Shown here piece after piece: positions 1-64,000 of a DNA stretch of 64,000 bases (positions within the stretch are counted from its first letter, which is position 1; the number at the start of each line of letters is the position of its first letter). The stretch covers positions 21,315-85,314 of the forward strand of contig SHMW01000007.1 in NCBI GenBank assembly GCA_008080735.1. Reading direction: 5' to 3'. The position numbers were made by a program, and so were the translations under genes. Origin of the DNA: Promethearchaeota archaeon. Its GTDB lineage: Archaea > Asgardarchaeota > Lokiarchaeia > Sigyniarchaeales > SOKP01. The notes under the pieces are model-generated. The model was not told the DNA's origin and ran no database searches. It saw only the letters and a program-made list of their open reading frames with translations.

Positions 1-980
1 ATCGCCGAGAGATTTTTTATAATCACACCTCTTTTTGCCATTTCTAGCACGCCCGTAATAAGAACAAGAGTTACTAATAATGGTAGATTAACGGGAAACA
101 CATTTATCGCTCTGATTAGAGCATTGGAAACAATATCAATAACCGATATTTCGATAATCTCAGTTAGTAATAAAATACTTTTATAAGTGATTAAAATTGT
201 AAGCAGAATTATTGCTATTATCCCTAAAATATATCCTAATCGATTGAGCTTTTTTGTGAGAGGTATTTGCTCAAGTGTCCCCATTTGATTTAATGATTCT
301 GAGATATGTCCGATTTCTGTTTGAGCGCCGGTATATATTACCATTATTTTCGCTCGACCGGTATGCACAAAAGTTCCCATGAAAACCATATTTTGCTGTT
401 TTTGAATGGGAAGATCGGTATTTTTCAAGGTTGAATCAGACTTTTCCACAGATTCACTTTCTCCCGTCAATGGTGCTTCATTTATTGATAAATTCACGGT
501 GGAGAAAATTCTTCCATCTGCAGGTACTTTATCTCCTTGACTGAGTAATACAATATCACCGGGAACGATTTTTTTAGTGGAGATTTCTTGTTCTTCTCCA
601 TCTCTGAGAATATTAGCTTTTAATGCTGCAATTTCTTGTAAAGATTCTAGCGCCTTCTGAGCACGGTATTGTTGAAATATCGCAGCAAATGAATTTATGA
701 AGATTACGATGAAGGTTATTATCGTTTCCTCGATTGAACCAAATACAGAGATTATGATACCCGAAATGATGAGGACCACGATTAGAAAATTAAATAAAGG
801 AGCAAGATAAACTTTCCAGATGGATTTATCGATCTTGGGCAATTCATTTTTTCCATATCTCTCTAATCTGCTTTGTGCTTGTTCTTGAGTGAGACCATTT
901 TTTAAGTTCGTTCCAAGTGTCTTGCTTAAATCCTCGGGAGGTAAGCTATATGGGTTCTTTATATCTTCTGTTATGCTCAT
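1..980 (-). CDS. P-type cation-transporting ATPase, N-terminal part (truncated by window edge)
   Basis: Reverse-strand translation from ATG at 980: MSITEDIKNPYSLPPEDLSKTLGTNLKNGLTQEQAQSRLERYGKNELP..., contains actuator motif APLTGESESVEKS; open at window start, absent from ORF track. Confidence 0.9.
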   Translation of the reverse strand, partial: MSITEDIKNPYSLPPEDLSKTLGTNLKNGLTQEQAQSRLERYGKNELPKIDKSIWKVYLAPLFNFLIVVLIISGIIISVFGSIEETIITFIVIFINSFAAIFQQYRAQKALESLQEIAALKANILRDGEEQEISTKKIVPGDIVLLSQGDKVPADGRIFSTVNLSINEAPLTGESESVEKSDSTLKNTDLPIQKQQNMVFMGTFVHTGRAKIMVIYTGAQTEIGHISESLNQMGTLEQIPLTKKLNRLGYILGIIAIILLTILITYKSILLLTEIIEISVIDIVSNALIRAINVFPVNLPLLVTLVLITGVLEMAKRGVIIKNLSA

Positions 981-1017
981 AAGCAGACCTTATTCACTTA
1001 TAAAACTTTAATTTCAT

Positions 1018-1629
1018 CTATTTCATCTCATGGTTAATCTCTTGCTTGGCTTCTTTATAAAACGCCTCAACTATTCTTAAGCGTTTTGTCGCTAATTCTT
1101 TAGATTCGTCTAAAAATAATTTTTGGTCCAACTTCAAGATTTTATTATCCAAGTGTTCTATTACCTCATTAAAACTTCCCTTATTCTTAACCGTAAATCC
1201 AATCGTTCTATAAAGTCCAATGGCGCCTAATGCGTCCAATTTATCCACATCGGACAACACCATTGCCTCCAATGTTTCCGGTCTAAGATTATATGAAAAT
1301 GAGTGCGCTTTTATTGAATGTATAATATTTTCTATCTCATTCTCTTTTAGTTTGATATTTCCATTCTTAAAAAACTCAAGGGCCATTTCTGCAGAGATTT
1401 CAGCATGATTTTTTACTGAATTTTCATCTTCTTTGGTTCGACCGATATCATGCATTAAGGCAGCTATTCTAAGTATGAATAGATCTGCTCCAACTGTTTT
1501 TCCAATTTTGAGGGATAAATTGCAAACTCGCTTAGTATGTTTAAAACCGTGGATATCATCCTTGAAGGAATTATCAGAAGAGAATTGCTCGACTCTTTTT
1601 AGGATTTTTTTTCTTTCTGATTGTTCCAT
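1018..1629 (-). CDS. HD-domain phosphohydrolase
   Basis: HGFKHTKRVCNLSLKIG ... ALMHDIGRT ... VLSDVDKLDALGAIG HD motifs. Confidence 0.85.
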   Translation of the reverse strand: MEQSERKKILKRVEQFSSDNSFKDDIHGFKHTKRVCNLSLKIGKTVGADLFILRIAALMHDIGRTKEDENSVKNHAEISAEMALEFFKNGNIKLKENEIENIIHSIKAHSFSYNLRPETLEAMVLSDVDKLDALGAIGLYRTIGFTVKNKGSFNEVIEHLDNKILKLDQKLFLDESKELATKRLRIVEAFYKEAKQEINHEMK

Positions 1630-1795
1630 ATTATTCTAAGCACCGAAATGATAATAGATCTAATATATATGAATAATTCATTACTCGTTTAATCTATAAC
1701 TATTGATTGCTCAATAGAAATATTTAGATAAAGGATCTCTTAATGTTGCTTTTAAAAAGCTGGATAGCGTTTAAAGGAAGCAAATTAAGTGAAAG

Positions 1796-2740
1796 TTAAA
1801 ACTTTTCATTGAATCCATCAAATTGGTCTATTAATAAATCGGAATCTTTTCTATATAATACATTTAGCGCATAAGCCTGATTCGACAAATAGGTTTCTCC
1901 TAATAGTAGAGATACTCGTATATGATGGTCATTTTCACTAAATATTGGTACAATTGAATCCCATTTAGAAAAAAAGGAATAATTTTTGGTCAACTCTAAA
2001 GTTTTATCAAGAAGAACCATTTTTTTGGAATTTTTATCGATTTGAGTATCAATTAATTTCTGTTTTTGATTTTTAAAATAGGATTTTTTGAATAATTGGT
2101 ATCGTATACAAGACTCTTCGTTAATGTATTTGTAAATATAATAATCAAATGGATATAATCCGGGAATATATTTGGAATTCTTGGATAACTTGAATTTGAA
2201 TATAATTTTGGATACAAATTTATTGAGAAAATATATTGAATAGAACAACACAAAGCTGGGAAATAGATAAAAAAGTAATATGAAAGGATTTAAAAACCTA
2301 AAGAAAATTGAGACAATAAGAATACCTATTGAAATGAACATTAAGAAAGGATTTACCGCTCTATCAATGAAAAAGCGATATTTCTTCTTTGAAAAAGGAT
2401 ACACGATTGGAATCTTTGAGGCAGTGAGAAAATCAAAGAAAATATGGAGAAAATAAAATGCAGTCCCGATAATCCAAGTAGCAATTAAATCTGCTCCCAT
2501 TAGAAAAAAAAGAAATACACTAGGGAAGAATGAAATTAGAATAGCACCCACAATAGAATGAGAAACGCCTTTATGCGATAACAATTTAGAATTCCTAAAT
2601 TTGGGGATTATTTCAAGAAAAACATCCAAATCAGCTAAAATTGCCATAAATACCGCGTAGTAAAAAAAAACTATATCCATTCCTTTTAACAGATAACTAG
2701 CGAATAAAATAGCAATAATAAAGTGCGAAAAAAAGTCCAT
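1796..2740 (-). CDS. Membrane-bound metal-dependent hydrolase, YdjM/DUF457-like
   Basis: Multiple TM segments plus DLDVFLE...LSHKGVSHSIVGA motif. Confidence 0.7.
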   Translation of the reverse strand: MDFFSHFIIAILFASYLLKGMDIVFFYYAVFMAILADLDVFLEIIPKFRNSKLLSHKGVSHSIVGAILISFFPSVFLFFLMGADLIATWIIGTAFYFLHIFFDFLTASKIPIVYPFSKKKYRFFIDRAVNPFLMFISIGILIVSIFFRFLNPFILLFYLFPSFVLFYSIYFLNKFVSKIIFKFKLSKNSKYIPGLYPFDYYIYKYINEESCIRYQLFKKSYFKNQKQKLIDTQIDKNSKKMVLLDKTLELTKNYSFFSKWDSIVPIFSENDHHIRVSLLLGETYLSNQAYALNVLYRKDSDLLIDQFDGFNEKF

Positions 2741-2908
2741 ATCTCATTTAGGAAAATTGATATAAGAATTTTAAGTTAGTTCTAATATCTTATAATAATT
2801 CAGCACAGAAAATTTAGAATTAATAAAAAAATTTCTCTTATGTATTTCAAAACAAATATTCAAGCAGATTTCAAAACATTTTACGCTTTTTGACTTTGAA
2901 ATCCATCT

Positions 2909-3340
2909 TCAATATGAGATATCCCGGTCCTCTAAAAACGATTTAATTTTTTCTTCAAGTTCATCCCGTGCAGATCTAAATCGTTCAATTCTTTCTTCCT
3001 CAGAACCTTCAAATGCAGCGGGATCTTCAATATTCCAAAATAACCTCGTGCTCACTCCTGGCAGGGTGGGACATAATTTTTCAGCCTTTTGACATACGGT
3101 AATAACAATCCCGAAATGCTTCTCTCCTAAATATTGATCCAAATCTTTAGAGTAATGATCACTCATATCATATCCCTTTTCTTCCATAACTTTTTTAGTA
3201 AGAGGATGAATTTCCTTTGGCTCAAACCCCGCGCTGAATACATTGAAATAATCTCCAGCAAGTTTGTCCAAAATCGCTTCTGCCATCTGACTTCTTGCTT
3301 GATTATGAGTACATAAAAAAATTACACTCGGCTTTTTCAT
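2909..3340 (-). CDS. arsC: Arsenate reductase, low-MW protein tyrosine phosphatase type
   Basis: FLCTHNQARSQMAEA P-loop; VITVCQKAEKLCPTLPG; FWNIEDPAAFEGSEEE. Confidence 0.88.
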   Translation of the reverse strand: MKKPSVIFLCTHNQARSQMAEAILDKLAGDYFNVFSAGFEPKEIHPLTKKVMEEKGYDMSDHYSKDLDQYLGEKHFGIVITVCQKAEKLCPTLPGVSTRLFWNIEDPAAFEGSEEERIERFRSARDELEEKIKSFLEDRDISY

Positions 3341-3591
3341 AAATCAATCATCATTGAATTTAATTTAAAAATTACTTCTATATAATATATATTTTTAGGC
3401 GATTTACTCAATACAAAAATTTTTGAGGAGGCGATCCTCATGTCGATCTCTTACTAAGATTTATTAAGAGATTTCATTCATTTTTATTATTAATCAAAAT
3501 AATGTCCAAAGTGTTCGTGGTTTTTTCCATATCTTTTATCTAAGCTATTTTTAAATTCAGCAATGTCTAACCTTTCCCGAATCTTTTCTCA

Positions 3592-3942
3592 TCAACAACC
3601 AGGGTCAAGTTGAATATTAATGTCACTCTCTGGTATTAAGGAATAATCGGGATTTTCATGTAAAGGCATAAATTCTCTATTAGGGCCGTAGGCCATTATT
3701 CCCACATCATCATATATTTTATTGGTTTTCGGATTCCAGATTAATTGTAAATAGTTATAAATATATCCTTCGAAAATGGGGAAGATACAATCTTCTGGAT
3801 TATTTTTTATGTATTTGTCGACTTTAGCAATGGCTTCAGCTAGATTCGCATCGTCTTTAATTTGGACATTAAAAGATTTTCCTTGAGACAACCCACTATA
3901 GGGCATGCTTATACTAATTTTGATGGTTTTAAATTCAATCAC
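3592..3942 (-). CDS. Small beta-grasp/ubiquitin-like candidate ending in DPGC, last gene of the ars/hgc run
   Basis: Co-directional ORF; ISMPYSGLSQGKSFNVQI...SLIPESDINIQLDPGC resembles MoaD/ThiS/ubiquitin strand pattern; weak. Confidence 0.4.
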   Translation of the reverse strand: MIEFKTIKISISMPYSGLSQGKSFNVQIKDDANLAEAIAKVDKYIKNNPEDCIFPIFEGYIYNYLQLIWNPKTNKIYDDVGIMAYGPNREFMPLHENPDYSLIPESDINIQLDPGC

Positions 3943-4005
3943 CTTAAAGTTTCTTGGAATTCAAATAATTCTGTTTCTTTAACAAGTAAATAAAACTAAT
4001 TAAAA

Positions 4006-4431
4006 CTATTTGCTTGACCATAATTTGACCTTACTTTCTATTTGGTCACGTATTTTTCTAAAAAAAGCCAATTTTTCCTCCTCGGAGCCTTCAAACGCTG
4101 CGGGGTCTTCGAAAGGCCAATGTAATTCTTCTTGTACACCCAGAATAGTGGGGCAGGATTCTTTAGCACTCGAACAAACAGTAATAACAATATCAATATC
4201 AATTTTCTTCATTAATTCTCTTATATGCTTTGAGTTATGACCACTCCAATCGAATCCTGCCTCTTCGAGCACTTTTATAGTATATGGATGTATGGGATGC
4301 GGTTCTGTTCCTGCACTATAGGCATTATATCTATCATTTCCATATTTATTGATAAATGCTTCCGTCATTTGACTCCTGCATGAGTTCCCCGTACATACGA
4401 CTACTATATTTTTTTTACCCATTTGAATCAT
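4006..4431 (-). CDS. arsC: Arsenate reductase, low-MW protein tyrosine phosphatase type (second copy)
   Basis: VVCTGNSCRSQMTEAF; VITVCSSAKESCPTILG; WPFEDPAAFEGSEEEK. Confidence 0.9.
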   Translation of the reverse strand: MIQMGKKNIVVVCTGNSCRSQMTEAFINKYGNDRYNAYSAGTEPHPIHPYTIKVLEEAGFDWSGHNSKHIRELMKKIDIDIVITVCSSAKESCPTILGVQEELHWPFEDPAAFEGSEEEKLAFFRKIRDQIESKVKLWSSK

Positions 4432-4462
4432 CTCTCGTTGAATGTAATTTTGGGGGTATGTT

Positions 4463-4741
4463 TTAATTTATGAATCCTCTTTCCTTTAAAATCTTGGGTA
4501 ATTGTTTTTTTAAAGCATAAACTGAGGATATTTTTTTTTTTTCATCAATTATAATACATTTTTGAAATAATTTCATCTTCGCAGCTTTTTTGGAATGTAA
4601 TGATTTTGTATCGTGTTCAATATATTTTATATATGGTGTAAGGACTTCAAAAACGCGATTCATAAAATTTTCCCATTCACATGCACAAACTTGAAGCGGA
4701 ACATAAATATCTACTTTAACTTTTTCATTCTGGTTTGACAT
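4463..4741 (-). CDS. Small CxC-motif protein, possible thioredoxin-fold or metallochaperone
   Basis: VDIYVPLQVCACEWENFMNRVFEVL...KCIIIDEK; within arsenic/hgc operon. Confidence 0.5.
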   Translation of the reverse strand: MSNQNEKVKVDIYVPLQVCACEWENFMNRVFEVLTPYIKYIEHDTKSLHSKKAAKMKLFQKCIIIDEKKKISSVYALKKQLPKILKERGFIN

Positions 4742-4768
4742 AAAAATCCTTCTTATGAATAATTAAAA

Positions 4769-5104
4769 TTAACAACAACATTCATTATTATTTTTCTTCG
4801 AACGTTTTCTAGCATCCCATAAGCACCCACACCCTTTTTGTTCTTGCATTATTATCGCGTGGGTTGGACAATTTCTCTCACATGCACTACATTCAGTACA
4901 TTTTTCAGGCTCACCGATATTATATGTCCCATCGTTTTCCTCTTTTAGAAGTCCAAATGGGCATATCTCCTCACACAAACCGCAACCGATACATTTTGAG
5001 GGATCTATAGCTATCTTTAAGTTTAAATTCTTCAAAAAACCTTCAATAACACTGCTAGAGTCACAACAGCTATTGTTTTTTTCTAATTTTGTCATTTTTC
5101 TCAA
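4769..5104 (-). CDS. hgcB: HgcB-like ferredoxin, 2x[4Fe-4S] with C-terminal Cys cluster
   Basis: CIGCGLCEEICP and CTECSACERNCP clusters, downstream GCGC, terminal ECCC; lies immediately 3' of the HgcA-like gene (17 nt gap). Confidence 0.8.
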   Translation of the reverse strand: MRKMTKLEKNNSCCDSSSVIEGFLKNLNLKIAIDPSKCIGCGLCEEICPFGLLKEENDGTYNIGEPEKCTECSACERNCPTHAIIMQEQKGCGCLWDARKRSKKNNNECCC

Positions 5105-5121
5105 AACATTATAGATTCTTA

Positions 5122-6786
5122 TTATAATATTATTATACTCAAAAGGGTAAGAAATAACCCAACACAGAGTAAAATGTAATTTAATTTTTTAAATAATGGA
5201 TATTCATTTCTAATTTCTCTTGGGTTTGTTGACATAGTATATCCGCTAAAAGACATTGTAGTGAAGAATCCAATCCATAGAAAAAAGATTAAATTTAGAA
5301 TAACGTAGTATAACGAAAAACTAAGAAACCACGTAACTATTCCAAGGGAAATTGTATTAATAATACCAAAAAACATACTTTTTAGAACAAAATTACGCGT
5401 AAAGTTAGAGAGAGGGTAAAGGAGAATTAATAAAAGATTTGGAAAGAGTATCCAAATTAAAAGATCGGCAGCCATCCAAGTTTTATTGATGATATTCGCA
5501 AGATCTAGGGCAAAAAGGATAAAAAATAGAATAATTAATGGAAGAAGAAATATTTTTCTCAAAAGAAATGTCGTATGTGTTATTCCCGCAGGAATCCGAT
5601 GTCGGAAAGTAAATTTGGCTCTCTTCATTTGCTTAGACTTCTTCTTTGGTTTTTTAATAAGGTATTCCTTCAAGTACCGTGACCATACTGGACCATATTC
5701 AATCTTAAATGGAAATATTTCTGAATGCTCTGGTAAATTGGGTTTTGAAAGCCCTCCGGCAGAAAGCTGGGGTAAAATGATAGTATTATTGTCAGTAATA
5801 TGTTTCACGCCTGTCGCTTCAACCGCTTCAAGTAATTGTTCATTACCAAAATCATCTCCTCTCGCAGCACACCAGACATTAATACCATTAGAGTCAATAC
5901 ATAATATCCATGCATCAATACCTTCTAAATCTCTCATAACTTTAATAAAAGTATATGCATAATTAGCAGTTGCAATAATCGGAGAATAATTATTTGGATT
6001 ACCCGATTTATATAATCCAGGTTCAATCGGAACATTATCAACCTGACCTGTCAATAGGCATCTCCAAATTTTTAGTTGTGATGAAATACCTTTTATTTTT
6101 GGTTTTTCTGGTTTATAATAACCCGGTTCATTCTTTTCTTCTTCAAATGATTTTTCTAATTCTATAGCTTGAATTGATCCGTGAGTCCATTTTTTTATGT
6201 CGGCTATTTTGAAACCAATCGGTTCTAAATAATCTTCAAAATACTCTAAAGGATTAGTTCTCTCAAGTTTTAATCTTCTTAATTTTTTATTATATAACCA
6301 CCTTTTCACCCAGAATGGAACCTTCCAAACTCCAGAGGGAATAAACTCTGCTGCAATTATTAATCGACCATCAGATTTTAATGCTTTCCACGCATTACGA
6401 AGAAAGATTTGTTGTTCCAACGGTCTTAGTTCTGATAACATAAAGGTACTAATGATTAAATCCTGAGAATCCTCTGGAACTTTCAAATCTTTAATTGTAC
6501 CAATTTGATATAGCAAATCTATATTATCTTTTTTTGGCATATTTTTCAAAGCATAGCTAATCATCTGATAATTTTCATCAAGAGCTCTGACTTTAGCGCC
6601 TTTTAACGCAATCTTTAAAGCCAAAATCCCAGTGCCGCACCCAACTTCTAAAACAGATTGATCATATTCAATCTTTTCTAAGATCCAGTTCTGAATTTTA
6701 ATATTTACTCCTTTTGTGAGATTAGTAAACTTTGAATCGTAATTTGCAGGTTCCTGCTCCAATTTTTGCATGTAAGTAACAGCCAT
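5122..6786 (-). CDS. hgcA: SAM-dependent methyltransferase fused to HgcA-like membrane corrinoid protein
   Basis: Residues ~1-210 class I MTase (VLEVGCGTGILALKIA); residues ~230-390 HgcA/CFeSP-like domain with GINVWCAARGDDFGNEQLLEAVEATGV...IILPQLSAGGLSK...FKIEYGPV; C-terminal multi-TM region. Confidence 0.82.
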   Translation of the reverse strand: MAVTYMQKLEQEPANYDSKFTNLTKGVNIKIQNWILEKIEYDQSVLEVGCGTGILALKIALKGAKVRALDENYQMISYALKNMPKKDNIDLLYQIGTIKDLKVPEDSQDLIISTFMLSELRPLEQQIFLRNAWKALKSDGRLIIAAEFIPSGVWKVPFWVKRWLYNKKLRRLKLERTNPLEYFEDYLEPIGFKIADIKKWTHGSIQAIELEKSFEEEKNEPGYYKPEKPKIKGISSQLKIWRCLLTGQVDNVPIEPGLYKSGNPNNYSPIIATANYAYTFIKVMRDLEGIDAWILCIDSNGINVWCAARGDDFGNEQLLEAVEATGVKHITDNNTIILPQLSAGGLSKPNLPEHSEIFPFKIEYGPVWSRYLKEYLIKKPKKKSKQMKRAKFTFRHRIPAGITHTTFLLRKIFLLPLIILFFILFALDLANIINKTWMAADLLIWILFPNLLLILLYPLSNFTRNFVLKSMFFGIINTISLGIVTWFLSFSLYYVILNLIFFLWIGFFTTMSFSGYTMSTNPREIRNEYPLFKKLNYILLCVGLFLTLLSIIIL

Positions 6787-6810
6787 TTAAACCTCTCTGA
6801 TGTATCTAAA

Positions 6811-7875
6811 TTATTTTTTATTTATCCTCCAAAAGCCTTTTCTTCCGAGGAATTTCCCTATATATACAATGGAGAGCATTATTGGAATCTCCCAAAAAAG
6901 CCCCATAGTTGTCCCAAGGGCAGCTATGCTTCCAACCCCGTATAATCCCACTGCAGTTGCGATTGCAATTTCAAAATGCGACGATGAACCTATTATTACG
7001 CTGATTATCGCCTCCTTATAAGCGAAGCCCAGAATTTTCGTAACCATGATGTTGTATAAGACAACGATAAAAAATCCCACCAACAAGGGGATAGAAACGA
7101 TGACCATTAATTGGGGATTGTTCAATAATACTTCTCCATTTAAGGAAAACAGAATAATTAATGTTGTCAATAAGGCTACGATAGAGATCTTTCCTACAGC
7201 AGGTTTATAGGTATTTTGAAACCAACTTTCACCTTTCGATTTTATTAAAAATTTTCGTGAAAGAATGCCTATTAAAAGTGGAAGTCCAATGAAAACTATT
7301 CCAGAAATTAGAAGTTGAGTCCAATCAATAGGGATATTCTGTATTCCCGTCAATAAAGACACCATAGGTACATATCCAATTATTATTGTAATCGTGTTTA
7401 TGCTAGTTGTCAATACATTCTGTTCTTGATTTCCTTTTGCCATCCAACCCCAAACTAGGACCATCGCGGTACATGGAGAACTGGATAAAAGAATTATTGC
7501 AACAATGAGCTGCTGATCCACTAAAAAAATGTTAGCCATTGCCAATCCGACAAATGGGGCAATTAACCAATTTGAAACTAACGTGGCGATGACGGGTTTT
7601 GGATCTCTTCCTATCTGTTTTAATTCTGAGTATTGAAAATTTAACATCGCAGGATACATCATCAAAAATAAGCAAATGCCTATAGGAATTGAGATCCCAC
7701 CTATTTTGATTGATTCGATGAATTCTCCTATTCCTGAAACCACTTGAGAAAGTAAAATCCCAATGAATATACATAGAGCAACCCACGCAGGAAGAAACTT
7801 TTCAAAATAGCCAAGTTTTTTTTCTCTTTCTTTTAGCTCTTCCTCAATAGTTACTGAATTTCTTTTTTCAGACAT
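6811..7875 (-). CDS. acr3: ACR3-family arsenite efflux transporter
   Basis: Ten-TM-like; PIGICLFLMMYPAMLNFQYSELKQIGRDPKPV, SSPCTAMVLVWGWMAKGNQEQNV, GSSSHFEIAIATAVGLYG. Confidence 0.93.
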   Translation of the reverse strand: MSEKRNSVTIEEELKEREKKLGYFEKFLPAWVALCIFIGILLSQVVSGIGEFIESIKIGGISIPIGICLFLMMYPAMLNFQYSELKQIGRDPKPVIATLVSNWLIAPFVGLAMANIFLVDQQLIVAIILLSSSPCTAMVLVWGWMAKGNQEQNVLTTSINTITIIIGYVPMVSLLTGIQNIPIDWTQLLISGIVFIGLPLLIGILSRKFLIKSKGESWFQNTYKPAVGKISIVALLTTLIILFSLNGEVLLNNPQLMVIVSIPLLVGFFIVVLYNIMVTKILGFAYKEAIISVIIGSSSHFEIAIATAVGLYGVGSIAALGTTMGLFWEIPIMLSIVYIGKFLGRKGFWRINKK

Positions 7876-8094
7876 AATTTTTTCAGATTTTCGATATATA
7901 TTTTCTGTTTATGAGTTTCATATTAGGTGAATTTATGCTCAGATTTAAATCTATCGATTTGAAATACTTGAGAAACTATAATGTTGAATATTTTAATCTA
8001 TGGTACTTATTCAAGAATAGTAAGAGCTAAGGTTAAAAAATACTCCATTATCAAACAGCAATTGAGGGAAAACGATCTATTGATAATAGGATTC

Positions 8095-8880
8095 TTATTC
8101 TAAATGAGAATGTGGAGATCCGAGAGGAACCAATGTATAATCGCCTCCAGATTCAAGTAAACCTTTTTTAAGGAGTTCTTCACAGAAGGGATTACCATAA
8201 AGATTTATATACAAATTTTTATTATGAATATAAGGGAGGATATCATCAGGGTTTGCGAGGAGATTACTTGAGAGTTCGACGGTGAGAAGATTTGGATGGC
8301 TAGTAAGATCGGGAAGCCGAGTTATTTGATTATTGAAGAGTAAAAGCTCATATAAATCAGGGAGAGAATAAATTTCACGAATTTTATCTATCTTATTACA
8401 ATTTATAGAGAGAGATCTTAGCTTTTTCAGTTTTTCAAGTCCTTCCATTTTAATAATATTATTCCAACCTAATGAAAGTCCTTCTAAATTTATATTTTTT
8501 TCTAACCCTTGAATAGTTCTAACTTGATTTAATTGGAGGGATAATCTTTTCAGTTTTGTTAGATTTTCGAGTCCTTTAATTTTAGAGATCTTATTTCTTC
8601 CTAAATTAAGAACTACAAGATTTTTGAGATGATTGATTCCTTTAATCTCACTGATTTGATTGTTACATAAACTTAGATATCTTAAGTTAGAAAGATATTT
8701 AATTCCTTGGATTTTAGATAACTTGCATCCAGAAATATCAATTCTTTTTAATTCAGTTAGACTTTCAAGCCCTTTTATTTCTGTAATATCTTTAAGTGTC
8801 GGAGAATTATTTATTATTAGTGAATTATTGCTAACATAGAATTTTTGACCATCAAACTCTACACACTGATTTTCTGTCAT
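8095..8880 (-). CDS. SDS22-like leucine-rich repeat protein
   Basis: About 8 tandem ~22-aa repeats of type L..L..L.L..N.I..I.GL..L. Confidence 0.88.
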   Translation of the reverse strand: MTENQCVEFDGQKFYVSNNSLIINNSPTLKDITEIKGLESLTELKRIDISGCKLSKIQGIKYLSNLRYLSLCNNQISEIKGINHLKNLVVLNLGRNKISKIKGLENLTKLKRLSLQLNQVRTIQGLEKNINLEGLSLGWNNIIKMEGLEKLKKLRSLSINCNKIDKIREIYSLPDLYELLLFNNQITRLPDLTSHPNLLTVELSSNLLANPDDILPYIHNKNLYINLYGNPFCEELLKKGLLESGGDYTLVPLGSPHSHLE

Positions 8881-8985
8881 TTTATATTAAAAGAAAGAAA
8901 AATGTGTATTTAAAAATACTCTCTGTGGAATTTTTTAATTTATGATTGCTCGATTATATTGAATAATCAGAAAAAAAATCTCTGT

Positions 8986-9213
8986 TTAATTCTTAATTAT
9001 AGAGACCCCACCATAAATTGCTGCATAGGTGCCTAAAAAGGACATAATTTGCATTAATGTCGCTATCGCCATTAAACTCATAAATTTAATAATCGTTTGC
9101 TGAGAAGGTTCAACTTTTTTTATGTCTTTACATTCATATCCTCCTACTTTAGAAATCACCCAGTTCATCGAGGCAGCACAGCAATCAATCGCATTATTTA
9201 AATTATATTCCAA
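8986..9213 (-). CDS. Small membrane protein of unknown function
   Basis: 75-aa ORF with hydrophobic C-terminal half (MSLMAIATLMQIMSFLGTYAAIYGG). Confidence 0.45.
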   Translation of the reverse strand: MEYNLNNAIDCCAASMNWVISKVGGYECKDIKKVEPSQQTIIKFMSLMAIATLMQIMSFLGTYAAIYGGVSIIKN

Positions 9214-9594
9214 AGTGTTGAAAAATTTATATTGGGGAGAGTTAGGATTTGTCCAATGTTCTCTCCATCCATCTTTTGTTGTAGCAGCCGAAAAGAAAGT
9301 GTCACGAGCAACCTTAAATGTTAGAGTCTCTGGATTCCAAAATTTAGTATTTAATAGATTAGGTAATATTTTTTGAGAAGGAATATTAGCGAAAAAGTAT
9401 AAAAATCGAAAATTTGTGATATTCTTCTTTTATCAAAATTTTGTGTGATTTGAAATCTTTAAAATATTCTCCTAAAATTTATCGATTCGGATTCATCATG
9501 GTCAATCTGAAATCTATAATTACTTTATAACACTATATTGATATAGAGAAAGGAATATTGGTGATTTAATATAGATAGAGAAAGAAAAAAAGAA

Positions 9595-9984
9595 GTGATG
9601 AATACTTTAGAGAGTTGCGTGGATATGGAGGGTGTTAATATGGTCCAATATTTTAATGAATTGAGGGAATTAGGAAAATCTATTCAAAAAAATAAAAAGT
9701 TTAGAGAAGTCTTGGACTTCTGCAACACTCTGGGCAATGAAGAACGTTTAAAAATCGTTGAGAGTCTTAAAAAGCAAGACCATTGTGTATGCGAATTAGA
9801 GGTTATTTTAGACAAATCTCAACCAACCATTTCCCATCACTTACGGGAACTGGAAAAGATTGGACTCATACGAGGCTGGAAAAAAGGAAAATTTACTCAT
9901 TATGATATTGTTGATGAGAAAATGGAGCATTATATAAGTTTATTGACATCACGTTTTAAAGAGAAGGGAAAATCCTCTAATTAA
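9595..9984 (+). CDS. arsR: ArsR-family winged-helix regulator
   Basis: LGNEERLKIVESLKKQDHCVCELEVILDKSQPTISHHLRELEKIGLIRGWKKGKFTHYDI. Confidence 0.9.
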   Translation: MMNTLESCVDMEGVNMVQYFNELRELGKSIQKNKKFREVLDFCNTLGNEERLKIVESLKKQDHCVCELEVILDKSQPTISHHLRELEKIGLIRGWKKGKFTHYDIVDEKMEHYISLLTSRFKEKGKSSN

Positions 9985-10049
9985 AATTTGAAGTAGCATT
10001 CTTAGTTATTATTATAAATTGGAATAGAATAATATAAGTATACATAATA

Positions 10050-10589
10050 ATGTCTGAAATTAATATTAGTAAAGAGGATATCTCGTTCTTCGGAAATGAG
10101 GTACCTCAAGAGAAAGATATTATATTTAGTGGTTATGCACTAATTGCAAATAAAGTCGGCAGGATATATAGATGGCATTCACCCATTTTTATTACAACGG
10201 AAGAGATTATATTTTATCAACCTCTCCATTCTCGATTTAAAGAGGGGATAAATAAAGTAGAGCTCTATAAAACTCACGTATTTAAAAATTATAAGCATCT
10301 CTATGTTTCTTCTTGGGATATCCGACCGAAATATAATGAACGATCACCTGAAACAAAAGAGGAGTTTAAAGCACGATGGAAAAGGTTTCAAAAAACGGTC
10401 CTCCCTCATGTAATTAGGAGTATGAAGGAACATTTGAAATTCATCGAAGTAAATAAGGATGATCCTGAATTTTATAATGATAAAGATAATATGGAAATGC
10501 CTTGGTTTGGGACTGAAAAAAAATTAGAAACACATATTCAAAAAACATTGCCTAAACTCGAAAAAAAGTTAGCAAAAATTTCTAAATAA
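10050..10589 (+). CDS. Hypothetical protein
   Basis: Clean 179-aa ORF; no family recognised. Confidence 0.6.
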   Translation: MSEINISKEDISFFGNEVPQEKDIIFSGYALIANKVGRIYRWHSPIFITTEEIIFYQPLHSRFKEGINKVELYKTHVFKNYKHLYVSSWDIRPKYNERSPETKEEFKARWKRFQKTVLPHVIRSMKEHLKFIEVNKDDPEFYNDKDNMEMPWFGTEKKLETHIQKTLPKLEKKLAKISK

Positions 10590-10616
10590 TATCTAAAAAC
10601 AAGAAGGTGGAGCGGA

Positions 10617-11393
10617 ATGGAAAATAAGTTAGATCAACCACTTTGGCTGATTGTTTGTCAATCTGATTTAATTGCCAAAGCTAACCTTGCTTCAGAGCTT
10701 AATCAGAATGATCTTACACTAGATTCATATTTTAATTTTGATATGTCTATTTCAGAGATATACAAAGGTACGGATATGCCAGAGCTCATCCCAATGAGAC
10801 AATATATTTACGAAGACACACACTTTCCTTTACAAAAAATGAAAAGTAATGATATAATCATTTTTGCGATAGATTATCGCCATGATAAATATAATAAGTG
10901 TTTTTACTTCACGGAAAATAACAATAATCCTTCTTTTATAATTTTTGATGATAATGTCGTACAAAAAATCAGATCGGAATTAGATCTGCAAAATAGATTG
11001 CTAAATAACTTTCTGGAGAATCCTAAGAAAGTTCCAAACGAAGATAAGATAAAACAATTCATCACGAATATTCTTAATCCAGAAAAAGCAGAAGAAACGT
11101 ATGAAAAAATTGAATCATTTAATTCAAAAGATGTTCCCGCACTGACTAAGCATATGAATGATCGACGGGAATTACCAATTCAACACATTCAATTAGCCAA
11201 CAAAAGTGAAAACGCATTCGAGGCATATCGACATTATAGTCCACAGCAAGTTATTGATCTTATCGCAGCTATTCTCAATCATATCACGGGTATGACATTT
11301 GGGTTTATTTATAACGGTGAAATCAGCTCAGAACGAGATAAAACCTATAAAAAATGGATTATTTGGCTTGAGAGACAAAACTTCAAAAACTGA
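10617..11393 (+). CDS. Hypothetical protein
   Basis: Clean 258-aa ORF, co-directional with the previous gene; no family recognised. Confidence 0.6.
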   Translation: MENKLDQPLWLIVCQSDLIAKANLASELNQNDLTLDSYFNFDMSISEIYKGTDMPELIPMRQYIYEDTHFPLQKMKSNDIIIFAIDYRHDKYNKCFYFTENNNNPSFIIFDDNVVQKIRSELDLQNRLLNNFLENPKKVPNEDKIKQFITNILNPEKAEETYEKIESFNSKDVPALTKHMNDRRELPIQHIQLANKSENAFEAYRHYSPQQVIDLIAAILNHITGMTFGFIYNGEISSERDKTYKKWIIWLERQNFKN

Positions 11394-11403
11394 AATGGAA
11401 CTC

Positions 11404-12240
11404 TCACAAATTTTCTTCAATTTTTCTAAATTCTTTATTAACCAGTCTATCTATCCACCTTTCGGGTAAAATTTTGATTAATCGATATTTCAAGGTGCTG
11501 GGAGCAATCAAATAGCGTAATTTGGGTTTCTTTTTAATTAATGCTTCATAGACCACCTTACCAACTTCTTTTGGATTTAATCCTTCACTCTTTCCTTTTT
11601 CAATGGCGTGTTCTCCCAGTTTTTTAGCATACGGAGTGAAGATTGAGTTGGTTTCCCGTTTTAATAATTTCTTTCCTTTATCCCAAATAGGAGTGGCAAC
11701 TCTTCCTGGCTGAATAAGAATCACTTTCATATCGCAGAGGAGTAACTCTCGTCGTAATGAATCGCTATAACCTTCCAATGCAAATTTACTCGCGCAGTAG
11801 GGACCGAAAAACGGAGTCGCAAAAAACCCACTATCACTACTCATCATAATTATTCGCCCCTTTGACTTTTCCAGCAGAGGAAAAAATGTTTTAGTCACCA
11901 TATGAATTCCAAATAAATTTACTTCAAATTGTTCCCGAAGATCTTGAATTGGAAGATCCATAAGTGGTCCTGCACGAGCGATACCAGCATTGTTTACGAG
12001 GCCATAGAGCCCCGTTTTTTGTTCTTTAATATTATTAAATGCGTCTTGAATTGTCTTTTCAATAGTAACATCGAGATATATCGGGGAGATATTTGGAATA
12101 TTTACTAACTCTTGAAAGTCTTTACCATCCCGGACCCCACCATACACAGAAAACCCGTTATATGCAAGACATTCTGCTGTTGCGCGCCCAATACCGCTAC
12201 TCGCTCCTGTAATTAATATCGCCTTTCGATTTTCATTCAT
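11404..12240 (-). CDS. Short-chain dehydrogenase/reductase
   Basis: ITGASSGIGRATA, NNAG, YCASKFALEGYS. Confidence 0.9.
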   Translation of the reverse strand: MNENRKAILITGASSGIGRATAECLAYNGFSVYGGVRDGKDFQELVNIPNISPIYLDVTIEKTIQDAFNNIKEQKTGLYGLVNNAGIARAGPLMDLPIQDLREQFEVNLFGIHMVTKTFFPLLEKSKGRIIMMSSDSGFFATPFFGPYCASKFALEGYSDSLRRELLLCDMKVILIQPGRVATPIWDKGKKLLKRETNSIFTPYAKKLGEHAIEKGKSEGLNPKEVGKVVYEALIKKKPKLRYLIAPSTLKYRLIKILPERWIDRLVNKEFRKIEENL

Positions 12241-12432
12241 AATTAGCCTAATTTCTTTTAATTATGTATTTTATCAATCTTTAACTAATGAATGAATCGC
12301 TATATATGAGCTCTATTGATGAATAGCTAAAAAGAAATAGAAAATGAATATTTAAAATAAAAATTGAAAATAAGCGAAATAAAAAAAACTTTAAATTAAA
12401 ATAAAGGAGATTTTGTTAAACATTCTGTTTTA

Positions 12433-12519
12433 CTATGTAAGACCATACTTAATTAGGATTATAATTATCACAACTATTATTAAAACTAATACACCTATAA
12501 AGATCCAGAATGGGTCCAT
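12433..12519 (-). CDS. Possible 28-aa single-TM microprotein
   Basis: Reverse-strand ATG..TAG: MDPFWIFIGVLVLIIVVIIIILIKYGLT; below ORF track cutoff. Confidence 0.35.
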   Translation of the reverse strand: MDPFWIFIGVLVLIIVVIIIILIKYGLT

Positions 12520-12800
12520 TTTAGCTATTCAACTCTAATTGATTTCTATGTAGTAATATTTAAATTCTCTATAAATACTTTTTCAAAGTCCACTTTCCGA
12601 TCTAATGAAAAAAATGAAAAAACTTCAGATGGTTAGAATTGCCAAAATCTAAAATTTGATTTATATGTATAGATTATAAACTATTTCTTGAGATTCCCTT
12701 AATTTAGGAACTGTTTTTTAGAAAACCCTTATAGAGTGAAGAGATAAGATATATTTAATTAGATCGACACATAACACTAAAACCAAACGAGGTGTAAATT

Positions 12801-12917
12801 ATGCCTAAGGTTGAATTGGAATGTCCTATGTGTGATGCGACTTTTACTGGAGATACCGAAGAAGAGGCGAGGAGAAAAAAGAAGGAGCATGGTAGGACTC
12901 ATCACAGGAGTAAGTAA
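12801..12917 (+). CDS. Small zinc-finger protein (38 aa)
   Basis: MPKVELECPMCDATFTGDTEEEARRKKKEHGRTHHRSK, CPMC plus His residues, purine-rich GAGGTG upstream of ATG; below ORF track cutoff. Confidence 0.65.
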   Translation: MPKVELECPMCDATFTGDTEEEARRKKKEHGRTHHRSK

Positions 12918-13147
12918 TTAGTTTTTTCATAAATACTCCCTTCTTTTATATTTTTTAAGGAAGAATCTAATTTTTTTTATTTACAATAATTAACTCATCT
13001 TAGAAATAGATTCTATTTTATTCTAATTTCATAAAATATGGAAACTCCCTTCCTTTTTATAGGGTAGAACAAGAATACATTTATTATGATGGATTTCCAT
13101 AAAATTAATGTTGAACCAATTTTTATCTTATTCGGGGAGATACCACT

Positions 13148-14413
13148 ATGAACGATTTTAACCGCAAAAAGAATTTAATAAAGTTTCTGAATATAATCAA
13201 CCCATCAGAAATTAATATTAAGAAGGAAGAGATATTTTATCGGGAAAAGTATAAAGAAATCATTAATTATTTGAAGTTAATTTTAACGGAATCCAAGGAT
13301 TTGGAAATTTATAATTATGTTAACCCAAAAGGATTAGTATTAATTCACGCTCATCCAGGAATTGATTTATTAGATTATCTAAAATTAATTTGTTCAAACT
13401 TTTATATTCATTGCGTACAATTTAAAGAATCTGAAATTGCCGAAAATCCTAAGGAATTTTTAGAGGATTTTACTAGTATTTTTAACTATTTTGATGAGAT
13501 TCTAATAGAAGAATCGGGCAAACAGAGTAAGGATAAAAATCAAAAGGAAGATAATTCAAAAGAAATTAATAATCAAAAACTACTAATAGTGAATCAAAAC
13601 CAGCGTTTGGAACAGCTTGTAGGGGTTAATAATTTGCTCCAGAAGTTCTTGTTTTATTATCAAGAAGAGGATAATTTAACTAAAATAATAAAAAATAATC
13701 TGGTAATCATATGGGTTATTTATAATTATGAAGGCATTTTAAACGTTTCAGACCAAATTTACAAAGTGTTTGATTTTATAATTAGAGTTCCGATATTAAA
13801 TAAGATGGAGCGACAACAGGTTTTTAGGGAATTCATGGAAAAGAATCCAAAAATCTCATTTGATATTAATAAACTTGTTGAATTGACAGAAGAATGGGAA
13901 GTTGAGGAGATTAATCATTTACTTAGAACGGGGATCTTAAAGCATCATATAAATGCCGATTTGAATACAACTAGCAATGAAATCACGGATATCATTATAG
14001 ATTTAGTGGAGTCCAGAGAATTTATTCCATATGGTAAAAAACACCTTGAAAAGAACAAAAAAGAACAAAAAAGCATCCCAGAAGGATCTTCTACAGAGAA
14101 AAACATAACAGAACGAGACTTGAAAGAACACATACCGATAGAGTCAAAAGAAGAGATTCTTAATCAAATTAAATCTGAAAATTATTCTGAGTTTATGCTC
14201 AACCAATTATATGAAAACGCTGCTTCGGAAAATTATAATGAATTGGTTTTGATTATTGATAAATTAGACAAAAAAGAACCTTTGGAAGATAACGATAGGA
14301 AATTACTGTCGAAATATCCATTTATATTAAATAATTCTCCATCCCGAGCCCAAATATTTCTCGAGAAAGCAAAAAAAAGAATTGATATGATTACCAAATC
14401 ATTCGGAAAATAA
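13148..14413 (+). CDS. Degenerate AAA-like protein upstream of SMC
   Basis: 421 aa; GLVLIHAHPGIDLLDYL sits where a Walker A GPPGTGKT would be; FDFIIRVPILNKMERQQVFREFMEKNP resembles AAA second-region helices. Confidence 0.4.
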   Translation: MNDFNRKKNLIKFLNIINPSEINIKKEEIFYREKYKEIINYLKLILTESKDLEIYNYVNPKGLVLIHAHPGIDLLDYLKLICSNFYIHCVQFKESEIAENPKEFLEDFTSIFNYFDEILIEESGKQSKDKNQKEDNSKEINNQKLLIVNQNQRLEQLVGVNNLLQKFLFYYQEEDNLTKIIKNNLVIIWVIYNYEGILNVSDQIYKVFDFIIRVPILNKMERQQVFREFMEKNPKISFDINKLVELTEEWEVEEINHLLRTGILKHHINADLNTTSNEITDIIIDLVESREFIPYGKKHLEKNKKEQKSIPEGSSTEKNITERDLKEHIPIESKEEILNQIKSENYSEFMLNQLYENAASENYNELVLIIDKLDKKEPLEDNDRKLLSKYPFILNNSPSRAQIFLEKAKKRIDMITKSFGK

Positions 14414-14431
14414 GATAAGAGTAGATATTAA

Positions 14432-17400
14432 ATGAGTGATAATTCTAAAGAGACCATGGAAATAGGGAGGAAAAATCCATTGGAGAGACCAGTTCATATC
14501 CAGAAAGTCATTTTAGAAAACTTTCTCTCATTTAAAAAAGATGAAGTAAATATTGGAGATAATAAATTTATTATTATAATCGGACCAAATTGGAGCGGTA
14601 AGACATCAATATTTCAAGGAATAAAATTTGCGCTCGGAAGTAATGAGCGAGGAGAACGTTACCCCAAATGGTCAGATTTTATACGCCATGGACAAGACCA
14701 TACGATGGTTGAGATACATATTTTAGATAATTCTAACTTATTAAAAATCAGAAGAACTGTTGTAAAAGGTCATTCTCCGTTTTTCGAATTGAAAACACCT
14801 AAAGATAAAGAATTTAGAAAAGTTAAAGCCAGTGAAATTCAAGAGATCGTTTCAGAGCTACATTATAATCCTGATAATCAATTTGCGTTTGTGAGTCAAG
14901 GAAAGATCGATGCTATCAAGGATCTCAAACCTACTGAACTTTGTACTTTTCTTGAAGAAGGAATCGGATTGATTGGATTAAGAAAGGAAATTTTACAAAA
15001 AAAGGATGATATCGAGATTCTAAATTCAGAATTATTATCTCTAAACACAAAAAAGAATTCTTTAAATATCAATTTAGAGCTCTTGAGGCCAAAATTAGAA
15101 AGATTAGAGGAGAAAAAGAAGCTAGAGAAGAGAAAACGAAACTTTGAGGATGAGTTGTTATGGGCGAACCGTCAAAAATTATTATTGGAAATTGTGGATC
15201 TAACAGATGAGGTTAAAAAACTAAATTCTATGATACATACGGTTGAGACTCAAAAGCAAGAAAACCTCGAAGAAGCTGAATCATTATCAAAAGAAATTGA
15301 ACAAATAGAGGACGAAATTAATAAAATATCAAAAGAACTTGGGCAAAATGAATATCGTAAACAAGATTTAGTAGGGAAAATTAAGAGATGGCAGAAAGCA
15401 AAGGTTCAAATGAAAGAAGAACTGGACAGAATTTCTGAAAAAAGAAAAATTCAAGAAAAAAAGCTAGAAAACCTTCAAAAACAGAAAGTAAGCATTCACA
15501 GCAATTTATCTGCGGTAGATAAAGAGGTTTCTGATATTGAAGAGAAAATTGAAGAATTAATTAAAGAACAAGCGGAATTATCAGATAAAATCGAGGAAAA
15601 TAAAGTATTTTTAGAACAATATAATCAATTAGCCTCTGAAATAAAGCAAAAAGAAAGACAAATTGAAAAGAATAGAACTATAATACAAGATCTTGATAGC
15701 CAAATTAATCAACTGTTTCAAAGTTTCAAAGATATCAAACATAAACTGGATAAAAACAAATGGTTTTTAGAAAATCCAACTAAAAATTTATTAAAAGAGC
15801 TTGATGTAAAATTAGAAAAAACTTCATCGAGATTATTCGCTATTGAAGAGGAATTAAAGAAATTAGAACATGAAAAATCACGGAAAATTAATGAATTTAA
15901 GCGTTTGAGAGGATCCTTGGACGAAAGGAGAATTGTATTGCCAACGAATATAAATATTCTGAAAGATGAAATCAGAAAAAGAGATTTGGCTGTTAAGGGG
16001 CCTATTATTGAATATATTAAATATGATGATAAATTAAGTTATGCAATTGAATCTGTATTAGGGGAAAAGCTCCTATATAGTTTTGTTGCCTCCGATTGGG
16101 ACACATTAGATCTTTTAAAGAGGTTAAAAGAAAAATATAAAGCCTATTGTAATATCTATGTTCCTAAATCAGCAAATATTCACCCTTTAAGAACTTTTGA
16201 AGCCGAAGGGGCTGTTGGATATTTAGCAGAACTTATAAAAACCAATGATATTGAGATCAAAAAGGTAATTTACTCTAAAGTTAAAAATTGCTTGGTGGTG
16301 AAAGACTACAGAAGCGGGAAAGATATGTATAAGAAATATAATTTCAAAGGGAAATGTGTCACGCTTAAGGGAGAACAGATTATTTCATATAAATATGTCT
16401 ATGAGACTCCATATCGTAAACAATTAAAAGGATTATTGAGCGCAGGAACTCAAAAGGAGCAAGCAGATAAGTTAGAAAATCAGATAAAGCGTCTTACAGA
16501 TAATATTTCAGATTTAAAAGTGCAAGCATCAAAATTGGACAATATCCAAAAAGATATTTACAATAAAAAGCGTGCATTCAATGACCTCCTCTACAATTTT
16601 AACCAGAAACAGAGAATCACTTCAAAGAAAAACCAATTATATGAACAAAAGGCGAATTTAGAAGAACTAAACACTCAACTTTCTAAAGAGATTGATATTC
16701 TTAAAACTGAATTGAAAGAATTAGAAAAAGAAAAATCTCCCGATTTCTTCAAATGGAACGAACGTTTAAACAAAATACCTAACCAATTAAAAGATTTGAA
16801 TAAGGAAAAGAAAGAATGGAACAAAAAACTTGCCGAAAGTAGGGAAATATATTCTGCTGTTGACGCGAAAATAAGTAAGGTCGATAGCAAAATAGAACTC
16901 TTGAGTACAGAGTTTGAGACTAAGCAAGAAAACTTCCAAAAGGCGGATAAAGAAGCGTTTGAGATCTATCGGGAATTAGATGATGTTGAAACAAACATCA
17001 ATGAACTTAATGAGAAGATTTACAACTTAAAAGAAAAAAGAAAAGAGAAACTAGCGGACAAATCAATTTTAGATAAGAAAAGAATTGAATTAGAGTTAAA
17101 AATTGAACAAGAAACCATAAACTTAAAACATACTAAACAAGAACTTAATTCTAGAAATGAAGACTTGGCGCGTGTCGATAGGGAAATTGGTGGAGAGAAA
17201 AAGGAGGAGGAAATCGAAACACGACCCGTTCAAGAAATTAAAGACGACATCTTCCAAATAGACAAAGAATTATTGAAATATTATGATGTAGATGATTCTA
17301 TCTTAGTGGAGCGCGACCAAATTATGTCATCACTTAAGAAAATCGCAAAGAATCAGAAAGATTTGGAAAATGATATCAATGCTGCAAAAGATACGGAAAA

Positions 17401-17893
17401 TAAGTTAGAAAGTACCTATTATCGAAAGTTTGAGTCCGTCTTAGAGGAATTGGAATCAAAAATCAATTATAAATTTGAGGCATCTGAGATTAATGTCTAT
17501 TGTGCCTTAGAACTCATCGGAAATTTTGAAGAATTGGGAGTCGATATAAAAGCGGCGACTTCGAATAAACCTCTAATATCATGTACTGCTTTGAGCGGAG
17601 GGCAAGTCTCGATGGTATCCATCGCATTAATATTATCACTTCAAGAAATGCGACCATCACCCTTATGCATGTTTGACGAGGCTGCGATGTTTTTGGATGA
17701 TAAAAACGCCGAAATTACATATGAACTAATAAAATCGACCTTAGAACACAATCCTATTCAAATGATTATGTTTCTTCCCAAATCTTCTAATGCGTTATAT
17801 AAATTAGCTGAGCAATTAATTGGAGTCGCTCGAGTGGGAAAGGAAGAAGTATCAACAATATTTAAACCTAAAATAGTTGAACATAAAGGCTGA
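14432..17893 (+). CDS. smc: Chromosome segregation SMC protein (divergent)
   Basis: Walker A GPNWSGKTS, long coiled coils, hinge region, LSGGQVSMVSIALILSLQEM signature, Walker B LCMFDEAAMFLDD. Confidence 0.88.
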   Translation: MSDNSKETMEIGRKNPLERPVHIQKVILENFLSFKKDEVNIGDNKFIIIIGPNWSGKTSIFQGIKFALGSNERGERYPKWSDFIRHGQDHTMVEIHILDNSNLLKIRRTVVKGHSPFFELKTPKDKEFRKVKASEIQEIVSELHYNPDNQFAFVSQGKIDAIKDLKPTELCTFLEEGIGLIGLRKEILQKKDDIEILNSELLSLNTKKNSLNINLELLRPKLERLEEKKKLEKRKRNFEDELLWANRQKLLLEIVDLTDEVKKLNSMIHTVETQKQENLEEAESLSKEIEQIEDEINKISKELGQNEYRKQDLVGKIKRWQKAKVQMKEELDRISEKRKIQEKKLENLQKQKVSIHSNLSAVDKEVSDIEEKIEELIKEQAELSDKIEENKVFLEQYNQLASEIKQKERQIEKNRTIIQDLDSQINQLFQSFKDIKHKLDKNKWFLENPTKNLLKELDVKLEKTSSRLFAIEEELKKLEHEKSRKINEFKRLRGSLDERRIVLPTNINILKDEIRKRDLAVKGPIIEYIKYDDKLSYAIESVLGEKLLYSFVASDWDTLDLLKRLKEKYKAYCNIYVPKSANIHPLRTFEAEGAVGYLAELIKTNDIEIKKVIYSKVKNCLVVKDYRSGKDMYKKYNFKGKCVTLKGEQIISYKYVYETPYRKQLKGLLSAGTQKEQADKLENQIKRLTDNISDLKVQASKLDNIQKDIYNKKRAFNDLLYNFNQKQRITSKKNQLYEQKANLEELNTQLSKEIDILKTELKELEKEKSPDFFKWNERLNKIPNQLKDLNKEKKEWNKKLAESREIYSAVDAKISKVDSKIELLSTEFETKQENFQKADKEAFEIYRELDDVETNINELNEKIYNLKEKRKEKLADKSILDKKRIELELKIEQETINLKHTKQELNSRNEDLARVDREIGGEKKEEEIETRPVQEIKDDIFQIDKELLKYYDVDDSILVERDQIMSSLKKIAKNQKDLENDINAAKDTENKLESTYYRKFESVLEELESKINYKFEASEINVYCALELIGNFEELGVDIKAATSNKPLISCTALSGGQVSMVSIALILSLQEMRPSPLCMFDEAAMFLDDKNAEITYELIKSTLEHNPIQMIMFLPKSSNALYKLAEQLIGVARVGKEEVSTIFKPKIVEHKG

Positions 17894-18552
17894 TGATGAA
17901 AAATATCGACTTTTCAGAGGATATACGAAACAAGATTAGGGGGATTTTTGATAAGGTCCATTCAGGCGAGATTTCTTTACTTAATTATGAATTAGTCCCG
18001 ATTTTTCAAGAATTAAAAGATTCTCTGAATACTTCAAATCTGAATAATTATTCCAAGACCTATGTGGAAGCATGTAATCTTCTCGATAAAAAATTTGAAG
18101 AATTAAAAGAATTACTATACTCATTGGATGAGGAGAAAAAGTTTACAGAATACCTCGAATCAGAACCATCCGATAGTGAAATTTCAGCATTATTTACAGA
18201 TTGTTGGATAAAAACGTTTCATTCTCCGATCTTATCATATAATTTTCTTGAGGAAAGTAAGGATAGATTAATACGAGAAAGAACTTCTCCATTGGTAATT
18301 GAGCATTTACAAGCAGAGAAATCTAATGAGAAATTCATCTTAGAATTACCTAAGCACAAATTTACCGAAAAGATGATGAATTTTTTTGATGCTATTAAAG
18401 ATAAATTACCGTGTTCTTTCTATGAGGTTTTTGAGGAGGAAACCAACCAATTAGAATTATATAAACAGTTTGTCTATCTCTTGCATCTTCTTCAGATAGG
18501 AAAGATTCAATATCAAATGGAGACTAACACACTCTATTTAGGAGGCGTATAA
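17893..18552 (+). CDS. scpA: ScpA-like kleisin
   Basis: Overlaps the SMC stop; size and position between SMC and ScpB; C-terminal winged-helix-like end. Confidence 0.6.
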   Translation: MMKNIDFSEDIRNKIRGIFDKVHSGEISLLNYELVPIFQELKDSLNTSNLNNYSKTYVEACNLLDKKFEELKELLYSLDEEKKFTEYLESEPSDSEISALFTDCWIKTFHSPILSYNFLEESKDRLIRERTSPLVIEHLQAEKSNEKFILELPKHKFTEKMMNFFDAIKDKLPCSFYEVFEEETNQLELYKQFVYLLHLLQIGKIQYQMETNTLYLGGV

Positions 18553-18553
18553 T

Positions 18554-19078
18554 ATGAATGAGTTTTCTATATTGATGAATCTCCTTAGTAATAGGATTAG
18601 TAAAAATCAAATAGGTGCCACCAAGCAAGAACTTATGGAAGCTCTAAATTTGAGAAAAGATAAGGATGCATATTATTTTCAAGAATTGCTTTCGCAATTA
18701 TCGAATTATATCGAGCCCCTAGGACTTTATGTTCGGTTCAATCCAGTGGATCATCACTGGTTTATATCCCATGATTTTAAAACCTCTAACCTATTGTCAG
18801 CGAATCCATTTCAAGATAAACCGAAATTAGCTGCAACTTTATTCTGTGTTTTGGTTGCATGCTTGAAAAGCTCGGGTTCCGCGAAAGTAAAGGATATAAA
18901 GGAGTTGCGGAAAAAAAAGGGGGTACTCCGTGATTTAAAGAAATTAGAAGAGGAGGGATATATTTTACTTGACGATGAAGAAAAGCAAGTTATATTAACG
19001 CCATTAATCGGATATCAATTAGATATTCAAAAATTATTTGTTAAGCTCTCTCTCAAATTAAAAGAGGAAAAGGAATAA
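18554..19078 (+). CDS. scpB: ScpB-like condensin accessory protein
   Basis: Double winged-helix protein directly after ScpA-like ORF; ATLFCVLVACLKSSGSAKVKDIKELRKKKGVLRDLKKLEEEGYI. Confidence 0.65.
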   Translation: MNEFSILMNLLSNRISKNQIGATKQELMEALNLRKDKDAYYFQELLSQLSNYIEPLGLYVRFNPVDHHWFISHDFKTSNLLSANPFQDKPKLAATLFCVLVACLKSSGSAKVKDIKELRKKKGVLRDLKKLEEEGYILLDDEEKQVILTPLIGYQLDIQKLFVKLSLKLKEEKE

Positions 19079-19103
19079 AAACTATAAAAAATCTTAGCTT
19101 GGC

Positions 19104-19742
19104 TTATTTGACTGAGATTTGTAGGATCATCTCGGCGACATGATCGTTGTAGGTCTGAACATCTTCAAATCCTTCTATTTGCTCGGCGCAAGTTATAAAG
19201 AATTCCTTCACATTGATTTTCCTTTTCGAAAAGAAATCGGTAATTTTTCCTTTCAGCTCCTCTAGTTTTTCATTCCGATTAGGATCATCTTTCAATAAGT
19301 CAAGCTTGTTAATAGCAATATATATATTTTCCGGAAAAAACCTGACATCGTTAAAAAATTTAAATTGTTTCTCAATATCTCTGTCAAGGGCAAATACAGC
19401 TATAATTTGCGTAGCTATTCTGCTAATGGTTATTACGCCCATTTTAATTACTGCACGCGACACGTCCCCGCCCGGAGCAAAGATCGTATGAGCTTTATTG
19501 GTGTCATCTTCCCTAAATACAACACGGTTGGGATGGATTGTTTTTGTTTCTTTCTCATTCAATTTGTTTTCTTTATTTCCACCTGGAAGTGTTGCCTCTC
19601 CCGAAAAGTCCGTTTTTACTACAATACATTTTTTTCCTCCCTCTACATTTTCAATATCTCCTTTATTAAGATACCGGACAAACATACGTAATATAGAGGT
19701 TTTCCCCACACTCACGTCTCCTAATAAGCCAATATTTACCAT
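19104..19742 (-). CDS. Small GTPase with atypical G3
   Basis: P-loop GDVSVGKTS, NKLD G4; TIFAPGGDVSRAV in place of DxxGQ. Confidence 0.75.
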   Translation of the reverse strand: MVNIGLLGDVSVGKTSILRMFVRYLNKGDIENVEGGKKCIVVKTDFSGEATLPGGNKENKLNEKETKTIHPNRVVFREDDTNKAHTIFAPGGDVSRAVIKMGVITISRIATQIIAVFALDRDIEKQFKFFNDVRFFPENIYIAINKLDLLKDDPNRNEKLEELKGKITDFFSKRKINVKEFFITCAEQIEGFEDVQTYNDHVAEMILQISVK

Positions 19743-19791
19743 ACTATTATACCTCCTTTTGTCCTTGTTTTTTTAAGTTTATTTCTTATCA

Positions 19792-20616
19792 TTATAACTC
19801 ATCTCCGAGAAGTTTTCTTAATAATGTCTCATAATCTTCAATGAGAAACTGTTCGAGAAACGCATTGTTATGAGCATGAATGAGCGCGATGAGAACTTCC
19901 TTTAGGTTTTTTGCTTTTTTTACATACTTTACAAGATTTTCTGGAGAAATTTCCCTATCAAATTCTCTTGTGGCTTCTTCGAATCCAAAATTTTCTCTTG
20001 GTGGCAACGAATCGAAAAATCCAAACGCCGTATATCCTTCAAATTGGAAAAATACAAAAAACCTTGATTTGATAGATTTTATAATATTTGTAAGATATAC
20101 TGAGGGATATAATTCTCCCAGAATAAGCTCATCATCTTGTTGGATTACGAAGTAGGGTGAGATCGGAGAGACTTGCTTTCCATACATTTCTTTAGGGGGC
20201 AATGAGATAAAAGGAAGTTTTTCGGAAATTATCGCCCATAAATCTTCTCGCTTTTTTTCAAGTAGAATTTCCTTTACCTCTTGATATGCATAATAAAAAT
20301 CTGATTGTAATGATAATAAAGAACTAAGATATACGGAAAGAGAAGCGAAGGTTGCCTCTAAAAGTGGGCGTCTTCCACTGTCCTTTGCTGAGGGTTTCGC
20401 TGCTCCTTTCCAAGCTCTTAAAGCAGAGTAAGCAAATCCTTGGACGTCGAAGAACCCGCCACTCAGAAAGATAAATGAAGGAGATTCTCCTTCCTCGTCA
20501 GTGAGAATCTCGCTGGCTTTTTCAGTTAAAGCGTTCTCCAAATCGTCAACATTATACTCACTATGTATTTTCGGCATAATTAAGTATGTATCATCTTTTT
20601 TCGCCAAGATAAACAC
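19792..20616 (-). CDS. Hypothetical protein paired with GTPase gene
   Basis: 274-aa ORF directly upstream of the GTPase on the same strand. Confidence 0.55.
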   Translation of the reverse strand: MFILAKKDDTYLIMPKIHSEYNVDDLENALTEKASEILTDEEGESPSFIFLSGGFFDVQGFAYSALRAWKGAAKPSAKDSGRRPLLEATFASLSVYLSSLLSLQSDFYYAYQEVKEILLEKKREDLWAIISEKLPFISLPPKEMYGKQVSPISPYFVIQQDDELILGELYPSVYLTNIIKSIKSRFFVFFQFEGYTAFGFFDSLPPRENFGFEEATREFDREISPENLVKYVKKAKNLKEVLIALIHAHNNAFLEQFLIEDYETLLRKLLGDEL

Positions 20617-20882
20617 AACCTTTAGTGTTAATAGAGTTTATATTTACATTTAATAATACTTTATTGATTTTAAAGAACTTGTATTATTTTGATTAAACAT
20701 AATAATATTATATAAGAAGAATAAAAGCAACTCTATTTAATTTTTATTATCATAATAAAGAATCTAAAACGATTTGCAGCATACCTAAAGCCTTAAAAAA
20801 TCGGAAGCTTAGCATTCACTCATAGTGAAATTTTGAGGGATATTTTTAATTCTAAGTGAGGAGTATGATTAGCATTAAAAAA

Positions 20883-21455
20883 TTAGGTTTCTATCAATTC
20901 TTTCACTTTTTCAGTGATTAAGTCGTAATTTTTTATTGATTTGAGATTATTTACAAGTATTCGCTCGATAATGTCGGTATTCTTAAAATATTGATATTCG
21001 AGAGATAAGTCGGGGTTATTTTCTTTAATTTCCAATAATGCGCCTTTTAAGAATGTTTTGATAAATTTTTCCGAGGTCTCTTGAATGTGGAGATCCTCGG
21101 GGTTCAAGAATTTAATCTCGACTTTATTCATATCAACTAAATTTAATATTGCTAAGAGCTCATCTTTTTGATCTTTATTACAGAATATTTTTCGTTTTAT
21201 CTTCGTACCTTTCATTTTTTCTTCCGGAACAGACTCTGTAAAATAATCATCTGCGGTTTTTGATAAGATTTGATCTGCACTCTTAAATGACTTATCAGAG
21301 ATAACGGTATTGAGATCGTTTAGTATTTCCCGAATTTCTTCAATTTCTTCTTTTAATTCTTCAAGTTGTTCTTTCTTTTTATAATAGAGTTCGCGAAGAG
21401 CAGAAAGCACTTTTGTAAGATGTTCCATCTCGTTATTTTTTTCTTGAGGCAACAT
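20883..21455 (-). CDS. Hypothetical coiled-coil protein
   Basis: N-terminal charged coiled coil (YYKKKEQLEELKEEIEEIREIL). Confidence 0.55.
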   Translation of the reverse strand: MLPQEKNNEMEHLTKVLSALRELYYKKKEQLEELKEEIEEIREILNDLNTVISDKSFKSADQILSKTADDYFTESVPEEKMKGTKIKRKIFCNKDQKDELLAILNLVDMNKVEIKFLNPEDLHIQETSEKFIKTFLKGALLEIKENNPDLSLEYQYFKNTDIIERILVNNLKSIKNYDLITEKVKELIET

Positions 21456-21556
21456 TATCAGTGAATATCCTTTAGTTAAATTAAAAATTTAATTATTTAT
21501 AAAAATACACTTGTAACAAAATAAGTAATTTATGAATAATTTTACCAGTTGATGCT

Positions 21557-22423
21557 ATGAAAAAAACAATGATAATAACGCCCAAACCAGAAGACCCCGA
21601 AGTTCAACTCTTAACGCATGAATTACAGCAAAGAGGATATGAAGTCATTCATTTCATTCCCGCAAACGTAAGAGCTAATATTTACCACTTCCACGAACGA
21701 TTTGAGGATCTTAATCCTCATGCAGCATTGGTACGGGGATTCGGTGCTGCCGCCACGCAAAAGATCTTTTTTCGCCTTGATTTACTAAGTGCAATGGAAG
21801 AGCTTGGAATGCGTTTGATAAATTCCCGTGAATCGTTAGAGATCGCCAGCGATAAGTTCCTCTCGTCAATCTTTCTACAAAACCATCAAATCCCCACACC
21901 AGAAACAATTATTTGTGAAGAAGCCGAGGATGCACTAAAAGGATTTGAAGAATTAGGGGGTGATGTTATTTTGAAACCATTATACGGGTCCAAGGGGATT
22001 GGCATCACTCGTTTAAATGATAGAGCATTTGCTGAGAATGTGATCTATGCATTAAGTGAGCTTAATGAAGTATTCTATTTACAAGAATTTGTGGAACACA
22101 ATAACAGGGACATACGTGTTCTCGTGTTGGGAGATAGAGCTGTTGCTGGGATGTACCGCATAAGTGATAATTGGAAGACCAACATCTATGCAGGGGCTAC
22201 CATGGAACCTATTGAATTAAACAGCGAATTGATAAAGCTTTCAATTAATGCGGCTCAAGCCGTAAAAACGGAAATCGCCGGAGTTGACATTATTGAAAGT
22301 GAGGAGGGGTATCAAGTACTTGAAGTTAATTCGATACCTGGATTTACGGCGCTTCAGAAAGTCACAGATATAGATTTGACAAAGGAAATAATCGATTACT
22401 TTCTAATCCATGCTATAGAATAA
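21557..22423 (+). CDS. RimK/MptN-type ATP-grasp ligase
   Basis: DVILKPLYGSKGIGITRL, YLQEFVEHNNRDIRVLVLGDRAVAGMYR, VLEVNSIPGF. Confidence 0.88.
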   Translation: MKKTMIITPKPEDPEVQLLTHELQQRGYEVIHFIPANVRANIYHFHERFEDLNPHAALVRGFGAAATQKIFFRLDLLSAMEELGMRLINSRESLEIASDKFLSSIFLQNHQIPTPETIICEEAEDALKGFEELGGDVILKPLYGSKGIGITRLNDRAFAENVIYALSELNEVFYLQEFVEHNNRDIRVLVLGDRAVAGMYRISDNWKTNIYAGATMEPIELNSELIKLSINAAQAVKTEIAGVDIIESEEGYQVLEVNSIPGFTALQKVTDIDLTKEIIDYFLIHAIE

Positions 22424-22477
22424 GAGTTTAATTAAAAATAAGAAATAGAGAAAGAAAATAAAAATTAGAGGTTATGT

Positions 22478-22837
22478 TTAAAGTTCATCGATTATACCGA
22501 TAAGCGAAGCGATAATCGTAAGGGCGCAAGCCCAGATTCCCGCCCCGAAAATGATTAGTAGGACGCCGAGAATGAATATGAATAACCAATGAAACGGTAA
22601 AGGGTCATCGGGTTTGATAGCAGTCAAAATAGTCGCAAAACAGACGAGTATACCGATAATTCCAATGACGACCGCACCTATTACATCTCCAAATTGAACA
22701 CCTTGATATATAGGATATAAATTAAATGAAGGCAGTCCAAAAATTGCTGCTAAGGCAAGAATAATCGTGGCAAGGCCAACGAGACCTCCTACAATCATCA
22801 AAAATTTCATTATTCCATCATTTTTATAATGTGCCAT
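22478..22837 (-). CDS. Membrane protein (~4 TM)
   Basis: 119-aa hydrophobic ORF. Confidence 0.6.
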   Translation of the reverse strand: MAHYKNDGIMKFLMIVGGLVGLATIILALAAIFGLPSFNLYPIYQGVQFGDVIGAVVIGIIGILVCFATILTAIKPDDPLPFHWLFIFILGVLLIIFGAGIWACALTIIASLIGIIDEL

Positions 22838-22978
22838 ACAAATACCCTCTTTTATTTGAAATCTGTTGTATTATTGAATTTTAAATTTTAAAGACATTTA
22901 AGATTTTCCTTCAAAGAATTTAAATCTTCTTTTTAACATTAATGTATAATCGAATATAATCCTGTATTAGAAATCTTT

Positions 22979-23533
22979 TCATTCATAGAGGCTTTTATTA
23001 ATACGTGGCAAGAGGGCACAAATCACAGCATCTTTTAATATATCAATTCGGTTGATAGCATTTTTGCTCAAATATCCTATAGCGCCATTTTCTCGCTTAA
23101 GATTTTCATTATTAGCTATTTCTCCCATGATATGTCCAATTTCTTTTTTATTGAAAAGAACTTTATTAATTACTTTTTTGGGATATTCAAATCCAATTCC
23201 CGATCCAATAGTAATTTTCCGATGTTCGTCCATAATAACGCAAAATTGAAAATCCATATAATTAGAAGGTGCTATTGGAATCTTAACTAACCCAGCTTCA
23301 ATCCCAATTCCATAATGTGGTGGACTAGCGTTAGAATCCTCTATTAGAGGGGTTAGGGCTTGTTGAGCGCGGTTTTGGGCTCCTAAAAGTATGCTGTCTA
23401 ATCCGATGGGTTGATTGGGAACATTCGATTCAGCCTCAATATAAGATACTCTAAAGTCCTCAAAATAAAGCCCAAAAGCTAGTCTTACCGCATCGATCTT
23501 AACCGGATTAAGAGATCCCACGCAAATATTCAT
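22979..23533 (-). CDS. Inosine/xanthosine triphosphatase-like (YjjX family)
   Basis: ICVGSLNPVKIDAVRLAF, SNVPNQPIGLDSILLGAQNRAQQAL, GIGIEAGL. Confidence 0.85.
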   Translation of the reverse strand: MNICVGSLNPVKIDAVRLAFGLYFEDFRVSYIEAESNVPNQPIGLDSILLGAQNRAQQALTPLIEDSNASPPHYGIGIEAGLVKIPIAPSNYMDFQFCVIMDEHRKITIGSGIGFEYPKKVINKVLFNKKEIGHIMGEIANNENLKRENGAIGYLSKNAINRIDILKDAVICALLPRINKSLYE

Positions 23534-23553
23534 ATAATTATCAAATGTGTAAA

Positions 23554-24168
23554 TTATATATTATATTTAAATAGATTCACATTAAATTCTTCTTTAAGAA
23601 TTGCGTATAATTTTTGCACAGGTAGCCCAAGAACATTCGAATAGGAACCTTTGATAGATTCTATAAATAAGCTTGCCCTCTCTCTTATTGAATATGCTCC
23701 TGCTCTTCCTTTCCATTCTCTTGTTTTGATATAATCCCATATTTCTTCATCATTCAAATTTAAAAATGTCACTTCTGTCTCATCATAATCTACAATCAGC
23801 CTATTGCTGCCAAGCTTAAGAACCGCCATACCCGTGATAAGGAGATGTGAGCGCCCCATTAATTTTTGCAAAATTGAGAATGCTTCCATATCATCTTGAG
23901 CTTTTCCCATTATATCTTGGCCTAAAACAACGACAGTGTCCGCCGCGATAATGAGAGAATTTTTATTTTCTTTTAAAACCTTTTGTTCGACAGCTAACGC
24001 TTTTTCTTTTGCTAATTTTTGAACTAGTATATAAGGATTTTTGATTTTTTCCTTATAATGAGTTTCGCTAATATTTGATGGAATTATTTTAAAAGGAATT
24101 TTAATCCTTAATAATAATGCTTTTCTATCAATTGAATGTGATGCTAAAATTATGGTTTCAATAGTCAT
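23554..24168 (-). CDS. Maf-like nucleoside triphosphate pyrophosphatase
   Basis: ILASHSIDRKALL, IIAADTVVVLGQDIMGKAQDDMEAFSILQKLMGRSHLLITGMAV, GRAGAYSIRERASLFIESIKGSYSNVLGLPV. Confidence 0.92.
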   Translation of the reverse strand: MTIETIILASHSIDRKALLLRIKIPFKIIPSNISETHYKEKIKNPYILVQKLAKEKALAVEQKVLKENKNSLIIAADTVVVLGQDIMGKAQDDMEAFSILQKLMGRSHLLITGMAVLKLGSNRLIVDYDETEVTFLNLNDEEIWDYIKTREWKGRAGAYSIRERASLFIESIKGSYSNVLGLPVQKLYAILKEEFNVNLFKYNI

Positions 24169-24323
24169 GCCCTTCTGCGTTTATTGTTTATTCTTAGTTA
24201 AGGAATTCCCAAATCTAAATGTTTTTAATTCTCCCATAAAAAACGTTTTACTTATTTGGCAAGGTCAAAAACCAAATATGATATTTAGAAAAAGAATAAA
24301 ACTATAAAATACTGAAAATATGG

Positions 24324-24617
24324 TTATCCTCCGAAATAGATATAAAGAAACGTCAAATCATCACCATCTTGTAAAGTTTTATATAAAAATTTCTCATCTC
24401 GAAAATTATGCCCGTTTACGATAATTGATAAAAATTTACTTAGTTCTTCTTTTTGGTGTTTGTCCCATATGAGCTTTGCAAATTCTTCTCCATATTTTTC
24501 TGTTAAAAAATCAATAAGTTCCTTTATAGTAATTTTTTCATCAAAATCGATTTCCTCCTTTAATTTTTCCGTAAGTTCATTAAAAGGGGGTTCGTAATTT
24601 AAATCTAATGAAATCAA
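24324..24617 (-). CDS. MoaD/ThiS/ubiquitin-like protein ending in GG
   Basis: SIIVNGHNFRDEKFLYKTLQDGDDLTFLYIYFGG: beta-grasp C-terminal half with diglycine. Confidence 0.75.
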   Translation of the reverse strand: MISLDLNYEPPFNELTEKLKEEIDFDEKITIKELIDFLTEKYGEEFAKLIWDKHQKEELSKFLSIIVNGHNFRDEKFLYKTLQDGDDLTFLYIYFGG

Positions 24618-24802
24618 TTTACCTCATCCAATTCGCTAATTTAATTTCTATTTTTAAAAGTTTGTAAAAATTTAAATTTTTTACCTAAATCAGCTATAAG
24701 TTGTTTCGCAGATTTTTTTCTAAATAATCAGTCTTTATTAAGTCCACAATAGACAAATTATAAAACTTAAGGTCATGTAATTAAATAGTTGAAGGTGAAG
24801 AT

Positions 24803-25810
24803 ATGGCAAAAGTATTTTTTGTTTCAAAAGATAATGTCCGGGATGCCTGGCTAAGCGCGATTGGGAAGGTCCTCTTCGAAGGGGATGAGATTAAAACAGA
24901 ATATGACAAACTAGAAGATCCTCCCTCTAAGGATGCAACGGTTCTAATTGAAATAAAAAAGCCCATGAGTAAACCGATTAAACGCAGAGATAAATTAGTG
25001 AAGATTAAATCCAAGTTTGGAAATTCCTACGAGGTCTACGGTTGTATGGCAGATACATATTTAATCGGTTCTATACAGAGTGGCTATATTGAAGAGATTC
25101 TGGAAGGAATTAATGATCATTTCCTCTATGAGTCTGGGTTAAGCTTTCCCTATTCTTATCATGACAGAGTTTTTAATTATGTCCCCTATTCTTTGGAGGA
25201 TACCATTCATATGAATTATGATGTGAGCATAATTGACAAAGATTCGGTTAAAAGACATCAAAAATTACATGAAACTGACAAGATTATAAAAAAGGAAGAT
25301 TCAATCATTTGGAAACTAAAGAACGGATTGGAGTTCGATCTTGGCAAGGAGATTTCTGAACAAATTGGTATTGATAAGATCCCAATAGGAATTTTGAATT
25401 TTCCGAAAGTAAACCAAATGGAGTACATCATAAATAAACTTAAAGAGAAGCCGTATAGTAGAAGGGCTCAAGCGATAACGTGGCGCCCTTTAATAGATCC
25501 ATATCATCACGATCCTCCTTGTCTCCAAAGAATCTGGATGCGAATTAAGAATGAGCGACTTATCATGCAGACTACATGGAGGAGCCGAGATCTATTCCGC
25601 GCTTGGGAAGCAAATGTGAACGGAATGATTCGATTCCAATATATGGTTGCTGATAGATTGGGGGTGGAAATGGGGCATTATTTAGATTTTAGTAATTCAC
25701 TTCACATTTATGGAAATACTATAGCGGAAATTAAAGATATTCTTACAAGAATGCGCAATAAAGATGAATTACCCGAAGAAGTTATTAGATTAATCGAGAA
25801 TAATAAATAA
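24803..25810 (+). CDS. thyA: Thymidylate synthase (ThyA-type)
   Basis: RRAQAITWRPLIDPYHHDPPCLQRIWMRI...TTWRSRDLFRAWEANVNGMIRFQYMVAD...YLDFSNSLHIYG. Confidence 0.88.
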   Translation: MAKVFFVSKDNVRDAWLSAIGKVLFEGDEIKTEYDKLEDPPSKDATVLIEIKKPMSKPIKRRDKLVKIKSKFGNSYEVYGCMADTYLIGSIQSGYIEEILEGINDHFLYESGLSFPYSYHDRVFNYVPYSLEDTIHMNYDVSIIDKDSVKRHQKLHETDKIIKKEDSIIWKLKNGLEFDLGKEISEQIGIDKIPIGILNFPKVNQMEYIINKLKEKPYSRRAQAITWRPLIDPYHHDPPCLQRIWMRIKNERLIMQTTWRSRDLFRAWEANVNGMIRFQYMVADRLGVEMGHYLDFSNSLHIYGNTIAEIKDILTRMRNKDELPEEVIRLIENNK

Positions 25811-25813
25811 AAT

Positions 25814-26569
25814 TTAGAAGATTCTTGGAAAGACTTTTTTGGTGTTTTTTTCGATTTGCGACTCTAAGACTCCTATATCAATTTTTTTTATAGCGGCAAT
25901 TTTTGCTAATACATCCTTTATCATTTTGGGAGTCCCAATCTGTCCGGAATATTTTACGGGGCCATCACTTTCCAAAAGTAAATGCTTCTGGTCGACTAAT
26001 TCTACAACCTTTTTTACAGGTGGGGAGTATGAGATTGCTGGAGTAATTGAGAAATAATACCCTCGTTCGATACCCAATTTTAACAATTCATCTGGACCAG
26101 AGTACCAATGAATATTAACTTCGGGGAGTTTATAAGAGGATAATAATTCAAAAATTTCCTTTTCCGCTCCTTTCGTATGGAGGTTTACGGGTAATGTAAG
26201 TTCTTGAGCTAAGGAAAGCATTTTTTTAAAAATCTTCGTTTGGATGGGATAAAGAGACCTATCCTTGACGAAATAGTGGTCTAAACCTATCTCACCAATG
26301 GCACATATCTTATTGCTGTTTTCCCTAATAAATTCAATTACTTTATCCAAATTTTGGTCGATTTCCTTATTCATTTTAACCTCTTCGGGATGAATTCCTA
26401 AAGCAGGATAGATCGTATCATAATTCTCAGAGATCTCTATAACTCGAGCCAAGCTCGTTTGACTCATTCCAACAGAAATAATTTTATGTACTCCCGCTTT
26501 TTTAGCGTCTGCCACTATCTCATCTAAATTAAGATACAAATTCGCATGGCAATGGATATCTACTAGCAT
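25814..26569 (-). CDS. TatD-family metal-dependent hydrolase
   Basis: MLVDIHCHANLY, AIGEIGLDHYF, LPVNLHTKGAEKE, LLLESDGPVKYSG. Confidence 0.9.
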   Translation of the reverse strand: MLVDIHCHANLYLNLDEIVADAKKAGVHKIISVGMSQTSLARVIEISENYDTIYPALGIHPEEVKMNKEIDQNLDKVIEFIRENSNKICAIGEIGLDHYFVKDRSLYPIQTKIFKKMLSLAQELTLPVNLHTKGAEKEIFELLSSYKLPEVNIHWYSGPDELLKLGIERGYYFSITPAISYSPPVKKVVELVDQKHLLLESDGPVKYSGQIGTPKMIKDVLAKIAAIKKIDIGVLESQIEKNTKKVFPRIF

Positions 26570-26699
26570 TTTTTACTTTTCGCGTTTTTTTATGATATTG
26601 CTAATGTAGGGTGTCAAATAAGCTTCTACTTAAAAATAATTTAAAAATGGAGAATTAAGTCCTCCTTGAAGGGTTTTGAGTTAGTCTACCTATAAACTA

Positions 26700-27035
26700 T
26701 TAAAAATTATTTACCTTCTCTCGTAATTGAGTAATCTGCATTACGAGTTGAAACTTTTTGCGTTTATTATAATTATTGGTTTCCAAAATATCTCTCAGAT
26801 CATTTAATTGTTTAATGAAATAATTCTTTAAATCTTCCTTGGTTACATGACCTAAAAGCTTAGGAAGGGGTTTTATTTTATCTAACTTTTTTTCTCGCAA
26901 TTGAGAAATTGCTTTTGCCATCTGTGCTTGAATTCCCTTGGAATCTGTTGATTCATTGAGTTCTAAAGAATCAAAAGAGACTTGTAATCCATCTATAAAT
27001 GCTTGAAGATCCTCGATTTCGACCTGATCAGACAT
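26700..27035 (-). CDS. Hypothetical protein
   Basis: 111-aa helical ORF. Confidence 0.5.
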   Translation of the reverse strand: MSDQVEIEDLQAFIDGLQVSFDSLELNESTDSKGIQAQMAKAISQLREKKLDKIKPLPKLLGHVTKEDLKNYFIKQLNDLRDILETNNYNKRKKFQLVMQITQLREKVNNF

Positions 27036-27187
27036 CAGTAATATATTCTTATCAATTAAAATAAATTAAATTTCTTATTTATTCTTAAGAAATTCATTAA
27101 TTTAATTTTTGTTAAATCTAGCTAAAGCCTTTTTTGTCTTTCATAAATCAAAATTAAAGAAATTTTTTTTTTTTTAACAAGAGCGGA

Positions 27188-27925
27188 TTATTGCCGACTA
27201 GCGTTATTATTATCTTTAATTCTCTGTTTTATTTGGGGTATTAATTCGGGAATTTGAGCTACGGAAGGGATGATAAAATCCGGATTATATGCTTTAAATT
27301 TTTTTTCAGAAAACACACCTGTTAAAACTCCAATAGTTATTGCGTCCACCTCTTTTCCCATCTGAATGTCTGTATGCATATCACCAACCATTACCACCCT
27401 ATTTAAAGATGTTTTCATTAATTTAGCCGCTTTAGTTATACTCTCTGGATGGGGTTTTAAATGTTTTACATCTGACCGAGTTATAATCTTCCCATCCAAT
27501 TTATTATATAGGTCAGAAAATTTAGTCAGTCTATCATCTGCCTCATCTTTGGAAGAAGTAGTCGCTATCGCATAATTATAATTATTTTCATCTAAAAAAG
27601 TGAAAAGGTCACTCACGCCATCATATAAATCTACTTTTTTATTCTCTTCTTTGAAAATTTTGGATGAAATATATAGCGCGCGTACTCTTTGAAAAAAATT
27701 CAATCCTAACTTCTTAAAAATTGCCCACATCAATTTGATTCCAAGGTTTTTTCGATTCTCTCCCTGAATAATTTCATAGGTGAGTTCTTCGATTTCTTTC
27801 TCAGTTTGTTTATCAACTTCAATATTGAAGGTTTTATAGATTTCTCTTTCTATCTTATCCCCGATTTCTGTTGAGTTTATGAGGGTTCCATCCAAATCAA
27901 ATACAAAGCTTATTCCATTATCCAT
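27188..27925 (-). CDS. HAD-family hydrolase
   Basis: VFDLDGTLINST, TTSS, KPHPESITKAAK, VVMVGDMHTDIQMG. Confidence 0.92.
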   Translation of the reverse strand: MDNGISFVFDLDGTLINSTEIGDKIEREIYKTFNIEVDKQTEKEIEELTYEIIQGENRKNLGIKLMWAIFKKLGLNFFQRVRALYISSKIFKEENKKVDLYDGVSDLFTFLDENNYNYAIATTSSKDEADDRLTKFSDLYNKLDGKIITRSDVKHLKPHPESITKAAKLMKTSLNRVVMVGDMHTDIQMGKEVDAITIGVLTGVFSEKKFKAYNPDFIIPSVAQIPELIPQIKQRIKDNNNASRQ

Positions 27926-28137
27926 ATTATGACGTCAAAATGTAGTATTTGATTAAAAAATTGCCATTCAATTAGCTAAAGAAATTTCTTACCTTTTTAT
28001 AATATTGAAAATTTAATATGTTAGTCTAAAATTTTAAAAATTTTTAATAAGCATCTAGAATAGTCTAAACTATATTTTCGTATTATTAAAATAGTAATCA
28101 TACAATAAATAACAATTCTTTCGAATATCCTGGTAGA

Positions 28138-28722
28138 ATGCCGGACTTATATAGTATAGGAATGAGATTAACTTTTATAGGAAAATTCAGAAAATTTCCG
28201 GAGCAATGGAGAAATAAATTCAATTGGGGAGATTTAGCTTTAGAAATTGGATGCGGTACTGGGGAGTGGTCTAAGATTCCGAAAGAAAAACATAAGATTG
28301 TAATAGGACTTGAAATTTCTGAAGAATTTTTAGAAACTCAATTAGATTGCAGAAAGAAAAGTGTTAATAATGATTTTTGTGACCATCTCGTATGCGCAAG
28401 CGCCGATTTTCTTCCATTTAGAAATAATTCTATTGATGTGGGCTACAGTTGTGATGTAATTCATCATATACCCATCAAAAGACAAGCAAAATTTTTTAAG
28501 GAATGTAAAAGAGTAATTAAGAAATATTATATGCCCTTGGAAATGAAATTATACGGATTTCCACTAGTTTTCACAACTATTGCTGATGAGCTCCAGAAAA
28601 GAATTTGGGGTTATGGTTATAATTATGATCGTTCAATATTCTTAAGCAGCTTTACAATAAGAAATCATACAAAAACTTTCATGTATGACTGGTTTATTGC
28701 TGAATGTAGTGAACATTTATGA
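28138..28722 (+). CDS. Class I SAM-dependent methyltransferase
   Basis: LALEIGCGTGEWSKI ... VCASADFLPFRNNSIDVGYSCDVIHHI. Confidence 0.82.
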   Translation: MPDLYSIGMRLTFIGKFRKFPEQWRNKFNWGDLALEIGCGTGEWSKIPKEKHKIVIGLEISEEFLETQLDCRKKSVNNDFCDHLVCASADFLPFRNNSIDVGYSCDVIHHIPIKRQAKFFKECKRVIKKYYMPLEMKLYGFPLVFTTIADELQKRIWGYGYNYDRSIFLSSFTIRNHTKTFMYDWFIAECSEHL

Positions 28723-28767
28723 AATAATTTCTCTATCTAATCTATATAAGCCTTCAGCTTTTCTTCA

Positions 28768-29541
28768 CTATTGATTTACAATATCATTGACTAAAACTTT
28801 AGATATTCTTTTAAGCACTTGTTTTTGAAGTCTCAAATTATGGACTCTAATTCTATCGGAAAATTCAATTTGGATAGTCTGGTTGTGATCTATATTTTGA
28901 ACCCCATATTTTTTGGTGATAAAACCTCCTTTAAGAACATATTCCCTTCGTCGAGGATGACCCGGAGCTATGGGAATGTCAAGTTCTAGTAGATTTTTTA
29001 TTAATCGACCGCGAATATTTTTGTCCCAATCTTTTTTGGGAATCGAATAAGGTATCAAAGATTTTAAATTATTAGTTCCGAATATAACATCAACATCTCG
29101 ATAACCTTTCGGACGCTTTTCAGTTTCGTAACCATGAATATCTAATAGAATTGATCTTCCAAAAGTCTGTATAGAATTGTTGACATAGTCATTTAGTTTG
29201 TTGTGATAAAGATCATAAATTTTTCCCGCCAATTCTGAGGAGCTTAAGAATGCTTTTTCTTTTTTTCTGTTGATATCTATTCGGCTTCTATGAATTTTCG
29301 AGATAACATAATATGGTTTTTTCAGCTCAGAATGTTTTTTTTTAAACGCAAGTTCAATTTCTTTTATTAATTCTTTTCCTAATTGTATTGTGTATTTATC
29401 TATTCCAAGCACTCCATTATTACGCTCAGGTATATCTTTAAGTTTGATTGTACCTCCATGTGGAATAGAAATAATCAATGGAATGGTTCCCTTTTGAAAT
29501 TCAACATAATTAGTAAAATCTGTCATGATCGTCGCAGTCAA
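28768..29541 (-). CDS. N-formylglutamate amidohydrolase-like protein
   Basis: PLIISIPHGGTIK, HRSRIDINRKKEKAF, LLDIHGYE. Confidence 0.8.
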   Translation of the reverse strand: MTATIMTDFTNYVEFQKGTIPLIISIPHGGTIKLKDIPERNNGVLGIDKYTIQLGKELIKEIELAFKKKHSELKKPYYVISKIHRSRIDINRKKEKAFLSSSELAGKIYDLYHNKLNDYVNNSIQTFGRSILLDIHGYETEKRPKGYRDVDVIFGTNNLKSLIPYSIPKKDWDKNIRGRLIKNLLELDIPIAPGHPRRREYVLKGGFITKKYGVQNIDHNQTIQIEFSDRIRVHNLRLQKQVLKRISKVLVNDIVNQ

Positions 29542-29580
29542 TAAAGAAGAATTATAAATAAAAAAAGAATTTAACTATAC

Positions 29581-30039
29581 TTACCCAAGAGTAGTATATC
29601 TCCAAATTACAAATACACCCAGCCAGAGAATCACATTTATGATGCCAAAAACGTAGTAAGGCCAAGGAGATTTATGATATCTGAAGAGTAAATGGGCAAA
29701 TACCCAAGAACTGGCCGCTCCAACCGCAACAAATATAATATCCATTACTAAGTTTTGGAGGCTATCCAATCGAAATTCAAATTTGAGTCCTAAATCATAC
29801 AAGATTGTATTTTCAAGAAGCTCCCAAAGTATTCCTATTGCAACTGTTATTATCCAGACTGCCCATAAGGGCAAGTAAACCTGGGAGGTTCCCTCTTCTT
29901 TCGACATTGGAATGGTATATAGTAGAGAAAAGAATAAGAAAATCGCAATTCCCCCACAGAGATGCCCGATTGAAAAAAAATCTATATATGATTGTCCCAC
30001 TTCACCAGGTATTTCTGCGATAAACCAATTTCCGATCAT
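29581..30039 (-). CDS. Membrane protein (~4 TM)
   Basis: 152-aa hydrophobic ORF. Confidence 0.6.
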   Translation of the reverse strand: MIGNWFIAEIPGEVGQSYIDFFSIGHLCGGIAIFLFFSLLYTIPMSKEEGTSQVYLPLWAVWIITVAIGILWELLENTILYDLGLKFEFRLDSLQNLVMDIIFVAVGAASSWVFAHLLFRYHKSPWPYYVFGIINVILWLGVFVIWRYTTLG

Positions 30040-30180
30040 TTTTTATTTGAAATTATAGATGGTAATTTTAGATTCTAATGTAAAGATTCTCTAATAAATT
30101 TGATTTAATTTCATGGATTGTATTATATATAGTTTTCAAGCATCAAATTCAAAATGATTTATTTAACTGGTTAAAATTAA

Positions 30181-31452
30181 TTGACAAAGAGCAAAATTGG
30201 TTTTGTCGTCTATTATGAAAGAAATTCTCTCTACAGCTTTAATGCTATTGTGGCGGCACTCGAAACCGATGAAAAAACACAAAACGTTGATATATATTAT
30301 GTTAAAAGCTCCGACACCCTCTTGTCAAGTATTAAAATCGCTTTAAATCATAATGGATTTGTGGTGGTTGGATTTTCTATATATTCAACTGAATTTTGGG
30401 AATATAGACAAATATTGAGAAAAATAAAAAGAAAATTCAAAAATCAAGTCTATCTAGTTGCGGGTGGACCTCATCCATCAGGAGATCCGCGCGGTACATT
30501 AAAGTTGGGATTTGATTATGTATTTGTGGGAGAAGCAGAAAAATCAATTATCAGATTCTTTTCCAAACTTCACAATGGAGAAAAACCCAAGAATATTCCT
30601 GGAATCGCTTATATAGATAAAAATGGAAGATATCATTTTGAAAAACACCGAGATCTCATAGATTTAAATGATTATCCTCCATTTCCGCTAAAAAATACAC
30701 AATATGGAGCTATTGAAATAAGCCGAGGATGTCCTTATAAATGTTATTTTTGTCAAGCATCTTATACAATGGGTAGCATGCCAAGATATAGAACGGTAGA
30801 TGAGATTTGCAAATATATTAGAATTTTAGCAAATGAAGATTTAGTGGATATACGATTTATCACTCCAAATGCTTTCTCATATGGCTCTAAAGATGGAAAA
30901 AGCGTAAATCTTGAAAAAATCGAAGAATTGCTTTCACGAGTGAAGCAGATAATCGGAAAAAAGGGACGGATATTTTACGGTTCTTTTCCTTCAGAGGTGA
31001 GACCAGAACATGTGTCGCCAGAAGTTTTAAATCTAATCCTGAAATATGCAGATAATGATAATATCATTATAGGGGGGCAATCGGGAAGTCAGCGAATGTT
31101 AGATATTTGTAATCGTGGACATACTGTAGAAGATATATACAAAGCAGTGAAAATCGTAATAAATTCGGGATTGAATGTGAATGTAGATTTCATTTTTGGT
31201 TTGCCAAAGGAAAATGACCAAGATAGAAAAATGACCCGAGAAGTGATGAAAGATTTAATTGATATTGGTGCGAAAATACATGCTCATACCTTTATTCCAT
31301 TACCTAAAACTCCATTTTCCAATGCTAATCCAAAAAAAATTGATAAACTCACTAAAGAATTCATTAAGAAGAACATGGCTGATATCTATGGAAATTGGAA
31401 AAAACATGAGAAGATCTCATTTCAAATTCAGAAAAAATTAAAATATAGCTAA
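30181..31452 (+). CDS. B12-binding-domain radical SAM protein
   Basis: VAGGPHPSGDPRGTLKLGFDYVFVGEAE; radical SAM ISRGCPYKCYFCQ; TTG start. Confidence 0.9.
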   Translation: MTKSKIGFVVYYERNSLYSFNAIVAALETDEKTQNVDIYYVKSSDTLLSSIKIALNHNGFVVVGFSIYSTEFWEYRQILRKIKRKFKNQVYLVAGGPHPSGDPRGTLKLGFDYVFVGEAEKSIIRFFSKLHNGEKPKNIPGIAYIDKNGRYHFEKHRDLIDLNDYPPFPLKNTQYGAIEISRGCPYKCYFCQASYTMGSMPRYRTVDEICKYIRILANEDLVDIRFITPNAFSYGSKDGKSVNLEKIEELLSRVKQIIGKKGRIFYGSFPSEVRPEHVSPEVLNLILKYADNDNIIIGGQSGSQRMLDICNRGHTVEDIYKAVKIVINSGLNVNVDFIFGLPKENDQDRKMTREVMKDLIDIGAKIHAHTFIPLPKTPFSNANPKKIDKLTKEFIKKNMADIYGNWKKHEKISFQIQKKLKYS

Positions 31453-31478
31453 GATAGAATAAGCTTTACAATTACTAT

Positions 31479-32348
31479 TTACTTGGAAACGATAATTATT
31501 CTATCTTTCATTGTTAAAAACCCCTCTTTTTCTAACTGTGAAACAACCTCATTAATTTTTTTTTTCTCAAAATTTAATTTTTGGTATAGTGCCTCTAAAT
31601 TAATCTCGGATTTTTCCAACACCAATTTTAGAACTTTTCCTCTTAATTGTCTGGTTGAGCCTTTAAATTTTTTTTGTTTACGATAGTGTTTTGAACGTTT
31701 ATTTAATCCGGGATGTGATTTTTTAAGCATAACTCCATAATCCATTAGAGCATAATACCATTTTCGGGGATTCTGAGTATCGGTTGTTTTTTGTAATAAT
31801 TCCATAATTTCTTTATCATCTACATCGTCCCTTCCAGGAAAGAAAAAGTAAATATACACACGACGGATATTTGTTTCGATAAAAAATGTGGGCTTATTAA
31901 ACGCAAACGACACGATGGAAGATGCCGTGTTATGTCCAATTTGGGGAAATGTCTTTAAAATCTTCACTTCTTCCGGAAGTTGTCCATTATATTCATTAAT
32001 TACCATATCAGAGATATTCTTTAGTGCTACAGCCCTTCTGTTATAACCTAATCCTTGCCATTCTTTTAACACATCATCTAACTCTGCGTTTGCTAAAGCA
32101 TTGAAATTTGGGAACTTTTTGATGAAGTCTAAAAATTTTTGAGAAACTCTGCTCGTTTGGGTTTGTTGGAGCATTATTTCTGAAACCAAAACATAATAAG
32201 GTGAGATTTTATCTCTAAACGGAAATTTCCGTCCTTTTTTATGATAATACTCGTATATTATATCTCTAAATTTCTTAATAACTTGATCGGATAACCCTTT
32301 TTGTTTGTACAGATTATGAAATTCTGAGATTAAAATATAGAACACCAC
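31479..32348 (-). CDS. HhH-GPD (MutY/Nth-like) DNA glycosylase with C-terminal winged helix, no FeS Cys motif
   Basis: FPFRDKISPYYVLVSEIMLQQTQTSRV, WQGLGYNRRAVALKNI, LPEEVKILKTFPQIGHNTASSIVSFAF; C-terminal region lacks the Cys motif. Confidence 0.85.
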   Translation of the reverse strand: MVFYILISEFHNLYKQKGLSDQVIKKFRDIIYEYYHKKGRKFPFRDKISPYYVLVSEIMLQQTQTSRVSQKFLDFIKKFPNFNALANAELDDVLKEWQGLGYNRRAVALKNISDMVINEYNGQLPEEVKILKTFPQIGHNTASSIVSFAFNKPTFFIETNIRRVYIYFFFPGRDDVDDKEIMELLQKTTDTQNPRKWYYALMDYGVMLKKSHPGLNKRSKHYRKQKKFKGSTRQLRGKVLKLVLEKSEINLEALYQKLNFEKKKINEVVSQLEKEGFLTMKDRIIIVSK

Positions 32349-32485
32349 ATTATTTTTTGTTATTAGAAATATGAGTGGAATAATGAAATTTGGTATTATT
32401 TTTTATAACTGGAATAAAAATAAGAAGCGAAGCCAAGGATTAAGTATAAGAATTGAAACTAAAAGAATCCCTAATAGCCTTTAAT

Positions 32486-34396
32486 TCATTCTTTTGTAAT
32501 GTCCATCTTAAATTCAGTCACACCACCCTCAATTCGTCTTACTGTAAGAGGATAATCGGCACTGTCGATAATGTGGAGCATTGCTTTATTTTCTAGTAAA
32601 ATGGTTCCTGTAAAAGCTTTATAGTTTAGTTCTCGAGCGATTTGTACAAGATAATTCAATAAAAATTTTGTTATTCCTAAACCTCGCCAATCTGGATGTA
32701 CGGCAAATGCAATTTCGGCGACAGAAGGTTTATTTGTGCTAAAGAAGCCTCCTTCAGCAATAATTTTTTTCACTTCATTTTTTTCATGGACTCCTACAAG
32801 GATCATACTGGTAGAATAGTCTATGATCACCATAGGAGAAACGGTTTTATGGCGAAATGCCTTTACGGGCGTAAAAAACCGATAATATCTGTCCTTTTCA
32901 TTTAACGAATAGAGTAATTCTTGAATTAGCCGTTCATCTGTCGGCTTGATTGGTCGGATTTTAATAGTTTCTTCGTTAGATAAGTCCAAAGTAGTTTCAT
33001 ATTTTTCGGGATATACACTAATCCGTCCTTCTACTGATTTGGGTAATTTCTGATCTGAATAGATATAATTCCACTCTTTAGCTTTCTGTAATAATTCATC
33101 TCTAAAATCAGGATGGGCAATGTTAATCATCTGTAGAACACGTTCACGAATATTTTTCCCATACAAATAGGCTATACCCCATTCAGTGACGACATAATGG
33201 ACCTCGTGCCGAGGAATAACCACCCCAGAACCGGGTTGGAGATTAGGTACGATCCGAGAGACAATCTCTCCATCTTTAAGTTTTGCTGTAGAAGGTAACA
33301 CCATAATAGGTTTTCCTTCGGGCGCTCTCCCCGCACCGCGTACAAAGTCTGCTTGCCCCCCAATTCCGCTGTAGAATTCATGCCCAATTGAATCTGAGTT
33401 TACTTGGCCTGTGACGTCTACAGAGAGTGCAGCATTGATTGCAACTTGCTTTCTATTTTGACTAATTATGTATGGGTCGTTAACATATTCTACGGGATGG
33501 AACTCAATCATCGGATTATTGTCAACAAAATCATAGAGTCTACGTGAACCCATCACAAACGAACAAATGATTTTTCCTTTGTGTAATGTCTTCTTTTTAC
33601 ATGTAACTATTCCCTCCTCCACAAGGTCCACTACCCCATCAGAAAAAACCTCACTATGAACCCCTAAATCCTTTTTATCCATAAGTGCTTGTGTGACGGC
33701 GTTTGGTATCTGACCGATACCCATTTGGATCGTGGATTCATCTTCAATAAGAGAAGCTACATAGTTAGCAATTTTTTTGGCTATATCGTCGGGTTCATCA
33801 TATGAGAATTCGAGAATATCTCGATCAACAACCACAAACGCGTCAATATCCGCTATATTTATAAAGGAATTTCCTAACGTGCGTGGCATATTTGGATTTA
33901 TTTCCGCAATTACATAGTCCGCAGCTTCCGCAAGAGGTTTAACAATGTCTACATTAATTCCATAACTACAAAAACCATATTGATCCGGAGGAGATACTTG
34001 GATTAATGCTGTATCTAAATGCATTTGACCGCTTAAAAAGAGCTTAGGTATTTCTGATAAAGGCATTGGTGTATAGTCTGCTTGTCCTCGTTGTACTGCT
34101 CCTCTCAAACTCTTCCCGATGAAAAACGCATTATGTCGGAATAAATCTTCGATCCCCCCTGCCTTTTTATAATATTCAAGGTCAGATAAGCTTAAAAAGT
34201 GGATTATTTCAATGTCAGGTAATTCTGGACTTAGTTCGATCAATTTTTTAGTGAGATCCAAAGGCTCTGATAATCCAGAGTCTATGAATATCCGATCTGC
34301 AGGATTAATATAATCTCTAATAGCTTTCTCAAGCGGGACTTGTTTATCTTGATATTTTTTTATATATGAATTACTATCCATTTTCTCAGAAACCAT
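32486..34396 (-). CDS. Acetyl-CoA hydrolase/transferase with C-terminal GNAT domain
   Basis: IQMGIGQIPNAVTQAL, GIGGQADFVRGAGRAPEGKPIMVLPSTA; C-terminal HPDWRGLGITKFLLNYLVQIARE. Confidence 0.9.
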   Translation of the reverse strand: MVSEKMDSNSYIKKYQDKQVPLEKAIRDYINPADRIFIDSGLSEPLDLTKKLIELSPELPDIEIIHFLSLSDLEYYKKAGGIEDLFRHNAFFIGKSLRGAVQRGQADYTPMPLSEIPKLFLSGQMHLDTALIQVSPPDQYGFCSYGINVDIVKPLAEAADYVIAEINPNMPRTLGNSFINIADIDAFVVVDRDILEFSYDEPDDIAKKIANYVASLIEDESTIQMGIGQIPNAVTQALMDKKDLGVHSEVFSDGVVDLVEEGIVTCKKKTLHKGKIICSFVMGSRRLYDFVDNNPMIEFHPVEYVNDPYIISQNRKQVAINAALSVDVTGQVNSDSIGHEFYSGIGGQADFVRGAGRAPEGKPIMVLPSTAKLKDGEIVSRIVPNLQPGSGVVIPRHEVHYVVTEWGIAYLYGKNIRERVLQMINIAHPDFRDELLQKAKEWNYIYSDQKLPKSVEGRISVYPEKYETTLDLSNEETIKIRPIKPTDERLIQELLYSLNEKDRYYRFFTPVKAFRHKTVSPMVIIDYSTSMILVGVHEKNEVKKIIAEGGFFSTNKPSVAEIAFAVHPDWRGLGITKFLLNYLVQIARELNYKAFTGTILLENKAMLHIIDSADYPLTVRRIEGGVTEFKMDITKE

Positions 34397-34547
34397 TATT
34401 ATTACTTAATGTATTATAAAAGAAAAATAGCGATTAAACTTTATTTATAGGAAGATTTGGGATTCTTAAAGAAAGGCGTGTATTTCGAATTTAAACCGTG
34501 AAGATATGAAATATCTCAACATTAAAATGAAAAAATGAAAAAAGAAA

Positions 34548-34943
34548 CTATATTTTGTTGAATTTTTTCTTAATCTTTTTTACTCGATTTCTGTTTTTGC
34601 CCCAATCATATCCTCCAATGCGGGATTGTGATCTTAGATGGATTAAGTTATTCTCCTCATCAAAATAGACCTCAACATCATCATCAAATCGGAATAAAAA
34701 TGTGGTGAATTTTGCGCGGAGATAATTTTCTTTATTCTCTAAAATCTCCGTACGGCTCATTGAATTAATAACTTCAAGCATTTTTTCCTTCGCCTCCTCT
34801 ATCGATGTATTTAAGGAGAGCGGTTCAATATAGTGCTTTTCATCGTCTTTTGGTGCTTGAGTTGACACGCATACATGTTTTTCTGGACAAGGGTAAAATT
34901 TTCCATCTTCCACTAGCCCTACTTTTCTCTCTTCAGAAGGCAT
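34548..34943 (-). CDS. DUF1499-like protein
   Basis: CPEKHVCVSTQAPKDDEKHYIEPLSL...LRAKFTTFLFRFDDDVEVYFDEENNLIHLRSQSRIGGYDWGKNRNRV. Confidence 0.75.
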   Translation of the reverse strand: MPSEERKVGLVEDGKFYPCPEKHVCVSTQAPKDDEKHYIEPLSLNTSIEEAKEKMLEVINSMSRTEILENKENYLRAKFTTFLFRFDDDVEVYFDEENNLIHLRSQSRIGGYDWGKNRNRVKKIKKKFNKI

Positions 34944-35119
34944 ACTAATATGTCATCTCTAAATTGGATTGATATTAATTAACTTAGGCAGATATTAAAG
35001 ATTTGAGTCTTTAAAAAATAAACTTTTAATAAATTTTTTCTATTTTATAAAAATTAGGTTTAAGTAAATAGGGGAGATAATTTTAATAATAAGTATTTAA
35101 CAGATGGAAACTGAGTTCA

Positions 35120-35593
35120 ATGAAAGATAAATTTGATATGGTCGGAACTAAAATAGAAGAGTTTTCATTGCCAAATTCACGTGGAGAGAAATTAAATATC
35201 CGAGACCTTCAAGGAAAGAATGTAGTAGTGGTCTTGCTGAGAGATATTAAGTGACCGTATTGTAGATGGCATATCGGGCATCTTCGCAGAGATTATGACA
35301 AATTCCAAGACAAAAATACCGAATTATACCCTATTTTAGTAGACGAGGAAGAAAACGCTCAAAAGATGGAAGAAAAATATGCACGTAATAAATATCCCAT
35401 TTTTTACGATAAGGAAAACCAAGTTGCGGAAATGTTAAACCAAGAGAAAAAGCTATTGAAGTTGGGGAGATTACCCGGATTACTCATACTCGACAAGGAA
35501 AATGTCATACAATATGCATATTATAGCGATTCAATGAAAGATATTCCAGAAAATGAGGAACTTTTTGAAGTTATAAATAATTTGAATGAATAA
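35120..35593 (+). CDS. Peroxiredoxin-like selenoprotein candidate, in-frame TGA (35252..35254) read as Sec
   Basis: ATG 35120 frame: MKDKFDMVGTKIEEFSLPNSRGEKLNIRDLQGKNVVVVLLRDIK-U-PYCRWHIGHLRRDYDKFQDKNTELYPILVDEEENAQKMEEKYARNKYPIFYDKENQVAEML...; the TGA is the only interruption and sits at the catalytic position; ORF track reports only the 3' part (35366..35593). Confidence 0.8.
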
Positions 35594-35603
35594 CCGATTT
35601 GGA

Positions 35604-35637
35604 GGGAATAAAGAAAAAAATGCTGGTCTTTATTCTT
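35604..35637 (+). other. Hairpin in 3' UTR of the TGA-containing gene, SECIS candidate (or terminator)
   Basis: GAATAAAGA (35606-35614) pairs perfectly with TCTTTATTC (35627-35635), extended by two G-U pairs, loop AAAAAATGCTGG; starts 10 nt after the stop codon. Confidence 0.35.
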
Positions 35638-35763
35638 AAAAGTTAGCCACACTTACCAAATTAATCCTTTTTTTTTTAATTTCTTACCATACCTTCCTTT
35701 CCCAATATTATTAGGCGAGCGATTAAATCACTATATTAAAGAAGTAAAAATAGGAGATTAAAG

Positions 35764-36561
35764 ATGCCGATTTTCCACTATAACGATATCAAAATCAATT
35801 ACATCGATAAAGGAGAGGGAGTGCCGTTAGTGTTATTAATGGGATTTGGAACACAGATGCGTGCATGGACTTTCCAAATCACGTATTTTAAAAAACGAGT
35901 GCGGGTAATTAGCTTTGACAATCGTGGAACGGGAAGAAGTTCGCGACCCGATTATCCCTATTCGATGGAGATATTTGTTAAGGACTTGGATTATTTATTA
36001 AAGCACCTAAATGTAAATGAGAAGGTTTTTCTCTGCGGAATATCGATGGGTGGGATGATTGCTCAGCAATTTGCTCTGAAATACCCGAAAAGAGTAAAGG
36101 GATTAATATTAATTGCTACCTCTGCGATAGCTGACCCCAAGGATTTGGTGGAAAGAATGAAAATAATTAGCTCCTTCTCTCCAGAACAACAACTCAAAGC
36201 GAGAACTTCCTTATTATATTCTAGATCATTCCAGAAAAGGATTTTTGAGGATGAACAACTCCTAAGGTTCTTTTTGAATGGTATGGATAAAAATAGGACG
36301 ACACTTCAGGATTATCACAACCAAGCGGCAGCTATTAAGAAGCATGATACAAGAAAAAAGCTAGAAGAGATCCCCCATCCTACTCTCATAATTGTTGGAT
36401 CAGAAGATAGAGTGATACCACCCTCACACTCAAAATATTTAGATAAAAACTTGGAGAATTCTAAACTTATTATTTTTGAAGGATTTTCACATGGATTAAT
36501 TGTCGAAGCAGCTCACAAAGTAAATCGAACCATATGGAAATTTATACAAGACTTTGTTTAG
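35764..36561 (+). CDS. Alpha/beta hydrolase
   Basis: SFDNRGTGRSSRPDYPYS, LCGISMGGMIAQQFALKYP, LIIVGSEDRVIPP. Confidence 0.92.
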   Translation: MPIFHYNDIKINYIDKGEGVPLVLLMGFGTQMRAWTFQITYFKKRVRVISFDNRGTGRSSRPDYPYSMEIFVKDLDYLLKHLNVNEKVFLCGISMGGMIAQQFALKYPKRVKGLILIATSAIADPKDLVERMKIISSFSPEQQLKARTSLLYSRSFQKRIFEDEQLLRFFLNGMDKNRTTLQDYHNQAAAIKKHDTRKKLEEIPHPTLIIVGSEDRVIPPSHSKYLDKNLENSKLIIFEGFSHGLIVEAAHKVNRTIWKFIQDFV

Positions 36562-36725
36562 TGATTTATTTAAACAAGTATATATATTATATTCATCAAA
36601 TTCTTATTTTTACTTGGGTTAATAAATAATTAAGTTTTTTATTCTAAAATGCAATATAAAAGGTAATGAAATCTTTTTAGAAATTTACTAAACAAAAAAT
36701 CTAAAATAAATTTATGTGATGTCAA

Positions 36726-38435
36726 ATGGGACTAAAATTAGCTTCATTTTTATCCGTAACAGCATTATTTGCTCTGGTCTACGCGGTAGTTTTTGCTATT
36801 ATGTTTTGGTTTCTCGGAACTGCGTGGTGGTCATTACTCTTGATGATAGGTTTTACAGTGATGATTATTTTAATCCAATATGCAATATCGCCGTATCTGA
36901 TACAATGGATATATGATATTGAATGGATAGATTATAATCAATATAAGGCACGTTATCCTCATTTAGCCAATACTCTTGATAAAGTTGTTAATATTAACAA
37001 GATTGATATGCCCAGAATGGGAATCATCCACGATAAGAATCCGAACGCGTTTACGTTCGGGCATACGAAAAATAATGCTCGAGTTGTATTAACGCAAGGT
37101 ATCTTGGAATTCTTAGATGAAGACGAACAAAACGCAGTATTAGCTCACGAACTTGGTCATGTTATCCATTCTGACTTTATTCTGATGACCATTGTATTCG
37201 CTATTCCTATGATCCTCTATACCATTGCCCGATGGGCATATTATGCCAGCTTTTTTAGGAGAGGACGTGGTAGCGACAGTGATGAGGCAGCTGCGGTAGG
37301 TTTAGCGCTCATTGCGATTGCGGCTCTTTCTTATCTGGCATATTATATTGGATCTCTTATAGCCCTGATAGTTAGTAGGATTAGGGAATATTATGCCGAT
37401 GAGCATTCTGCAGAACTCTTGGAAAATCCTAATCATCTTGCTACTGGTCTTGTGAAAATTGCTTATGGTTTAGTAGCGGATCAAGGCATAAGTATAGAGG
37501 AACGTAATAAATCACGAGTTCGTGGTTTGAAAGGGTTAGGTATTTTCGATCCGAGTGATGCGAAACACCTTGCTGTTGAATCTGTGGGAAAGGGTGGAAC
37601 CTATTCGATGGATGCGATCGAAGCAGCCGCAGCATGGGATCTCTATAATCCTTGGGCGAAATATTACCAAATATTCAGTACACATCCTCTACCAGCAAAG
37701 CGAATTCAACGTTTAAATCAACAATGCCAAGATTTCGGAATTCAACCAGAAATCGATCTCTCAAAGTCAAAGAAGATTAAAGAAGAACAAGCGGGAAAAT
37801 CGATGGCCGGGGAATTTTTGACCGATTTATTCTTCAAATATCTTCCTACCATCTTATTCATCCTATTCATCTTCTTCACTATATTTTGGTTATTAGATCT
37901 TGTAGGATTGATAGTTCTACCTTTTGGTTTGGGAGTTTCAGTGAATAATTTTCTTTTGATTGCGGGAGTATGGTTTTATGTGATTGGTTTCGGTTATATC
38001 GCACGGACTCAATTCATGTATAGAAGCGGATTCAAACCGATGAAAGTAGTGGATTTAATGACTAAAGTAAAAGCTTCCCCCGTTCGAAGTATACCCGCAA
38101 TTATAGAAGGGAAGATCATTGGGAAGGGAATTCCGGGCTATTATTTCAGCGATGATATATACTTCCAAGATGAAACAGGCCTATTATATATAGATTATCG
38201 TTTTGGAATAGGTCTAGTAGATTTCTTCTGGTCAATCCGGCGTGTTCCTCAACTTATCGGACAGAATGCCCGTATTAAGGGTTGGTTTAGGAGGGGTCCA
38301 TCTCCGTATTTACAAGTGGACACAATAGAGGCAGGGGGTCGAAGTTTTAGGAACTATAGCAAACATCTGACTTATATCGGAGCAGTGATTTGCTTTATTA
38401 TTGGAGCAGTGCTGTTTTATTTCTGGTTTATCTAA
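36726..38435 (+). CDS. M48-family (HtpX-like) membrane zinc metalloprotease
   Basis: NAVLAHELGHVIHSDF, REYYADEHSAEL, TM helices. Confidence 0.9.
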   Translation: MGLKLASFLSVTALFALVYAVVFAIMFWFLGTAWWSLLLMIGFTVMIILIQYAISPYLIQWIYDIEWIDYNQYKARYPHLANTLDKVVNINKIDMPRMGIIHDKNPNAFTFGHTKNNARVVLTQGILEFLDEDEQNAVLAHELGHVIHSDFILMTIVFAIPMILYTIARWAYYASFFRRGRGSDSDEAAAVGLALIAIAALSYLAYYIGSLIALIVSRIREYYADEHSAELLENPNHLATGLVKIAYGLVADQGISIEERNKSRVRGLKGLGIFDPSDAKHLAVESVGKGGTYSMDAIEAAAAWDLYNPWAKYYQIFSTHPLPAKRIQRLNQQCQDFGIQPEIDLSKSKKIKEEQAGKSMAGEFLTDLFFKYLPTILFILFIFFTIFWLLDLVGLIVLPFGLGVSVNNFLLIAGVWFYVIGFGYIARTQFMYRSGFKPMKVVDLMTKVKASPVRSIPAIIEGKIIGKGIPGYYFSDDIYFQDETGLLYIDYRFGIGLVDFFWSIRRVPQLIGQNARIKGWFRRGPSPYLQVDTIEAGGRSFRNYSKHLTYIGAVICFIIGAVLFYFWFI

Positions 38436-38568
38436 CTACTACATTTTTTTTGTTTTTTTTATTTTATCCTTCTATTTTTTTCTCGCCTCGTTTGATTAGA
38501 AAAGTTTCTTCACACCATATTACCTAATATATAGAAAAATTATTCTTTTTAGACAGACTGATCCAATT

Positions 38569-39822
38569 ATGGCACAAAACAAAGATAAGCATGTAGAATT
38601 AATGGCTCCTTTAAAAAATCTGAAGTCATTGAATGCTGTATTGAACTCTGCTAATGCGATATATTTCGGAGTGGAAGATTTAAATATGCGATCATTCGCG
38701 GATAATTTTCAGTTAAAAGATTTAGCTTATATAGTTCAGAAATGCCATGATAATAACCTTAAGGCTTATCTTACTTTAAATACAATCGTTTATGAGAATG
38801 AATTTGACCTTATAGAAAAAATATTAGACAAAGCCGTGGAAGTAGAAATTGATTCGATTATAGTTCACGATATAGGGGTAATTAATTTAATCAAAAAAAG
38901 AGGACTGGAATTTCATATTTCTACACAAGCAAATATTTCTAATTCTTATTCTGCGATGTTTTATGAGCAACTTGGAGCCAAACGGTTGATCCTTGCACGA
39001 GAATTATCGCTTGACCAAATTAAAAAGATCAAATCAAAAGTAAATAAAGCAGAAATAGAGACATTTGTACATGGAGCCCAATGTACCTCAATTTCCGGGC
39101 GTTGTTATTTTTCCGCGGAAATATGCGGTGCACAAGACTATTCAGCGAATCGTGGGAAGTGTGTTCAACCATGTCGCGGCAAATGGAGTGTTTATGATGA
39201 AAATGAGAATGAATTTCTTTATGATGGAGTATTTTTTATTAATACTAAGGATCTGTGTATGATTGAACATATTCCAGAATTAATAGAAGCTAATATTGAT
39301 GCGTTCAAGATAGAAGGAAGGATGCGCGATCCAATTTATATCGAGACCGTTTCTCAATGTTATCGAGAAGCCATAGATGCATATTATAACTCTTCATTTT
39401 CAGAACAAAAAGTCGAGGGCTGGCTAATTAAACTCAAACGAGTGTATAATCGGGGATTTTCCACCGGATTCTATTTCGGTATGCCCGACGGAAAAGAAAT
39501 TGTTAGGGAGAAGCACGGAAATATCTCGGAATATAGAAAAATGCAGATTGGAAAGGTGATTAACTACTTTCCGGAAAAGAAAGCTGCGAAATTATTACTC
39601 CATAGAGGGAAATTGAAATTAGGAGATGAGATCTTCATTATAGGAAAAAATACAGACACTTATCTACATCAAACGATTTCTTCAATTCAGATTAAAAAGA
39701 AAAGAAACCTTGTGGAGACTCCGCCTATATCAAAAGGATCTCATTTACGGGTTGGAATAACTGTTGATGAAGAAGTGAAGAAAAATGACGGAGTATATTT
39801 GTTAACAAACAAAGGAAAATAA
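38569..39822 (+). CDS. U32-family peptidase
   Basis: ELMAPLKNLKSLNAVL, FHISTQANISN, FVHGAQCTSISGRCYFSAEICG...NRGKCVQPCR. Confidence 0.9.
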   Translation: MAQNKDKHVELMAPLKNLKSLNAVLNSANAIYFGVEDLNMRSFADNFQLKDLAYIVQKCHDNNLKAYLTLNTIVYENEFDLIEKILDKAVEVEIDSIIVHDIGVINLIKKRGLEFHISTQANISNSYSAMFYEQLGAKRLILARELSLDQIKKIKSKVNKAEIETFVHGAQCTSISGRCYFSAEICGAQDYSANRGKCVQPCRGKWSVYDENENEFLYDGVFFINTKDLCMIEHIPELIEANIDAFKIEGRMRDPIYIETVSQCYREAIDAYYNSSFSEQKVEGWLIKLKRVYNRGFSTGFYFGMPDGKEIVREKHGNISEYRKMQIGKVINYFPEKKAAKLLLHRGKLKLGDEIFIIGKNTDTYLHQTISSIQIKKKRNLVETPPISKGSHLRVGITVDEEVKKNDGVYLLTNKGK

Positions 39823-39960
39823 GCAACAATAATAAAATTTTTTAAAATTATTTCTTTCTAAGCCTGTTGTATTTTTAAAGATTAATTTATAAATTATTGA
39901 CGATATGAATAAGAATCAATTAGTCCTCTTTATATTCAAAAAAAAGGAGGGAAAGAAAGG

Positions 39961-40785
39961 TTGAATAGTCTTTTTAAAGATTCTATTAGAAAAATTTTAG
40001 ATCTAGATGGGAAAGTAGCTATAGTTACGGGAGGTGCTGTAGGAATAGGAGAAGCTATAGCATATAGGTTAGCAGAACTTAACGCTAAAGTTTTAATTAC
40101 TGATGTTGACGCAGAAAACGGAAAAAAAACAGCTAATAAAATTACTGATAATGGTGGTATTGCCGAATTTAAAATCGTTGATGTAAGCGATTTAAATATG
40201 GTAAGAGATTCCGTGGTTTATTGTGTTGAACAATTTAAGAAAGTGGATATTTTAGTTAACAATGCAGGAATCTTTCCGATGAGACCTATTTGGGATATCG
40301 ATCAGGAGTTATGGGACAGAGTTATGGATATCAATTTGAAAGGATCTTTTTTTTATGCGAAAGAGGTAGCAAAAATGATGAAGAGTAATCAAATCGGAGG
40401 TAAAATTATAAATATAGCCTCTATTGATGCATTCCATCCAACAGGAAGTCTTATTCATTATGATAGCTCCAAGGGAGGAATGATAATGATGACTAAAGCA
40501 TTGGCTCTTGAACTAGCGCCTTTTAAAATTAATGTGAATGCAATAGCTCCAGGTGGGGTCTCCACACCAGGTGCAGATGAGGTCCAGTCAATTGCAAAAC
40601 AACAGATGGAAAAAGCAGGGATGCAAGAACAAGCAATTCAAGATGCATTTACCGCACGCATTCCATTTGGCAGAATGGGTCAGCCTGATGAGATTGCAAG
40701 AGCAGTTATATTTTTAGCCACAGATCTATGTAGTTATGTAACAGGAGAAACTATAATCGTAGACGGAGGATACTTGCTTTCATAA
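39961..40785 (+). CDS. Short-chain dehydrogenase/reductase
   Basis: AIVTGGAVGIGEAIA, NNAGIFPM, YDSSKGGMIMMTKALALELAPFKINVNAIAPGG; TTG start. Confidence 0.92.
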   Translation: MNSLFKDSIRKILDLDGKVAIVTGGAVGIGEAIAYRLAELNAKVLITDVDAENGKKTANKITDNGGIAEFKIVDVSDLNMVRDSVVYCVEQFKKVDILVNNAGIFPMRPIWDIDQELWDRVMDINLKGSFFYAKEVAKMMKSNQIGGKIINIASIDAFHPTGSLIHYDSSKGGMIMMTKALALELAPFKINVNAIAPGGVSTPGADEVQSIAKQQMEKAGMQEQAIQDAFTARIPFGRMGQPDEIARAVIFLATDLCSYVTGETIIVDGGYLLS

Positions 40786-40836
40786 CGTATTGAATCTAAT
40801 AAAAATCGGGATGAAAGCTTTGGAATCAAACAAGTC

Positions 40837-41634
40837 CTATCTTCCCATAAACTTACCAGCTACCTTTCCGACAAATTTCCGGGGTAATAATCGTACGAGA
40901 GTAGTCATGAGTTTGTAGTGCCATCCTGGCACTGAAACGTCATCTCCTCTCATTGTTGCTTTGTAAGCTTTCTTAGCCACTTTTTCAGCATCCATAAGGA
41001 TCAACTCTGTGATAACATTACCAGATTCCGACATAGTTTCCGTCAATTCTGTTCTTACAAAACCTGGACACAAGGTTGTTACGGACACACCCGTTCCTTC
41101 TAGCTCAATACTTAGAGACTCTGAAAAATTAAGAATATATGCTTTTGATCCAGCGTAAACTGAAGTGGTTGGAGTAGGAACTATTCCAGAGATCGACGAA
41201 ACATTGAGAATTCGTCCGAATTTTCTCTTAATCATTTGAGGGACAAGTAATTTCGTTAGTCGGGTGGTTGTTATTATGTGAAGGGTAATCATGTCAAGTT
41301 CTTTTTTCCATCTTGTGGAATGATCAAATTTCCCAAATTCATTGAAGCCCGCATTATTGACTAATATATCCACTCTTAAAGAATTCTTTTCCAATATTGA
41401 AGCTACATCATCCGCCGCTTGAATTGATGCCAGATCTTTAGAGATGATGTATGTATCTGCTCCATAATTTTCTTTGAGATTAGATGCCAGTTTATTTAAA
41501 AGCTGTTCGCGTCTCGCAATGATTATCAAATCACACCCATTTTTCGCAAATATTTTTGCGAGTTCTCTTCCGATTCCACTTGAGGCGCCTGTGATTAAAG
41601 CTCTAGGTTTTATTATGGATCCATTTGAGGTCAT
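40837..41634 (-). CDS. Short-chain dehydrogenase/reductase
   Basis: ALITGASSGIGRELAKIFA, NNAGFNEFG, YAGSKAYILNFSESL. Confidence 0.92.
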   Translation of the reverse strand: MTSNGSIIKPRALITGASSGIGRELAKIFAKNGCDLIIIARREQLLNKLASNLKENYGADTYIISKDLASIQAADDVASILEKNSLRVDILVNNAGFNEFGKFDHSTRWKKELDMITLHIITTTRLTKLLVPQMIKRKFGRILNVSSISGIVPTPTTSVYAGSKAYILNFSESLSIELEGTGVSVTTLCPGFVRTELTETMSESGNVITELILMDAEKVAKKAYKATMRGDDVSVPGWHYKLMTTLVRLLPRKFVGKVAGKFMGR

Positions 41635-41712
41635 TGTAAATTTCTCTCTTGATTTATTAATTTTGGTTTAAAAGTTTAATTATTATACAAATTTCACAAA
41701 AATATGCTAAAT

Positions 41713-42042
41713 TTAAGATTCCAATTTCAAACCTGCATGTTGCCAACCCCTTTTCCCCGCTTTAAAATCATATACGTTTTTATATCCCATCTCAATCAAT
41801 TTCCTTGCCGAATTGGTACTCGAATGACATGAATAGCTAGCACAATAGACTACTATCGGAAAATTTTTATCAAACTTTTTAGGTATAACCTTCTTAATCC
41901 TTTCTTCGGGAATATTGATTGCGCCTGGAATATGCTCCTTTTCATATTGATCTTCGCTAAGGACTTCTACTAAAGCAAAATCTTTATCATTTTCTCTAAA
42001 TTCAATTAGAGACTCAATCGGAATAATTTTTAAATCAGCCAT
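41713..42042 (-). CDS. Rhodanese-like domain protein
   Basis: EHIPGAINIPEERI; VVYCASYSCHSSTNSARKLIEMGYKNVYDFKAGKRGWQHAG. Confidence 0.9.
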   Translation of the reverse strand: MADLKIIPIESLIEFRENDKDFALVEVLSEDQYEKEHIPGAINIPEERIKKVIPKKFDKNFPIVVYCASYSCHSSTNSARKLIEMGYKNVYDFKAGKRGWQHAGLKLES

Positions 42043-42183
42043 AATTTAACTCCATATTTTTATTTCAAATAATAAGATGGTTTATATAACACTAATCTAT
42101 ATAAATTAGAAATCAAATCTCAAATCAGACTATTATTGTTAGCTTTTTAACATAAAAGTATTAAAAAAATAAGGACAGAATTA

Positions 42184-43077
42184 TTAAAAATCCTTATACT
42201 CGAAAGTTGAGAAGATTTCTTTAATTTTCTCCTTCTCCTCCTTTTCCAACCAAGTAGAACGACTATATTCCCTTATTTTTCCTAATTTGGAAATTTTCGA
42301 AACCCATAAAGGATTATAGGGTAAGAGTTCAATCTTTTTTATTCCCTTTTTTTGGAGATATTCTTTCCAATTATTTAAATTCTGTTCCGTTGCGGTGATC
42401 TCCGGAATTAACGGGATACGTGGTAATAGCTCAATATCCTCTTTTTTTAATATTATTTCAAAATTCTGCAGAATCGTAGTGTTATCCTTCCCGCAATATC
42501 TCTTATGGTCTTTTGAGTCAAAGATCTTTAAATCGAAATATATTAGATCTAAATAGGGTAATATTAATTCGTAAAATTGTTCATAAGCAAAATGTCCACA
42601 TGTTTCCAAGCAAACATGTATCTCATGTTTCTTTACTTTCTTTAAAAATTCATTTAAAAATTTCATTTGCATTGTCGCTTCACCCCCAGACAGCGTGATT
42701 CCACCACCCGAGTTTTTGTAGAAGACCTTATCTTTTAATATCTCATCGAGCAGTTCCTCGACTTCATATTCAAATGCAGTAAATTTTAAGGCGCTTGTAT
42801 CACATACTTGAATGCATTTTCCGCAAAAATCACAGATTTCAATTTGAATAGGATATTTTAAGGAAAAATCGATTGCTCCATTAGGACATTTCTCTTGACA
42901 GCTTAAACAGCTTATACAAGATTCAATATCATAAGTGATCTCTTGTGTCATAGTTTTTGTCTCTGGATTTTGGCACCATACGCATGATAAGGGACATCCT
43001 TTAAAAAAGATTAATGTACGAATTCCCGGACCGTCATCCAGAGCATTACGCTTTATATTTGTTAAGATAGCTTTCAT
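42184..43077 (-). CDS. Glycyl-radical enzyme activating enzyme (radical SAM with ferredoxin insert)
   Basis: FFKGCPLSCVWCQNPE, CISCLSCQEKCPNGAI, GGGITLSGGEATMQ. Confidence 0.93.
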   Translation of the reverse strand: MKAILTNIKRNALDDGPGIRTLIFFKGCPLSCVWCQNPETKTMTQEITYDIESCISCLSCQEKCPNGAIDFSLKYPIQIEICDFCGKCIQVCDTSALKFTAFEYEVEELLDEILKDKVFYKNSGGGITLSGGEATMQMKFLNEFLKKVKKHEIHVCLETCGHFAYEQFYELILPYLDLIYFDLKIFDSKDHKRYCGKDNTTILQNFEIILKKEDIELLPRIPLIPEITATEQNLNNWKEYLQKKGIKKIELLPYNPLWVSKISKLGKIREYSRSTWLEKEEKEKIKEIFSTFEYKDF

Positions 43078-43125
43078 AAATGCATATAAAAAAGAAAATA
43101 ATCTTAAATAAATTAATATTAAAAA

Positions 43126-46101
43126 TTAGTGTGTTTTAAATTCTGTTCGCTCTATGATTTCCATCTGGAGATCTTTATTTAAATCAACAAAATAGGCATT
43201 ATATCCCGAGATTCTGACCATTAACCATCCATAATTCTCAGGATTCTTCATTGCATCCCTAAGAGTATCGGTTGATACCACGTTGAACTGAATTTGCATA
43301 CCCCCCAAATCAAAATAACTCTGCGTATAGCCATAAAACTGATCAATGGTCTCTTCGTGTGTATCATGGGCCCCCGGCACTAATTTGATGTTAAACGCGA
43401 GATTATTTGGCATCTTCACGGTGTCTAATGCAGCTACAGATCGTATGTTTTCTATTAGTACGTCTTTATCACTGGGTACGGGAGTTAGGCCAGGAGTAAA
43501 TGGTTTGTTTGCTTTTCTCCCATTAGGTAGAGCACCCGAGAGAGTTCCGAAGGCAACATGATTAGACATACTCCAAAAGCCCACCAAATATCTGCCTCCT
43601 CGATAATTCTCAAATGAATAAAAATCATCATACACATAATCAATGATATCTTGTCCTAGCGAAATTGTCTCACTATCATCCACACCGAATTTTGGAATTG
43701 ATTGGATTCGCTTAAGAAGTAATTCACCTTCTGGAGTGGAGAAATTATTTGCTACATGTTGGTTTAATTCCGTAAATGAGATTTCCTCATTATCATATAC
43801 CAGAGTTTTAACCACTTTTAATGTATCAATAATATCTGCTAATCCAATCATCGCTACTCCCGATGTATTGTAGATTGCTCCTCCATCCACGAGATCCTTT
43901 CCTTTCTCCAATGGTCCTTCATATAAGGAGCTTAGCAGTGGAGAAGGATGAAGGATTTGATGTGTTGTTCCGAGATAATTATTAATTTCCACACTTTTTT
44001 CTATAATAAAATGAAGTTGTTTTTGAAAAGCATCTGTAAAGGCATCGAAGGTCTTAAAATCAGAAACATCCCCCGTTTGAGGGCCAAATACTAGTGTATC
44101 GCTCACGACGGGATGGATTCCATTATTCAATGTCATCTCCATTGCTGCTACCATATTATACATCATGCTATTAGTATGTCCGAAATGTTTCCCGCAGATA
44201 GTGGGCTCAACGCAACCAGTCGCCGCCCATGTCCTCGCATCCTCTAATTCTATCCCAATCTTGGTCAAAGCCTCTATCATTTTGAGATCATTGTGAATCG
44301 ACGGGGTGGCATGAGTGTTAATATTAACTTCCAAAAGCCGATCTAAATATTCTTTTGAATTTACTCCAGGACAATATCGTGCGTTCATATTCGGATCTCT
44401 CAGCTGGAGCATCTCTGTCACTTTTAGGATGATAAATGTCATATCGCATATTGCTGAATTACCCCTTTTATCGACTCCTCCAACGGTAAGGGCAAAGTCT
44501 TGACTACTGCCTCCGAATAAGTGATTGCCTACGTCTGGGACTAATGGTGCTTGATCGGAGACTCTCATAAAGAAATTACCCATTAATTCTATTGATCGCC
44601 GTACATATTTTTCCTTCTCTTCTTGGGAGGTTATCTTTTTCATATCCGCTTCGAAATATGGCTGCAGCCAGTGGTCTAAGCGCCCTAAAGATAATCCCAT
44701 ATGAGGATTTTCTTGGGTAAGGGCAATCCACATAATCCATATAGAAGTAATAGCCTCTTCCAGCGTTTCTGGGGGTTCGGCTGGCACCCGAGAAAGGACT
44801 GACGACATACGTAAAAGATCCTCTTTTCTCTGTTTCATTCTTTTTGAGGAATTCTCATTAATTTCTTGAGCTTTTTGTTTTGCATGTTCTCCAAGATTTT
44901 TTGAATAGTTAAGTACTCCTTCCAATGCTAATTGTATACCTTTATAAAAATCCTTCTTTTTTCCCTCAGAGGTATGTGCCTCTTTCTCCTCGATTTCTCG
45001 AAGTAATCCACCTACACCTTTTTGTAAAAATGCAGGAAAACCCGGAATCGTGTGCGAGATTGCTTGGGTTTTCCACATAAAGTAAAATACGAAATGTTCA
45101 TCCATACGATGAGAAAGCGCATTATTATCAAGAATTCTGGTATATTCTCTGATATTTCTGTCCATCCAGTAGGGAAATACCTCATAATTGAGAATATCAA
45201 TTGCTTGTTGGTCAATAACATGTGGGTTGAGCTCTCGGGCGTCGATTGAATATAATTCTGGCCAAAAAATAATTGCTCCAAATTCAGGATAAATCATTGT
45301 GCCTAAGGTCTTGGTAGTTGAAGTGCCCGGAAGAATTGACCAGTCTTGGATCATCGGTGTTTTCTCTGATAAAATATAATTTACTATTTTACCCATTTTT
45401 AACCCTGGATGCTCATGATTTCCATCTTCTGGAGTGTAGCCGATTTCTTTGCAGATATCGGTCACAAGTTTCGCACGCTCAGCACATACTTCTAAATCTG
45501 ACATGGAGCGGATATATTTTAAATATTCTAGCTGTTTGAAATCGCTCAGAGTGTATTCGCTCAAATATGGGTCGTCTAAATATTTAACCTTATCAATCTT
45601 ATACCCTAATGATTTATTTTTCATATGTTCTGTGCCATTTTTCCAATTGGAAAACTCTTCTAAATCTATAATGGCCTTCGTTTCCCACTCTTGTTGTCGT
45701 TGATCAAACCCATCCTTATGCCTAAGGAGAATATAACAAAGCAGAAAGAAAAATTTCGCCATATCACTTAAATTACCGATAGTGTGGATTTCATTTTTCA
45801 GCATCATATTAATGACTTCTTCGGGCTTGCTCCGGGGAAGTTTTTTAAAGTCCTTCACTTTCTTATATTTGATCGTCACAGAGGGATTTTCTATTATATC
45901 CTCGATTACTTCCATATTACCATCATTAAAGATGATTGAGACGCTTTCCTCCTCATCCTCCTCAGTAGTAAAAAGGATTCGAGAATTAAAGACGTGCCCG
46001 GTCTCCTCATTATAAATCTCTTTTGTGAAGTTAGGATCCTCATCAAGCGTCTTTTTCATTAACCTAAATACGTTCGCAATTTTCTGTTTTACTCTTGCCA
46101 T
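43126..46101 (-). CDS. Glycyl radical enzyme (pyruvate formate-lyase superfamily) with N-terminal SCP2-like domain
   Basis: Active-site ATGCVEPTICG; C-terminal glycyl motif VRISGYNAYFVDL; N-terminal ~130 aa SVSIIFNDGNMEVIEDIIENPSVTIKYKKVKDFKKL...LKNEIHTIGNLSDMAKFFFL resembles SCP2. Confidence 0.9.
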   Translation of the reverse strand: MARVKQKIANVFRLMKKTLDEDPNFTKEIYNEETGHVFNSRILFTTEEDEEESVSIIFNDGNMEVIEDIIENPSVTIKYKKVKDFKKLPRSKPEEVINMMLKNEIHTIGNLSDMAKFFFLLCYILLRHKDGFDQRQQEWETKAIIDLEEFSNWKNGTEHMKNKSLGYKIDKVKYLDDPYLSEYTLSDFKQLEYLKYIRSMSDLEVCAERAKLVTDICKEIGYTPEDGNHEHPGLKMGKIVNYILSEKTPMIQDWSILPGTSTTKTLGTMIYPEFGAIIFWPELYSIDARELNPHVIDQQAIDILNYEVFPYWMDRNIREYTRILDNNALSHRMDEHFVFYFMWKTQAISHTIPGFPAFLQKGVGGLLREIEEKEAHTSEGKKKDFYKGIQLALEGVLNYSKNLGEHAKQKAQEINENSSKRMKQRKEDLLRMSSVLSRVPAEPPETLEEAITSIWIMWIALTQENPHMGLSLGRLDHWLQPYFEADMKKITSQEEKEKYVRRSIELMGNFFMRVSDQAPLVPDVGNHLFGGSSQDFALTVGGVDKRGNSAICDMTFIILKVTEMLQLRDPNMNARYCPGVNSKEYLDRLLEVNINTHATPSIHNDLKMIEALTKIGIELEDARTWAATGCVEPTICGKHFGHTNSMMYNMVAAMEMTLNNGIHPVVSDTLVFGPQTGDVSDFKTFDAFTDAFQKQLHFIIEKSVEINNYLGTTHQILHPSPLLSSLYEGPLEKGKDLVDGGAIYNTSGVAMIGLADIIDTLKVVKTLVYDNEEISFTELNQHVANNFSTPEGELLLKRIQSIPKFGVDDSETISLGQDIIDYVYDDFYSFENYRGGRYLVGFWSMSNHVAFGTLSGALPNGRKANKPFTPGLTPVPSDKDVLIENIRSVAALDTVKMPNNLAFNIKLVPGAHDTHEETIDQFYGYTQSYFDLGGMQIQFNVVSTDTLRDAMKNPENYGWLMVRISGYNAYFVDLNKDLQMEIIERTEFKTH

Positions 46102-46380
46102 TTTAAATGCATCAATATTTATTTTTCTCTATACATAATCTCTTCCAAACGTTTAAATAATTTATTAATTATTCAAATAAGGGATCTTTTCAAAAGGATA
46201 TAAAATCATATCTTAGCCAATGAAGGATATCGGAACGAATTCATCCTCGAATATCTTATCTTCCCTCACCAACCAAAATAAAAATAATTGAACCTACTAT
46301 TCTTCGAACCATTATACATAAATGTAGAATCCCCATATTATCTTGCTTTAAATACCTATTTTCTTATTATTTTATATATG

Positions 46381-46635
46381 TCAAAAGAAATTGTCTGTAA
46401 CATCGAATTTTCCGACCCTACAACTAAACAGGTCGAACAAATCATCGGAAAAGTGGATATACCCCAGATCGTTTCTGGGGAAGATGCCTGTATCACGGTC
46501 AAGATAAAAGTCCAAGAAAAAGGTAGCTGGAAGGAAAAAGAAAACGTGTTTCATAAAGATGATATAAGAAAAATTACATTCTATGAAGTTCATTCGCATT
46601 TAGACATGGCATCTTTGAGAGTATCAAATAGTTAG
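46381..46635 (+). CDS. Small hypothetical protein
   Basis: ORF track 46288..46635; internal ATG at 46381 gives a more plausible soluble product MSKEIVCNIEFSDPTTKQ... Confidence 0.4.
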   Translation, partial: SKEIVCNIEFSDPTTKQVEQIIGKVDIPQIVSGEDACITVKIKVQEKGSWKEKENVFHKDDIRKITFYEVHSHLDMASLRVSNS

Positions 46636-46939
46636 CAGACTCTTCGATAATACTTTAATTTGTAGGAATTTTTAACGTCGAGATCTAAATCAAAAGATTC
46701 AAGCGGATTTTTATCCTTCAAACCATGAAATTTTATTCCAGATTTTATCTACATCATCCCTAGGTTCAGAAAGGTTGATCTCTATCATTAATATAAAACA
46801 CTGCTAAAGACCCAAAGAATGATTACAATTATAAAAATAAATCAACATTATCGCAAGAATGACAGAAATATAAAAAAAAATGAGAATTATTAGTTTGTTT
46901 CATAAACTAATTATACAGCGTAAAGAATTTGACCTATTT

Positions 46940-47374
46940 TTACATCTCATCTAAGATGTCTTCGAAACCTTCCATGGCTAACTCAATAATTTCTTGGAAC
47001 GCCATCGCGTCTTGAAGATTTCCTTCGACGGTAATGTCTCCGGCCATGTAAGCGCTTGTCGCGTCTACTTCACCGAATAACATTCCGAGGCCAACTTCTT
47101 TGGTAGCTGAGAATGTAAAAGATGGATTATCTACATCGCCTTCACCATATTCGAGGTTTCCCTCGCTGGCTTTTACCCAGAACTTTTTGTCGGCGTCAGT
47201 TAAGATCATTTGTACGGCGATATCCATATCTTCCAATTCTTCTTTCAAGTCTTCCATTTCATCAGCGACTTGTTCGAATAATTGAAAGCATTTTAATGCA
47301 TCGTCTGGTTCAGCAGCGGCTGCACCAGCGTCAAATTTCTCTTTTAATTCATTAACTAATGCTTCATCTACCAT
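46940..47374 (-). CDS. SCP2 sterol-binding-like protein
   Basis: MVDEALVNELKEKFD...VQMILTDADKKFWVKASEGNLEYGEGDVDNPSFTFSATKE...AGDITVEGNLQDAMAFQEII. Confidence 0.8.
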   Translation of the reverse strand: MVDEALVNELKEKFDAGAAAAEPDDALKCFQLFEQVADEMEDLKEELEDMDIAVQMILTDADKKFWVKASEGNLEYGEGDVDNPSFTFSATKEVGLGMLFGEVDATSAYMAGDITVEGNLQDAMAFQEIIELAMEGFEDILDEM

Positions 47375-47991
47375 TTTTAATCAACCTTCTTTTATAATAT
47401 GTGCCAATTAAATTTGTATTGAATTTAATTGTATGTTAATATAACACAAGAACATATAAAAAGCTTAATACGAAGAACGTATGCAGTATTGATCAAATGG
47501 TGATAGAGTTTAAAAGAGTCGACCTCGATGAGCTCCAAAACTGATAATTGGGTAAGGAGAAGATAAATTTTTAGTTAATTGAACAAAAATGATTTATCTC
47601 CACAAAAAAAAGTAAATTCTTTATCAAACCTTCAGAGAATATTATTTCTATAGTCATTATAATCTTGGTAAATTGGTGGGCAAGGGTTTGAGCTTAGTTT
47701 TCTGGTAGCATTGTTGGGCAGCCAAGTCATAGGGTCGGCTGTAATTGCGGCGGGAAGGTTTCTGTAAAGGAAAAAAAGAACACATATTTCTTAGGGATCA
47801 AGAGAGCGTTTTCAATAGCACGGGTATGGGTAATTAAAATAAAAATGTCGCGTTCTAGCTTAGAAGATATTATGATGAGAGTTTTATACAAAATAAACCT
47901 TTTAGATGAGTAAAAGTCCACGGGAAGAATCGGAAAGTTATAATTCTGTTCTATTTTTGCTATAAGTAGTGGAAAATACAAAAATGTCACC

Positions 47992-49317
47992 ATGGTTTTG
48001 GTGAGCTCAGATTTGGATAAAAGAAACCTAAATGAATTGGAATATATGAACTGGACTTTGGGGCAGCCGTACAATATCTCAATGGCAATTACGATACGGG
48101 GATCAGTGGATAAAGCACGCCTTAGAAACGCATTGAATAAAGTCCAAGTCCGTCATCCTCTTCTAAGAGCGCAAGTGCTCGTTGAGGAGAAGTCTGAGCC
48201 ATACTTTATCTGGCCCGATAGCATCGACACTATCCCACTTGAGATAATTACTCGTGAAAGTCCGGAGCAAAAAAAGGGGGTGGTGGAGAGAGAATTTATA
48301 ACACCTTTTGAAACGGGAACCGAATGTCTGAATCCGCTCATTCGCACTAAACTGCTTTATTCGGAGTCTGAATCGGACCTCATCGTTACGATGCTCCATA
48401 TCATTTGCGATGGTTTTTCTATGGTATATCTCATCGGTGACCTCTTGAGCTTTATGGAATTTCCGGACTTAGAATTTGAAATCCTCGAGGTGGTAAAAGA
48501 TACAGAGGATATCCTTCCTCTCTCGTTCCAGAAAAAGATTCCAAAAACTACCATAAGATTCAAACTCATATTCGCTCTGGTCAAATTCATAGTGAGCTTG
48601 AAATGGTTAAAGAACAGATTGTTCAGCAAAGAGCAGTCCCAAAAACAGATGATGATCACAGATGTTGCCGATAAAAACCTCATGACGATTTCGTGGCGCC
48701 TCGACAGGAAAAAAACTACCCAATTAATTAAAAATTGTAAGAATCACAAGATTTCAGTCCACAGCGCCCTCTGCACGGCATTCTTGCGTTTTTTTCCGAC
48801 CATCAATAATCCCGTAAACGTGAGAGATCGATTGGCATATCCTGTGGGAAATTCAGTAGGATTATACGCCAGTGGGGCGGTGATAAAGCAGAAATATAAC
48901 CTAAACAAATCCTTTTGGGAGAATGCAACCAAATATCATAAAAAACTGCGAAAAAAACTTAAAGGGAACGCGGTGTTTACCATCTATAAGACTTTTTCGA
49001 GAGTGGTTCCTCTGGAATCGATTGAAAAGTTCGGGCCCCTCTTTTTGGAGTTAGCAAGCAATAGTCAGCCCTTTGGAGTGACGAATCTCGGCTCATTAGA
49101 TAAATTAAAGATTAATTCCATCTCGAGCGAACTGGACGTGGTGGATCTCTACGGAGGCGTGTCAAGCACTATCGATGCGTTAGTTGCGGTGATATTTACT
49201 ATTAATTCAAGGATCCACTTTCATGTTCATTATTATGAGCCAACTCATACAAAAGACGAAGTCGAGCAATATATTCGAGGTGTAAGAGATATTTTACAAG
49301 AGACCTTACTGGAATAA
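47992..49317 (+). CDS. Stand-alone condensation-domain/PapA5-like acyltransferase
   Basis: TMLHIICDGFSMVYLIGDLL (HxxxDG motif); NRLA-like VRDRLAYPVGNSVGLYASG. Confidence 0.75.
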   Translation: MVLVSSDLDKRNLNELEYMNWTLGQPYNISMAITIRGSVDKARLRNALNKVQVRHPLLRAQVLVEEKSEPYFIWPDSIDTIPLEIITRESPEQKKGVVEREFITPFETGTECLNPLIRTKLLYSESESDLIVTMLHIICDGFSMVYLIGDLLSFMEFPDLEFEILEVVKDTEDILPLSFQKKIPKTTIRFKLIFALVKFIVSLKWLKNRLFSKEQSQKQMMITDVADKNLMTISWRLDRKKTTQLIKNCKNHKISVHSALCTAFLRFFPTINNPVNVRDRLAYPVGNSVGLYASGAVIKQKYNLNKSFWENATKYHKKLRKKLKGNAVFTIYKTFSRVVPLESIEKFGPLFLELASNSQPFGVTNLGSLDKLKINSISSELDVVDLYGGVSSTIDALVAVIFTINSRIHFHVHYYEPTHTKDEVEQYIRGVRDILQETLLE

Positions 49318-49326
49318 AGAAAAAAA

Positions 49327-50100
49327 TTATTGAAAGGAAAACAAGAGTTTTAAGAATCCTCCTAAGCTTTTAATTGGAAAAAGAAACGCTGTTGATTGTA
49401 TATAGTCCAAATGATCATTCCCCTCCCTTTCTGTTAATTCTGTATCCTCGATGGTTCCCATGACATAACATGGGATTAGTTGCATGAAACCCGCAATCAG
49501 AGCGATAAAATTATTCGCAATAATAGCTAACGCAAAGCATCCGAGTGTAAGGGATAAATATAATGGATGTCGTACATAGCTATAAATCTCTCCTCTCACT
49601 ATTGGAGCCTCTTCAGGAAAGATTGAATACATATCCATCCCATGTGTCATCATTTTAAATCCCGCTCGTTCAATACGTAAAGTGACAAGAATAAAAAAAA
49701 TGAAAAGAATAAGTCCAATTACAATGGAAGTCCAAGAAGGAAATACCCATATTGGGAATATTGGCGAGCCCGAAATAAACAGAGGATGGAAGAAGACAGC
49801 ATACCAAGATACGAGAAGTGGTATTATATATCGATAAAAATATTTTTGGTAAGCTATTTTTCCATATTTCTGCTTATAATGGTCGGCTTTTTGAATATGG
49901 AAATAGCCTATCAGACAGACAAGAAGGATCATGAATCCTTGAGATATGAGTGGCATATACCAAGTAATTCGGTCGACAAAATGAAAATACAAAATCGACA
50001 GGCCAACTAATATGAGAATATAGAAGATGGTTAAGATGGCTTTTCCTTTAGAGCGTAATGCAGGGACTTTGTCCAGAAAAATTTCAATCTCTTCTTTCAT
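49327..50100 (-). CDS. Isoprenylcysteine carboxyl methyltransferase/phospholipid methyltransferase-like membrane protein
   Basis: Multi-TM; IVRGEIYSYVRHPLYLSLTLGCFALAI...EREGNDHLDYIQSTAFLFP. Confidence 0.75.
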   Translation of the reverse strand: MKEEIEIFLDKVPALRSKGKAILTIFYILILVGLSILYFHFVDRITWYMPLISQGFMILLVCLIGYFHIQKADHYKQKYGKIAYQKYFYRYIIPLLVSWYAVFFHPLFISGSPIFPIWVFPSWTSIVIGLILFIFFILVTLRIERAGFKMMTHGMDMYSIFPEEAPIVRGEIYSYVRHPLYLSLTLGCFALAIIANNFIALIAGFMQLIPCYVMGTIEDTELTEREGNDHLDYIQSTAFLFPIKSLGGFLKLLFSFQ

Positions 50101-50243
50101 CGTTGATTCATCTTTTTATTGATAAAATATATGATACAATTCTATACAACTACTAAATAAATAGAGTACTCGATTATAAAGCTCATCAAGAATTTTACCA
50201 TAAACTCTGAATGATTTTGAACTATACGAAAAAGTTCGTATAA

Positions 50244-51173
50244 ATGGGAAGAAGTATATTACACAATAAGGAAATTTTAACCCATTTAAGTATTTACCAT
50301 CTGGTTCAAATCATTATGAATTATTCCAAAAATATTAATAAAGTTCTCGGCTGCCTTAAATCGGAAAAAAGGGTGAGGATATTAAAGTGTTTGCTGGATT
50401 CTAAAACTGGCTTGCATTTTAATGAGATCGCAGAAGCATTATCACTCATCCCATCTACCTTAGAATATCATATAAAAACATTATTAAAATTAAATCTTAT
50501 ATCCCATATTGGTGCTATCTATACTACCAATGCCCTTTCACAGCTCTTCTGGAACTTATATAAATCTCTTTCTACACTTGATCCGATAATTCCTTATCTG
50601 AATGGCCATAAATTACCGATAGATGACCCCAATCTCTTTCTGAATTTCCTCAACTCTAATCCAACCATCCTTCCCGATCTAATTTCAATGCTAAATTTGA
50701 TGAAGGATCTGGTTAAGAGCAAGATTTCTAAATTTCGAATTGCGGGATCTTTTAATTTAACCCTAGAGGAGAGGATCATGCAGTTTAGTGAATATGACAT
50801 ACATTTAGATCAATTAGAAATAATCTCTACCTATGAAGAATACCAGAAATTATTAGATTATGAAAATTACGATTATTTTTTCTCATTTACCGATATCTCC
50901 AACATACGATTATTTTTAGTAAACGAATGTAATTTTTATATGGGAATTGGTGAATCATCTCAGGATGTATTCGGAATGTTGTTTCTCCCAGATATAACTG
51001 ATGAGATTGATTTCCAAAAAGCTCTATTGTTCAGAGGGAAGTATAATGTTTTCTGGTTAGATCAAATATTTGAAAGGCTTAAAAAAGATGCGAAACGAAT
51101 TAATATAACAGAGGATTTATTGAACGATAAAAGTCTATTCGAAAAATATCTAAAAGCACTCAAAAATCATTAA
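50244..51173 (+). CDS. ArsR-like winged-helix regulator with C-terminal effector-like region
   Basis: LKSEKRVRILKCLLDSKTGLHFNEIAEALSLIPSTLEYHIKTLLKLNLISH; true start may be 50316. Confidence 0.75.
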   Translation: MGRSILHNKEILTHLSIYHLVQIIMNYSKNINKVLGCLKSEKRVRILKCLLDSKTGLHFNEIAEALSLIPSTLEYHIKTLLKLNLISHIGAIYTTNALSQLFWNLYKSLSTLDPIIPYLNGHKLPIDDPNLFLNFLNSNPTILPDLISMLNLMKDLVKSKISKFRIAGSFNLTLEERIMQFSEYDIHLDQLEIISTYEEYQKLLDYENYDYFFSFTDISNIRLFLVNECNFYMGIGESSQDVFGMLFLPDITDEIDFQKALLFRGKYNVFWLDQIFERLKKDAKRINITEDLLNDKSLFEKYLKALKNH

Positions 51174-51249
51174 ATAAATCAGAAAAAGAAAAAAAGAAAG
51201 CTTATTAATATATATGAGATCGTGGGCTTAAAATTCTGAAGATTTAGAT

Positions 51250-51684
51250 CTATAAATCTTCGATAGCATCCTCGAAGGCTTCCATGGCCAATTCGATAAT
51301 TTCTTGGAATGCCATCGCGTCTTGAAGATTTCCCTCGACGGTAATATCGCCAGCCATATACGCGCTCGTAGCATCTACTTCACCATAGAGCATACCCGCA
51401 CCTACATCGCTCGTTGCAGAAAATGTAAAGGAGGGATCATCAATTTCTCCCTCACCGTATTCAAGGGCTCCTTCCTTCGCTTTTACCCAGAACTTCTTAT
51501 CGACATCAGTGAGGACCATTTGGACTAATATATCCATATCTTCCAATTCCTCTTTGAGATCCTCACTTTCCTCTGCTAGTTGCTTATAAAGCTCATATAC
51601 CTTTAAAGCATCATCTGGATCCGCACTTTCTGCACCCGCATCAAATTTTTCTTTCATCTCTTTTAATAAAGCTTCATCTACCAA
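51250..51684 (-). CDS. SCP2 sterol-binding-like protein, paralog of 46940..47374
   Basis: Very similar over full length to 46940..47374, C-terminal GEVDATSAYMAGDITVEGNLQDAMAFQEIIELAME identical. Confidence 0.8.
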   Translation of the reverse strand: MVDEALLKEMKEKFDAGAESADPDDALKVYELYKQLAEESEDLKEELEDMDILVQMVLTDVDKKFWVKAKEGALEYGEGEIDDPSFTFSATSDVGAGMLYGEVDATSAYMAGDITVEGNLQDAMAFQEIIELAMEAFEDAIEDL

Positions 51685-52049
51685 TGTTTTTACACCTATT
51701 TATAACTTTTTGTGTGTTTTGAGTATTTTCAATACTTTCATTTTCAATTTAATTTGAATAACAATTATATGTTCAACTTTTTTGCTTAAAAAGATTTTGA
51801 GAGTTGGAGTTGATGCATAAGATATGGAACTTAATGGATATATCAGCAATTTTTCAAGAAGACCAACTTAAGGTTAGAATTCTGAAGGTAGAATAATAAT
51901 GAAATAGTCCTTCCCAAGTCATTGATTGGATTATAAAGTAGCTATAACATAGCTCTCCTTGCTATTATTCTGTAAACAAAAACTTTTTGTTCAATAGAGT
52001 ACTTTTTAATTGAAATTAAAGATATAATGGACGGATTTTTGTTTGTGAT

Positions 52050-53273
52050 ATGGAATCTCCTGAAGAGCTGAGCTATTGGCGGTTTTGGCCCGTCTTTATT
52101 TTGGCGTTTTTTTATCCCATGAATAATGGTATGATTAATTTGGCAGTCCCAATTCATTATCTTCAAGAGGGATTGAGCACGGGGATCATCGGGATCCTTT
52201 CCGCAGGTACTACAATCTCGTATACGTTTTCGCCAATCCTTTTGAATAAATTCTCTCAGAGAATTAGACGCAAAACAAGTATTACGATCTCCTTAATTGG
52301 GGTATTTTTCTCGGAGATAATCTTCTATTTTACTCTCAATCCCGCGCTATTCCTTATCTCTAGAAGTGTAGAAGGAATATTCATGGGATTATACTGGCCA
52401 AACCTTCAATCTGCCATCTCGGACAATATCTTTCATAAACATAGCTCCTTAACTGCCAAGTACAATATTTCCTGGAATTCCGGAATGCTCAGTGGTTTTT
52501 TATTCGGTGCTCTTCTCTTATTCTCTTTTGGATTTTTAGAGCTCATATTTTATGCTGCACCCATCCTTATCTTTATCAATTTACTCGTTGCGGTTAGTGC
52601 GTTTCAAGAGCCTAAGAAGTTAAATATACATTCGAAGGAGTTTAAAGAATATATAAAAGAGCAAGATATCAATCTTATAAAAGCTGTTGAGATCAAAAAG
52701 GAAAATGATGATTTTAGGAAGCTCTCTTATCCGAGATTATACCCCGTATTAATTATAGTTGCCTACTGCCTCACGCGTGCGTCAGTCAACTTTCTCTACC
52801 CAATCAAATCAGAACTACTCGGATTTGAAGAATATACGGTCTACATTGCCACATTTTTTTTGGCACTATCCCAAGTAATCTCTATGTTTTTGGCCAGTAT
52901 TATGAAACTGCGATATTTTGGACTCGTGCCACCCGTTATGATTGGCATTTTAGTTTTCGTGATTCCAATATTAGCCCTAAATCAAGAGTTTTTCATATTT
53001 ATTATCATGTTTCTCGTGGTAGGATCATGTACCGGTGTACTTTATGGAGTCACTTTGCGAATGATCCTCATGCTCAATATTAAGAACAATACCTCGAAAT
53101 TTTCGGGTATTTTAGAAAGTCTGATAGGAGCTGGGTTTCTGATTACTCCCATCTTTTCAGGATTTATTGCCGCGATAGACCTTAATATTTCCTTTTATGT
53201 ATTGACTTCAATCATCGGGATTCTTTTTGTATTCTCCTTAATTGTTGCCTTCTATAAATTTGAATATAAATAA
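52050..53273 (+). CDS. MFS transporter
   Basis: 12-TM-like hydrophobic protein; RSVEGIFMGLYWPNLQSAISD. Confidence 0.8.
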   Translation: MESPEELSYWRFWPVFILAFFYPMNNGMINLAVPIHYLQEGLSTGIIGILSAGTTISYTFSPILLNKFSQRIRRKTSITISLIGVFFSEIIFYFTLNPALFLISRSVEGIFMGLYWPNLQSAISDNIFHKHSSLTAKYNISWNSGMLSGFLFGALLLFSFGFLELIFYAAPILIFINLLVAVSAFQEPKKLNIHSKEFKEYIKEQDINLIKAVEIKKENDDFRKLSYPRLYPVLIIVAYCLTRASVNFLYPIKSELLGFEEYTVYIATFFLALSQVISMFLASIMKLRYFGLVPPVMIGILVFVIPILALNQEFFIFIIMFLVVGSCTGVLYGVTLRMILMLNIKNNTSKFSGILESLIGAGFLITPIFSGFIAAIDLNISFYVLTSIIGILFVFSLIVAFYKFEYK

Positions 53274-53304
53274 GGCAAGAAAATTGAATAATCATAGAAA
53301 ATAG

Positions 53305-53439
53305 TGGCGCCCGCAGCGGGAGTTCCAAGCGACTTGAAGTAAGTCACAATTTGAACCCGCGTCGGTCTCCTTAACCAGAGCTTCTGGTTTAAACAGGAGT
53401 GACAGTCCCGAATGCTAGACCGGGCTACACTATGCGGGC
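53305..53439 (-). tRNA. tRNA-Asp (GTC), apparently with two introns; CCA encoded
   Basis: Reverse strand: acceptor GCCCGCA/TGCGGGC, D-arm TAGTGTAGCCCGGTCTAGCAT, anticodon arm CGGGA-CTGTCAC-TCCTG, T-stem GCGGG...CCCGC; 33 nt between anticodon stem and T-stem, 35 nt in T-loop. Confidence 0.8.
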
Positions 53440-53702
53440 ATCTACTATAAAGTTTATCTTCACTCTGAGTAGATTTGATTAAATCGATTGTACAAAGTAA
53501 AGAAACTTTATAACATTAAATTTTTTAATAAAGTAAAGATTAAAAATTTTCTTATTTTTCTAAAAACCATTCTAATGTTCTAAAAATTCGAATTAATCTA
53601 ATTTTGTTTGAAATGGAGATAAAAAATGCACATCACGAGAAACCCTTACGTGCTAATAAAAATAAAAATAAAAAAAGAATGAAGCTTAGAGTATAAAAAT
53701 TT

Positions 53703-54398
53703 TCACTCTTGTTTGATTACAACTCGTTTGGTAATCCATGTATTCTCAATTTTTTCCTTAAGTTCTTTATCATAAAAAAGCCACTCATCTAATAATCCGG
53801 ATACACCCAAAAAAACCAAACACATGAATCCCAATCGAGCGACACCATATAAAAATATTTGAAATTCATATACTGTAGGAAGACAGCTTAAAACAAACAA
53901 AACAATAAATCCAATCCCAATTTCCACCCCATTTCGAGTTCTTAGTGCGTCCAATAGTAATAGAAATGCTACAGTAAATCCAAATAGATAGATTATCGTA
54001 TCATTATGATTAAGATACAGACAACCTAAAACAATTAGTCCGCTTATGAGTGGAAGTGTGTACAGTATTCGCAAATTCTTTAAATAAGCAAAAAACTGAA
54101 ACATCGCCACAATAACTAAACTAGATATTATGTATCCTATAGTCAAACCTTCTCCTATTACTAAATTGATATATGGATTGAATGCAGATCCCTCACCTTC
54201 AGCAAAATAATTTAATAGGATTGAAGAAGGCGCATTAAATACATAAGTCACTAAAAGGAGGGAAATAAGCATTAGATACAAATTAATATTTATTCTACTT
54301 TTTTTCCAATTTTTATAGGAATAAAGAACAGTTAGTCCTAAAAATAGAAACCATCCAAAATCGAGAATTGAACCGAAGGTTAACGTGATTATTTCCAT
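53703..54398 (-). CDS. Multi-TM membrane protein
   Basis: 231 aa hydrophobic; start overlaps previous stop. Confidence 0.65.
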   Translation of the reverse strand: MEIITLTFGSILDFGWFLFLGLTVLYSYKNWKKSRININLYLMLISLLLVTYVFNAPSSILLNYFAEGEGSAFNPYINLVIGEGLTIGYIISSLVIVAMFQFFAYLKNLRILYTLPLISGLIVLGCLYLNHNDTIIYLFGFTVAFLLLLDALRTRNGVEIGIGFIVLFVLSCLPTVYEFQIFLYGVARLGFMCLVFLGVSGLLDEWLFYDKELKEKIENTWITKRVVIKQE

Positions 54399-55066
54399 TA
54401 TTTATTACCCCCCGTAGCTTTAAATGGTGTAAAATGGCCTGTGGCAAAAATAATTCCAAAAGCAGAATAACTTAGTGTGATAAGCGCATCAATTATTCCC
54501 ATTATACCCGTTTCATCAAAGAATAAAGTAAGAAACATTATTAAGAAATAAAGCGCGACTCCAAGAGCACCATTATCTTTTAATTTTATTCCGGTATAAA
54601 ATAGAACGACTAAGCTCGCTATTCCACATAAATAAATGAATGGCATTAAAAATATACTTGTCCCCGTATAGAGAAACATTACAAATAATCCAAAAAATAC
54701 GTATAGCGAAGTAAGATAAAAGCTTTCTATTCGATATAGATAAGCGCCTAATACAAGACCTAATGAAACTGCCAAACCTAATCCAAAGTTGTAAAATGAA
54801 AAGTCTTCTGATTCAAACCCAGATAATTCTAAGGAAACGAAAGGCATCTCGTTACCCAATAATTCCCAAATTTCAACCCAGAACACAGAGAGAAAAATAC
54901 AGAGTATTATTAACCGAATATAATTTATTCCTTTTGATCTTCGCGTCTCTTTAATGAATCGTATACTTAAAATTGAAACGATAAGGGGAAATACGATAAA
55001 TACAGAAATATAACGTCCCAGAGATTGTAAAAGATTACTAAACACTAACAAAAATCCTTGGTGCAT
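54398..55066 (-). CDS. Multi-TM membrane protein
   Basis: 222 aa hydrophobic; overlapping start/stop with neighbours. Confidence 0.65.
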   Translation of the reverse strand: MHQGFLLVFSNLLQSLGRYISVFIVFPLIVSILSIRFIKETRRSKGINYIRLIILCIFLSVFWVEIWELLGNEMPFVSLELSGFESEDFSFYNFGLGLAVSLGLVLGAYLYRIESFYLTSLYVFFGLFVMFLYTGTSIFLMPFIYLCGIASLVVLFYTGIKLKDNGALGVALYFLIMFLTLFFDETGIMGIIDALITLSYSAFGIIFATGHFTPFKATGGNK

Positions 55067-55572
55067 TAAAAGAAACTCCCCCGTGGTTCAAATTCTGATA
55101 AATTAAGTTCATCCCTTTTATCTCTAAATAACTGAGAAAGTGGGAATGATTTACTTCCAATTGTTAAATCTGTTTCTTGATTAAAACTATTATAAATTGC
55201 TTCTTGAAAGTCGATAAAGGTAGGTTCCTCTAAAAGACCATTTTTTCTAAGAAGTCCTATAAATTCTTGAATAATTGCTTTATAGAGGTCAATTTCATCT
55301 TTTTTATTTAATAGAATTGAGAAGGAAAAAAGATCATCTCTCTCCTTCACATTGTCAATAGTAAAAATATACGAGATCATTGTATTTTTCTTATATTTTC
55401 TTTCTATGATATCTCCAGCTTTACAACCAAAAGGTAAGCATTCATTGATCGTTTCTTTCTGATCCTCCGCGTTGCTTATATTAAGTGGGGGATAAGAAAC
55501 AACTAATTCGGGATTTGAATTCACATGTCCTCCTAATTTACATACCACTGATTGTTTAAATCCCATAACCAT
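55066..55572 (-). CDS. Longin/uDENN-like domain protein
   Basis: ELVVSYPPLNI...ECLPFGCKAGDII...TMISYIFTIDNVKERDDLFSFSILLNKKDEIDLYKAIIQEFIGLLRKNGLL resembles the N-terminal longin half of DENN proteins. Confidence 0.45.
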   Translation of the reverse strand: MVMGFKQSVVCKLGGHVNSNPELVVSYPPLNISNAEDQKETINECLPFGCKAGDIIERKYKKNTMISYIFTIDNVKERDDLFSFSILLNKKDEIDLYKAIIQEFIGLLRKNGLLEEPTFIDFQEAIYNSFNQETDLTIGSKSFPLSQLFRDKRDELNLSEFEPRGSFF

Positions 55573-55727
55573 AATATAAATTAAAATTGTGATTTTAATA
55601 CTTTAAATATGATGATCCAACTATTTTTGTGTGCTATAGTCACGGAAAAAAGACACTAAAAAAAATATCTTAAGGAGTATTGTTTTTACCAAATATAATA
55701 ATATACGAATCAAATTTTCTGATTAAA

Positions 55728-56624
55728 ATGGGTATTAAGAATATATTAAACAAAATTTTATCAAAGGATAAAAAAGTCGTTATTATGGGGTTGGATAACG
55801 CAGGAAAGACGACGATGGTGTCCTTTTTACAAACTGGGACGTTTATAGAACATTCTCCGACAATGGGAAAGCAAGAAACGGTAATGAAGGTTCAAGGTGT
55901 TAAGATTTCAATCGTGGATATGGGTGGACAAAAAGATTTTAGGAGTTTATGGGCAGGAGAATTGGAAGATGCATCGTTTGTAATCTTTATGGTCGATGCG
56001 GCTGATCCACAAAGGTTTGAGGAAGCCAGGAAAGAATTATGGAAGATCTCCCCCTTACTTGAGAAAAAACCATTATTAGTCTTAGCAAATAAATTTGACC
56101 TCAAGGAAGTTGCCTCCATAAATGATATTATGGAAGCAATGGAATTGGACAAATTATCATCTTTTGAGATTATACCAATTTCATGCAAGACGGGATATGG
56201 TATTGTTAAAGCATTTAAAAAGATTTATTTTAAATTAACGGGAAAGGAACTCACAGAAAGTATAAAACCAAAAGCATTTACTATTTTTGACAAAAGTGGG
56301 GTACCATTATCATCCAAATCCAGTGAAGACGTGCTTAAAGGTGGACTTTTTTCAGCGATTACGAATTTCATAAAGGAATCATTCAATACTGAATTAAACC
56401 AGCTAAAATTAGAGGGCCATACCATCATTTTTAGTCGCTCCGAAAATTTACTAGGATCAATCGTGTTAGATAATGCTCAAAAGATAGATCCAAATGAAGC
56501 TGAAGAAAGTTTAAATGAATTGCTCACACACCTCGAGAATATGTGTCCAGAGTTGAAATCGGGAGACGTAGATGGGGATAAAATTTCCTATTTGATGGAA
56601 CAATACGCGACTAACTTAATGTAA
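55728..56624 (+). CDS. Arf/Arl-like GTPase with C-terminal longin/roadblock-like extension
   Basis: GLDNAGKTTMVSFL, VDMGGQKDFRSLW, ANKFDLKE; ~130-aa extension AFTIFDKSGVPLSSK...LKLEGHTIIFSRSENLLGSIVLDN; ORF track start 55680, Arf-like start 55728. Confidence 0.88.
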   Translation: MGIKNILNKILSKDKKVVIMGLDNAGKTTMVSFLQTGTFIEHSPTMGKQETVMKVQGVKISIVDMGGQKDFRSLWAGELEDASFVIFMVDAADPQRFEEARKELWKISPLLEKKPLLVLANKFDLKEVASINDIMEAMELDKLSSFEIIPISCKTGYGIVKAFKKIYFKLTGKELTESIKPKAFTIFDKSGVPLSSKSSEDVLKGGLFSAITNFIKESFNTELNQLKLEGHTIIFSRSENLLGSIVLDNAQKIDPNEAEESLNELLTHLENMCPELKSGDVDGDKISYLMEQYATNLM

Positions 56625-56781
56625 TTCATCACTTATCTTTCTCTCTCTTGTTTTTTTTCTTTTCACTTCTCACTATTCTAGGAACCAGTTATATCTTTTG
56701 CTAAATGAATATGTTTTTATTAAATTATTTATCTATCTTTTCTAAGAAGCATCTTATATTTTATCTAATGACAGACATGAC

Positions 56782-57222
56782 ATGAGTAATTTAAACAATA
56801 TTTATTTCATCCTTAAGAATCTACTTAGCTCAGAAAGCAATAAGTTTAAGCGATATTTAGATAAGTTTTTTGAAAGTATGGTGGAAAAGATAAGCCAAAT
56901 CGAGGAATTCCAGAAAGATTATTCTGATTATGATGATGTATACCAGATATGTATCACAGATATGGATTTTCAATGTTGGTTTCAGATAAGCAGTGGAAAA
57001 CTTAATTATTCAGAGGGATTACATGATACGTACAACATTAAGTTTATAATGGATAGAGAAACACTAGAGAGGATCCTCTCACTCCAAATTCAGCCGTATG
57101 ATGCTTTTATGAAGGGATTTATCAAAATGGATGGCGAAATAATGTATTCCATACGATTTAGGAATTTTACTACTGAATTTATCCAGTATGTCAGGTATTT
57201 CTTGGAAAATGCCTCCTCTTAG
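56782..57222 (+). CDS. SCP2-like protein, divergent
   Basis: QICITDMDFQCWFQISSGKLNYSEGLHDTYNIKFIMDRETLERILSLQIQPYDAFMKGFIKMDGEI. Confidence 0.6.
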   Translation: MSNLNNIYFILKNLLSSESNKFKRYLDKFFESMVEKISQIEEFQKDYSDYDDVYQICITDMDFQCWFQISSGKLNYSEGLHDTYNIKFIMDRETLERILSLQIQPYDAFMKGFIKMDGEIMYSIRFRNFTTEFIQYVRYFLENASS

Positions 57223-57338
57223 CGTAAGTAGAGAAAGAATTCCATTTTTGCGTATATATATAAAACAAGATATAGCATTACAATGTCTGAAATGTCTCAA
57301 ATTTCTCTTCAGAAAGTGTCAGATCGTTAAGGAGAAAG

Positions 57339-57453
57339 CGGACCCGGCAGGATTCGAACCTGCGACAGCCCAGACCGGCTCCTAATGGAGTCTCCGAAGG
57401 CGGGTACCCTTTCTGGAGGAAGTTACTCCCTATCCAGACTAGATTACGGGTCC
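57339..57453 (-). tRNA. tRNA-Arg (TCG), apparently with two introns; CCA not encoded
   Basis: Reverse strand: acceptor GGACCCG/CGGGTCC+G; mature model TA-ATCTAGTCTGGATAGGG-T-A-CCCGC-CTTCGGA-G|TGGG-CTGTC-GCAGG-TTCGAAT-CCTGC after removing ~21 nt (57407..57427) and ~19 nt (57373..57391). Confidence 0.75.
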
Positions 57454-57603
57454 ATAAAAAGATTTGAAAACTATATTTATATCGTGCTCTATAGCTAAAA
57501 AAATTTATTGTATAGAACTTGCACCCCTCCTATTTTTAAAATATTTGTTAAATATACGCTCCGAAAAAGAAAAGGAAAAAAGAGCAGAGTAATTGAGTTA
57601 GAA

Positions 57604-58452
57604 TTATTCAGCTCTATTGTGACCCTTCGGCCAATAATAAACCAGAAGAAGTCCCAAAGTAGTGTAAATCAACACCCTACCAATCGAAAGAATAATTTCT
57701 AACCCATAATCCGGAATCATGGCATTAGAGACAAGAGGTTGGAATACATTGTTTGTATAATGAGCAATCATTGCAGGTATGAGAGTTTTAAACTTTACCG
57801 TCATATAAGCTAATACAATGCCAAGACAGGTTGCGAAAAAGACTTGATAAAGCGTAAATAGTGGGTCAGCGCCTACAAACAGATTAATGAGATGAAATAC
57901 CCCAAAAGCAACGCTGTCAATAATAATAGCGTTTTTATTGGAAAAGGTATTCAGAAGCAAAACTAGAATTACTCCGCGAAACGCAATTTCTTCCCAAATT
58001 GCTGGTTGCAAATTGCTTATGAAGGTAAAGTATCCTAGAGCTCCAGTTTCCTGATCGGGTTGTCCAATAATGGTTGATATTTCAAATTGATATGTCCCCA
58101 TTAAGACGTACGGAATCAATGTTGTAAACAATATGATTACTGCGTAAGTTATCCCTATCGAAATATTTCTTAATTTAGGACTGAATTTATTAAGATTTAT
58201 TGAATTGGAATAATCCAATAAGTTCTCGGTGGTTGAGGGCAATTGCAATCCGAATGGAATCAGCAGAAACCATAGGAGGGTTAGTAGAAGCATCTTAGCT
58301 ATCAAATCAACTAATAATAACCAAGGATACGGTAAGGAATAAAATGGAAGCAAGAATACGCGAGGGAGTAACAGAAATCCCCAATAAATTCCGATTATAA
58401 GTGGGATGGTTATTAAAGGTGTGGTTTGTAATTTTTTAATAATAATATTCAT
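57604..58452 (-). CDS. CPBP-family (CAAX protease-like) membrane metalloprotease
   Basis: AIWEEIAFRGVILVLL; FGVFHLINLF; FATCLGIVLAYM. Confidence 0.85.
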   Translation of the reverse strand: MNIIIKKLQTTPLITIPLIIGIYWGFLLLPRVFLLPFYSLPYPWLLLVDLIAKMLLLTLLWFLLIPFGLQLPSTTENLLDYSNSINLNKFSPKLRNISIGITYAVIILFTTLIPYVLMGTYQFEISTIIGQPDQETGALGYFTFISNLQPAIWEEIAFRGVILVLLLNTFSNKNAIIIDSVAFGVFHLINLFVGADPLFTLYQVFFATCLGIVLAYMTVKFKTLIPAMIAHYTNNVFQPLVSNAMIPDYGLEIILSIGRVLIYTTLGLLLVYYWPKGHNRAE

Positions 58453-58618
58453 GAATAAATGATAGAGGAAATAGATTTAAAATTTGGGAATAATAAAAAA
58501 GAAGGTATTAATTCCGTTTTTGTTGGAACTTACGCATTTTTCATCCTACCTAATAAGCTAAAAGCACAAAAGTTTTATTTTTTAGAGAAAATGCTATAAA
58601 TATAAAGGTTGAGCGATT

Positions 58619-59038
58619 ATGATAAAAAGTATATATGTGCTCGATGCGGATAACAAACCAATAATTACCTATAAAAAGAAGGAAAATGAACAAATTGAGG
58701 ATAAGATGCTCCTTAGGTTAACAAAATCTCTAAACCAATTTGCAAATGGAATGGGGGATCATCTTAGCGATTTTGTGATGGGAGAGAATAAATTCTTTTT
58801 TGCGAAAAATAGTATGAGTGATACAAAATACATAATTGAGACGGATACAAGAGTATCGAGAAAGGATGTACGTCCGTTTTTAAAAAAAGTACAGAATTTC
58901 TATTTAAATGAATTTATAGGTACTATGACGATGTCAGAACGGGAAATTAAGCAAGCAAAACAAAATATCCGTTCCCAAATTGAAGAAATGATAGATGAAA
59001 CAGGTTTAAAAATAGAAAACTTCTTAAAAAGTATATAA
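58619..59038 (+). CDS. Longin-like protein, tandem paralog 1
   Basis: IKSIYVLDADNKPIITYKKK...NQFANGMGDHLSDFVMGENKFFFAKNSMSDTKYIIETD. Confidence 0.6.
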   Translation: MIKSIYVLDADNKPIITYKKKENEQIEDKMLLRLTKSLNQFANGMGDHLSDFVMGENKFFFAKNSMSDTKYIIETDTRVSRKDVRPFLKKVQNFYLNEFIGTMTMSEREIKQAKQNIRSQIEEMIDETGLKIENFLKSI

Positions 59039-59222
59039 GGAGCCCCTCAATCAGTATACCTCTTTTCTCACTATTTTTATTGGGATTTCTAGTTCATAAA
59101 AGTATTATCATTCTCTTAAGTCGAAAATTAAGAGGACTATAAATATTTTTAATAGAATATAAACTGAAGAGATATATACTTTATAATATATTGATGATTA
59201 TTAGTGTTGAGGAACGAAATTT

Positions 59223-59642
59223 ATGATAACTAGAATTTATATATTAGAATCAGATAATCGACCTATCATTCAGTATAAAAAGAATGGTGAAAAAAATACA
59301 GATGATAATTTGTTGTTAAGATTGGCAAAATCACTTCAACAATTCGCGAACGGAATGGAAGAAGATCTCAACGATTTTGTTATTGGGGATAAAAAATATT
59401 TTTTCGCAAAAAACGCAATGAGCGGGACCCAATATATTATAGAGACAGAAGCCGAAGTGAAACGGAAGCAAGTATATCCGATCCTTAGAAAGATTCAAAA
59501 TCTCTATATGAACGAATTTATTGGGAGTATGACGATGTCCCAGAAAGAGATCGAAAAGGCTAAAGGACGTATAAAGGAACAGATCGCGTCTAGTTTGGTC
59601 GATAGTAACATGAGAGTAGAAGACTTCCTTAAAACCATTTAA
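59223..59642 (+). CDS. Longin-like protein, tandem paralog 2
   Basis: Same length (139 aa) and collinear with 58619..59038: ITRIYILESDNRPIIQYKKN...QQFANGMEEDLNDFVIGDKKYFFAKNAMSGTQYIIETE. Confidence 0.6.
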   Translation: MITRIYILESDNRPIIQYKKNGEKNTDDNLLLRLAKSLQQFANGMEEDLNDFVIGDKKYFFAKNAMSGTQYIIETEAEVKRKQVYPILRKIQNLYMNEFIGSMTMSQKEIEKAKGRIKEQIASSLVDSNMRVEDFLKTI

Positions 59643-59675
59643 TAAAAATGGAAGAACTACCATAAAAAATAAATA

Positions 59676-59975
59676 TCAGACTAACTGCCTTTTCAAATCT
59701 TCTTTTAATTCTACAAATCTTTCAAGCGTAAGGATATTATTTGTTTTTAATATCTTCTCAAGTGTTCGGAGAAACATTTCATATTGAGAAATATTCCTAT
59801 TAAGAGTAGTTATCTCATCAGAAAGATTTGTAACTGTGGTCAGTTTTTTTTGCATTTGATGTTCTAGCTCTGCGATTTTAGTTCGCAATTCGATTAAATT
59901 CCTTCCTTTCACGCGTTGAGAACGCTGTGGTTTCTGCTCTGCCTTGACCCAATCTATTGAAATGATGACCACCAA
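59676..59975 (-). CDS. Small coiled-coil protein
   Basis: LRTKIAELEHQMQKKLTTVTNLSDEITTLNRNISQYEMFLRTLEKILKT. Confidence 0.5.
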   Translation of the reverse strand: MVVIISIDWVKAEQKPQRSQRVKGRNLIELRTKIAELEHQMQKKLTTVTNLSDEITTLNRNISQYEMFLRTLEKILKTNNILTLERFVELKEDLKRQLV

Positions 59976-60729
59976 TATAAGTTTTGTTTTTTTAATTGAA
60001 TAGAAGAAAATTTGAAGAATTTTAAAATATGCCCTTATATTTTATTCAAAGCTAATGGATGAAGAGATAACTTCGTCGAAAAAATCATTAAAAATCACTT
60101 TTTTTAGCTATTTTATTTAAAGAATGGTGATATATTGAGATATACAAAAGAACGTGAAACTCAGCTTTCACGAAGATCATCCATACAGATTAGAATTTAC
60201 GGGAATTTACGGGTAGATAGATATTCACTTATATGGAGAATTAGAAATGAAACCACGGGCAATATATCGAATAGAAAATTACACATCATCGCAATTCCAA
60301 CAAAAGAGATAAGTGGAGTATAGCTTGGACCGAGTAAGATGATATATTGAACAGGTTTTGGAATGCTCAATATCCATTTTTGATCCAGATTGATTATTAA
60401 TACCCAAGAGATAAAATAAAGAACCAGTCCTATGAGATAAAAGCAAATCCCAATGATCTAAGAAGGATTATCTTGTGGATGAATTATCATAAAAATCGGT
60501 AAAAAAAACACAATCTTTCGCAGGATATTTTCTGGAATTAGGAGCCATCCGCTTGCACCATCCCCAAAATAAAGATGCAATTGGCAATTTCGAAGTTAAT
60601 GTAATATTCCACAATATAAAGGGAAAAATCAATATAAAGCCATTTCTCCAACTAAAAGAAAAACTAAGATACAGCATCATTTATAACTTCTAACAGATGA
60701 TAATGAATATTAAATGAAAGAAGAAAAAA

Positions 60730-61032
60730 TTAATTAATTTTTAGTTGAGCCCGCACAGCATCAGTTAAATTATTGCTTCCCAAGAGTTCCGACCAGAATT
60801 GATTAATTGCCTCATCAGCGTCTAAATAACATTCAATCGCTAATCTTTCCTCACTTGTTCCAGTACCGACGCCGTTTTTATGATTAAAATATTTATATAT
60901 ATTATCAATAAATTCAAAATATTTTTCGGAGATAAGGACTTTATTAATTTCATCAGTATCCAACGTATCCAAATCCCTTTTCTTTCTGAAATATTTTACG
61001 TATTTTCTTATCTCCTCATCTAACTCGTTCAT
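60730..61032 (-). CDS. Small hypothetical protein
   Basis: 100-aa charged ORF. Confidence 0.45.
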   Translation of the reverse strand: MNELDEEIRKYVKYFRKKRDLDTLDTDEINKVLISEKYFEFIDNIYKYFNHKNGVGTGTSEERLAIECYLDADEAINQFWSELLGSNNLTDAVRAQLKIN

Positions 61033-61288
61033 TTTTGTTTACCTTATTTCCCTGTCCTGTTATTTATATAATTAGTCATATATGAGAATGACTAACATCG
61101 AGAAAATAACAATAATAAAATAGACTAAAACTATTTAAATTATTCCATTTCCCATAATTTGTGTGCAAAATGGTGCATTATTTTGCTTAGTTTTTAAATT
61201 ATGTTAAGGAGCGTTGATATGATTAACTGATCATTTAATTAAATAAAGAATTTTTTTAAAAAAGGAATGAAAAAATAATAATTTGGAT

Positions 61289-61840
61289 TTATTCGTGTAA
61301 TCTCGCACCGCAATATTGACAATATGCAGCGTCCTCTTTTGTGATGGGAGTACCACAGTTTGGGCAATAATTTGTCTTGGGTTCTTCACTTGGGGTTTGT
61401 TTAGTACTTGATTGGTTAGGAATCGATTGTGGCATTCCTTTTTGTTGGACTTCGGTGTATTTCATTTGTCCGGTTGATGAAGAAAATCGTCCTCTTAATT
61501 CTCCTGAAGCTTTCAAATCTAAAATGATTGCTCTGACATCTTTGACTGAAATTCCTGTATTTTTACTTATCTCATCTACGGATGCATTAGGATTTTGTAA
61601 GAATTCTTGCTTCACGACTTTCCGAAGCTTACTTCGATTAAAAAGATTGGCAAATTGTCCGCCAATTATCGAGAGACCAATGACAAGCAATATAATTCCC
61701 CACCAATTCCAAATCCACCACGATGGATCGAAGATCCTATTTGTATAGAAATGATTTAACCCCCACCATAAAAATAACGCACCGATTATAAGGGAGCATA
61801 CACTAAAACCTTCCGAATATTGATTCCGTTCGTATTTCAT
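61289..61840 (-). CDS. Membrane protein with winged-helix-like segment and C-terminal zinc ribbon
   Basis: Two TM helices; VDEISKNTGISVKDVRAIILDLKASGEL; YCPNCGTPITKEDAAYCQYCGARL. Confidence 0.8.
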   Translation of the reverse strand: MKYERNQYSEGFSVCSLIIGALFLWWGLNHFYTNRIFDPSWWIWNWWGIILLVIGLSIIGGQFANLFNRSKLRKVVKQEFLQNPNASVDEISKNTGISVKDVRAIILDLKASGELRGRFSSSTGQMKYTEVQQKGMPQSIPNQSSTKQTPSEEPKTNYCPNCGTPITKEDAAYCQYCGARLHE

Positions 61841-61928
61841 ATTATCATCTCAATTAATGATTATTTCTAACAAAGTAAAATAATTATAAAATAATAAATT
61901 TGAATAGTCCGATTTTTGAAGTCCAGAT

Positions 61929-62285
61929 TTAAGAGGACACGATAGAATTGTTTATAATTTGGAACACAATTCCCAAATCTACTTGATCTTCAAGGAGCAA
62001 AATTACAATTTTTTCTAACACTTTCATACTCAATATGTAAAAATTATCGCTATGGATTAGTGTGAAATCGGGTTGATGGATTCCGATTGCCTCTGTGATT
62101 TCTTCTGCAGATTCATAAGCTTGGGCAATATTCAAACTTATTGCGGACTTATTAAATTCATCCTCATTGATATAGGATTTAATAACTACTCCATTTTTGG
62201 AAGAAATGATGATAAAATATATTTTTTCTCCTAAGTTATCCATTAGATTCTCCAAAATGGAGTCAAGATCTAATCTCACACTCAT
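61929..62285 (-). CDS. Roadblock/LC7-like protein
   Basis: LENLMDNLGEKIYFIIISSKNGVVIKSYI...LIHSDNFYILSMKVLEKIVILLLEDQVDLGIVFQIINN. Confidence 0.65.
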   Translation of the reverse strand: MSVRLDLDSILENLMDNLGEKIYFIIISSKNGVVIKSYINEDEFNKSAISLNIAQAYESAEEITEAIGIHQPDFTLIHSDNFYILSMKVLEKIVILLLEDQVDLGIVFQIINNSIVSS

Positions 62286-62428
62286 TATTAATGATAATAG
62301 TTCTTTTTATTAAAAAAATTTAGTAATTTTTGTATAAATAATCACTTGGAATAACGAATATTTAGAATTTCCAAAGCTAAAAAAAGAATGAAAAAGAAAA
62401 ATTAAAGTTTAAAATATACTAATTTTGA

Positions 62429-63394
62429 TTAAGGAGGATAGCGTAATTCATAGATACTTTTTCCGCCATTCAGCGGTCCTTTCAGATATTTTTTGACCTC
62501 TTTTGGATCTCTTTGAGTTATTCCTTCGATTGGAGGGAGTTCTCCCGGAGGAAATGTTTCTATAATATCATTTACTAATGTTTCCAAATAATCTAAAAGC
62601 GCTTCAATCCCCGGCTTTCCTTTTTCTAATGTTGCCTTACTGGGACATCCAACATTACCTTCTGGATAGGCAGAAACTTCAATAGGGCCAAATCCTACCT
62701 GCCCATACCATTTTATTGGTTTTTGATAAATATTTCCTGCCTTATCGACATGTCCTTCGGGCATCCAGCCTTGAGGCTCATTATCACACGCATCCTTAAT
62801 ATTAATCATTTCTGGAAAAAGAGCCATTGAGAAGGACGTTTCAGCCTCATCTGCATGGATAAACGGTGTTTCAAAGGGTCCTCCATGCTCTTCGTCCATA
62901 CAATGCTGAGGAATTGCGTGGTACCAATTTACATTACAGAGGACAGCTGGTAATTGATAATTTTTAGCCCATTCGTGAATAGCAGAGGGGATCACATATT
63001 CTTGTCCGTGTCCATTTAATAAGATCTGTTTGCGGAATCCCATATTCCATAATCCCGCAATTACCGCACGAATCATCCCTTTAAAGATTTCCTCGGGGAC
63101 AATAATCGAGCCGGGCATTCCCACATGATGATAAGGATGACTTCCATACCAGATGGGTTGGGCTACAGTACATCCCGTTTTTTCGGCAATCAATTCTGCC
63201 ATTCGCGTGACTAAAAATGTATCTTCTCCGATACAAGCTGCTGGGCCGTGGTTTTCTGTGGAGCCAATGGGAACGATGATAACATCATTCTGTTCTAAAC
63301 GCTCATTGATTTCTTTGATTGACATATTTTGTAAATAAATACCGTCTGGCAGATCCATATGTCCTCCCTTGGGAGGAATATTCCATTTTGTCAT
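62429..63394 (-). CDS. Creatininase-family amidohydrolase
   Basis: VIVPIGSTENHGPAACIGEDTFLVTRMAELIAE; PIWYGSHPYHHVGMPGSI; ILLNGHG; HADEAETSF. Confidence 0.92.
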   Translation of the reverse strand: MTKWNIPPKGGHMDLPDGIYLQNMSIKEINERLEQNDVIIVPIGSTENHGPAACIGEDTFLVTRMAELIAEKTGCTVAQPIWYGSHPYHHVGMPGSIIVPEEIFKGMIRAVIAGLWNMGFRKQILLNGHGQEYVIPSAIHEWAKNYQLPAVLCNVNWYHAIPQHCMDEEHGGPFETPFIHADEAETSFSMALFPEMINIKDACDNEPQGWMPEGHVDKAGNIYQKPIKWYGQVGFGPIEVSAYPEGNVGCPSKATLEKGKPGIEALLDYLETLVNDIIETFPPGELPPIEGITQRDPKEVKKYLKGPLNGGKSIYELRYPP

Positions 63395-63621
63395 TTTTAT
63401 TTTTTTTTTTACTAGAGAATTATGTAATAATGAATGGTATCTGCTAAATTCTTTATGATTTGTTCTTTTTCAGATTTAGTTCATCACCTGTAATAAGTTC
63501 GGGTAGCTTTCAAGAACACAAAATCGAAGGAGATTTCATTAGAAATTCTTAAATCTAGATATTATATCAAAAATTTTGGACTGAAATTTAAATTTAAATA
63601 TTAAGAAACCAAAACTTACAT

Positions 63622-64000
63622 ATGTCTCAAAAAAAAATCAAAATAAACAATTCGATACAAACGAGCTTTGGAACACGAGTTGCTTATGCGAATGGGACGC
63701 TTGCTGATAATTTATCACTGCAAAGTTTCTTATTTCTTGGATTTACCTTTTATTACACTGTTATTGACCTAAATATTTATTGGTATGCGTTAGCGTTCAT
63801 TATTTATTCAATTTGGGATGCTATTGATGATCCGTTGATTGGTGTATTATCTGATAGAACAAAAACTAAATGGGGACGAAGAAAACCTTGGATTTACGTG
63901 AGTGCTATACCTTTATGTATTCTAATGATATTAATCTGGACACCACCGACCGGAAATGATATTCTAACATTTATTTACTTGACAATCATATTAATAGTAT
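63622..64000 (+). CDS. GPH/MFS-type sugar:cation symporter, N-terminal part (truncated by window end)
   Basis: MSQKKIKINNSIQTSFGTRVAYANGTLADNLSLQSFLFLG...YSIWDAIDDPLIGVLSDRTKTKWGRRKPWI; absent from ORF track. Confidence 0.85.
   Translation, partial: MSQKKIKINNSIQTSFGTRVAYANGTLADNLSLQSFLFLGFTFYYTVIDLNIYWYALAFIIYSIWDAIDDPLIGVLSDRTKTKWGRRKPWIYVSAIPLCILMILIWTPPTGNDILTFIYLTIILIV

Follow-up and report, generated by a model that had tools for sequence, protein, structure and literature searches.

A CpaM-HgcA-like fusion and an HgcB-like ferredoxin in an archaeal arsenic operon: a candidate corrinoid-dependent metalloid methyltransferase

HgcA and HgcB, the corrinoid protein and the ferredoxin that methylate Hg(II), have relatives encoded among the arsenic genes of a Promethearchaeota archaeon, which raises the question of the element on which such a pair would act. 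We analysed this locus within a stretch of 64,000 nucleotides of contig SHMW01000007.1 (hereafter, the window). The original prediction placed a corrinoid protein and its ferredoxin inside an archaeal arsenic operon and left their substrate open; this is borne out by the ORFs, the profile searches and the conserved neighbourhood, and an ORF check on the window reproduced every coordinate exactly, with all the ORFs of that prediction on the minus strand (Table 1). ArsR, arsenite efflux and arsenate reductase are present in one cluster, in which 24 nt separate ACR3 from the methyltransferase-HgcA fusion and 17 nt separate the fusion from the HgcB-like gene. The ACR3 of the window has both the PCTAM motif, found in 23 of 24 relatives, and LFWEIPIML. 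We propose, with moderate confidence, that the fusion and the HgcB-like protein together act as a corrinoid-dependent methyltransferase, anchored in the membrane and fuelled by SAM, whose role is to detoxify a thiophilic metalloid; As(III) (or Sb(III)) is the most likely one.

Table 1. Genes, domains and operator-like sites of the arsenic gene cluster (positions in the window).
Feature	Position	Strand	Basis
YdjM-like membrane protein, 314 aa, recurrent last cluster member	1796..2740	-	PF04307 56 bits
Second ArsC, 143 aa	2909..3340	-	TIGR02691 115 bits; CTHNQAR, C-x6-C
Beta-grasp-like protein, 116 aa, PGC C-terminus, conserved operon member	3592..3942	-	no family match
ArsC, thioredoxin-type arsenate reductase, 141 aa	4006..4431	-	TIGR02691 138 bits; CTGNSCR, C-x6-C
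CxC protein, predicted thioredoxin fold, 92 aa	4463..4741	-	predicted structure; no family match
HgcB-like dicluster ferredoxin, 111 aa	4769..5104	-	NF040864 56 bits (cut-off 99)
Methyltransferase-HgcA fusion, one 554-aa ORF	5122..6786	-	NF043040 and NF040863 matches within a single chain
HgcA-like corrinoid-binding domain and five-helix membrane domain, aa 240-554 of fusion	5125..6069	-	NF040863 169 bits, aa 248-550
Cap helix NVWCAARG, aa 303-310, putative Co-ligating Cys306	5857..5880	-	R309-G310 in place of HgcA G-K
CpaM-type class I SAM methyltransferase domain, aa 1-215 of fusion	6142..6786	-	NF043040 141 bits, aa 4-211
ACR3 arsenite efflux transporter, 354 aa, first gene of the operon	6811..7875	-	TIGR00832 276 bits (cut-off 283)
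Operator-like site TCGATTTGAAA, 1 mismatch to TCGATTTGAAT, ~79 nt upstream of ACR3 start	7954..7964	+	
Weaker second copy TCGATTCGGAT, 2 mismatches, upstream of arsR	9482..9492	+	
ArsR/SmtB repressor, CVCEL metal site, divergent from the operon	9595..9984	+	NF033788 75 bits

A methyltransferase domain had been noticed at the N-terminus of the fusion; its membership in the CpaM family had been missed. The match to NF043040 lies below the cut-off of 180 bits and far ahead of other methyltransferase profiles, and related fusions from Heimdallarchaeota (222 bits) and Poribacteria (230 bits) pass that cut-off. The GxGxG motif, E10, Y16, SEL and E147 are conserved features of the domain. ArsM (NF008823) shares the SAM methyltransferase fold, and a disguised ArsM was considered and rejected: ArsM-profile scores are weak and the arsenic-binding cysteines of ArsM are absent from the CpaM domain, 51 of 63 such domains having no cysteine outside motif I. 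Direct arsenic methylation by CpaM alone is therefore unlikely; by hypothesis, the domain would work through cobalt. The methyl donor demonstrated for HgcAB is SAM (PMC11588087), and in the fusion a SAM methyltransferase is covalently attached.

Among the loci fetched, the other Asgard HgcA relatives usually have CpaM as an adjacent gene, and no CpaM was detected next to true hgcA; in the window CpaM and the HgcA-like corrinoid protein are encoded in one ORF. The HgcAB-like fusion protein system (NF043039 with NF043040) likewise combines a CpaM partner with an HgcA-like corrinoid domain, and both kinds occur in Asgard archaea. There, however, CpaM has its own gene next door and the HgcA part usually carries the ferredoxin in the same chain, whereas in the window HgcB is a separate ORF; the Lokiarchaeal family of this system also has the cap NVWCGACG. 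The window fusion scores 168 bits against the HgcAB-like fusion profile (cut-off 285).

The fusion and its ferredoxin could instead be a corrinoid pair for another reaction, such as organoarsenical demethylation, redox or thiol-metal repair, with CpaM acting on something other than the corrinoid. We regard this as quite unlikely, given that methyl transfer from SAM to Co(I) runs in essentially one direction in HgcAB (PMC11588087) and that fusion and adjacency both suggest that CpaM and HgcA work as a functional pair. Nevertheless, the function of CpaM is hypothetical (its NCBIfam label is hypoth_equivalog), functionally unassigned HgcAB-like pairs exist outside ars operons, and purified HgcAB uses SAM without CpaM (PMC11588087), so that the corrinoid is not necessarily what CpaM acts on.

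The corrinoid domain is clearly related to HgcA without being HgcA proper. Its 169 bits against the HgcA equivalog NF040863 stand below the cut-off of 275, true HgcAs from named organisms scoring 423-454 in the same searches, but well above its 60 bits against the gamma subunit of the corrinoid iron-sulfur protein (CFeSP; PRK04165, PF03599), which has a homologous corrinoid-binding fold. CFeSP lacks the cap cysteine and has no membrane domain; a CFeSP/ACS subunit was ruled out by profile scores, membrane domain and cap Cys. An AF2 model of the two-domain fusion chain (pLDDT 89.5, pTM 0.86) contains the cap helix and, in agreement with hydropathy, five membrane helices (394-429, 437-462, 466-489, 492-514 and 522-553); among PDB entries it matches the HgcAB model 9a0b best (E 7e-14). 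Profile and fold thus uphold the predicted kinship with HgcA. The cap motif N(V/I)WCA(A/G)GK that had been quoted for this protein, on the other hand, is absent: where HgcA has G(I/V)NVWCAAGK, the fusion has GINVWCAARG, with R309-G310 in place of G-K. Both R and G are invariant among the 32 Loki/Thor members compared, and in 38 true HgcAs the same positions are G (100%) and K (97%). The cap Cys and the corrinoid-site residues, whose contact roles were assigned after PMC7305189, are invariant in the family alignment. In a tree that takes in related genomes, a long branch with full support sets the 38 true HgcAs apart, with the fusion outside them.

The HgcB-like ferredoxin shows a comparable pattern. 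Below the NF040864 cut-off in score, it has in the alignment two CxxCxxCxxxC clusters, a lone Cys after them and terminal cysteines, which are kept in 50-51 of 51 relatives. The lone Cys lies in a GCGC motif equivalent to the site of HgcB Cys73 (GVGC in HgcB) and the protein ends in CCC; GCGC and a Cys-rich tail occur in 51/51 relatives.

With an NVWC-cap corrinoid domain, a membrane domain, a dicluster ferredoxin and these cysteines all shared with HgcA/HgcB, the pair might be a divergent mercury methylase with Hg(II) as its substrate, merely co-located with arsenic genes. Bacterial hgcAB does adjoin ars genes at times, as previously reported (McDaniel 2020) and as seen here for true hgcA beside ACR3/ArsC at three loci (L135, L169 and L180). 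However, the sub-threshold scores of both proteins, the change of the cap from GK to RG and the separate clade all argue against mercury. In addition, one poribacterium, the only fusion carrier in three Poribacteria genomes searched, has both a true HgcA and a CpaM-HgcA fusion, and a cultured Pyrococcus and a Methanococcoides, whose HgcAB-like proteins are of the fused type, produced no methylmercury (PMC7319479). We consider a mercury methylase unlikely; arsenic or a similar element is probably the methylation target of the fusion.

The neighbourhood of the fusion in relatives points to arsenic as well. The fusion recurs at about 60 loci in Asgard archaea, lokiarchaeal ones included, and on the chromosome of the cultured Ca. 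Prometheoarchaeum syntrophicum MK-D1 as ArsR | ACR3-fusion-HgcB; chance or an assembly artefact is thereby ruled out. The conservation in relatives that the prediction called for was found, in the order ArsR|ACR3-fusion-HgcB-CxC-BG-ArsC. In counts that include related genomes and rest on loci with adequate flanks, 32 of 47 fusion loci have an ars gene no more than 5 kb away, versus none of 15 HgcAB-like/separate loci (Fisher p 2e-6). In the remaining 15 of the 47 there is no ars gene within 5 kb, and some have a MarR-type regulator instead. These 15 loci would fit a corrinoid module that hitchhikes without an arsenic role and is retained through old linkage. Such a history is nonetheless highly improbable in our view: in 19 of 24 loci ACR3 and the fusion either overlap or lie 8 to 65 nt apart, and ArsR also adjoins ACR3-less fusions and the poribacterial fusion.

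Regulation by a metalloid is consistent with the ArsR sequences. The metal site CVCE[LFI] is found in 33/33 ArsRs of related loci, and the operator-like motif, at one mismatch or fewer, in 22/33 ArsR upstream regions versus 11/653 control upstreams; clear ArsR palindromes common to many loci were not found, just a partial common core. ArsR CVC sites can bind Cd, Pb, Bi or Sb too.

In the mechanism that we propose, ArsR would sense the metalloid and release the operon. As(III) would be generated from As(V) by the ArsCs, with the thioredoxin-like CxC protein serving them, and the HgcB-like protein would bring the cobalt to the Co(I) state by reduction. Co(I) would accept a methyl cation that the fused CpaM domain takes from SAM, and the methyl-Co(III) so formed would be ligated by the cap Cys306; thiol-bound As(III), delivered by the tail cysteines and the GCGC site of the HgcB-like protein, would then take the methyl group. 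ACR3 would carry out the As(III) that stays unmethylated, and the methylated product would diffuse out or be exported; methylated arsenic, unlike As(III)/Sb(III), is not exported by ACR3. As(III) methylation by methylcobalamin proceeds even without an enzyme (review PMC6950371).

An identical gene set could, instead of detoxifying, arm the cell against its neighbours: the product would be a toxic methylated metalloid, for instance trivalent monomethylarsenic, and ACR3 and ArsC would either provide As(III) or relieve it. In favour of this idea, the toxicity of trivalent methylarsenic under anoxic conditions exceeds that of arsenite. We hold it to be very unlikely, however, as the co-location with efflux and the control by ArsR suit self-protection at least equally and a dedicated methylarsenic exporter was not identified in the cluster.

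To return to detoxification, ArsM was not detected at E<=1e-60 in the genome of the window, its genus or MK-D1. It does occur in 9 of 41 fusion-bearing genomes of the family, and arsM lies in or beside two related clusters (L083 and L051); mutual exclusion of fusion and ArsM is not significant (p 0.25). We know of no dedicated enzyme for the vitamin-B12 route of arsenic methylation, nor of an established substrate for HgcA relatives that do not methylate mercury. It is possible, though we put it forward tentatively, that Asgard archaea, including a cultured one, have here a dedicated, ArsM-independent system for cobalamin-dependent methylation of arsenic (or antimony), a self-contained relay from SAM to cobalt to metalloid. 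If so, the HgcA family handles several elements, of which mercury is just one, and a cobalt-based arsenic methylase would alter models of arsenic cycling in anoxic sediments.

As far as our literature search reached, the fusion, the divergent clade and the MK-D1 locus are new; it returned no paper on Asgard HgcA in ars operons, although an earlier mention in the 2023 literature on hgcAB evolution is possible. A large hgcA survey demanded NVWCAAGK and dropped low scores (PMC7438021), and fusion genes would be lost from it for both reasons. Lax hgcA profiles could equally count them wrongly as mercury methylators.

As for the small proteins of the operon, neither the CxC protein nor the beta-grasp-like ORF has a family match in profile searches, and PDB sequence searches with them gave nothing or chance-level matches only. 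The AF2 model of the CxC protein (pLDDT 88) has mostly thioredoxins as its best PDB fold matches (TM ~0.6, all E > 0.006), and the CxC motif is invariant across its family. The beta-grasp-like gene adjoins CxC in about 10 of 47 loci and a YdjM-like gene is present in 7 of 47. Finally, since this large clade of HgcA relatives, linked to arsenic genes and with a SAM domain of its own, is present in the cultured MK-D1, the substrate question is directly testable; MK-D1 also has a second, shorter HgcA-like gene, sized like the HgcAB-like fusion protein family.

The minus-strand run of genes described in the original prediction matches its description exactly, and the fusion locus is real, conserved and unusual. 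In profile searches of the window ORFs, ACR3 scores 276 bits and the HgcB-like ferredoxin 56 bits, while the 554-aa ORF matches CpaM ('corrinoid protein-associated methyltransferase'; 141 bits, aa 4-211) and, C-terminal to it, the HgcA profile (169 bits, aa 248-550). The proposed comparison with CFeSP, the corrinoid protein homologous to HgcA, also favors the HgcA profile, given that CFeSP gamma reaches just 60 bits. The closest named relatives are Lokiarchaeota, and the genus to which the window belongs includes Candidatus Lokiarchaeota archaeon isolate BC1.

Features of the ars locus in window coordinates
Feature	Position	Strand	Remark
Second ArsC, thioredoxin-type	2909-3340	-	profile 115 bits
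ArsC, thioredoxin-type	4006-4431	-	profile 138 bits
TCGATTTGAAT copy, operator-like	7954-7964	+	79 nt before ACR3
Weaker TCGATTTGAAT copy	9482-9492	+	before arsR
ArsR	9595-9984	+	profile identity

Matches to the HgcA profile occur in 154/231 Asgard genomes, a count that takes in weak CFeSP-type matches, and none lies above the cut-off. Sixty fusion loci were examined, 47 of them with adequate flanks. HgcB adjoins the fusion in 42/47; the other neighbors are ArsR (30), ACR3 (19), the CxC protein (14), the beta-grasp protein (10), ArsC (5) and ArsM (2). At least one ars gene is present at 32/47 fusion loci versus 0/15 HgcAB-like or separate loci (Fisher p = 1.7e-6, which is optimistic because related genomes are not independent). 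In the cultured Ca. Prometheoarchaeum syntrophicum MK-D1 (L130), the order ArsR | ACR3-fusion-HgcB is found, and fusions lacking ACR3 adjoin ArsR in Thorarchaeota and in one poribacterium. At three loci of one genus (L060, L061, L076), an NADPH-FMN-reductase-like flavoprotein of 189-199 aa, possibly a redox partner, lies between arsR and the fusion.

Of the ArsR proteins adjoining fusions, 33/33 contain CVCE with L, F or I as the next residue, and CVCE-type sites are a known kind of As(III)/heavy-metal site. Allowing at most one mismatch, the core TCGATTTGAAT is found upstream of 22/33 of these arsR genes (22/28 in Lokiarchaea) against 11/653 control upstreams, an enrichment that is post hoc because the motif was discovered in the same data. 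Between ACR3 and the divergent arsR lie a gene for a leucine-rich-repeat protein and one small ORF (8095-8880); since ACR3 and arsR are direct neighbors in many relatives, this segment appears to have been inserted, breaking up the divergent promoter. Fusion loci without ArsR (L053, L070, L080, L084 and others) have upstream a regulator of the MarR type that contains Cys motifs (TCCQ and GCCPG in L053), which suggests a regulator swap with metal sensing retained.

The AlphaFold2 model of the fusion (pLDDT 89.5, pTM 0.86) is confident over nearly the whole length and shows a methyltransferase of Rossmann fold, a corrinoid domain whose short cap helix spans 304-309, and five membrane helices. 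In the PDB, the HgcAB integrative model 9a0b matches it best (E = 7e-14), with SAM methyltransferases next. The PQL-A-G and GP motifs are invariant, and so are cap Cys306, N303, V304 and W305. Two cap positions separate the classes: they are G-K in 38 true HgcAs (100% and 97%) and R-G in 32/32 Loki/Thor fusions compared, with NVWCAAGG in a small Asgard group (L062, L063, L065, L082). In a quick-search tree with SH-aLRT support only and an arbitrary root, a long branch with full support separates true HgcAs from the rest; the Lokiarchaeal fusions make up a single clade, to which Thorarchaeota (97) and, next, Heimdallarchaeota (92, under the star threshold) attach. The protein is a variant of the HgcA kind with As(III)/Sb(III) as putative substrate, and is not HgcA itself. 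The CpaM tree gave no resolution on the number of fusion events.

The only non-Asgard fusion among 80 loci is poribacterial. That genome (G231; C165, C262; L150) encodes a true HgcA (451 bits) as well as a CpaM-HgcA fusion (232 bits) that has ArsR before it; this coexistence is a strong hint that the two differ in function. HgcAB-like proteins cluster with triple fusions of about 640 aa, in which CpaM, an HgcA-like domain and a dicluster ferredoxin share one chain (L114, L116, L117 in Asgard genomes G082, G204, G189); that of L116 exceeds both HgcAB-like and CpaM cut-offs and has an ACR3-like gene 1.9 kb away. Two more deep HgcA-like lineages of Asgard genomes (L101-L103, L113, L115; 320-327 aa, with adjacent CpaM in several) have the caps NVWCSAAGGHF and NVWCGSRGGHV.

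The HgcB-like protein keeps both 4Fe-4S motifs, a lone Cys after them and a Cys-rich terminus; it has GCGC where two aligned true HgcBs have GVGC, and GCGC with the Cys-rich tail recurs in 51/51 relatives. The corresponding HgcB cysteines are required for mercury methylation (PMC7305189). Mercury is an improbable substrate here. The methyl acceptor is inferred to be As(III) or Sb(III), because of ACR3, ArsC, ArsR and the CC-rich tails. With a SAM methyltransferase built into the corrinoid protein, the natural reading is that methyl groups would pass from SAM to Co(I) and on to the acceptor. In purified HgcAB the methyl donor is SAM, and transfer runs through a Cys-ligated methyl-Co(III) (PMC11588087). 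Methylcobalamin can methylate As(III) non-enzymatically (PMC6950371).

The CpaM domain conserves GxGxG, E10, Y16, the SEL motif and E147. No conserved cysteines occur outside motif I in CpaM domains, and it is therefore not an ArsM. At E ≤ 1e-60, ArsM is absent from the genome that holds the window, from its genus and from MK-D1; across the family, exclusion between ArsM and fusion is not significant (p = 0.25). Genes for arsM lie inside or beside the CpaM-HgcA cluster in L083 (G112) and L051 (G097), the former between ACR3 and fusion and with the Cys-rich N-terminus CCAPVNSCCTPISSCC.

Profile and PDB sequence searches returned no match for the CxC protein. Its model (pLDDT 88) best matches thioredoxins (TM about 0.6), a likeness stated at fold level only, given a best E of 0.006; several homologues have Cys-rich N-terminal tails. 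Both window ArsCs keep C-x5-R and C-x6-C. A cold-seep survey stated that Asgard lineages lack arsC, arsC1/arsC2 (PMC10060404), whereas this Asgard genome has two thioredoxin-type genes.

NCBIfam already has named families for CpaM and for HgcAB-like proteins, and hgcAB flanked by acr3 and arsC has been described in putative methylators (PMC7438021); we find such bacterial flanks also at L135, L169 and L180. No paper describing the fusion in Asgard ars operons, the RG cap class or the MK-D1 locus came up in a limited literature search. The hgcA survey demanded NVWCAAGK and dropped low-scoring matches (PMC7438021), criteria that the fusion clade would not have passed. Elsewhere in the window (42184-46101), a pyruvate formate-lyase-like glycyl-radical enzyme of 991 aa is adjoined by its activating enzyme.
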